A stretch of DNA of 33,470 nucleotides, taken from Ruminiclostridium sp. (GTDB lineage Bacteria > Bacillota > Clostridia > Oscillospirales > Ruminococcaceae). Shown here one piece after another: positions 1 through 33,470 of the stretch. The notes under the pieces are model-generated. The model saw nothing but the letters and a program-made list of their open reading frames with translations. It searched no databases and had not been told where the DNA came from. How positions within the stretch are numbered: the first letter of the stretch is position 1; each line of letters opens with the position of its first letter. The translations under genes and the position numbers were made by a program. Location of the stretch: contig JAFVBZ010000030.1 in assembly GCA_017479645.1 (NCBI GenBank), positions 1 to 33,470 on the forward strand, in the 5' to 3' direction.

Positions 1-65
1 CCTTTTATCGCTGAAATATATGAATATTTCAAGCAAGAGTGCTATTAATGCACAATTGTAAATGC
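1..65. repeat. direct repeat, copy 1
   Basis: This stretch is repeated at 400-464 with one mismatch (CACAATTG here, CACAGTTG there). It covers the 3' half of the toxin-like ORF. Confidence 0.9.
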
Positions 66-102
66 CGATCTGAATAAGGTCGGCTAACGTTATGTACACC
101 AT
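1..102 (-). CDS. small hydrophobic peptide, putative holin-like / type I toxin (partial at window edge)
   Basis: An ATG at 102 opens a frame of 34 codons that runs off the left edge. By homology with the duplicate at 394-477 only a Lys and a stop are missing. The peptide begins MVYITLADLIQIGIYN and continues as one hydrophobic helix with a short charged tail ending SDKR. The arrangement of a DLIQ-type start, a single membrane helix and a basic C-terminus is that of the small Firmicutes peptides annotated as putative holin-like toxins, several of which are type I toxins acting at the membrane. A purine-rich Shine-Dalgarno (GGGAGTGAGG) lies just upstream, and a consensus promoter on the same strand sits at 243-271, giving a structured 5' leader of about 130 nt. 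Toxin function is inferred from size, hydrophobicity and context. Confidence 0.55.
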   Translation of the reverse strand, partial: MVYITLADLIQIGIYNCALIALLLEIFIYFSDKR

Positions 103-242
103 AAGCCTCACTCCCTTCCGGGAGCAGGATTGACCGCCGTTCGGTCTGCTCTTTCCGGATACTTGCGCTGCGCCTGTGACCGCAAAACTGCGCTTTCTCT
201 GGGCAGGTATTCAGTTTTGCAGGTAAATGCCTGCTTGTCCGT

Positions 243-271
243 ATTATAGCATATATCCGAGGTGCTGTCAA
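243..271 (-). promoter_or_regulatory. sigma-A promoter of the toxin-like transcript
   Basis: On the minus strand TTGACA (271-266) and TATAAT (248-243) are separated by exactly 17 bp. Transcription would start near 236 and run left through a leader with a hairpin (GAGCAGACC paired with GGTC and TGCTC, about 128-158) into the small toxin-like ORF. Its -35 box is only 11 bp from the -35 box of the divergent promoter at 283-311. Confidence 0.8.
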
Positions 272-282
272 TCAATATTTGC

Positions 283-311
283 TTGACATATCACCGCGCC
301 TGTGCTATAAT
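283..311 (+). promoter_or_regulatory. sigma-A promoter of a short noncoding RNA
   Basis: TTGACA (283-288) and TATAAT (306-311) are perfect consensus hexamers with a 17-bp spacer. The transcript starting near 318 meets a strong terminator at 363-405 and contains no ORF with a ribosome binding site. Confidence 0.8.
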
Positions 312-317
312 AGAAAC

Positions 318-405
318 AGAAAGAGCAGACCTTTGACGGTCGCTCCCGTGATTAGTTCAAAAGAAATAACCGCCGGTTTGCGATGTCGGGCGGTTATTTC
401 CTTTT
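318..405 (+). ncRNA. short terminated RNA, candidate type I antitoxin
   Basis: The roughly 88-nt transcript is bounded by a consensus promoter and an intrinsic terminator. Its 5' part can fold as GAGC-A-GACC with GGTC-GCTC (about 328-353). The toxin leader on the other strand carries a similar hairpin beginning with the same AAAGAGCAGACC string, so the two RNAs can pair through these self-complementary arms. Its 3' hairpin is shared with the 3' end of the remnant toxin at 394-477, which converges on it. Convergent RNAs meeting at a bidirectional terminator with related 5' repeats recall the par/Fst design. The antitoxin role is inferred. Confidence 0.45.
363..405. terminator. bidirectional intrinsic terminator
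   Basis: GAAATAACCGCC (363-374) pairs perfectly with GGCGGTTATTTC (389-400), followed by CTTTT on the plus strand and by TTTTG on the minus strand. It ends the short RNA at 318 and would also end the minus-strand toxin remnant, whose TAA stop lies inside the stem. Confidence 0.8.
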
Positions 406-477
406 ATCGCTGAAATATATGAATATTTCAAGCAAGAGTGCTATTAATGCACAGTTGTAAATGCAGATCGCACACAT
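394..477 (-). pseudogene. 5'-truncated duplicate of the small toxin-like ORF
   Basis: Codons for IYNCALIALLLEIFIYFSDK match the peptide at 1-102 and end with RK and a TAA inside the terminator stem. The normal N-terminus (MVYITLADLIQ) and Shine-Dalgarno are missing. Here the frame opens with an ATG at 477 encoded by unrelated sequence and has no ribosome binding site. It is probably what remains of a tandem copy cut off on its upstream side by the typA promoter region. Confidence 0.6.
400..464. repeat. direct repeat, copy 2
   Basis: This is the second copy of the 65-bp direct repeat at 1-65. Beyond 469 the two copies diverge completely, marking one edge of the duplication. Confidence 0.9.
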
Positions 478-496
478 ACCGGCGTTAAATCGGTGC

Positions 497-525
497 TTGA
501 CAAATAAATGCAAAAGTGATATAAT
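497..525 (+). promoter_or_regulatory. sigma-A promoter of typA
   Basis: TTGACA (497-502), a 17-bp spacer and TATAAT (520-525) place the start near 532, which gives typA a leader of about 38 nt. Confidence 0.85.
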
Positions 526-569
526 TTACCGGTCATAAAAGTAATACTATTTATAAAGGAAGATAGGAA

Positions 570-2399
570 TTGAAAAGAGAAGATCTGAGAAACATAGCGA
601 TCATCGCCCATGTCGATCACGGCAAGACCACGCTGGTCGATGAGATGCTGAAACAGAGCGGAGTTTACCGCGAGAACCAGGCTGTAGTTGACCGCGTAAT
701 GGACAGCAACGCACTTGAACGCGAGCGCGGTATCACTATCCTTGCAAAAAACACATCTGTAACATACAAAGGCGTGAAGATAAACATTGTCGATACTCCC
801 GGCCATGCGGACTTTTCAGGCGAGGTAGAGCGCATACTGAAGATGGTGAACGGCGTACTGTTGCTGGTTGACAGCTTCGAGGGTACGATGCCGCAGACAA
901 GATTCGTTCTGCAGAAGGCGCTTGAACTCGGCCACAAGGTCATTGTCGTTGTGAACAAGACTGACCGCCCCGACGCAAGACCCAAGGAGGTAGTGGACGA
1001 GGTTCTTGAGCTTCTGCTCGATCTCGACGCTGACGATGAGCAGCTCGAAAGCCCGGTTATTTACTGCTCCGGCAGAAACGGTACAGCTTCGCTTGATCCG
1101 GACGTAATGGGCGAGAACTTTATCCCGCTGTTCGATATGATACTCGAGCATATCCCGGCACCCGAGGGTGACCCGGAGGGCGAGCTCCAGCTCCTCGTTT
1201 CGTCGATAGATTACAGCGAGTATGTGGGAAGGATCGCTATCGGGCGCATCGAGCGCGGCGTAATAAAGCAGAACCAGGAAGTAACAGTCTGCGACTACCA
1301 CGGCACTGTTCAGCCGTTCAAGGGCAAGATAGTAAGCCTTTATGAATTTGACGGTCTCGGAAAGACCACTGTTCAGGAAGCTTCCGTGGGTGATATCGTA
1401 TGCTTCTCCGGAATAGAGGGCATCACTATCGGTCAGACGGTATGCTCTCCGTCCGCAGTCGAGCCGCTGCCGTTCGTGAAGATAAGCGAGCCGACTGTTG
1501 AAATGACATTTGCCGTAAATGACAGCCCCTTTGCCGGCAGAGAGGGCAAGTTCGTTACTTCCCGCCAGATCCGCGAGCGCCTTGAAAGGGAGCTGCTGAA
1601 AGACGTGTCTCTGCGCGTAAAGGAAAGCGATGTCCGCGATGCGTATGATGTCGCAGGCCGCGGCGAGATGCATCTGTCGATACTGATCGAGACGATGCGC
1701 CGCGAGGGATATGAGCTGTCTGTAAGCACGCCGCGCGTACTGTTCAAGGAGATAGACGGCGTAAAGTGCGAGCCTATGGAAAAGCTTGTCATAGATGTGC
1801 CGGACGAGAGCGTCGGCGCGGTTATGGAGAAAATGGGCGTGCGCAAGGCGGAGCTGCTGGAGATGCACCCGGTAGGTTCGCGCACAAGACTTGAATTTAA
1901 GATCCCGTCCCGCGGTCTTTTCGGCTACCGCAGCGAATTTCTGACCGATACAAAGGGCGAGGGCGTGCTGAATACGCTGTTTCTCGGCTACGAGCCTTTC
2001 ATGGGAGATATTCCCGTCCGCACCACCGGTTCGCTTGTTGCATTCGAGACCGGTCCCGCAAGTGCATACGGTATCTGGAATGTGCAGGATCGCGGTGCTA
2101 TGTTCATTGATCCGGGTATAGATGTTTACGAGGGAATGATCGTCGGTGTGTCGCCCAAGCTTGGCGATATCACGGTGAATGTGTGCAAGAAGAAGCATCT
2201 CACCAACACCCGTGCAAGCGGAAGCGACGAAGCGCTGCGCCTTGTTCCGCCGAAGCACATGAGTCTTGAAGAGAGCCTCGAGTTCATCTCGGACGACGAG
2301 CTTGTCGAGGTAACTCCGAAGTCTATCCGTCTCCGCAAGCGTATTCTTGACCACGAGCTCCGTGCCAAAGACGAAGCCAAGAGACGCAAGAGCGTTTGA
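570..2399 (+). CDS. typA: ribosome-associated translational GTPase TypA/BipA
   Basis: This 609-residue protein has the length and order of TypA/BipA. The GTPase domain shows AHVDHGKT (13-20), DTPGHADF and NKTDRP for the G1, G3 and G4 motifs. EF-G-like domains and the TypA-specific C-terminal domain (around SRGLFGYRSEFLTDT) follow. TypA binds 70S ribosomes and helps large-subunit assembly and translation under stress such as cold. The chosen start is a TTG at 570 placed 9 nt after AAAGGA; it immediately precedes the conserved KREDLRNIAIIAH start of the family, and no ATG is available there. The gene is monocistronic, with its own promoter and terminator. Confidence 0.96.
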   Translation: MKREDLRNIAIIAHVDHGKTTLVDEMLKQSGVYRENQAVVDRVMDSNALERERGITILAKNTSVTYKGVKINIVDTPGHADFSGEVERILKMVNGVLLLVDSFEGTMPQTRFVLQKALELGHKVIVVVNKTDRPDARPKEVVDEVLELLLDLDADDEQLESPVIYCSGRNGTASLDPDVMGENFIPLFDMILEHIPAPEGDPEGELQLLVSSIDYSEYVGRIAIGRIERGVIKQNQEVTVCDYHGTVQPFKGKIVSLYEFDGLGKTTVQEASVGDIVCFSGIEGITIGQTVCSPSAVEPLPFVKISEPTVEMTFAVNDSPFAGREGKFVTSRQIRERLERELLKDVSLRVKESDVRDAYDVAGRGEMHLSILIETMRREGYELSVSTPRVLFKEIDGVKCEPMEKLVIDVPDESVGAVMEKMGVRKAELLEMHPVGSRTRLEFKIPSRGLFGYRSEFLTDTKGEGVLNTLFLGYEPFMGDIPVRTTGSLVAFETGPASAYGIWNVQDRGAMFIDPGIDVYEGMIVGVSPKLGDITVNVCKKKHLTNTRASGSDEALRLVPPKHMSLEESLEFISDDELVEVTPKSIRLRKRILDHELRAKDEAKRRKSV

Positions 2400-2445
2400 G
2401 AGATTTTGAGACATGCCGCGCCAGCCCCCTTTAAAAAGGGGGTGG
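2400..2445. repeat. intergenic repeat with CCCCCTTT hairpin
   Basis: Directly after the typA stop, a TGAGAGATTTTGAGAC stretch is followed by CCCCCTTT/AAAGGGGG (about 2425-2442) as an inverted repeat. The same combination, GAGAGACTTTGA units plus a GCCCCCTTT block, recurs at 11915-12007 and inverted at 12236-12374, so it is a dispersed intergenic repeat and not part of typA. Confidence 0.6.
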
Positions 2446-2501
2446 ATCCCTAAACCTGATCCCGTTACACGGAGATCTGAAAGTTACATAATATAATGAA
2501 A

Positions 2502-2536
2502 AACGGCATTATCACGCGATAGTGCTGTTTTTTTAT
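2502..2536 (+). terminator. typA intrinsic terminator
   Basis: AACGGCATTATC (2502-2513) pairs with GATAGTGCTGTT (2518-2529) through 12 pairs, two of them G-U, around the loop ACGC. A run of seven to eight T follows. Confidence 0.85.
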
Positions 2537-2543
2537 TTTGCTA

Positions 2544-2572
2544 TTGCATTTTTCTGAATTTTATGGTATTAT
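2544..2572 (+). promoter_or_regulatory. promoter of leader RNA copy A
   Basis: TTGCAT (2544-2549) and TATTAT (2567-2572) are 17 bp apart and predict +1 at G2579, which is the first base of the closing helix of the leader RNA. The split copy has the same geometry (TTGATT-17-TAGAAT, 26796-26768). Confidence 0.7.
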
Positions 2573-2578
2573 ATTCTT

Positions 2579-2792
2579 GCGACATAAAATCTTATATTTT
2601 TACATAATTGCCGTACAATACCTATCGGTAAATGTACGGGCTCTTTTCCTATACGGCTTTTATGTGAAATAGGTTGAAAAGATTTTGTGTCGCAGCAAAT
2701 CGAGCTTTGTACTGTTTACAGGGTGCGTGGCTTGATTGCTGCGCACTTTTTGTTTTCAACCGGAAAGTACATTTAACGGAGGTGTTTTTATT
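2579..2792 (+). promoter_or_regulatory. structured leader RNA, intact copy A (candidate riboswitch with terminator)
   Basis: A 13-bp helix closes the element: GCGACATAAAATC (2579-2591) with GATTTTGTGTCGC (2681-2693). Inside are TTTTACATAA/TTATGTGAAA (2598-2607/2660-2669) and GCCGTA/TACGGC (2610-2615/2652-2657), with an unpaired GGCTCTTT at 2639-2646. Next come two competing hairpins. The long one pairs GCAGCAAATCGAGC (2692-2705) with GCTTGATTGCTGC (2730-2742). The short one pairs GTGCGT (2723-2728) with GCGCAC (2741-2746) and is followed at once by T5, so it looks like a terminator. The lipoprotein Shine-Dalgarno GGAGG follows at about 2778-2782. The split copy at 26643-26761 plus 17057-17130 has the same architecture with compensating changes. 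I do not recognise the class. Confidence 0.7.
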
Positions 2793-4280
2793 ATGTCCAA
2801 AAACAAAACTATGGCAATACTGCTTTCGGCGACTTTAGTGCTCGGGGGGTGCATAGGTGAGCAGGAAAAACCAGAAACAAATGTTAAAGCAACAGAGAAA
2901 AAAACAACACAAAATATAGAGGAACGAACCGAGATAACAGGAGAAACAACCGACGATAATTATACGGAAGGTCAGGACATTTCCGAGGAATACCCGAACG
3001 AACCGAAGGAAGACACGGACGAATACGTTGGAGAAGAATCCGATGACAATTTTATTTATAGTATATATGAAAAACATGCGGAAATCAAAGAGTTTATAGG
3101 AAAGGCTCGCAGAGAGCTTACTATTCCCGACGAATATAACAAATTGCCAGTAACAATAATAGACGAATTTGCTTGTAATAATAATAAATCTCTTACAAAG
3201 CTAACTATTGGTTCAAATGTTGAGAAAATCGGGGGAACATCTTTTTATGATAATGAGATGTTATTAAGTGTCAATTTCAAGAATCCAGAAATAATAAAAT
3301 GCATTGGAGCAAGTGCATTTAACGGTTGTGAGCTTCTTTCGGATTTCCCTTCCATTCTTCCAAATCTTGAGACAATTGGGAATAGTGCTTTCTACGGCAC
3401 AGCAATAAAGGAATTTACTGTACCGAGCAGGGTTGAAAAAATCGAGGAAAGTTCATTTGAATCTTGTAAAAAACTCAAAAAAATAATTATAGAAGACGGG
3501 GTTACAGCAATTGGAAATTCTGTGTTTAAAAATACCGGTCTTGAATCTATAATTGTTCCTGATTCTGTAACAGAAATGGGTTCAAAGATTTTTGAAGGTT
3601 GTAATGATTTAAAAGAAGCAACCATAGGAAGAGGTTTGAAAATACTTGGAGGTGTTTTCGAAAACTGTAATGCTCTAGAAAAGGTCACATTATCTGAAGG
3701 ATTGGAAGATATTTTATATAATGCTTTTTATAACTGTTCATCTTTGAAGCAGATAGAAATACCCAAAAGTGTAAAAAGATTATCTTCCAGCGATGACGTT
3801 GGCACAAATATTGGTACGTTTGTCGGTTGTGACTCGTTGGAAAAAGTAATTCTCCATGAAGGATTGGAAGAGATTGGCGATTATGCCTTTGCCGGTATTG
3901 CATCTACACCAAGCTTTAATAAAATCCCGTTATCATCTATAGTTATCCCTAATACTGTAAATACAATAGGTTATATGGCATTTGCAGGGTTGAAAAACAT
4001 CAAGGAAATAACTATACCCGGAAATGTGGTTATAATTTCAGGTGATGCATTTGCAGAATGTAATGCTTTAGAAAAGGTTATTATTAATGAAGGTGTTATT
4101 CAAATAGACTATGATGCCTTTGAATGGTGTGATAATCTTTCATTTGTTTCTTTACCAGACAGCCTTGTACAAATTGATTCACGTGCTTTTTCACGAGATG
4201 AAAATGTTAAGGTTCATTACAAGAATAATGTATATACATATGATAATCTGGAGGAATTATATAATCTTATAAATGGATAA
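2793..4280 (+). CDS. BspA-like leucine-rich repeat lipoprotein
   Basis: The start at 2793 is chosen because it lies 10 nt after GGAGG and gives a clean lipoprotein signal, MSKNKTMAILLSATLVLGGC, with Cys20 in an LGGC lipobox. An upstream in-frame codon would fall inside the leader terminator. Residues 25-90 form a Thr/Glu/Asp-rich spacer. Residues 95 to about 490 are tandem BspA-type (LRR_5) repeats of the form FxxCxxLxxIxIPxxVxxIGxxAF. Such proteins are anchored on the outer face of the membrane and mediate adhesion or binding of host or microbial partners. Expression should depend on the leader RNA at 2579-2792. The coding sequence is richer in A+T than typA and thrS. The specific ligand cannot be read from sequence. 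Confidence 0.9.
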   Translation: MSKNKTMAILLSATLVLGGCIGEQEKPETNVKATEKKTTQNIEERTEITGETTDDNYTEGQDISEEYPNEPKEDTDEYVGEESDDNFIYSIYEKHAEIKEFIGKARRELTIPDEYNKLPVTIIDEFACNNNKSLTKLTIGSNVEKIGGTSFYDNEMLLSVNFKNPEIIKCIGASAFNGCELLSDFPSILPNLETIGNSAFYGTAIKEFTVPSRVEKIEESSFESCKKLKKIIIEDGVTAIGNSVFKNTGLESIIVPDSVTEMGSKIFEGCNDLKEATIGRGLKILGGVFENCNALEKVTLSEGLEDILYNAFYNCSSLKQIEIPKSVKRLSSSDDVGTNIGTFVGCDSLEKVILHEGLEEIGDYAFAGIASTPSFNKIPLSSIVIPNTVNTIGYMAFAGLKNIKEITIPGNVVIISGDAFAECNALEKVIINEGVIQIDYDAFEWCDNLSFVSLPDSLVQIDSRAFSRDENVKVHYKNNVYTYDNLEELYNLING

Positions 4281-4296
4281 CCCACAATAACAACAA

Positions 4297-4324
4297 CCCC
4301 GCCGTACGTTAAAATCCGGCGGGG
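4297..4324. terminator. terminator between convergent genes
   Basis: CCCCGCCG (4297-4304) pairs with CGGCGGGG (4317-4324). T-rich sequence lies on both sides, so it can serve the lipoprotein gene and the minus-strand membrane protein. Confidence 0.75.
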
Positions 4325-4334
4325 TCTATGTTAT

Positions 4335-4673
4335 TTATTTTGTCTTTGTAATCTCCAGTGCCTTATAATACAGCTTATACAGCTTCTGCACGCTGTTTTC
4401 GAGGAAGTAGTAATGCCCGATGTACGGTACCGTAAGTCCGAGAAACAGCAGCGACAGCAGCAATGCCGGGAGCGAATAAGCGGTAACAAGCATAAAGAAC
4501 GCAAGCACCGTCATTATTGCGAACGTCATTGTCACAATAAGATGCACAAGCCGCTCGTGCTGATAAAAGCCTATCCTTGTCAGCATCTCCGACAGAAACG
4601 CTTCGTCAATGCTGTCTTTGTCTTTCAGCCGTATCTCGGCTTCGGACAGGTAATCCTTTATTTCGCTCTTCAT
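4335..4673 (-). CDS. small two-helix membrane protein, unknown function
   Basis: This 112-residue protein has a charged N-terminal half (about 1-40, rich in Glu, Lys and Asp) followed by two closely spaced transmembrane helices at about 43-65 and 67-88 and a basic tail ending ITKTK. No catalytic motif or known family is recognisable. It starts 31 bp after the thrS stop on the same strand and probably shares the thrS transcript, with a purine-rich AAGAGGC about 10 nt before the ATG. The terminator at 4297-4324 follows it. Confidence 0.6.
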   Translation of the reverse strand: MKSEIKDYLSEAEIRLKDKDSIDEAFLSEMLTRIGFYQHERLVHLIVTMTFAIMTVLAFFMLVTAYSLPALLLSLLFLGLTVPYIGHYYFLENSVQKLYKLYYKALEITKTK

Positions 4674-4704
4674 CTGATCCGATGCCTCTTGTCTGCTTTC
4701 CGGC

Positions 4705-6477
4705 TTATAAAGTATCTATAAGATCCAGCGGCTTCTCTTCGTTCATCTTTACACACATCTCAATGAACTTATCCAGCGGAACGTCACCCAGCTTCTTGTT
4801 GCCGCGGATATTCAGCGATACCGTGTTGTTAGCAGCTTCGTTGTCGCCTACAACTGCGATATATGGATCCTTGTATGCCTTGAAGCGCTTGATCTTGTTG
4901 TTCATGTTGTCGTCGGCGTAATCCGCTTCGACTCTGATGCCCGCTTTTTTCAGCGCGGCGAATACCTTCTTCGCATACTCGTTGTGCTCGGTTCTGATCG
5001 GAACTACCGCGACCTGGTACGGGTTGAGCCAGAACGGGAACATTCCCTTGTAGTTCTCGGTTATAACGCCGATAAACCTCTCGAATGAACCGAATATAGC
5101 GCGGTGTATCATTACCGGCTGCTTTTCGGAGCCGTCCTGGGCGATATACTTCATATTGAAGTTGAGCGGGAGCTGGAAGTCGAGCTGGATAGTGCCGGTC
5201 TGCCATTCCCTTCCGAGAGCGTCCTTCATCTTGAGATCTATCTTCGGGCCGTAGAATGCGCCGTCGCCCTCGTTGAGCTCGTATCCGTCCTTGCCGAATA
5301 CATTTTCGAGTATCTCCTTGAGGTCTTCCTCGGCTTTGTTCCATACGTTTATGTCGCCCATGTAATCATCGGGGCGTGTGGAAAGCTCGGCGGAATAAGT
5401 GAGCCCGAATGTGCCGTAAAGCTCCTTGGCGATGCTCATTATATCCATGATCTCGTCTGCTATCTGCTCCTCTGCAACAAGGATATGCGCATCGTCCTGA
5501 CGGAAGAGCTGAACGCGGAAAAGACCGTTGAGCTCGCCGGATTTCTCCTTGCGGTGGATAGTATCTACCTGGTTTATTCTGATAGGCAGTTCCTTATAGG
5601 AGCGCTGCTTGTTCATATACACCTTTATAGCGTTCGGGCAGTTCATAGGCTTGAGCGCGTAGGTATCGGGGTCGTCCTCGTCCTTGCCTGGGATAATGAA
5701 CATTCCGTCCATATAGTGAGCCCAGTGACCGGAAGTTACCCAGAGTTCTTTCTTGGAGATGACAGGGCCTGCGATCTCGGTATAGCCGTGGTTCTCGTGT
5801 ATCTCTCTCCAGTAGGAAAGCAGGGCGTTGAAGAGCTTCCAGCCTCTCGGCAGCCAGTAAGGCATACCGGGCGCGGAGGGGTCGAACATAAAGAGTTCGA
5901 GTTCCTTGCCGATCTTCTTGTGATCGCGTTCAAGGGCTTCCTTTATGAGCTGCTTGTGAGCCTTGAGTGCAGCCTTGTCCGGGAAAGCATAAGCGTAGAT
6001 ACGGGTAAGGCTGTCATTCTTCTCGTCGCCTCTCCAGTATGCGCCGGAAACGCTTCTGAGCTCGAAAGCCGCGCCCATGAGTTCCTGTGAATTGTCAACG
6101 TGAGGTCCTTTGCAAAGATCGATATAATCGTCGCCTGTCCAGTAAGCGGTGATAGTTTCGTCGTCGGAAAGACCGTCGATTATTTCCTTCTTGAATTTCT
6201 GCGAAGCGAAGATCTCGGACGCTTCCGCCTTTGAGATCTCGACTCTCTTCCAGTCCTCGCGGCGCTTGATTATTTCGCGCATCTTGTTCTCGATCTCGGG
6301 GAAGTTTTCCGCGGATACGGAAACGCCTGCCGGGAATGTGAAGTCATAGTAGAATCCGTCAGCGATCTGCGGGCCGATCGCATACTGAACTTCCTTGCCG
6401 TAGAGCTCGATCACAGCTTTTGCGAGTATATGCGCAAGAGAGTGTCTGTAAACTTCGAGATACTGTTCTTTTTCCAT
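4705..6477 (-). CDS. thrS: threonyl-tRNA synthetase lacking the TGS domain
   Basis: This class II synthetase charges tRNA-Thr. The ATG at 6477 has AGGAGG 7 nt upstream and yields 590 residues. The protein starts directly with the editing domain: HSLAH (12-16) and CKGPH (122-126) correspond to the H-x3-H and C/H editing residues. The catalytic core shows MNCPNAI, the motif 2 region FRQDDAHIL and MIHRAIFGSFERF (zinc ligands Cys, His, His), and the C-terminal anticodon-binding domain starts near PYQVAVVPI. Most bacterial ThrRS are about 640 residues with an N-terminal TGS domain; here it is absent, and the upstream in-frame codons do not encode one. No T-box sequence is visible in the short leader. 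Confidence 0.95.
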   Translation of the reverse strand: MEKEQYLEVYRHSLAHILAKAVIELYGKEVQYAIGPQIADGFYYDFTFPAGVSVSAENFPEIENKMREIIKRREDWKRVEISKAEASEIFASQKFKKEIIDGLSDDETITAYWTGDDYIDLCKGPHVDNSQELMGAAFELRSVSGAYWRGDEKNDSLTRIYAYAFPDKAALKAHKQLIKEALERDHKKIGKELELFMFDPSAPGMPYWLPRGWKLFNALLSYWREIHENHGYTEIAGPVISKKELWVTSGHWAHYMDGMFIIPGKDEDDPDTYALKPMNCPNAIKVYMNKQRSYKELPIRINQVDTIHRKEKSGELNGLFRVQLFRQDDAHILVAEEQIADEIMDIMSIAKELYGTFGLTYSAELSTRPDDYMGDINVWNKAEEDLKEILENVFGKDGYELNEGDGAFYGPKIDLKMKDALGREWQTGTIQLDFQLPLNFNMKYIAQDGSEKQPVMIHRAIFGSFERFIGVITENYKGMFPFWLNPYQVAVVPIRTEHNEYAKKVFAALKKAGIRVEADYADDNMNNKIKRFKAYKDPYIAVVGDNEAANNTVSLNIRGNKKLGDVPLDKFIEMCVKMNEEKPLDLIDTL

Positions 6478-6556
6478 AGTGAACCTCCTGACCGCCGCGG
6501 TAAATTTGATCTTCCCGCTACCGGCGGGCATCTGAACGGCGTGTCGATAATGAAAT

Positions 6557-6585
6557 ATTATACCATATATATATTGGTTTGTCAA
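6557..6585 (-). promoter_or_regulatory. sigma-A promoter of thrS
   Basis: On the minus strand TTGACA (6585-6580), a 17-bp spacer and TATAAT (6562-6557) predict a start near 6550. The leader of about 73 nt has a short CCCGC/GCGGG hairpin (about 6514-6528) but no T-box consensus, so threonine-dependent control by a T-box is not supported. Confidence 0.85.
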
Positions 6586-6756
6586 GATGACGGAAAAGCG
6601 GTTACAGTTCGGTTACAGCCTGCCGTTAAGAGACCGTTATATGTCATTTTGCAGTAAAAAGAAACGCGTGCATGCCCGTAATATGAACTGTTGAACAAAA
6701 AAAAGGTGTTGAATTTGTTCAAAACGTGGTATTTGAATTTTCGGTCAAAAAAACAG

Positions 6757-6785
6757 TTGCAATAAGACGCGAAAAGAGTTATAAT
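6757..6785 (+). promoter_or_regulatory. promoter of the helicase-ATPase operon
   Basis: TTGCAA (6757-6762) and TATAAT (6780-6785) with 17-bp spacing predict a start near 6792, about 55 nt before the ATG at 6847. The stretch 6600-6756 between the divergent promoters contains A-rich sequence and no ORF. Confidence 0.75.
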
Positions 6786-6846
6786 GTATTTTGAGACATT
6801 ATAACTGACATCTGCGCCCCGAGACGGGCGGCGAAAGGGTGGTTGC

Positions 6847-8817
6847 ATGAACGCTAACGATATAAAATGGATAACCTCGGGCAATCTGGAACATAATCCT
6901 TTTTATTTCAGTATTCCCGAGAAGCTGGATAAATTCGGCTTCTGCATCGATATGAGCGGTTACGGAGAAGGAAAGACCGATAAGGCACAGATGTGCATTA
7001 TAGATACCGCAAACAAGAAGGAAAAGCCGAATATCCTTATTGTATGCCCGGACGGCAGCAAGGAGAGCTGGTATTTGTGCCTGCTCAAAGGCGTGGGTCT
7101 TGATTTCAAATTCATAAACTCCGCACATGAAGCCGTAACGTTCTTCAGCCCCGAGATGTCAAACCTTATGCTGCTCGATGAGAAAGTCCTCGCCGAGGGC
7201 GAAGGCTCGGCTTTCGATCCCGTCAAGAAAAGCGGCATACTCTGGGATCTTGTTATAATTGACGCGGCAGGCGCCGCCGACGGCATTGATCCGGCTCTCT
7301 ATACCGAGAATTTCGGTATGAAGTCCGAGAGACTGCTTATTTTCGCGCCCTATCCGGCCGAATACACAAAGTCTCCCGACGGAATCGGCACTATAGTAAA
7401 GGCGATACTCAGCGACAGCTCCCGCGCTTCCGCAGTCGATAAGTTCACTATCGACGAGAAGGCAATGGAGTTCACTATGGAGTCTCCCCTTGTAAATTAT
7501 CCCAAGGAGGAGAACGAGTCCAGCAATGTAAGGATCGTGCGCTATTCTTTCCCCGATGCGGATATCCCGGCAAACCTGCACCTCGACGATCAGGGCGGCG
7601 GACGCTATTCCCACGGCGGCAACGTATTTGAAGAGTACAACCTCCCCGAAAAGAACATCTACCGCAAGCCGGTTTATACCCGCTCCGAAGCGGAAACGCT
7701 CAAGTCGAAGGACAAGAAGCTTGAAAAGTTCCTTGAAGTCATAGACGGTATAATGTCCTCGGAGGATAAGACCGCTATCGTATATTTCAAGTCCGAAGCG
7801 ACTGTAAACTATATCGAAAAGATACTTTCCGCGATCTACTACGATCAGGCGTCCAGCATACTTTACCTCGAAAAGACAAGATTCGATGTAGGTCAGCTCA
7901 AGGAGTGGTATGAGACTGCGCCCGCCCATCACATAAAAGTCCTTCTCGCAGGCGACAGGCTCAGCGAGAATATGGGCATCTTCACTCCCATAACCCATAT
8001 CATCAACTATGAGCTTCCGGACAGCCCCGTTGAGCTCCAGCAGCGCTATGCGCGCAGAGGAGTCTCCGCAAACGGCGTTACTCCCGAGTTCATCATCTTC
8101 CTCGATGACAACGGCCTATTCGACAGCCGTGTGCTCGGCAAGGCTCTTGCCGGCAACCTCTACAAGGCGTTCAGAATGAACGTTCCGTCGGAGAATGTGC
8201 TGTTCAGCATAGAGGGAATTGAGCAGATGCTCAGCGATATGGTATTTGATATCAAGTATGTTGCGGATTACACCGGCGCTGTCGGCGCAAGCTTCGACGT
8301 TATCGCCAAGTTCCGCCAGGATTACAATATCCCCGCTTCCCGCAACCTTACCACCGCGCCGAATACCCACGAATACTCCCAGCGCAAGCTTGACGTTATT
8401 GCCAGAGCGCTTGACGTTACCGATCTTGTAAAGGACAAGGACGTGGATAAAGCGGCACTTACCGCGAAGATAGCCGAGAAGGTAAAGCAGATACGCTCCG
8501 GCTTCTCCTACTTCGACAAGGATATGGCAGTCCGGACGATACCGCATAAGACCGCGCAGAACAAGGAGTTCAAGCAGTTCTCCAGCTTCCTCGACGGCAA
8601 CCCGTTCAACCTCGGTCTGAATAAGGCACATGATGAGCTGAAGCAGGCTGTAAGCGGCAAGAACGGATTCGCTCCCGTAAAGGACGCGATCAATGAGATA
8701 CCGGACGCACTCAAATCCGCGGTACTCTACAACATCTGGATCTACTGGCATAAGGAGCTGAAACTCGGCGGTTCCTATGCGGAATTCATAAAATCTTACA
8801 ATGAAGGGGTGATCTGA
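6847..8817 (+). CDS. degenerate SF2 (SNF2/DEAD-like) helicase protein
   Basis: This 656-residue protein has a Walker A, GYGEGKT (38-44), near the N-terminus, then a motif Ia-like ILIVCPDGS, and a Walker B position reading LVIIDAAGA, so the usual DEAD/DEAH box is DAAG. The second RecA-like half shows IVYFKSEATVNYIEKIL (motif IV region), VLLAGDRLSENMGI (motif V) and ELQQRYARRG (motif VI with QRxxR). A helical C-terminus follows. The fold assignment to superfamily 2 is fairly secure; activity is uncertain because the Mg-coordinating acidic pair is reduced to one Asp. AAAGGGTGG precedes the ATG. The stop at 8815-8817 is one base from the ATG of the GHKL ATPase, so the two are translationally coupled and probably work together. 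Role unknown; defence or DNA/RNA remodelling are possible. Confidence 0.7.
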   Translation: MNANDIKWITSGNLEHNPFYFSIPEKLDKFGFCIDMSGYGEGKTDKAQMCIIDTANKKEKPNILIVCPDGSKESWYLCLLKGVGLDFKFINSAHEAVTFFSPEMSNLMLLDEKVLAEGEGSAFDPVKKSGILWDLVIIDAAGAADGIDPALYTENFGMKSERLLIFAPYPAEYTKSPDGIGTIVKAILSDSSRASAVDKFTIDEKAMEFTMESPLVNYPKEENESSNVRIVRYSFPDADIPANLHLDDQGGGRYSHGGNVFEEYNLPEKNIYRKPVYTRSEAETLKSKDKKLEKFLEVIDGIMSSEDKTAIVYFKSEATVNYIEKILSAIYYDQASSILYLEKTRFDVGQLKEWYETAPAHHIKVLLAGDRLSENMGIFTPITHIINYELPDSPVELQQRYARRGVSANGVTPEFIIFLDDNGLFDSRVLGKALAGNLYKAFRMNVPSENVLFSIEGIEQMLSDMVFDIKYVADYTGAVGASFDVIAKFRQDYNIPASRNLTTAPNTHEYSQRKLDVIARALDVTDLVKDKDVDKAALTAKIAEKVKQIRSGFSYFDKDMAVRTIPHKTAQNKEFKQFSSFLDGNPFNLGLNKAHDELKQAVSGKNGFAPVKDAINEIPDALKSAVLYNIWIYWHKELKLGGSYAEFIKSYNEGVI

Positions 8818-8818
8818 A

Positions 8819-11800
8819 ATGGGCTACGAAGAAACCAAGGAACGTGAAGCCAAGGCTGCCGAACTTAAAAAGTATATCGGCGACTTCTATGTTGCGCACG
8901 ACGAGGGCAAGGCCGATGAACGCGATGCCGCCCTTAAAAAGGTGCAGAACGCCCTCTTCACCGGAAGCTCCGACAGCGAGCCTCTGAAGGATTATTTCAA
9001 TGAGGCGTTCCAGGGCAGAACAGTGTTCAACACCCTGCTCAGCATCAATGACTATCCGAAGGAGAGCATACTCCGTGAGCTTCTCCAGAATACGTTCGGC
9101 TGCTCTTACGAGACAAAGGACGTAAAAGTTATAATGAACTTCAGCACCAAGCAGCATCAGGTGAGCCTGACCTATAACGAAGTCGGATTCACCATGGACC
9201 AGATACTCTACTATCTGAGCTTCGGACGAGGCGAGGTAGATGAGTCCAAGACCCGTGAAGGACGTTTCGGTGTCGGTGCAAAGAGCGTATTCCTCAACGT
9301 GGAATGGCTTTCGCTCAAATCCAACAACTTCAGCTTCAAGATAAAGAACAACAACGGTACTCTTGAGATAATGGAGCTTGACCTTTTCGGCTCCCAGTTC
9401 GTAGGAACCGAGATCGTGTTCAAGGTAAGAGGCGATGAATTCCATACAATAATGGATAACTTCCTCAACCTTACCGATAAGAAGGGCGACTACATGAATC
9501 TCATGGAGCTGTGCTTCGCGTTCAACAGGAAGAAAGTTCTCGATATCCGCGATGCGCGCAAGCTTGAGGAGTCAAAGGACCGTACATTCAACATCGCAGT
9601 CATGGTTGACGGCGAGATGAAGACGGTTTACAAGATACTCCAGTATCAGAAGGAAGGCGATGAAAATCCGACTATCCGCTTCCTCCAGAACGGCAAGAGC
9701 GTGATAGACTTCCTCTGCTACGAGTCCGACGGCTATTCTTACCTTATACCGTATGCAGTCGAGAGGACAAAGCGTGCCGAGATAGTTAAGCTTCTTATGC
9801 AGAAGTACAACTACTTCTCCACATATGAGCTCACCGGTCTTTACAAGGAAAACAACGAGGCGTTCATCAACGAGCATCTCTCGGCATTCTTCATCAGCGT
9901 GCCGAACAAGTATATCACTCCCCACAGAACCGGTATCCGCCACGACAGCGAAAATGAGGTAACTCTCCATATACAGAAGGATCTCCGCGATATGATCGCC
10001 GCCTATAAGCAGTATTTCGTGCTTACTATGCAGCCCGTTAAGGACAAGAGCGGCTATTACTTCTTCTATCCGAAATCCTACGCTTTCGAGTTCTTCAAGA
10101 ACTACATCAAGACAAGCAAGTTCGGCAAGGAGATCCAGTCCCCGTTCCAGAACAGCATCTCCCTCATCTACCCCGAGGAGAAGCTTGCGACGGATTATGA
10201 GACGCTCAAGGAGCGCGGCTTCTTAAGCAATGCCGAGCATGTAACACAGCTCGAGCATACCAACGGTACAGCCTACGACACCTATATCAAGCAGGCTCTC
10301 GATGATATGCACGAGAAGCTGTCGGATATGGATGAACGCATCATATATGTCGGCTACGAGTGGGAGAACGAGGACAGCTCCGCTTCCGGCAGAGAATACC
10401 TGTATGAGTTCCTGCACAGCGGAATGACCTTCTACGTTGACTCAAAGGTTACCCCCAACGTTTCCGACAATATGCTCTACTACGGATTTACTTCCGTTGC
10501 GGAGAAGATGGCGGGCGAGTTCATGAAGGACAATATTGTCCGGAATGACGAGGAGCTCGAAAAGCTGCTCGCGATGTATGATGAGATCTACCGTGAGGAT
10601 TACAAGATAGTAATGAAGTACTATCAGTTCTATATTTCACACGGAGAAGAGCAGCAGCGCTACGAAGTGTCCAAGATGGACATCAAGAACATCGACAACG
10701 CGATGCGCGCTATCCAGAAGCGCCAGCACCGTTTCGATACGCACCAGAACTACAACGAAGTCGTTTCCATGCTCATAAACACGTTCACGCAGGGCAAGGA
10801 TACGATGACGTTCCTCAAGGAAATAAAGGAGCAGGGAGGTAAGGTTACCCTCCAGCTCGATATAAACAAGCGCTACCGCTTCTGCGCTTACAACAAGCAG
10901 TTCATGATCCCGCCGAACATCTCCAACGCGGATATGCTCGATATCATAGGCGATCTCGGAACGCTTATCAAGTGCGGAATGCTCAACGGCAAGAAGTTTG
11001 ACTTTGCGCATACCAAGAGCCGCTACTCGTTCGATCCCGCGCTTCTTGCGAAGATGTTCGAGAGCGAGGAGCTCCCCGCATCTGTCATCAACGAGCGCGC
11101 AGAGAGACTGTACATCTGCGATCTCAAGACGGACAGGATCGCTGTTGTAGGCGACGAGGACAAGATCATAAAGATCGTCGAGATCGGCGAAGAGATCACG
11201 CAGGAGATGCGCGAGGGCGCAAAGAAGTATATTGCGCTGCGCTCCGACTATACAAAGCCCGACTTTGCTGATGTGGCGGAGTACGTTATCACCGGAAAGA
11301 ACGAGCAGATCCTCAGCAAGCATTATCTGACTGCACAGGAGCCCAACAGGGTAATTCCGGATCAGATACCGTTCTATCTCAAACCGCTCCCGATCATTAC
11401 AAAGGACGAATTTGCTTATCTGCGCGAGCAGGTACGTTCCGTATCACAGTTCGCAGAGAGCAAGAATTACCGCAACTACTTTGCGAAGGATATCAACGGA
11501 AAGCTGTTCGGTTACGGCGGCTGCTGCCCTGTATGCGGATTTGAGTCCCGTGCAGTCAACAGCTTCGGTCTCAAGGACTTCGAGGTCGAGATCCTTACCG
11601 AGGACAGCGAAAAGGTATTCAGATTCTCGCTTTATCTCTGTGCCAACGATGCGGCAGCATCGGGCGGCTGGCTGATAACGAATGTAAGCATCGGCGGAAT
11701 GTCGCCTATCAAGTGGCTTGAGGAGATGAAGAAGGTGGATTCTATCCCGCCGGAGTTCCTCTTCTGCCATATCAGCTATCGTTCGCAGTACACGAATGAT

Positions 11801-11917
11801 ATCCTCGGCGGCAACACGAATGCAATGGGCGAAGTTATGTTCGATTCCGGCAAGGGCGAGCTTGATGTTACTATCTCCCCGCTCATGGCTGCCAAGTGGG
11901 TCGAAGATAACGCGTGA
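8819..11917 (+). CDS. sacsin/Hsp90-like GHKL ATPase with C-terminal Cys motif
   Basis: This 1032-residue protein carries an N-terminal Bergerat-fold ATPase. The N box is ILRELLQN with Glu87 and Asn91, the second box is YNEVGFT (119-125), close to sacsin-type versions where the DxGxG Asp is replaced, and the lid glycine box is GRFGVGAKSVF (149-159). Spacing matches Hsp90/sacsin-like ATPases. The middle 600 residues show no family I recognise. Near the C-terminus CPVC (903-906) with later Cys941 and Cys983-His984 suggests a metal-binding knob. It follows the helicase-like gene by one base and ends at the operon terminator (12111-12150). Base composition matches typA, so there is no sign of recent transfer. 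Function unknown. Confidence 0.7.
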   Translation: MGYEETKEREAKAAELKKYIGDFYVAHDEGKADERDAALKKVQNALFTGSSDSEPLKDYFNEAFQGRTVFNTLLSINDYPKESILRELLQNTFGCSYETKDVKVIMNFSTKQHQVSLTYNEVGFTMDQILYYLSFGRGEVDESKTREGRFGVGAKSVFLNVEWLSLKSNNFSFKIKNNNGTLEIMELDLFGSQFVGTEIVFKVRGDEFHTIMDNFLNLTDKKGDYMNLMELCFAFNRKKVLDIRDARKLEESKDRTFNIAVMVDGEMKTVYKILQYQKEGDENPTIRFLQNGKSVIDFLCYESDGYSYLIPYAVERTKRAEIVKLLMQKYNYFSTYELTGLYKENNEAFINEHLSAFFISVPNKYITPHRTGIRHDSENEVTLHIQKDLRDMIAAYKQYFVLTMQPVKDKSGYYFFYPKSYAFEFFKNYIKTSKFGKEIQSPFQNSISLIYPEEKLATDYETLKERGFLSNAEHVTQLEHTNGTAYDTYIKQALDDMHEKLSDMDERIIYVGYEWENEDSSASGREYLYEFLHSGMTFYVDSKVTPNVSDNMLYYGFTSVAEKMAGEFMKDNIVRNDEELEKLLAMYDEIYREDYKIVMKYYQFYISHGEEQQRYEVSKMDIKNIDNAMRAIQKRQHRFDTHQNYNEVVSMLINTFTQGKDTMTFLKEIKEQGGKVTLQLDINKRYRFCAYNKQFMIPPNISNADMLDIIGDLGTLIKCGMLNGKKFDFAHTKSRYSFDPALLAKMFESEELPASVINERAERLYICDLKTDRIAVVGDEDKIIKIVEIGEEITQEMREGAKKYIALRSDYTKPDFADVAEYVITGKNEQILSKHYLTAQEPNRVIPDQIPFYLKPLPIITKDEFAYLREQVRSVSQFAESKNYRNYFAKDINGKLFGYGGCCPVCGFESRAVNSFGLKDFEVEILTEDSEKVFRFSLYLCANDAAASGGWLITNVSIGGMSPIKWLEEMKKVDSIPPEFLFCHISYRSQYTNDILGGNTNAMGEVMFDSGKGELDVTISPLMAAKWVEDNA

Positions 11918-12007
11918 GACTTTGAGAGACTCTGAGAGACTTTGAGAGACGTTGAGAGAAGGGGCGCTGCCCCTGTGACCCCGCAAGCCCCCTTTGGAAA
12001 AGGTGGC
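11915..12007. repeat. intergenic repeat, left arm, with 10-bp units
   Basis: About four units of GAGACTTTGA begin at the TGA stop of the ATPase gene. They are followed by AAGGGGCGCTGCCCCTGTG, CCCGCAAGCCCCC and related sequence. The block is the reverse complement, with changes, of 12236-12374. The remaining 12008-12110 holds no gene. Confidence 0.8.
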
Positions 12008-12110
12008 TTGACCCCCTAAACAAATGCAGTATTTCACAGTGTACAGCTATGGGCTGGTATCGGCTGAAACGCAGTGGGGCTGGCGAAGATTCCATTCAGA
12101 AAATAACAAG

Positions 12111-12150
12111 AAAACAGCTTACAGAGAAGTTTTCTGCAAGCTGTTTTTTA
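12111..12150 (+). terminator. terminator of the helicase-ATPase operon
   Basis: AAAACAGCTT (12111-12120) pairs with AAGCTGTTTT (12138-12147), with an inner CAGA/TCTG pair, and a T tract continues to 12149. Confidence 0.85.
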
Positions 12151-12235
12151 TTATACATCGCAGAGAATAACTAACCGAGGTGGCGTACCTGTCAATAGAA
12201 GAATGTCGCTACGCATTTCGCCGCGGCGCGTCCGC

Positions 12236-12374
12236 CGCCCCCCTTTTTCAAAGGGGGCTTGCGGGGGTTAGGGGCAGAGCCCCTTCTCTCAAAGTCTCTC
12301 AAAGTCTCTCAAAGTCTCTCAAAGCCTCTCAGAGTCTCTCAAAGCCTCTCAGAGTCTCTCAAAGTCTCTCGGAG
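12236..12374. repeat. intergenic repeat, right arm, nine 10-bp units
   Basis: After CCCCCTTTTTCAAAGGGGG and GCTTGCGGGGGTTAGGGGC there are nine tandem copies of TCTCTCAAAG (12285-12374), some as CCTCTCAGAG. The block is inverted relative to 11915-12007. It reads as a Ser/Leu/Lys-rich repeat peptide in one frame, but there is no start signal and the repeat is clearly a DNA element. 12150-12235 has nothing recognisable. Confidence 0.85.
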
Positions 12375-12401
12375 TATCTGCTGAAAAGTCTGTGAAAAAT
12401 G

Positions 12402-12430
12402 TTGACAAAAGGCTGTAATAATGTTAAACT
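12402..12430 (+). promoter_or_regulatory. promoter of the ABC exporter operon
   Basis: TTGACA (12402-12407) with a 17-bp spacer and a weaker TAAACT (12425-12430) predict a start near 12437. This makes the first ATG at 12440 an unlikely start codon and supports use of the downstream AGAAAGGA. Confidence 0.65.
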
Positions 12431-12466
12431 AAATGATGTATGCATAAGAAAGGAATGATGCGAAAA

Positions 12467-14212
12467 ATGATAAAAAAGCTCGCAAGAAGCATCAGAGAGT
12501 TCAAGGCTGTATCAATACTTACGCCGATATTTATGATCGGTGAAGTCGTTATGGAAGTAATTATACCGCTGCTTATGGCGGCGCTCGTCGATAACGGCAT
12601 CAACGGCAATAATGGCGAAGGCGATATGAACTATATACTGCTTATGGGCGGCGCACTTGCGGTGTGCTGTATCATCTCTCTGTTTATGGGATTCGCCGGC
12701 GCAAAGACCGGTTCAAAGGCGGCTATGGGATTTGCACGCAACCTGCGCAAGGATATGTTCTACAAAATACAGAACTTCTCTTTCTCCAACATAGATAAGT
12801 TCTCTACGGCAAGCCTTGTAACAAGACTCACAACCGATGTTACAAGAGTTCAGGACGCGTTCCAGATGATAATCCGTATTGCCGTAAGAGCGCCTATTAT
12901 GCTGATCTTTTCGCTTATAATGGCATTCGCGATAAATGCACAGCTTTCACTGGTGTTTCTCCTTGCAATACCGATACTTGCAGTCGGTCTGTTCCTCATA
13001 ATGAAGAACGTTCACCCTGTTTTTGAGCGCGTGTTCAAGAAATATGACCGCCTTAACAACGTAGTGCAGGAAAATGTAAGCGGTATGCGCGTTGTAAAGG
13101 CATTCGTCAGAGAAGATCATGAGATCGAAAAGTTCAAAAATATTTCCGGCGATATTTACAACGACTTTACCTACGCCGAGAAGCTTCTGGCATTTAACGC
13201 TCCGCTCATGCAGTTCTGCGCTTACGGTGGAATGCTTCTTATCTCGTGGATAGGCGCTAACCTTATCGTCGTTGACGGTACCCTCACCACCGGTGAGCTT
13301 ATGAGTATGATAACGTATGCGATGCAGATACTCATGAACCTTATGATGCTGTCAATGATATTCGTTATGGTAACTATGTCAAGAGCGTCCGCAGAACGTA
13401 TCTGCGAAGTCCTCGACGAGGAAAGCGATATCACAAACCCCGCCGGCGCTCCGGCAAATGCAGTTGCAGACGGTTCGATAGAGTTCAGAAACGTTTCCTT
13501 TGAATACAAAAAGGGAAGCGGAAACTATGCCCTTTCCGATATCAATATCAGGATCAATTCCGGTGAGACAATAGGTATCATCGGCGGTACCGGTTCATCG
13601 AAATCGACGCTGGTGCAGCTTATACCGAGACTCTATGACGTAAGTTCGGGAAGCATACTCGTCGGCGGAAAGGACGTAAGAGAGTACGATCTCGAAACGC
13701 TCCGTGACGCTGTTGCAATGGTGCTTCAGAAGAACACGCTGTTCTCCGGCACAATAAAAGACAATCTGCAGTGGGGCAAGCTTGACGCAACGGACGAGGA
13801 GATGATCGAAGCCTGTAAGCTTGCACAGGCGGACGGCTTTATTCAGGAATTCCCGGATAAGTACGATACTTACATAGAGCAGGACGGCTCCAACGTTTCC
13901 GGCGGTCAGAAGCAGAGACTCTGTATTGCCCGTGCGCTTATGAAGAAGCCGAAGATACTGATACTCGACGACTCCACAAGTGCAGTCGATACCGCTACTG
14001 ACGCGAATATAAGAAAAGCGTTCCGCGAGAAGATACCGGATACCACAAAGCTTATAATCGCACAGCGTATAACCTCGGTAATGGATTCAGACAAGATCCT
14101 CGTGCTTGACGGCGGAAAGGTAGTTGATTTCGGCACCCACGATGAGCTTATGAAGACCAGCAATATCTACCGCGAGGTATTTGAATCACAGCAGAAAGGA
14201 AGTGAGGAGTAA
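12467..14212 (+). CDS. heterodimeric ABC exporter, subunit with degenerate ATPase site
   Basis: This is a half-transporter with an N-terminal six-helix exporter domain and a C-terminal ATPase. Motifs are GGTGSSKST (Walker A), VLQKNTLFSGT (Q loop), VSGGQ (signature), ILILDDSTSAVDT (Walker B with Asp instead of the catalytic Glu) and IIAQRI (switch with Gln instead of His). These substitutions are the mark of the degenerate subunit in heterodimeric multidrug exporters of the BmrC/LmrC/TM287 kind. The start at 12467 (MIKKLARSIREF) is preferred because AGAAAGGA ends 12 nt upstream and the promoter excludes 12440; 12455 or 12458 remain possible. It overlaps the next gene by one base (TAATG). Substrate unknown. 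Confidence 0.9.
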   Translation: MIKKLARSIREFKAVSILTPIFMIGEVVMEVIIPLLMAALVDNGINGNNGEGDMNYILLMGGALAVCCIISLFMGFAGAKTGSKAAMGFARNLRKDMFYKIQNFSFSNIDKFSTASLVTRLTTDVTRVQDAFQMIIRIAVRAPIMLIFSLIMAFAINAQLSLVFLLAIPILAVGLFLIMKNVHPVFERVFKKYDRLNNVVQENVSGMRVVKAFVREDHEIEKFKNISGDIYNDFTYAEKLLAFNAPLMQFCAYGGMLLISWIGANLIVVDGTLTTGELMSMITYAMQILMNLMMLSMIFVMVTMSRASAERICEVLDEESDITNPAGAPANAVADGSIEFRNVSFEYKKGSGNYALSDINIRINSGETIGIIGGTGSSKSTLVQLIPRLYDVSSGSILVGGKDVREYDLETLRDAVAMVLQKNTLFSGTIKDNLQWGKLDATDEEMIEACKLAQADGFIQEFPDKYDTYIEQDGSNVSGGQKQRLCIARALMKKPKILILDDSTSAVDTATDANIRKAFREKIPDTTKLIIAQRITSVMDSDKILVLDGGKVVDFGTHDELMKTSNIYREVFESQQKGSEE

Positions 14213-16182
14213 TGCCGGCGAGAAGAAGAAAGCCCGAGGGCAATCAGACAATGATGATCAAGCGCGGAGGTCCCGGAGGACCGAGAGCTGTCGGAACCGG
14301 CGGAAAGCTTGATCCGGCAACGCTGAAAAGACTCCTCGGTTATATATTCAAGAGCTACAAGGCAAGATTTTTCTTTGTGTTTGTGTGCATAATCGTCAAT
14401 GCCCTTGCGGGTGTTGCGGCATCTATGTTCCTGCAGGAGCTTATTGACGGGCATATAACCCCTCTGCTCGAAAGAAGAATGGCAGGGGAGACTATAGTAA
14501 GCGAAGACTTTATCCCGCTTATCTGGGCAATAGTGAAAATGGCGGCAATCTACACGGCAGGTATCGTATGCGCGTTCCTGCAGCAGCGTATTATGGTCAC
14601 CATATCCCAGGGCGTGCAGAAATCCATACGCGACGAGATGTTCGAGAAGATGCAGTCGCTCCCTGTCAGCTACTTTGACCGGAATACCCACGGCGACATA
14701 ATGAGCCACTACACCAACGATATCGACACCCTCCGTCAGATGCTCTCACAGAGCATACCGCAGGCGTTCTCGTCGCTTATCACGATCGTGTCGGTATTTA
14801 TAGCGATGTGCGCTCTGAGCTTACCGCTTACGGGATTCGTCATCGTTTCGCTTGCGGTTATGATGATGATAACCGGAAAGATAGCGTCGAAGAGCGGAAA
14901 GTTCTTCGTTGCACAGCAGACCTCTATCGCGGAAGTCAACGGCTATATCGAGGAAATGATAAACGGTCAGAAGGTGGTCAAGGTGTTCAACCACGAAGAG
15001 CCTTCCAAGGAAGCGTTCGATGAGCTCAACGAGGAGCTTTATGTCAATGCCCGTGAGGCGAACTCCTTCGCCAATATCCTCGGGCCGATAAACAACAACC
15101 TCGGTCATCTCCAGTACGCACTAATCGCGGTGCTCGGCGGTGTGCTTGCAATAAACGGCGTGGGAGGACTGAAGATAGGCGGTATCGCGTCTTTCCTCCA
15201 GCTTTCCAGAAGCTTCACAATGCCGATAAACCAGATCGTTCAGCAGTTCAACTTCATTATCATGGCACTTGCGGGTGCAAAGCGCATATTCCAGCTTATA
15301 GATGAGAAGCCGGAGACCGATGACGGTTACGTTACGCTTGTAAATGCGAAGATGAACGCGAACGGCGAGATCACCGAGACTGATGAGCATACCGGAATGT
15401 GGGCGTGGAAGCACCCCCACGGAACCGGTGATGTCACCTACACTCCGCTCAAGGGCGAGGTAACTATGAATCAGGTGGATTTCGGCTATGTCGAGAACAA
15501 GATCGTCCTGCATGATGTAACGCTTTATGCGGAGCCGGGTCAGAAGATAGCTTTCGTAGGTTCTACCGGCGCAGGCAAGACCACGATAACCAACCTTATC
15601 AACCGGTTCTACGACATAGCGGACGGCAAGATACGCTACGACGGTATAAATATCAACAAGATAAAGAAATCCGATCTGCGCCGGTCACTCGGTATGGTTC
15701 TCCAGAATACAAACCTGTTCACCGGCACTGTAAAGGAGAATATCCGCTACGGAAAGCTGGACGCAACGGACGAGGAGATCTACGCCGCGGCAAGGCTTGC
15801 CAACGCGGACGACTTTATCCGCCGTCTCCCGCAGGGCTATGACACCATGCTGACCGAGAACGGCGCACAGCTCTCGCAGGGTCAGCGCCAGCTGATAGCC
15901 ATAGCAAGAGCGGCGATCGCAGACCCGCCGGTAATGATACTCGACGAGGCTACATCGAGCATCGATACCCGCACCGAGGAGATCGTTCAGAAAGGTATGG
16001 ACAGCCTTATGAAGGGCAGGACGGTATTCGTTATCGCTCACCGCCTCTCGACAGTCAAGAACTCCGATGTTATAATGGTGCTTGAGCAGGGACGTATCAT
16101 AGAGCGCGGCAACCATGAAAAGCTTATCGCCGAGATGGGCAGGTATTACAAGCTCTATACAGGAGCGTTTGAGCTGGATTAA
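14212..16182 (+). CDS. heterodimeric ABC exporter, subunit with consensus ATPase site
   Basis: This 656-residue half-transporter has a basic, Gly-rich N-terminal extension of about 40 residues, an exporter membrane domain and an ATPase domain with GSTGAGKT (Walker A), VLQNTNLFTGT (Q loop), LSQGQ (signature), MILDEATSSIDT (Walker B with catalytic Glu) and IAHRLS (switch His). Its LSQGQ signature departs from LSGGQ, as expected for the half that completes the degenerate site of its partner. The ATG overlaps the stop of the partner gene, so the two are co-translated. Together they should form one multidrug- or lipid-type exporter. No regulator gene is adjacent. Confidence 0.92.
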   Translation: MPARRRKPEGNQTMMIKRGGPGGPRAVGTGGKLDPATLKRLLGYIFKSYKARFFFVFVCIIVNALAGVAASMFLQELIDGHITPLLERRMAGETIVSEDFIPLIWAIVKMAAIYTAGIVCAFLQQRIMVTISQGVQKSIRDEMFEKMQSLPVSYFDRNTHGDIMSHYTNDIDTLRQMLSQSIPQAFSSLITIVSVFIAMCALSLPLTGFVIVSLAVMMMITGKIASKSGKFFVAQQTSIAEVNGYIEEMINGQKVVKVFNHEEPSKEAFDELNEELYVNAREANSFANILGPINNNLGHLQYALIAVLGGVLAINGVGGLKIGGIASFLQLSRSFTMPINQIVQQFNFIIMALAGAKRIFQLIDEKPETDDGYVTLVNAKMNANGEITETDEHTGMWAWKHPHGTGDVTYTPLKGEVTMNQVDFGYVENKIVLHDVTLYAEPGQKIAFVGSTGAGKTTITNLINRFYDIADGKIRYDGININKIKKSDLRRSLGMVLQNTNLFTGTVKENIRYGKLDATDEEIYAAARLANADDFIRRLPQGYDTMLTENGAQLSQGQRQLIAIARAAIADPPVMILDEATSSIDTRTEEIVQKGMDSLMKGRTVFVIAHRLSTVKNSDVIMVLEQGRIIERGNHEKLIAEMGRYYKLYTGAFELD

Positions 16183-16189
16183 CTGCGCT

Positions 16190-16260
16190 GACGCGCTTGT
16201 CTTCGCAGACGGCGCCGGGCTCACGCCGCCCGGACCCGCGCCAGCGTGACGCTGGACCCT
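16190..16260. other. GC-rich intergenic palindromes
   Basis: CCGGGC/GCCCGG and CCAGCGT-G-ACGCTGG are adjacent inverted repeats just after the exporter operon. They have no T tract. They look like a dispersed intergenic repeat and not a terminator. Confidence 0.5.
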
Positions 16261-16325
16261 GATGACCGTAATACGGAAATTCCTGAGTCACAAAAAGAAC
16301 TATAATATGGTGTTATTACAGACAA

Positions 16326-16356
16326 AGCGGTGCAGATCACTCTGCACCGCTGTTTT
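16326..16356 (+). terminator. terminator after the ABC exporter operon
   Basis: AGCGGTGCAGA (16326-16336) pairs perfectly with TCTGCACCGCT (16341-16351) around TCAC, followed by GTTTTAT. It may also stop the converging Big_2 gene, although the minus-strand T tract is weak. Confidence 0.8.
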
Positions 16357-16385
16357 ATATGCGACATAAATACGATATTAAAAAC

Positions 16386-17036
16386 TTACTTTTTCTTGAC
16401 AACAAGGGTGATCTCCGCATAGTCACCGTTGTTCATGTATGCGCGTATTTTCGCCTTTCCTGCCTTTTTGCAGGTGACTTTGCCTTTGTCAACAGTGGCT
16501 ACTTTACTGTCGGTCGTTTTATAGGTAACTTTGCCGGTGTAGTTGCTTGCAAGTGCGGAGAAGTCAAACTCGTCGCCGACTTTCGCATTGAGAGCGAGGG
16601 AGATTGTGGGGGTGTTGTCGGGCTGGAAGCCGTAGTAGAAGTTTTTAAAATAAGCTTTTTTATCATTGTCAACTATCTTAATGTAATATGTTCCTTTTTT
16701 GTCAATTCTATGTGTACCTTCCTGTATCCCCACAAATCCGGCATTATCAATAATAGCTGCTCCGTTTTTATCAAGAAGTGATACTCTTGGATACCAAGTT
16801 GAGCCAGACCAATAGTTGTTATAATCAGAACAGTAGAACTGAATTGTACCTGAGTCTGGCAAAACTATTTTATATAATACTTCTGTATCATTCTTAAAAG
16901 TATGTGATACCACTTCAGTTGCACTTATTTTTATAGCATCGTCAAAAACGCTTTTCGCGCTCGCCTGCACTGTAAAACAGCACACCAACATTACCGCGGA
17001 CAGCAGAACTGCCGCTAACTTCTTAAATCTTACCAT
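16386..17036 (-). CDS. secreted protein with C-terminal Ig-like (Big_2) domain
   Basis: The ATG at 17036 lies 8 nt after GGAGG and gives a 216-residue protein with a signal peptide (basic MVRFKK, hydrophobic core, ASA-type cleavage near residue 25). Residues about 30-140 form a beta-rich domain resembling pre-peptidase or carbohydrate-binding beta sandwiches. Residues about 140-216 are a Big_2 domain (SKVATVDKGKVTCKKAGKAKI). Such proteins are exported and bind polymers or surfaces. Upstream are a hairpin and T6 closely matching the 3' half of the leader at 2579-2792. The promoter and aptamer half of this leader are now at 26643-26796, on the far side of the IME, so the gene is probably cut off from its native promoter. 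Confidence 0.85.
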   Translation of the reverse strand: MVRFKKLAAVLLSAVMLVCCFTVQASAKSVFDDAIKISATEVVSHTFKNDTEVLYKIVLPDSGTIQFYCSDYNNYWSGSTWYPRVSLLDKNGAAIIDNAGFVGIQEGTHRIDKKGTYYIKIVDNDKKAYFKNFYYGFQPDNTPTISLALNAKVGDEFDFSALASNYTGKVTYKTTDSKVATVDKGKVTCKKAGKAKIRAYMNNGDYAEITLVVKKK

Positions 17037-17056
17037 ACTATTTTCCTCCGTAAATT

Positions 17057-17130
17057 GAATTTTGTCGTGAAAGAAAAAAGTGCGCAGCATACAAGCCGCG
17101 CACCTGTAAAAATGCAAAGCTCATTTGCTG
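17057..17130 (-). promoter_or_regulatory. leader RNA, 3' (terminator) half of the split copy
   Basis: Read on the minus strand, CAGCAAATGAGC (17130-17119), a spacer with TTTACAG, GTGCGC (17103-17098), GGCTTGTATGCT, GCGCAC (17085-17080) and T6 (17079-17074) follow the same order as 2693-2751 in the intact copy. GCTTGTATGCTGC (17096-17084) can instead pair with the reconstructed GCAGCAAATGAGC through 12 of 13 positions. Similarity to the intact copy stops abruptly at CAGCAAA, the IME junction. Confidence 0.75.
17124..17130. repeat. IME attachment core, left
   Basis: TTTGCTG here is identical to 26637-26643. Left of it lies host leader sequence (GCAAAGCTCA); right of it lies element sequence. 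Joining the outer flanks through one copy restores a sequence matching the intact leader at 2579-2792. Confidence 0.8.
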
Positions 17131-17137
17131 GTACTTG

Positions 17138-17153
17138 ATAAAGAAGTATTCCA
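17138..17153 (+). repeat. IME subterminal inverted repeat, left
   Basis: ATAAAGAAGTATTCCA here matches the reverse complement of 26609-26624 at 15 of 16 positions. It sits 7 bp inside the left core and is a likely recombinase-binding arm. Confidence 0.65.
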
Positions 17154-17179
17154 TTTTTGCCATAAGGCTGCGTAGTTAA

Positions 17180-17242
17180 GCACTTTCGATGTTTCCTTAT
17201 ATGCGCCGCATCGTGCTGCGCTTTGGGAAACATCTTCAGTGC
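17180..17242. other. long dyad next to the recombinase stop
   Basis: GCACT-TTC-GATGTTTCC (17180-17196) pairs with GGAAACATC-TTC-AGTGC (17226-17242) through 14 positions around a GC-rich loop. It lies immediately after the recombinase stop and 50 bp inside the IME end. It may terminate the recombinase transcript or form part of the attachment site. Confidence 0.6.
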
Positions 17243-17243
17243 G

Positions 17244-18881
<1,638 letters not shown>

Positions 18882-18935
18882 TCAAACCTCTCTTTCCGAT
18901 TGATTACAGCAAATTCATAAAACTTCATCAATTTT

Positions 18936-18964
18936 ATTATACTCTCTCCAAAAGATTTTGTCAA
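18936..18964 (-). promoter_or_regulatory. sigma-A promoter of the IME recombinase
   Basis: On the minus strand TTGACA (18964-18959), a 17-bp spacer and TATAAT (18941-18936) give a start near 18929, about 48 nt before the ATG. Confidence 0.85.
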
Positions 18965-19027
18965 GCCTTTAAAGTTTTAATTCGGTGAATTTACTGTTAT
19001 CCTACATATCATTGTTTTAACCGCTGA

Positions 19028-19050
19028 TAGGTGTCGGCACGAAGCCGACA
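19028..19050. terminator. hairpin between tnpW and the recombinase gene
   Basis: GGTGTCGGC pairs with GCCGACACC around a five-base loop that reads TTCGT on the minus strand. It lies just after the TnpW stop. No clear T tract follows, so termination is possible but not certain. Confidence 0.5.
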
Positions 19051-19063
19051 CCAGCGGAATATT

Positions 19064-19273
19064 CTATGCCTGAAGCGCGGCTAATTTATCTATATCTTTA
19101 ATGATCAGCCTTTTAATCACATCTTCAAGCGTTTCCTTACAGTCAAGGTTAAATACTCTCCTGACCTTGTAAGTTGTATGCCCGATCTTGTAAACCGATA
19201 TGGAATCAGGAATCACGGGCTGTTCTGCCGTATTCGCTACGGCGGGCGCAGTGAGTAATTCATTGTTTCTCAA
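19064..19273 (-). CDS. TnpW-family transposon-encoded protein
   Basis: This 69-residue protein contains the block SVYKIGHTTYKVRRVFN followed by a short helix with TLEDVIKRLIIKDI, as in the TnpW proteins found beside TndX/TnpX recombinases in Clostridia elements. The function of TnpW is not established. The frame uses a TTG start at 19273 preceded by AGGAGG at a spacing of 6 nt; the nearby ATG is in another frame. It lies between the relaxase and recombinase genes, all in the same direction. Confidence 0.75.
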   Translation of the reverse strand: MRNNELLTAPAVANTAEQPVIPDSISVYKIGHTTYKVRRVFNLDCKETLEDVIKRLIIKDIDKLAALQA

Positions 19274-19354
19274 TTAAACCTCCTATTCTTACCGGCAAGC
19301 CGTATATATCTTGGCTTGGTCGGTCTTATTGTTTCTTCTCCTAACTATCCCCGT

Positions 19355-20890
19355 TTATCTCCGCAGACCCTTCTTTTTCTGTGTTATAGTCTGCTGTTCT
19401 GCTTTGTTTTCCTGCCGATCCTCCTCATTCTTCTCCTTTTCTGCCACGATCAGACGGGATATGTAATCACCCTCGCAAATGTCGTGATATGTATTAGCAA
19501 TCTCACGGTACATCTCGTACTGCTTCTTGCTGGTTTCAAAGGTGTGCTTCAATTCCGTCAACCGCGCGTCCAGTTCGGATTTTTCTTTTTTCAGCCGGTC
19601 AAGGTCAGCGCGGTTAGCAATACTATTGGCTTTTACCGTCTGCCCGCATAAGTTCAGCATTACCTGTTCTGCCGCGGAAAGCTCGCCTTTGTCAGAAAGT
19701 GCAAAATACTTTTCCGACTGTTCTATGATACCCTCCAAACGGCTGACCTCGGCTGTGACCGGATTTATCTGCTTGATAGCACCCTCATAGTCTTCTTTCA
19801 GATTTTCAATTTTGTGTTCCAGTTCTTCAATGGAGCCTATACCGTTTCTGCTGATTACCGATAATTGTGCGGAGAGAATATATACATCGTGGTCGTTATT
19901 CGGGAGATAGGGAAGGTCGGGGTTGCGCGGGCGCGGAATCTTTTTGCCTTCGGTTATCAGAATGTGAAGACGCTCGATAGTGCTAACATAGACTGCCTGT
20001 ATAGGTGACTGGCTATCGGGAGCCGCATTCATTTCAGCGTTGCTCAAGCCGTCCTTCCAAAGAATGCGGGACCGCAGTCTGTCCTCGGTGTAGTCCCCGC
20101 CCAGCGTTTTAAACCGCACGAACCTCTGCTGACCCTCCGCTTTTATTGCCGGAGCGTTCCCGTGCTTAATGGTATAACCTTTCTTTTCAAGCTCGGCATA
20201 CAACTCGTTAATGTCAGCGACTACCCCTATGAGCGAATCAATCTCGGCGCATATCTGCTGTTTCCATGAAGTACCCTTCCGGCGGTGCTCCCATTCATTA
20301 TACTTTAAGCCCTTACCTCCTTTCTGACGTTTAAGCAGCTCAATACCGAATACTTGACATACCCTGTCGGAATACTCACGGGCGTGCTCACGCGAAGTCC
20401 AGTTATCATAATACTTGCGTCCGGTCACGGAATAACTATTGATTACAATGTGACTATGTACATGAGCCTTGTCACAGTGGGTTGCTATTATGACCTGCAC
20501 ATCATCTCCGAAAGTTTTCTTCACGAATGCCTTTGCTATGGTGTGTGCCTTTTCAGGAGTTATAGTTTCGTCCGGCGAGAACGACTGGATATAATGAATA
20601 GCTTTCACGGGGCTCTTTCCTGAATACCGGAGGGGTTCATTATAGCTCTTACCTGAGAAATGCTCATATATCATCTTCATATTGAGATAGGCTTCATCAG
20701 GGTCGCATAGACAGTTCAGCGCAGATGTATAAAGCAGATCTTCCTGTCTTTCGCGGCAGCCTTGTATGCGCGCGTCGTGCGCGCTTTTGGGCTGACCGCT
20801 TAAATGCATCCTGCATTTGTCAGGATTTAACACATACCTCAAGCACCGGTTGACAGATGTATGGACAGCGCTTGATTTAAGTATCGGCAT
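19355..20890 (-). CDS. relaxase / mobilization nuclease
   Basis: This 511-residue protein nicks DNA at oriT and pilots the strand in mobilization. The N-terminus has the candidate catalytic Tyr19 in LRYVLNPDK. The three-His motif appears as ATHCDKAHVHSHIVINSY (His138, 143, 145, 147), and AIHYIQSFSPDE precedes it, as in PF03432 relaxases of Clostridia elements. The C-terminal 150 residues are a long coiled coil rich in Glu and Lys. The ATG at 20890 overlaps the end of mobC by 52 bp, with AAGGAGG 13 nt upstream, so translation is probably coupled. No conjugation ATPase or secretion genes accompany it. Confidence 0.92.
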   Translation of the reverse strand: MPILKSSAVHTSVNRCLRYVLNPDKCRMHLSGQPKSAHDARIQGCRERQEDLLYTSALNCLCDPDEAYLNMKMIYEHFSGKSYNEPLRYSGKSPVKAIHYIQSFSPDETITPEKAHTIAKAFVKKTFGDDVQVIIATHCDKAHVHSHIVINSYSVTGRKYYDNWTSREHAREYSDRVCQVFGIELLKRQKGGKGLKYNEWEHRRKGTSWKQQICAEIDSLIGVVADINELYAELEKKGYTIKHGNAPAIKAEGQQRFVRFKTLGGDYTEDRLRSRILWKDGLSNAEMNAAPDSQSPIQAVYVSTIERLHILITEGKKIPRPRNPDLPYLPNNDHDVYILSAQLSVISRNGIGSIEELEHKIENLKEDYEGAIKQINPVTAEVSRLEGIIEQSEKYFALSDKGELSAAEQVMLNLCGQTVKANSIANRADLDRLKKEKSELDARLTELKHTFETSKKQYEMYREIANTYHDICEGDYISRLIVAEKEKNEEDRQENKAEQQTITQKKKGLRR

Positions 20891-21177
20891 AAACAGTCAT
20901 AATCCTCCTTCATCTTTTCGTAGTCTGCTGCATAAACGCTGTTGATCTCGTTCGCCTTTTTTGCAAGCTGGTTGATATTGAAGCCTATAATGCGCAGACC
21001 GTTCAGAAGCCTTGACACCTCGGAAAAGTTAGTCATTGTGATCGAACCGTTTACGGATATCCTCCTGATAAAGGTCGCAGGCTTCAAAGATACAGAAGCG
21101 GCTCGCTGAACAACATGCTCCCATTCTTCCGGCGTGAAGGTAATCTCCTTGCGCCGTCCTCTCGTAGTTCTTTTCAT
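20839..21177 (-). CDS. mobC: relaxosome protein MobC
   Basis: The ATG at 21177 follows GGAGG by 6 nt and gives 112 residues, shorter than the open frame, whose upstream part is not conserved-looking. The sequence begins with a basic MKRTTRGRRKEITFT, continues with a ribbon-helix-helix-like region and the helical block LLNGLRIIGFNINQLAKKAN, which is typical of MobC. MobC helps the relaxase open DNA at oriT. It is the first gene of the mobilization operon, overlapping the relaxase gene. Confidence 0.88.
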   Translation of the reverse strand: MKRTTRGRRKEITFTPEEWEHVVQRAASVSLKPATFIRRISVNGSITMTNFSEVSRLLNGLRIIGFNINQLAKKANEINSVYAADYEKMKEDYDCLCRYLNQALSIHLSTGA

Positions 21178-21500
21178 AACACGCCTCCATTCAAATTGAT
21201 ACGGTTTCAGGCGATAGCCTGAGTGCATGGCGCGGCAGAAAGGGTTTGGGTTCCCTTGCTGACCTTTTTCGGGGGTAGCCGAAAAATGAGCGCCGCGTGA
21301 GAAAAATACCGGTATTTTTCTCTGCTTGCTAAATATCGTTTTCTTCACACCCTTAATTTTCGGGCTTTTCCGGCGCGTATGCGCCTTTGTCCTATGGTGC
21401 GCGGCAACTGTACGCGCCAAAGGTCGGGCTTCTGCCGTGAAGCGATAAAAACGGTGTTTTCATGACGAGATCACTTTCCTTTCGGGAATAATATAGCGGG
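21178..21500. other. upstream region of mobC, candidate oriT
   Basis: This stretch holds several inverted repeats: TCAGGC/GCCTGA near 21209-21222, TTTTTCGG/CCGAAAAA near 21266-21287, and a perfect 24-bp palindrome at 21299-21322. Dense hairpins directly upstream of mobC are where oriT is expected. No nic site can be assigned by eye, and no coding sequence is seen. Confidence 0.45.
21299..21322. repeat. perfect 24-bp palindrome
   Basis: GAGAAAAATACC followed by GGTATTTTTCTC is self-complementary over all 24 bases. It is 122 bp upstream of the mobC start, inside the candidate oriT region, and could be a protein-binding site. Confidence 0.85.
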
Positions 21501-23144
21501 TGCGGGGCGGAGTAGTCAGCGGTGAGTTATATATAACCGTAGCTGTGTCCGGTTCCGCGAGGGATAGAGCAAAATTAAATGATAAGTCCGTGACTGGATT
21601 TTGGCGTTGAAAAGGAAAATAATTTTCCCTCTCATAGTTTTAGGGGTTTTCGAGACGGTTTTTGGAACCCCCTGATCGCAACTTTGTGAATGTTGACCTA
21701 AAGCAAAGTTTATTTGCACTTGCGGTTGTGCAGATTGAATGCTGACGGACAAAGCGCTGTGATTATAAATCCAGTCGAGTGCGAGGTAAGCTGACTTTGA
21801 GTTTTGAGTGCTGTTCAGATTTTCGCAGGCATACGGTAAATATATATTTCGTCCGGAACCGTATTGTTCTGACCAAAGGACTATTGATGTTGTACCGTGA
21901 TACCGTGTCCGGCAAGGGATAGAGCCAAATGAACGTGTAATCCGTATATGCCGCTTTGCTCAATGGGCTGAAAAGTGGTGTCTTCGGATTTATCGGTTTC
22001 TGAAAGCCTAAGCCGGAAATGAGCATTTACTGCCATGACCGGTTTTGTTATGCTGCCGGACAAATGGTGCTGCGCTGTGACACCGTGTTTGCTGCGGCTG
22101 ACGGGAAAAGTGAAAACTGTGATCATATCTCCTGCTGTGACGGGTACATTACAAATGATGTTCAGCGCTGTGACCTGTCAAGTGCTATTATAGTGACAAA
22201 TGCTTACAAGTTCCGGAAGCGACTTAATTGGAGATAACGCCGGAAATGCATTTCAGATCATTAGCACCGGAAACGCTGACAAGCTATAACCGGTGTGGTA
22301 TCGAAGATTGCCCCATAGGAGCGCTTACAGATAAATGCTGCCAGACGCTGTGACAGATGTGGGAGATACTTTCCGGCAAAATTGCCTCTTAATCCGATCT
22401 TTTATTATCGTCCTATTTACCCCCTTCCATAATTATTGGGGTTTTGAAAGCGTTTTTGGCTACCCTGTTTTAGTGATTTCGTAGGATATGCTAAAAGAAA
22501 ATGATGTAAAGCACTTCTGATTGCTTGTTCTGACAATAGGTTGCATTAAGCTAACGGCTTCTGCAATAAAACTTGCCAAACCTATTTGTTTCCTATTTAC
22601 CCTTTCTCAATAATTAAGGCGTTTTGAAAGCACTTTTCGCACAATAAAAAGATAACTTTGGAAGATACATCAAAAGAAAATGAGGTGAGGCACTTCTGAT
22701 TGTTCAATCTGACTGCACTTTGTCGTAGGCTGACAGATTTGAGTTATCGCACCTTAACATCATCAAATGATACCAAAGGCTTTCATAATTATTAGTCATT
22801 CAGAGCCACTTTCTGAGGGGGCAAAAATGGCATTTCGTTAGATACGGCAAAAGAAAATGAATTGAAACAATATGTGTTGGATATTTTGTACACGAACGAT
22901 CATAGCCGACGGGATTCTGAAAAATGAAAAAGAATTACAAAGATTTGACCTGCCGAAAAAAGGTCCTCTCATTAATACCTACATTTTGAGCCATTTTATT
23001 AAGGCTGTTTTGCTTGATTTTCAAAAGTATGTAGGAATTCACAAATCAGCGAGTGCTTATCTGTGCATATCGTACAACAATGTCGCTGCTATCATTGCTA
23101 TAGTATGAAGGGTTTATAACTGCCACATATGGTTACGATATATA
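21501..23144. other. long noncoding, repeat-rich segment of the IME
   Basis: No ORF here has a ribosome binding site and a protein-like sequence. Degenerate repeats are visible. GTGTCCGG...AGGGATAGAGC occurs near 21547 and 21906, and GCGCTGTGA occurs near 21752, 22071 and 22163. Three units of about 178 bp occupy 22440 to about 22960. The segment separates the mobilization genes from the restriction cassette. Confidence 0.6.
22409..22960. repeat. degenerate tandem repeat, period about 178 bp
   Basis: The blocks CAAAAGAAAATGA at 22493, 22672 and 22849 are spaced 179 and 177 bp apart. The first two units also share ATAATTA, GTTTTGAAAGC (22441 and 22621, exactly 180 bp apart) and GCACTTCTGATTG (22511 and 22690). 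The third unit is more decayed. A related GGGGTTTTCGAGACGGTTTTTGG lies near 21640. Confidence 0.7.
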
Positions 23145-23158
23145 GTGTTATATAACAC
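23145..23158. promoter_or_regulatory. palindrome upstream of the R-M promoter, possible operator
   Basis: GTGTTATATAACAC is a perfect 14-bp palindrome 26 bp upstream of the -35 box of the methyltransferase promoter. No C-protein gene is present, so an operator role would involve another regulator or a methyltransferase. Confidence 0.45.
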
Positions 23159-23184
23159 AAATTATACAAAACGCCGAAAAACTA

Positions 23185-23213
23185 TTGACTTTTTGTTACT
23201 TTTGTAGTAAAAT
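23185..23213 (+). promoter_or_regulatory. promoter of the restriction-modification operon
   Basis: TTGACT (23185-23190), a 17-bp spacer and TAAAAT (23208-23213) predict a start near 23220, about 50 nt before the methyltransferase ATG. Confidence 0.75.
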
Positions 23214-23268
23214 AAGTAATAATATGGGTAATTGTCCATTTTCACCATTAACAATGGGGGTTGATTAT

Positions 23269-24105
23269 ATGCCGAAAAATAAACTTGTTGCTCCCGTGTT
23301 AAAGTGGGTAGGGGGGAAGCGGCAACTCCTACCTGATATTACCCCGTTATTACCTAAACCAATTAAATCTTATTGTGAGCCGTTTGTTGGCGGTGGGGCT
23401 GTACTTTTAGATTTGCAACCAAAAAAAGCCATTGTCAATGATATTAACAGTGATTTGATCCTTGTATATAAAGTTATCAGAGATAACGTTGACGAACTTA
23501 TTACCTTGCTCGGTCAATATCCGAATGAGGAAGAATTCTATTACAACTTGCGGAACATTGATAGAGAACAAGATAAATATGCAAGTTTGTCTGATGTTCA
23601 GAAAGCAGCAAGGGTTCTATATTTAAACAAAACTTGCTACAATGGTTTATACCGAGTAAACAATGCCGGCGAATTCAATAGTCCATTTGGCAAGTACAAA
23701 AATCCCAATATAGTAAATGAACCGGTACTTCGTGCGGTTAGTTTATATTTCAACGCTTCAGAAATAACATTTAGTTCTGTTGATTTTTCAGAGGTACTCG
23801 GAAATATAAAAAAAGGCACATTTGTATATTTAGATCCTCCTTATGATCCTTTATCTGACACATCAAGCTTCACGGGATATTCAAGAGGCGGCTTTAGTCG
23901 TGAACAGCAAATACAGCTGCGTGAATGCTGTGATTCGCTTAATGAACGCGGCATCAAGTTTATGTTGTCTAATTCGGCTACTGAATTTATTAAAGAACAA
24001 TACGCTAACTATCATATAAAAACGGTACAAGCTAAAAGGGCGATTAACTCTATCGCAAGCAAACGTGGAGATGTTGACGAGGTAATAATAACTAATTATG
24101 AATGA
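23269..24105 (+). CDS. Dam-like (D12 class) DNA adenine methyltransferase
   Basis: The ATG at 23269 lies 8 nt after GGGGG; in-frame codons before it are not conserved-looking and overlap the promoter. The 278-residue protein has LKWVGGKRQLLPDI, the SAM-binding EPFVGGG, the Dam-type block YLNKTCYNGLYRVN followed by GEFNSPFGKYKNP, and the catalytic DPPY in VYLDPPYDPLSDTSSF. The order is that of Dam and DpnM, so N6-adenine methylation at GATC or a GATC-like site is likely but not proven. It overlaps the restriction gene by 8 bp. Composition is AT-rich, unlike the host genes. Confidence 0.92.
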   Translation: MPKNKLVAPVLKWVGGKRQLLPDITPLLPKPIKSYCEPFVGGGAVLLDLQPKKAIVNDINSDLILVYKVIRDNVDELITLLGQYPNEEEFYYNLRNIDREQDKYASLSDVQKAARVLYLNKTCYNGLYRVNNAGEFNSPFGKYKNPNIVNEPVLRAVSLYFNASEITFSSVDFSEVLGNIKKGTFVYLDPPYDPLSDTSSFTGYSRGGFSREQQIQLRECCDSLNERGIKFMLSNSATEFIKEQYANYHIKTVQAKRAINSIASKRGDVDEVIITNYE

Positions 24106-25396
24106 TGTAGAAGAAAAAATGGAAACCGAAAACCTAACTGATTCCGCGTGGAGACTGCTATTTGAAAAATATGATATACTTAACCATATTGAACAAGAAG
24201 GGCAGTTTTTTATTTCTGCTTCACAAATTAAAGAGTTTCGCGAACCGCGATTAATGGCAAAATTTGATCATACAATCAATTTACCTAAACTATTTAAGAG
24301 AAATAAGCTATCAATTCTTCCTCTTACAAGGGGCGATTATGTAATATCTCACTTTGATGCCTATCATAAATTTGAAACGATATCAACTGAGATAACAAAT
24401 ATCAGCTTGCCGAACCACATACAAAGTTTAAATGTTGACTCTATCACAAGCGAAGCTGTTGCATTAAATTGCGCTTATGTTTCCGGAATTATGGGTGATT
24501 TTTTAGAAGATGATCAGCTTTATCCAACTGTAAGTGGGCGCATGGGTTCAGGAATATTTGATTTTAAAGTAAAGGATATAATTACTAACAGTCAAATAAC
24601 CGTTAAAGTTAATAATTCGCAAATAGAAATAGATGCTGGCTATGAAGGATTACAAAATCTTGCACTCATTGAGGCTAAACGCGATTTATCTGATGATTTT
24701 CTCGTCAGACAGCTTTATTATCCATTCAGAACTTGGAAGGATAGGGTAAGCAAGGTTGTAAAACCTATTTTCTTAGTATATTCTAATGGCGTTTTTCACC
24801 TTTATGAATATCGTTTTGACAATCCAAATGAGTATAGCTCTCTAACGCTTGTAAAACAAAAGAATTATACAATAGAGGAAGATACAACTATTACAGCCGA
24901 AGAAATCAACATGTTGTTAGATGATAACCAAATCACCAATGAACCACAAGTTGCTTTTCCGCAAGCAGATAGTTTTGAGCGCGTCATCAATCTATGTGAA
25001 TTACTGCAAGAGCATCCTATGTCAAGAGATGAAATAACTATCAATTATGCTTTCAATGTCAGACAGACAAATTACTATACTGATGCTGCTCGCTATTTAG
25101 GATTGGTGAACAAGCAAAGAGATGATGATATTACATTCAGCCTAACACCTAAAGGAAAGACAATTTTGCATCATCACTATAAGCAAAGGCAGTTAGCATT
25201 TGCCGAATCCATATTATCACATAAGGTATTTAAAGATTCACTGCGCCTGTGGTTTCGTCAAGGAGATATTTCGAAAGCAGATATTATAACAATAATGAAG
25301 CAAAATAATCTATACAAAGTCGAAAGCGAGAGTACATATATACGCAGAGCATCTACGATTAAAGGCTGGCTTGATTGGATTGTAGAACTAATGTGA
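24098..25396 (+). CDS. type II restriction endonuclease (PD-(D/E)XK)
   Basis: This 432-residue protein sits between two methyltransferase genes and starts at an ATG overlapping the first by 8 bp. The likely nuclease core is EIDAGYEG with Asp179 followed by ALIEAKRD with Glu192 and Lys194, a D-x12-ExK arrangement. The preceding region contains SGRMGSGIFDFKV. The N-terminal third looks winged-helix-like and may read the target. The C-terminal 130 residues resemble a helix-turn-helix regulator (SRDEITINYAFNVRQTNYYTDAARYLGLV). It is not similar to DpnII by eye. Assignment rests on context plus the ExK motif. Confidence 0.8.
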   Translation: MNDVEEKMETENLTDSAWRLLFEKYDILNHIEQEGQFFISASQIKEFREPRLMAKFDHTINLPKLFKRNKLSILPLTRGDYVISHFDAYHKFETISTEITNISLPNHIQSLNVDSITSEAVALNCAYVSGIMGDFLEDDQLYPTVSGRMGSGIFDFKVKDIITNSQITVKVNNSQIEIDAGYEGLQNLALIEAKRDLSDDFLVRQLYYPFRTWKDRVSKVVKPIFLVYSNGVFHLYEYRFDNPNEYSSLTLVKQKNYTIEEDTTITAEEINMLLDDNQITNEPQVAFPQADSFERVINLCELLQEHPMSRDEITINYAFNVRQTNYYTDAARYLGLVNKQRDDDITFSLTPKGKTILHHHYKQRQLAFAESILSHKVFKDSLRLWFRQGDISKADIITIMKQNNLYKVESESTYIRRASTIKGWLDWIVELM

Positions 25397-25432
25397 GCAT
25401 AAGCACTTAAATTTAGTTGTTTGGGTCATACA

Positions 25433-26170
25433 ATGATGATAAATAAATGGCAACCTGACGACTTTATGCTTGAAATGACAACACATTGGTCGTTTCCGGA
25501 ACATGGTCATTGGGCTACTCACGATTCATCGTGGCGAGGAAATTGGTCTCCGTACATTCCGAGAAATATCATACTTCGTTATTCCAAAGAGGGAGATTTA
25601 ATACTTGATCAGTTTGCAGGCGGTGGAACCACCCTTATCGAGGCTAAACTGCTTAACCGTAATATTGTTGGTGTTGATTGTAATGATGTTGCTATTGAAC
25701 GTTGTAAATTAAAGACCTCCTTCGACTACGAACCAGCGAAGGGCATAGTTTATATCAAAAAAGGCGATGCACGTAATCTTGACTTTATCAAAGATGATAG
25801 TATTGATCTTATATGCACGCATCCACCATATGCGGATATTATCAAATACAGTAGTATTCCAGAGGATCTGTCAAGATTGAATATTAAAGACTTCCTTGAA
25901 GAAATGAAGTCTGTTGCTTCTGAATGCATACGAGTTTTAAGAAAAGATAAGTTTTGTGCAATTCTTATGGGAGATACACGCCAAAAAGGATGTATGATTC
26001 CTATGAGCTTTGATGTGATGAAGATATTTCAAAATGTAGGTTTCACCTTAAAAGAGGTTATTATCAAAGAACAGCACAACTGTAAAGCAACAGGTTATTG
26101 GAAAGCAAATAGCGTTAAATATAATTTTTTATTAATAGCTCACGAGTATTTGTTTGTTTTTAGAAAATAG
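25433..26170 (+). CDS. second DNA methyltransferase of the R-M cassette
   Basis: This protein of about 245 residues has the SAM-binding motif DQFAGGGTT and the catalytic motif THPPYADIIKYS, as in N6-adenine/N4-cytosine methyltransferases of the N4/N6 family. The conserved aromatic N-terminus WSFPEHGHWATHDSSWRGNWSP probably helps target recognition. The ATG at 25433 is preferred over a TTG at 25421; no strong Shine-Dalgarno is seen, only GGGT. It starts 36 bp after the endonuclease stop. One endonuclease with two methyltransferases suggests either an asymmetric target or, as in DpnII-type systems, a second enzyme with a different DNA substrate. Confidence 0.87.
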   Translation: MMINKWQPDDFMLEMTTHWSFPEHGHWATHDSSWRGNWSPYIPRNIILRYSKEGDLILDQFAGGGTTLIEAKLLNRNIVGVDCNDVAIERCKLKTSFDYEPAKGIVYIKKGDARNLDFIKDDSIDLICTHPPYADIIKYSSIPEDLSRLNIKDFLEEMKSVASECIRVLRKDKFCAILMGDTRQKGCMIPMSFDVMKIFQNVGFTLKEVIIKEQHNCKATGYWKANSVKYNFLLIAHEYLFVFRK

Positions 26171-26230
26171 GATTCTTATATATAATCAAAAGACTATTAT
26201 AAACAGTAACAGTTATTATATTATGTAAAA

Positions 26231-26256
26231 CCCCGTTGATCATTTGATCAACGGGG
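26231..26256. terminator. bidirectional terminator after the R-M cassette
   Basis: CCCCGTTGATC (26231-26241) pairs perfectly with GATCAACGGGG (26246-26256) around ATTT. On the minus strand TTTTAC follows, so it ends the DUF6809 gene well. It may also stop the R-M operon. Confidence 0.8.
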
Positions 26257-26265
26257 TGATGTGGT

Positions 26266-26532
26266 TTATTCAAATATTAGCACATTAATCATCATCAATG
26301 CTCCTAGACGGAAACCTTCCTCAAAATCCTGCAACCCCTCACAAGCTGCTGTAACATGGATCGCTTCAGCATAGCTTTCGAGAAGCTCCTTGCAGTCAGG
26401 GTACTTTGCGAGAATCGCTTCCTCGTACTGTACAACTTCCTCTTTGGCTTTCAGATAGCGCTCTGTGGTCGGTGTCGGGCGTGAGCAAGGGCTGATCTCT
26501 CCGTAGTAGAGTTTTTCAAGTATTGATTCCAT
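26266..26532 (-). CDS. DUF6809 family small protein
   Basis: This 88-residue helical protein opens with ESILEKLYYGEISP, has a central coiled region and ends with EEGFRLGALMMINVLIFE. The LYYG...P start and FRLGA end are typical of DUF6809 proteins, which occur widely on mobile elements of Clostridia; their function is unknown. GGAGG precedes the ATG by 7 nt. The gene is at the right end of the IME and faces left. About 105 nt upstream of it, across the junction, is the host aptamer half with its promoter, so after integration this gene lies downstream of a host promoter. Confidence 0.8.
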   Translation of the reverse strand: MESILEKLYYGEISPCSRPTPTTERYLKAKEEVVQYEEAILAKYPDCKELLESYAEAIHVTAACEGLQDFEEGFRLGALMMINVLIFE

Positions 26533-26608
26533 AATGTTTTCCTCCGTTAGTCAAGGTTGTTTAATGCTGATGATGTTTACATGATCTGCTGTAACCAATC
26601 TTTAACTT

Positions 26609-26624
26609 TGGAAAACTTCTTTAT
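26609..26624 (-). repeat. IME subterminal inverted repeat, right
   Basis: The reverse complement of this stretch, ATAAAGAAGTTTTCCA, matches 17138-17153 at 15 of 16 positions. It lies 12 bp inside the right core. Confidence 0.65.
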
Positions 26625-26636
26625 TAACAATTAGCT

Positions 26637-26643
26637 TTTGCTG
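26637..26643. repeat. IME attachment core, right
   Basis: TTTGCTG is identical to 17124-17130. Right of it begins host sequence CGACACAAATTTC, the 3' strand of the closing helix of the split leader RNA. Confidence 0.8.
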
Positions 26644-26761
26644 CGACACAAATTTCTTTCAACAATGGTTATTAGCATACGAAGAAAGAGCCTGCAAATT
26701 TACCATAGTAGTATGATAAATTTGTATGCTAAAATTCCATTGTTATTAAAATTTATGTCGC
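26643..26761 (-). promoter_or_regulatory. leader RNA, 5' (aptamer-like) half of the split copy
   Basis: Read on the minus strand, GCGACATAAATTT (26761-26749) pairs with AAATTTGTGTCGC (26655-26643) over 13 bp. Inside, AACAATGG/CCATTGTT and TTAGCATAC/GTATGCTAA form two further helices, and an unpaired AGGCTCTTTC lies at about 26693-26684. The helices have different bases from the copy at 2579-2693 but the same positions, while the outer GCGACATAAA, TTTGTGTCGC and GGCTCTTT are identical. That is the pattern of a conserved folded RNA. Its downstream hairpins are separated from it by the IME and lie at 17057-17130. Confidence 0.75.
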
Positions 26762-26767
26762 AAGTAT

Positions 26768-26796
26768 ATTCTACCATATTCTGTCCGAAAAATCAA
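26768..26796 (-). promoter_or_regulatory. promoter of the split leader RNA
   Basis: On the minus strand TTGATT (26796-26791), a 17-bp spacer and TAGAAT (26773-26768) predict +1 at 26761, the first base of the closing helix, exactly as in the intact copy. Confidence 0.7.
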
Positions 26797-26814
26797 GTGA
26801 TTTCACGGAATGAC

Positions 26815-26842
26815 TTGAATATCCCGCCATAAATGCTATAAT
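26815..26842 (+). promoter_or_regulatory. promoter of the amidase-like peptide gene
   Basis: TTGAAT (26815-26820) and TATAAT (26837-26842) are separated by 16 bp. The promoter diverges from that of the leader RNA half at 26768-26796. Confidence 0.65.
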
Positions 26843-26911
26843 ACCATAGCAAGTCATATTTCCACAGCTTGTATCATATCTTGTACAAAAAGGTATGAAA
26901 GGACAAGGGAT

Positions 26912-27097
26912 ATGGCAAACATACAGATACTCAAAAACAAGATACCGTTTATTATCACGCTTTTCTGCTGCGTGACAGTGGCTGCGCTTGCCGCAAGCGT
27001 AAGAGCCGGCGATGAAGCGAGAGCTGCTGCCGCCGCTGCGGAGAAGGTGACAAAGCAGGTCATTGTGCTCGACGCCGGACACCCCGCGTATCACTAA
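26912..27097 (+). CDS. short membrane-anchored peptide, possible truncated amidase
   Basis: This 61-residue ORF has AAGGACAAGGG before its ATG, its own promoter and a terminator, so it is likely expressed. It begins with a basic segment and one transmembrane or signal helix (about 11-30), then an Ala/Glu-rich stretch, and ends VIVLDAGHPAYH. The string VLDAGH is the start of the catalytic domain of Amidase_3 N-acetylmuramoyl-L-alanine amidases, where the His binds zinc, but the protein stops five residues after it starts. It is either a truncated cell-wall amidase gene or a genuine short peptide with a chance match. Confidence 0.5.
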   Translation: MANIQILKNKIPFIITLFCCVTVAALAASVRAGDEARAAAAAAEKVTKQVIVLDAGHPAYH

Positions 27098-27121
27098 ACA
27101 ACGACTCTCCCCAAAACGTAC

Positions 27122-27158
27122 AGCTCCTTTCAGAATGCACTGAGAGGAGCTTTATTTA
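27122..27158 (+). terminator. terminator after the short peptide gene
   Basis: AGCTCCT (27122-27128) pairs with AGGAGCT (27145-27151), with an inner TCAG/CTGA, followed by TTATTTA. Confidence 0.7.
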
Positions 27159-27239
27159 TGGATATCAGAAATTTTATGGTCATATTGCATATACATTTAC
27201 ACGATTTTTGTGCAGTCCTACAAAACTGCGCCGACCCCC

Positions 27240-27270
27240 TTGACTATGACGTAACGTAATAGTGTATAGT
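27240..27270 (+). promoter_or_regulatory. MerR-type promoter with 19-bp spacer and operator
   Basis: TTGACT (27240-27245) and TATAGT (27265-27270) are 19 bp apart, the over-long spacing that MerR proteins correct by twisting DNA. The spacer carries the near-perfect dyad CTATGACGTAACGTAATAG (27244-27262). The regulator just downstream is therefore probably autoregulated. Confidence 0.85.
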
Positions 27271-27302
27271 AAGTACAGCGAAGAAAAACGGAGGTCAACG
27301 CT

Positions 27303-28055
27303 ATGAGCAATGGAATGACTGTAAACGAGGTAAGCAAGATCACCGGACTCAGTGTGCGCACACTGCAGTATTATGACAAGATAGGCTTGCTTTCCCCGAG
27401 CGGACATACCGAAGCAGGCTACAGGCTGTATGACGATACGGCACTGGAGCGGCTGCAGCAGATAATGCTGTTCCGTGAGCTGGAGTTCCCGCTGAAGGAT
27501 ATAAAGGTAATCATCAGCAGTCCCGGTTTTGACCGTCAGAAGGCACTTGAACAGCAGATAGAACTGCTGAGGCTCCGGCGTGAGCATCTGGACGATCTCA
27601 TAAACTTCGCACTGAAAATAAAATCGACAGGAGTGAATTATGCTATGAGCAAGAACAAAAATGATTTTTCGGCATTCGATACCGCCAAGCTTGACGAATA
27701 CACAAAACGTGCAAAGGAGCAGTGGGGAAGTACTGCCGAATACAGGGAATTCGAGGAAAAGAACAAGACCCGCAGCGGTAAGGACAATGAGCTGCTTGCA
27801 CAGAAAACAATGGAGCTTTTTGCGGAGTTCGGTGCAATGCGTGACCGCGACCCGGCTGACAGTGAGGTACAGACACAGGTCAAGCACCTGCAGGACTTCT
27901 TCACCGCGAATTTCTACAACTGCACCAACGAGATACTCCTCGGGCTCGGTAAGATGTACGCCGGCGGGGGAGAGTTCACAGAGAACATCGACAGAGCCGG
28001 CGGTGCCGGTACGGCAGAGTTCGTGAACCGCGCTATCGAAGTTTACTGCAGATAA
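27303..28055 (+). CDS. MerR-family regulator with TipAS-like sensor domain
   Basis: This 250-residue protein has the MerR winged helix-turn-helix (TVNEVSKITGLSVRTLQYYDKIGLLSPS, then GYRLYDDTALERLQQI), a dimerisation helix up to about residue 105, and a C-terminal domain of the TipAS/Mta type (DEYTKRAKEQWGSTAEYREFEEK...). TipAS domains bind hydrophobic or thiopeptide drugs and activate transcription. GGAGG lies 8 nt before the ATG at 27303. The promoter has the MerR 19-bp spacing with an overlapping dyad, consistent with autoactivation. No efflux gene is co-transcribed, so the regulon is unknown. Confidence 0.92.
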   Translation: MSNGMTVNEVSKITGLSVRTLQYYDKIGLLSPSGHTEAGYRLYDDTALERLQQIMLFRELEFPLKDIKVIISSPGFDRQKALEQQIELLRLRREHLDDLINFALKIKSTGVNYAMSKNKNDFSAFDTAKLDEYTKRAKEQWGSTAEYREFEEKNKTRSGKDNELLAQKTMELFAEFGAMRDRDPADSEVQTQVKHLQDFFTANFYNCTNEILLGLGKMYAGGGEFTENIDRAGGAGTAEFVNRAIEVYCR

Positions 28056-28060
28056 TGAGA

Positions 28061-28092
28061 CGCCCTGTCCGGATTTCCGGGCAGGGCGCTGT
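28061..28092. terminator. bidirectional terminator between merR and glmS fragment
   Basis: CGCCCTG-T-CCGG pairs with CCGG-G-CAGGGCG (28061-28088), followed by CTGTCTTTA on the plus strand. It also lies directly after the glmS stop on the minus strand. Confidence 0.8.
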
Positions 28093-28094
28093 CT

Positions 28095-28661
28095 TTATTC
28101 AACAGTGACACTCTTTGCCAAATTCCTCGGCTTGTCAACATCAAGTCCTCTTGCGACGGAGATGTAATATCCGAGCAGCTGGAGAGGAACGACAGCAAGG
28201 CTTGCGGAGAAGTGAGGGTCTATCGTGGGAACGTAGGTAACGAAGTTGCACTGGTCTTCGACTTCGTATTTGCCGTAGGACGCAAGACCCATAAGGTACG
28301 CTCCGCGGGATTTGCATTCAACCATGTTGCTGACTGTCTTTTCGTACAGCTCATTCTGGGTGAGGATTCCGATGACAAGTGTGCCGTCCTCGATAAGGCT
28401 GATAGTGCCGTGCTTCAATTCTCCGGCAGCGTAGGCTTCCGAGTGAATGTAGCTGATCTCTTTCATTTTCAGACTGCCTTCAAGGCAGATCGTGTAGTCG
28501 ATACCGCGCCCGATGAAGAAGGCATTCTGAATGTGGGCAAATTTCGACGCGAACCACTGGAGACGCTCCTTGTCCTCCAGCACTTTGTTGATCTTTGAGG
28601 GAATTGTCTGCAATTCGGCTATGTATCTGTCGTAGTCAGCCTGTGAAACTGTTCCTCTCAT
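28095..28661 (-). pseudogene. glmS: glmS 3' fragment (last SIS domain)
   Basis: The 188 codons correspond to the C-terminal third of glutamine-fructose-6-phosphate aminotransferase: RGTVSQADYDRYIAEL, then the second SIS domain with GRGIDYTICLEGSLKMKEISYIHSEAYAAGELKHG, and the conserved ending LDVDKPRNLAKSVTVE. Complete GlmS is about 600 residues, with an N-terminal glutaminase and two SIS domains. Similarity stops sharply near 28661, where plus-strand sequence of an unrelated fragment begins. The ATG at 28661 has no good ribosome binding site. Without the glutaminase and first SIS domain the fragment cannot make glucosamine-6-phosphate from glutamine. A rearrangement or an assembly join are both possible. 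Confidence 0.8.
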
Positions 28662-28663
28662 TC

Positions 28664-29131
28664 GTTTTCACGATACTTGATGACTCGGACGGAATATACT
28701 TTGTCAGAGGAAACAATCCGCTTACCATTTACAATTTTCATACTCATGGATTCTACCTGTATGCAAGCACAAGAGATATTCTCGACAAAACTCTGCGGCG
28801 GATAGGGCTGTCAAAAGCGCCAAAGACAGAGATAAAAACTATGCTCGGAAATATTCTGCGAATAGACGCAAACGGAAATATTGAGCGCTCGGAATTTTAT
28901 TCGTACAGCGACTTTGCAAGATTCTACACATTCCCGCGACGCACTCTTCACGAAGATTTTCAGATAGAGCAATTGAGAGAGTTCGCAAGTTGCTTCGGTG
29001 TTGACCCGCAGTATGTAGATCTGCTCTATGAGAATGGATTTTCAGCTGACGAGATCGAAGAACTTCTCTACGAGCCGGAAGAGCTTATGAACTATGCAGA
29101 TGTACTCGAATATGAGGGATTGTATTTTTAA
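28664..29131 (+). pseudogene. C-terminal fragment of a class II glutamine amidotransferase-like mobile-element protein
   Basis: The open frame from 28664 encodes about 155 residues starting FTILDDSDGIYFVRGNNPL, then YNFHTHGFYLYASTRDILD, which resembles the back half of the class II glutamine amidotransferase-like proteins common on Clostridia mobile elements. An acidic C-terminus follows (FGVDPQYVDLLYENGFSADEIEELL). The N-terminal half with the catalytic Cys is missing: the frame enters from inside the opposite-strand glmS fragment and has no start signal at the junction. The family call is moderate. Confidence 0.55.
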
Positions 29132-29143
29132 CGTTCGGAAATA

Positions 29144-29247
29144 AATGCGGACATAGTCAGAAAAGTACACTTTGTCGGACATTGAAAAAACGAGGATTTG
29201 AACGTCCGAAAAATACCCATTTGCACTTTTCGGCTATGTTCGTAAAT
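29144..29247. repeat. 104-bp imperfect inverted repeat
   Basis: The arm 29144-29169 (GCGGACATAGTCAGAAAAGT inside it) is an imperfect reverse complement of 29222-29247 (CACTTTTCGGCTATGTTCG). An inner pair, GTCGGAC/GTCCGA, lies at 29174-29180 and 29204-29209. Nested arms like these are seen at ends of some insertion sequences and at recombination sites. No transposase is present. Confidence 0.65.
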
Positions 29248-29260
29248 ACTGGTACTTTAA

Positions 29261-29395
29261 CGGATAAGCGCATCGAGAGTTTACAGACTGCTGAACACGG
29301 GAGAACTCAACGGGTTCCATTGCAACAGGGCGTGGAGAATACGCAAATCCGACTTGATAAGATATGTAGAAAGCAACTGCGAACATAACAAATAA
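29261..29395 (+). pseudogene. 5'-truncated excisionase-like HTH gene
   Basis: In the frame starting after the TAA at 29258, 44 codons read RISASRVYRLLNTGELNGF, then HCNRAWRIRKSDLIRYVES, the second half of a helix-turn-helix domain of the excisionase/HTH_17 type. The first helix and start codon are missing. The intact gene at 29423 encodes a similar domain, so this may be a decayed paralogue. Confidence 0.65.
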
Positions 29396-29422
29396 ATAAA
29401 AAAAGATCAGGGAGGTAAGATA

Positions 29423-29614
29423 ATGTTCAATGAATACAAGGATATGGTCAGCATCGAAGAAATATGCGAGATGCTGCATATCGGCAGAAACAAAACCTAT
29501 GAGCTTCTGCGCTCCGGTACTCTGGGTGGATTCAAGGAGGGTCGTATCTGGAAGATCCCGAAGTTTGCAGTCGAAGATTATATCCGGGAGCGCAGTCCGG
29601 GAAGAAAGGTATAG
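29423..29614 (+). CDS. excisionase-family helix-turn-helix protein
   Basis: This 63-residue protein consists of one HTH_17 domain: MVSIEEICEMLHIGRNKTYELLRSGTLGGFKEGRIWKIPKFAVEDYI. Such proteins bind DNA as excisionases or small regulators on mobile elements. GGGAGG lies 7 nt before the ATG. It follows a truncated relative (29261-29395) and precedes, at a distance, the second serine recombinase. It may be a remnant accessory gene of a decayed element. Confidence 0.85.
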   Translation: MFNEYKDMVSIEEICEMLHIGRNKTYELLRSGTLGGFKEGRIWKIPKFAVEDYIRERSPGRKV

Positions 29615-29631
29615 GCTGAGTGATGCCGATT

Positions 29632-29660
29632 CACAATGCACAATGCACAATGCACAATTG
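29632..29660. repeat. 7-bp tandem repeat CACAATG
   Basis: Three perfect CACAATG units (29632-29652) are followed by CACAATTG. An inverted repeat GAGCGCGCTCTGCGCGC follows near 29662. The rest of 29615-29776 shows no gene. Confidence 0.85.
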
Positions 29661-29777
29661 TGGAGCGCGCTCTGCGCGCATATCCGAATCGTGACGGAAT
29701 CACTTGATTTTGTCTGCTGATAGAGACTAATTTAGTATTAGGTATGCGGGATAAGACTATATCAAATGGTACAGCAA

Positions 29778-29809
29778 AAAAGAGATAGCCGCTTGGCTAT
29801 CTCTTTTGT
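29778..29809. terminator. bidirectional terminator between xis-like gene and hdeD
   Basis: AAAGAGATAGCC pairs with GGCTATCTCTTT around GCTT (29779-29806), with T tracts on both strands (TTTTG on plus, TTTTTT on minus). Confidence 0.85.
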
Positions 29810-29873
29810 TTGGTTCTCCGTAATTCAGATATGAATCGGGCATACATACTCCGCTTTCATTCCATGCCGGAGA

Positions 29874-30422
29874 TCATGCTGCAAGCGCAGTTGCGATAAG
29901 GTTTATGCCGGCAATAAGAATGGTTATGCCTATCATAGTTCCGACAGCGACCATTGTTATAGCAGGATTCATAAGGCTTAACACGCCGAGAAGCACCAGC
30001 AGTATTCCGCTTAACATAACTATCCACCAGTTTTTTGCAACAACTTCGGTGTCGAATTCCTTGTGTATCTGATGCAGTTTTGAGGATTTGATAAGGCGGA
30101 AAATGCCGAGGGTAAGTATCCACAGAGCAGCCATATACGCGATGAACAGGTCAATGGAAAGCTGCAGAATATCACTTGTAAGAAGTACGATGCCGAATAC
30201 AAGTGAAACTATCGCGCCGGCAAGTGTCCAGCCGTCAGCCTGTCCCGCCCTGCGCCTTGCACTCCATGTCACAATATTGGCGATCGCATCTGCCACCATA
30301 GCCAGACCAACTATCCAGCCTATCGTCAGAAAAGTCAATCCGGGAGAAGCAAGACAGACGATACCTCCTCCTATCATAATTATGCCGAAAATCAATGCAA
30401 CTATCTTGTACAGATTTTTCAT
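29874..30422 (-). CDS. HdeD/DUF308 family membrane protein
   Basis: This 182-residue protein is almost entirely transmembrane, with six helices arranged as three hairpins carrying the family pattern (GIIMIGGGIVCLASPGLTFLTIGWIVGLAMVADAI and, repeated, SGILLVLLGVLSLMNPAITMVAVG; each shown here in part). HdeD in enteric bacteria supports acid resistance at high cell density; in Firmicutes the role is not established. AAGGAG precedes the ATG at 30422. It has its own consensus promoter and a leader of about 70 nt with a GGGGC/GCCCC hairpin. Confidence 0.88.
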   Translation of the reverse strand: MKNLYKIVALIFGIIMIGGGIVCLASPGLTFLTIGWIVGLAMVADAIANIVTWSARRRAGQADGWTLAGAIVSLVFGIVLLTSDILQLSIDLFIAYMAALWILTLGIFRLIKSSKLHQIHKEFDTEVVAKNWWIVMLSGILLVLLGVLSLMNPAITMVAVGTMIGITILIAGINLIATALAA

Positions 30423-30494
30423 GATACAGCTCCTTTATAATTTAATTTCGCCGGGGCTTTCGTATGCGTATCGGATGCCCCTTCAACTGTTCTG

Positions 30495-30523
30495 ATAATA
30501 CCACAGATCGGTATAGTTGTCAA
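30495..30523 (-). promoter_or_regulatory. sigma-A promoter of hdeD
   Basis: On the minus strand TTGACA (30523-30518), a 17-bp spacer and TATTAT (30500-30495) predict a start near 30488. Confidence 0.8.
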
Positions 30524-30637
30524 TGTTTATTAACGCCTGATGAGTTTTTAAAATAAATTTATGAGGCTCTTCTCCGGTAAGAGTGGGTAGCCAACCCAAA
30601 AAAATCAAATAAAAATAGCCACGGCGTTTCCAAAAGT

Positions 30638-30818
30638 GCTATACTTGAAATTGGGACAAATCAAGGATAGGAGAGGAACCCCGTGACCATAACAAGTATA
30701 GCAAAAAAACTGATCGGTGTCAATAGGTGTAAAATACCTATAATCATAAAGATCACGGAACCGATCTTGTGGCAGCAATATCGACACATTCATTATATCG
30801 CGGCTTGTGTGAAGTGTC
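30638..30818. other. hairpin-rich noncoding segment upstream of recombinase 2
   Basis: Several dyads lie in series: GCTATACTTG/CAAGTATAGC (30638-30647 and 30693-30702, followed by A7), GATCGGT/ACCGATC (30712-30718 and 30760-30766) enclosing ATAGGT/ACCTAT (30723-30728 and 30736-30741), and GACAC/GTGTC (30783-30787 and 30814-30818). No ORF with a ribosome binding site is present. It could be a recombination site or a structured RNA. Confidence 0.55.
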
Positions 30819-30894
30819 AATTCCTGCAAAAATTAGTTATTACAAATAAATAATATATAGGTGTAAGCACAGCTTGCAGAAAGGAGAATATGCC

Positions 30895-30939
30895 ATGGGC
30901 ATAAACAGGATAAGTCGGATCGTGCCGCAGACAGGCTGA
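30895..30939 (+). CDS. 14-residue leader peptide candidate
   Basis: An ATG at 30895 follows an extended Shine-Dalgarno (AGAAAGGAG) by 8 nt and encodes MGINRISRIVPQTG before a TGA. The hairpin CGTGCCG/CGGCACG (30921-30927 and 30955-30961) starts inside the ORF. A translated short ORF overlapping a hairpin ahead of other genes is the layout of a leader peptide. Regulation of the downstream recombinase is only inferred. Confidence 0.45.
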   Translation: MGINRISRIVPQTG

Positions 30940-30999
30940 AATCCCGTCATAAGCCGGCACGAAACAACATATTATTTATAAGATTCAGGAGGTACCGAT

Positions 31000-31119
31000 A
31001 TGAAAAACAAGATAAAGTACAAGACCGTAAATGTCTACAAGGCGGCGGACAAGAAAGAGCGTCGGAAGCTTGTTACCAGAGCAGTACAGCGCTGCATCGA
31101 CCGGAAGTCCGCAGCGTAA
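31000..31119 (+). CDS. small basic protein upstream of serine recombinase 2
   Basis: The ATG at 31000 follows AGGAGG by 7 nt. The 39-residue product begins MKNKIKYKTVNVYKAADKKE and is rich in Lys and Arg, with a helical second half (RRKLVTRAVQRCIDRKSAA). It ends 33 bp before the recombinase ATG and is surely co-transcribed with it. I do not recognise a family; a nucleic-acid-binding accessory factor is conceivable given its charge. Confidence 0.65.
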   Translation: MKNKIKYKTVNVYKAADKKERRKLVTRAVQRCIDRKSAA

Positions 31120-31152
31120 TGAGCAGCTACTTTGAAAGGAAGGAGGGAGAAA

Positions 31153-32730
31153 ATGATAAATGCCGCGATTTATGTGAGACTTTCCGACGAGGACAGGAAC
31201 AAGAGACTGCGCACAGACGAGAGTGAGAGTATTCAGAATCAGCGCTCTTTACTGCGTGAGTACTGCAGGGAAAGGGGTTGGAGCATTTACGACGAATACT
31301 GCGATGAGAACTACAGCGGTACGGACTTTGACAGACCGGACTTTCAGCGCATGCTACGAGACTGCGAAAGAGGATATGTCAATGTCGTTCTGTGCAAGTC
31401 TCAATCCCGCTTCTCACGCGATCTCGGAGTGATCGAGGAGTACATACACAACAAGTTTATCGAGTGGGGCGTGCGGTTTGTAAGCATCGTCGATCATGCA
31501 GATACAGATGACGCTTACAACAAACGCGCCCGTCAGATAAACGGACTCAACAACGAATGGTACTGTGAGGACACTTCGCTGAATGTAAGGCGGATTCTCC
31601 GTCACAAGCGCGAGAACGGACAGTTCACAGGTTCATTTGCTCCCTACGGTTACCGGATAGATCCTGCCGACAAGCATCATCTGATAATCGATCCGGAGAC
31701 GGCTCCTGTGGTAAAGGACATCTATCTGCGATATCTGTCGGGACAAGGGTATAAAAGAATAGTCGGCGAGCTTAACAGCGCCGGCATACCTAATCCCACA
31801 GAGTACAAGCACAGGAACGACAGCAGCTATGTGAACAGGAATGCAGACAGCAGTCCCGACAGCGGGCTCTGGACGCTGACGACAGTTGCTTCGATACTGC
31901 ATAATGAAGTTTATATGGGAACTCTCGCGCAGGGGAGGACTCACTTTGTAAGCTATAAGAATCATCACAGGCTGAAGGTGCCGAAAGACGAGTGGATAAG
32001 AACTCCGAATGCGCACGAGGCTATTGTTGACGCAGAGATTTGGGAAGCCGTCAGTGACATGCTTGAAAGCAAGAATCACCGCGGAAGCTGTGTGACAGGC
32101 GAGATCCCCGCGCTGTCCGGCAAGGTGAAATGCGCCTTGTGCGGCAGACCTATGAAACGCAATACATATTATAATAAGAAGCACACCAGCAGGTACTACA
32201 ATCTTCGGTGTGCGGCATATCAGAAGGGGACAGACAACTGCCCCAACAGCTCCGCTATGAGCGGTATGGAGCTTGAAGAACAAGTCGTTGCAGCTATAAA
32301 TGAGCATATCAGCGAGTACTGCGAATCCGATAAGCTGAAAATGAACGATAAGCTTACAGATCAGATAAATGCCGCAAAACAGGCAATTAAAAACAAAGAT
32401 AACATTATTGAAAAGAAACAGACATTTTTATCCCGTGCCTATGAGGACAAGCTCGAAGGCAGGATAACGCAGGAGGAATACGAACTCCATGCAGCAAAGT
32501 TCAGAGAAGATATAGACAAGAATAACGCAGAGAAAGAAAAGCTTCGGTCACATCTTGACCGGCTTAGTGACGAGCTCGGAAGAGCCGGAAATGTACAGGA
32601 AAAGATCTCCCGTTTCTGTAAGATCGAAAAGCTCGATTATACTATAGCAGATGAGTTCATCAGCAATATTTACATCGGCATGAAGGAGCCGGACGGAACT
32701 CGTGAGATACAGATAGAGTGGAATTTTTAA
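31153..32730 (+). CDS. large serine recombinase 2
   Basis: The ATG at 31153 follows GGAGGG and gives 525 residues. The N-terminal resolvase domain has AAIYVRLSDEDRN with catalytic Ser11, ENYSGTDFDRPDFQRML and KSQSRFSRD. The recombinase domain includes HKRENGQFTGSFAPYGYRID. A zinc ribbon follows (VKCALCGRPMKR...YNLRCAAYQKGTDNC), then a coiled coil at about 410-480. It differs from the IME enzyme (17244-18881) and lacks its DUF4368 end. It may belong to a second, decayed element that includes the HTH genes and the fragment at 28664-29131. Its attachment sites are not evident. Confidence 0.92.
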   Translation: MINAAIYVRLSDEDRNKRLRTDESESIQNQRSLLREYCRERGWSIYDEYCDENYSGTDFDRPDFQRMLRDCERGYVNVVLCKSQSRFSRDLGVIEEYIHNKFIEWGVRFVSIVDHADTDDAYNKRARQINGLNNEWYCEDTSLNVRRILRHKRENGQFTGSFAPYGYRIDPADKHHLIIDPETAPVVKDIYLRYLSGQGYKRIVGELNSAGIPNPTEYKHRNDSSYVNRNADSSPDSGLWTLTTVASILHNEVYMGTLAQGRTHFVSYKNHHRLKVPKDEWIRTPNAHEAIVDAEIWEAVSDMLESKNHRGSCVTGEIPALSGKVKCALCGRPMKRNTYYNKKHTSRYYNLRCAAYQKGTDNCPNSSAMSGMELEEQVVAAINEHISEYCESDKLKMNDKLTDQINAAKQAIKNKDNIIEKKQTFLSRAYEDKLEGRITQEEYELHAAKFREDIDKNNAEKEKLRSHLDRLSDELGRAGNVQEKISRFCKIEKLDYTIADEFISNIYIGMKEPDGTREIQIEWNF

Positions 32731-32742
32731 CAGAATATAGAA

Positions 32743-32780
32743 AAGGAACCGGTTTCACAGCGAAGCCGGTTCCTTGTTTT
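32743..32780. terminator. terminator after recombinase 2
   Basis: AAGGAACCGG (32743-32752) pairs with CCGGTTCCTT (32766-32775), followed by GTTTTTG. On the minus strand TTTTC follows, so the converging decarboxylase gene may use it too. Confidence 0.85.
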
Positions 32781-32803
32781 TGTTATGCAGAAGAATAAGT
32801 TCT

Positions 32804-33470
32804 TTATTTCGTTTTCAGATAATCCATAAAATTCTGCTTGTTTTCGAGAGCTGTGGTAGTCGGTCTTCCAAGATCTGATCTCGCACCGATAGAACATTTT
32901 ACCTCAATAAGTGACAATTCATTTCTGCTCCTTGCTGCTTCGAGTTCCGTGTCCAGCTTATCGAAGCTGTCAACACATACCGCATTTGGATATCCGCAGG
33001 CTTTCGCAGCAGCAACAAGATCAATGCTCCCTGCAACAGTGGGCATTCCGCCGACTGTCTCATGCGCGCCGTTGTTTATCACGATGTGTATAAGATTCTT
33101 CGGCTTGTTAGCGCCGATGACCGCCATTGATCCCATGTGCATAAGAACTGCGCCGTCACCGACTATGCACCATATCCGGGTATCGGGTTTGTTTAATGCA
33201 ACACCGAGAGCTATTGAGGAACTGTGACCCATGGAGCCTACTGTAAGGAAGTCGTATTTGTGGCTCTGACCGCCGGCAGCACGGGTCTCGAACAGCTCAC
33301 GGCTTGCTTTTCCTGTAGTGGATACGATCGGATCTTCTCCGCTTGCCCTGACTATATGCTGAATGATCTCCTCGCGGGTCATTGTGTTGTAATTCTTGTA
33401 TTCAACTTTCGGCGCGTCTGTGAGAGCGCCTTTGCGTATTACAAATGCCACATCTTTTCCGGCAGCAAGC
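32804..33470 (-). CDS. aepY: phosphonopyruvate decarboxylase, C-terminal part (continues beyond window)
   Basis: The frame is open to the right edge; the last 222 codons are visible. The thiamine-diphosphate motif runs from GDGAVLMHMGSMAVIGA to IHIVINNG (GDG to NN), preceded by SMGHSSSIALGVAL and followed by HETVGGMPTVAG and KCSIGARSDLGRPT. The last of these is typical of phosphonopyruvate decarboxylases, which convert phosphonopyruvate to phosphonoacetaldehyde and CO2 in phosphonate biosynthesis. Sulfopyruvate decarboxylase is a related alternative. The partner PEP mutase gene would be expected beyond the window. It converges on recombinase 2. Confidence 0.85.
   Translation of the reverse strand, partial: LAAGKDVAFVIRKGALTDAPKVEYKNYNTMTREEIIQHIVRASGEDPIVSTTGKASRELFETRAAGGQSHKYDFLTVGSMGHSSSIALGVALNKPDTRIWCIVGDGAVLMHMGSMAVIGANKPKNLIHIVINNGAHETVGGMPTVAGSIDLVAAAKACGYPNAVCVDSFDKLDTELEAARSRNELSLIEVKCSIGARSDLGRPTTTALENKQNFMDYLKTK

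Follow-up and report, generated by a model that had tools for sequence, protein, structure and literature searches.

A multi-copy leader RNA of gut Clostridia with covarying, competing folds: probably a transcription attenuator class absent from Rfam 15

A structured leader upstream of an LRR_5 gene and its interrupted second copy

The window analysed here is a stretch of 33,470 nt from a Ruminiclostridium draft genome. On its plus strand, a gene for an LRR_5 (BspA-type) lipoprotein-like protein (2793-4280; domain match, with signal features including a lipobox-like N terminus read by eye) starts with the ATG at 2793, behind a Shine-Dalgarno sequence GGAGG at 2778-2782 that was likewise read by eye. 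The gene is preceded by a leader at 2579-2751 on the same strand. The RNA element that an earlier note on this DNA had described at this place is confirmed as real, and the observation reaches further than first described. As that note stated, the promoter (2544-2572) has a 17-bp spacer, which separates TTGCAT (2544-2549) from an extended -10 TG..TATTAT (TATTAT at 2567-2572); it was identified by its sequence and by its register in 136 upstream regions. By eye, six bases separate TATTAT from 2579, the first base of the closing helix P1 and the predicted +1, and the promoter register suggests that transcription would start there. P1 pairs 2579-2593 with 2679-2693 in 15 contiguous pairs (read by eye), not in the 13 of the earlier note, whose placing of the +1 at the first base of this helix fits the register.

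Within P1, which is based on the predicted fold and on covariation, the fold continues with P2, whose 5' strand (2598-2612, pairing through 2598-2607 and 2610-2612) is predicted to meet a 3' strand at 2655-2669 (2655-2657 and 2660-2669), again with covariation, and with the apical hairpin P3 (2613-2637; 5' strand 2613-2622, loop 2623-2626, 3' strand 2627-2637; fold and covariation). The predicted fold of 2578-2698 has a z of -7.0, and 0 of 200 dinucleotide shuffles were equally good. The 3' strand of P3 and the toehold GGGCTC (2638-2643) make up an exchange strand (2627-2643), which covaries with the equivalents of 2702-2719, its long-range partner GAGC..GTTTAC. The earlier note had seen an unpaired GGCTCTTT here; GGGCTC is indeed conserved, but the GGCTC strand within it can pair with the segment in front of the terminator. 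The short hairpin with a T tract before GGAGG, also described earlier, is an intrinsic terminator (2723-2751; arms 2723-2731 and 2738-2746, T run 2747-2751) by sequence, terminator picking and alignment. The fold and a complementarity test point to a second partner for the 3' strand of P1 in the terminator 3' arm. Finally, the antiterminator 5' strand GCAGCAAATCGAGC (2692-2705) is predicted to pair with the terminator loop and GCTGC (2730-2742), in agreement with its covariation with the loop.

A second copy lies on the minus strand in two pieces. The 5' piece (26637-26795; sequence, fold and homologue alignment) holds the promoter and P1-P2-P3-P1' up to CAGCAAA, whilst the 3' piece (17074-17130; sequence and homologue alignment) holds CAGCAAA, GAGC, the long-range partner and the terminator; the leader part thus runs from 26761 to about 26637 and then from 17130 to about 17074. 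Its target on the same strand is a Big_2 exported protein (16386-17036; domain match and a signal-peptide-like N terminus read by eye). The minus-strand fold of 26763-26639 has a z of -8.4, with 0 of 200 dinucleotide shuffles equally good, and uninterrupted homologues (L123, for example) align with each piece. The copy that the earlier note had placed before the Big_2 gene is real, but it is interrupted by an integrated mobile element.

This mobilizable element (17131-26636, about 9.5 kb, no strand assigned) was delimited by domains and homologue alignment and is inserted between P1' and the tail of the leader. It encodes a large serine recombinase, a MobA/VirD2-type relaxase, a NikA-like protein and DNA methyltransferases, and the 7 bp CAGCAAA are common to both of its flanks. 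A related element ends directly beside the tail of another leader copy at L388, in genome G030. Because both insertions are at about the same place, the CAGCAAA region may, from these two cases, be an integration target or attachment site; a third such element end (L391) does not adjoin any leader. Adjacent MethyltransfD12, DUF6997/DUF7226 and N6_N4_Mtase genes at 23185-26170 in the element are possibly restriction-modification cargo. About 105 bp over the start of the DUF6809 gene at the element end (26266-26532) are found again in 13 of the 72 genus genomes, some of which have several copies, and a second serine-recombinase-like ORF, judged by its first residues only, lies near the window end (31132-32730).

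Copies, distribution and covariation of the leader

The covariance model R1 was built from five copies of the window's own genome and carries annotation for three helices only, namely P1, an apical stem of four pairs and the terminator; five copies were taken because MAFFT aligned the variable arms badly when given nine from this genome. In the own draft genome R1 found 16 places with E-values of up to 1, among which one only echoes another copy on the antisense strand; the genome holds about 14 leader copies, 13 intact and one split. Diverged copies were recovered by BLAST too; on reading, the weak BLAST matches on C81, C180, C173 and C249 of this genome contained no leader. The earlier note had proposed a covariance-model search for homologues, and they were found in 36 of 72 genus genomes (136 places, E up to 0.001) and beyond; 100 of the 122 genus places outside the own genome were retrieved for analysis. 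At E up to 1e-4, the leader occurs in 31 of the 298 genomes, and 18 of the 115 genera, that make up a sample of the family. A second model with the same kind of structure annotation (R2, from 104 matches) matched 81 of 245 genomes in an order sample (51 of 133 genera) and 63 of 245 in a class sample (42 of 157 genera). Both samples include some nearer relatives, copy numbers in them are lower bounds since twelve candidates were scored per genome, and the E-values of both models are rough. Read by eye, the distant R2 matches keep the leader anatomy.

A strict DNA pattern found at least 119 stretches in named genomes. All 80 matches listed are titled MAG, and their labels are mostly Ruminococcaceae, Oscillospiraceae, Ruminococcus, Ruminiclostridium, Monoglobus or Clostridia, with one Flexilinea. 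Partial matches to L099 occur in two unannotated faecal phage records, and the strict pattern found one viral contig; the window leader has no plasmid match, and a plasmid or phage origin was rejected as a general explanation.

In Rfam 15 the 33,470-nt window gave no match at gathering score, in keeping with the novelty that the earlier note had claimed, and a loose threshold on 2400-2900 returned only sub-threshold matches (best E 0.28), none of them credible. At gathering score, 20 and 14 loci gave no match over their leaders; at the loose threshold, four loci gave sub-threshold matches only, none over leaders. The scans of window and loci also agree with the earlier failure to recognise a T-box or c-di-GMP RNA, and a known Rfam class is ruled out by these absent matches. 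Nothing recognisable as the leader was found in searches of main texts in the open-licence PMC literature, the unnamed motifs of PMC8040213 aside. Judged by these sequence searches, the class is apparently uncatalogued in Rfam 15, though not certainly unpublished, and the MAG-only provenance of the 80 matches listed may be the reason why isolate-based screens missed it.

Using 2000 permutations, we asked whether the two strands of a helix fit each other better within a copy than when each is matched to the partner strand of a different copy. In 73 non-redundant genus copies (111 of 113 copies used; L078 and L143 excluded for a wrongly picked terminator) all six pairings won, with 0 of 2000 permutations as good: z was -30.7 for P1, -36.9 for P2, -11.2 for P3, -11.0 for the long-range pairing, -13.5 for the antiterminator and -11.9 for the terminator, and four control strand pairs were null (z -0.1 to -0.9). 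The six pairings also won, again with 0 of 2000 permutations as good (z -3.7 to -16.8; controls -1.2 to 0.2), in 28 further non-redundant copies from named genomes, for which the P1 windows were fixed at 15 nt; of 79 copies placed there, 54 were used, and 37 of these were new to the first set. In 57 non-redundant distant copies found with R2 (67 of 77 used), each helix again had 0 of 2000 permutations as good, with z of -28.6 for P2, -10.5 for the long-range pairing, -8.0 for the antiterminator and -1.5 to 0.4 for controls; R2 itself includes none of these three pairings. The z values of P1 (genus and distant sets) and of the terminator (all sets) are inflated, since these strands were picked by complementarity, and the copies are related by descent, which the permutation ignores and against which the null control pairs serve as guard.

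In the 104-row alignment, which was fitted to the modelled structure, 92.2% of cells are paired; both partners vary in 20 of 23 pairs, and no shuffle out of 500 reaches any of five measures. P1 is paired in 98.5%, the terminator in 99.2% and the four modelled P3 pairs in only 58.7%; the third P1 pair is GC in 69 copies, CG in 18, UA in 12 and AU in 3. The argument that changing but paired stems mark a selected RNA fold is borne out for P1, P2, P3 and the terminator in three copy sets. Two covarying pairings go beyond the original prediction, namely that of the P3 3' strand and GGCTC with the pre-terminator segment and that of the post-P1 segment with the terminator loop.

These data also bear on the idea that the copies are a mobile palindromic, MITE-like repeat without RNA function. 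The inverted ends are GCGACA/TGTCGC, the copies are scattered, and one of them is weakly matched on the opposite strand too. However, stem bases change while the pairing stays, promoter and gene spacing are in register, and non-palindromic pairings covary, by which such a repeat is already contradicted; we rejected it on the covariation and regard it as hardly credible.

Promoter register, competing folds and a proposed strand exchange

We aligned 136 distinct upstream regions on the GC that opens P1, so that +1 and +2 were fixed by choice. T is found at -12 in 95%, A at -11 in 94% and T at -7 in 96%; in 107 of the 136, six bases separate the best -10 from P1. Tandem arrays of two or three leaders precede one gene at L184, L186, L188, L327, L329, L331 and L341, each leader with its own promoter and terminator. 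Because of the fixed register and the own promoters of tandem copies, the sequences suggest that promoter, RNA and terminator belong together as a single unit. Such units could be mainly autonomous small RNAs, the downstream genes being read by leakage only: every copy read, tandem units included, has its own promoter and terminator, and a few copies are without a close ORF. Most start codons, however, lie 20-60 nt behind the terminator, the usual gap to a Shine-Dalgarno-led ORF, exported targets are enriched and the antiterminator covaries, and we consider autonomous small RNAs improbable.

Judged by its sequence, the leader works like an attenuator. An intrinsic terminator lies between promoter and gene, and all 113 copies yielded a terminator-like hairpin, which was wrongly placed in two. 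In silico there is also a competing antiterminator, seen in covariation and in near-equal predicted energies, to both of which the caveats given here apply. With the long-range pairing left out, the predicted energies of the terminated and non-terminated folds of 101 copies differ by a mean of -0.07 kcal/mol (sd 3.8), and the non-terminated fold is favoured in 49; swapping terminators between copies gives a predicted state difference of +4.4 kcal/mol. In W1 the non-terminated fold is predicted to be favoured by 4 kcal/mol, its antiterminator taking the terminator loop and about five bases and breaking part of the terminator. Because the antiterminator usually takes only about five, few bases of the terminator arm are paired upstream: at least 6 nt of the 3' arm are so paired in 10 of 101 non-terminated folds and in 33 of 300 with swapped terminators.

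An antiterminator that reaches deep into P1 and uses its entire 3' strand is disfavoured, as P1 is retained in 98 of 101 predicted non-terminated folds. The P1 3' strand and the terminator 3' arm are complementary and weakly covarying (z -3.7 in 90 copies; the test drew on 150 of 165 copies), and this complementarity may explain the sequence conservation of P1. The terminator loop, which is left unpaired in the terminator fold, nevertheless covaries with the post-P1 segment (z -12.4, or -9.9 for loops of at least 5 nt; controls 1.5 and -0.7), and the antiterminator slice 'AT lower', GCAGCAA against the loop/3' arm, gave no covariation (z -0.7). The toehold and migration parts of the long-range pairing covary separately (z -6.2 and -7.7, 101 copies). 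This pairing crosses P1/P2, and its duplex is predicted to be stronger than P3 in 101 of 101 copies, but with a longer strand supplied. Three either-or choices result: the P3 3' strand with GCUC pairs within P3 or at long range, GAGC pairs at long range or, with the bases before it, with the terminator loop, and the tail forms terminator or antiterminator.

The leader is thus probably a cis-acting transcription attenuator of a class absent from Rfam 15 that switches by strand exchange. Behind this reading stand the copies, the covariation of six helices, their exclusivity by common bases, the near-equal predicted states, the promoter register and the position before genes; the direction of the switch, a toehold exchange during transcription and a cellular signal as its setter are what we infer. 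The 5' domain would fold into a rod, P1-P2-P3. In the OFF state, the 3' strand of P3, together with the GCUC toehold next to it, would detach from the hairpin to pair with GAGC..UGCAUUUUUAC immediately 5' of the terminator; with GAGC occupied and unavailable to the antiterminator, the terminator, whose 5' arm follows directly, would form. In the ON state, P3 would keep its strand, and GCAGCAAU..GAGC would pair with the loop of the terminator and the beginning of its 3' arm, breaking the terminator.

Target genes, candidate signals and known leader RNAs

Domains were sought in 101 of the 106 genus target proteins that have 60 aa or more; 23 match LRR_5, 19 Big_2 and 7 fn3, and a HupY-type LRR adhesin model matches 22. 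The PARCEL-repeat surface protein model TIGR02167 matches 11 of the 101. A crude rule based on hydrophobicity and a lipobox was applied to targets no shorter than 100 aa. It classes 81 of 100 in the genus set and 38 of 42 in the named set, which overlaps with the genus set, as exported or membrane proteins, compared with 73 of 368 other ORFs from named-genome loci. In distant families the count is 20 of 32, or 24 of 51 with short targets included, and the other targets there include zinc-ribbon, very small and other cytosolic proteins. The position in front of exported proteins that the earlier note had given to the RNA holds in its own genus and is weaker in distant families; as predicted from sequence, the targets are mainly exported proteins in the genus and more mixed elsewhere.

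Tentatively, and with slightly less than even confidence, we propose that these leaders are widespread, uncatalogued natural toehold strand-exchange switches: self-contained promoter-RNA-terminator cassettes, in up to at least a dozen copies per genome and in many families of gut Clostridia, that would set surface and accessory proteins by one common signal. If this is true, the multi-copy switch represents a surface-protein regulon hidden from annotation in common, mostly uncultured gut and rumen Clostridia. The covariance model maps this regulon, and since the two predicted states are nearly equal, a candidate trigger, be it a metabolite, a protein or an RNA, can be tested in vitro.

The earlier note had proposed a new leader RNA class with a promoter, an aptamer-like fold and a terminator switch. 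Promoter, fold and switch are supported by the many homologues, the covariation including that of the loop and the absence of an Rfam match. For the term 'aptamer-like' no such support was seen: away from P1 and the switching strands, identity nowhere rises above about 80%, as measured in gapless windows that length variation may blur, and conservation is only moderate in an AAUA-like stretch after P1 and a U-rich stretch after the toehold. Such moderate conservation speaks against a classical pocket and would be compatible with a protein, RNA or physical cue.

Two kinds of control were weighed. In a small-molecule riboswitch, which is compatible with the attenuator reading, P1-P2-P3 would be a putative aptamer and a metabolite would shift the balance of terminator and antiterminator. 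The leader position, the many copies per genome, the tandem copies and a P1 closing-helix strand complementary both to its 5' partner and to the terminator 3' arm fit this picture, but the highly diverse targets and the lack of an unpaired position above about 80% identity (gapless windows, switching strands aside) do not, and we consider it possible but rather unlikely. Alternatively, a protein or RNA acting in trans could control the attenuator by holding P3 or by masking the toehold and the U-rich stretch; the conserved part consists mostly of the exchange strands and this stretch, but the partner is hypothetical, and such control is a candidate that we also find doubtful. As for c-di-GMP, a GGDEF match is absent in 11 of 33 RNA-bearing genomes versus 1 of 26 without an RNA match, some genomes being incomplete. 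These 11 carriers speak against a c-di-GMP riboswitch, and on them c-di-GMP was rejected as a general explanation of a common signal; from the genome sequences it appears unlikely as a general signal. RF01051 gave no match in the own genome, yet none in control genomes either.

Some riboswitches, among them those for fluoride and ZTP/ZMP, couple terminator expression platforms with a pseudoknot or strand exchange. Like these, the RNA described here lies in a leader and has mutually exclusive folds and a long-range pairing beside the terminator; unlike these, it has no evident invariant pocket or Rfam match, its exchange strand is an arm of the apical hairpin with a toehold, and the promoter lies within the conserved unit. 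T-box leaders are attenuators of Firmicutes with an antiterminator and a terminator. The leader has the same competition of terminator and antiterminator, but Rfam scans of the window and of the 20 + 14 loci gave no T-box match, and no tRNA-linked gene theme was seen. c-di-GMP riboswitches occur in several copies per genome before surface-protein genes, as the leader does, but neither RF01051 nor RF01786 matched in the window or the loci, and the carriers lacking GGDEF are a further difference. The Clostridiales-1 and Gut-1 RNAs, which according to PMC2864571 come from gut Clostridiales or from the human gut, are uncharacterised as well, and the leader resembles them in this and in its occurrence in gut Clostridia; neither family gave a match over any leader scanned. 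In a distant genome, a Gut-1 RNA (RF01706) lies at 1905-1976 of L325, near a leader copy.
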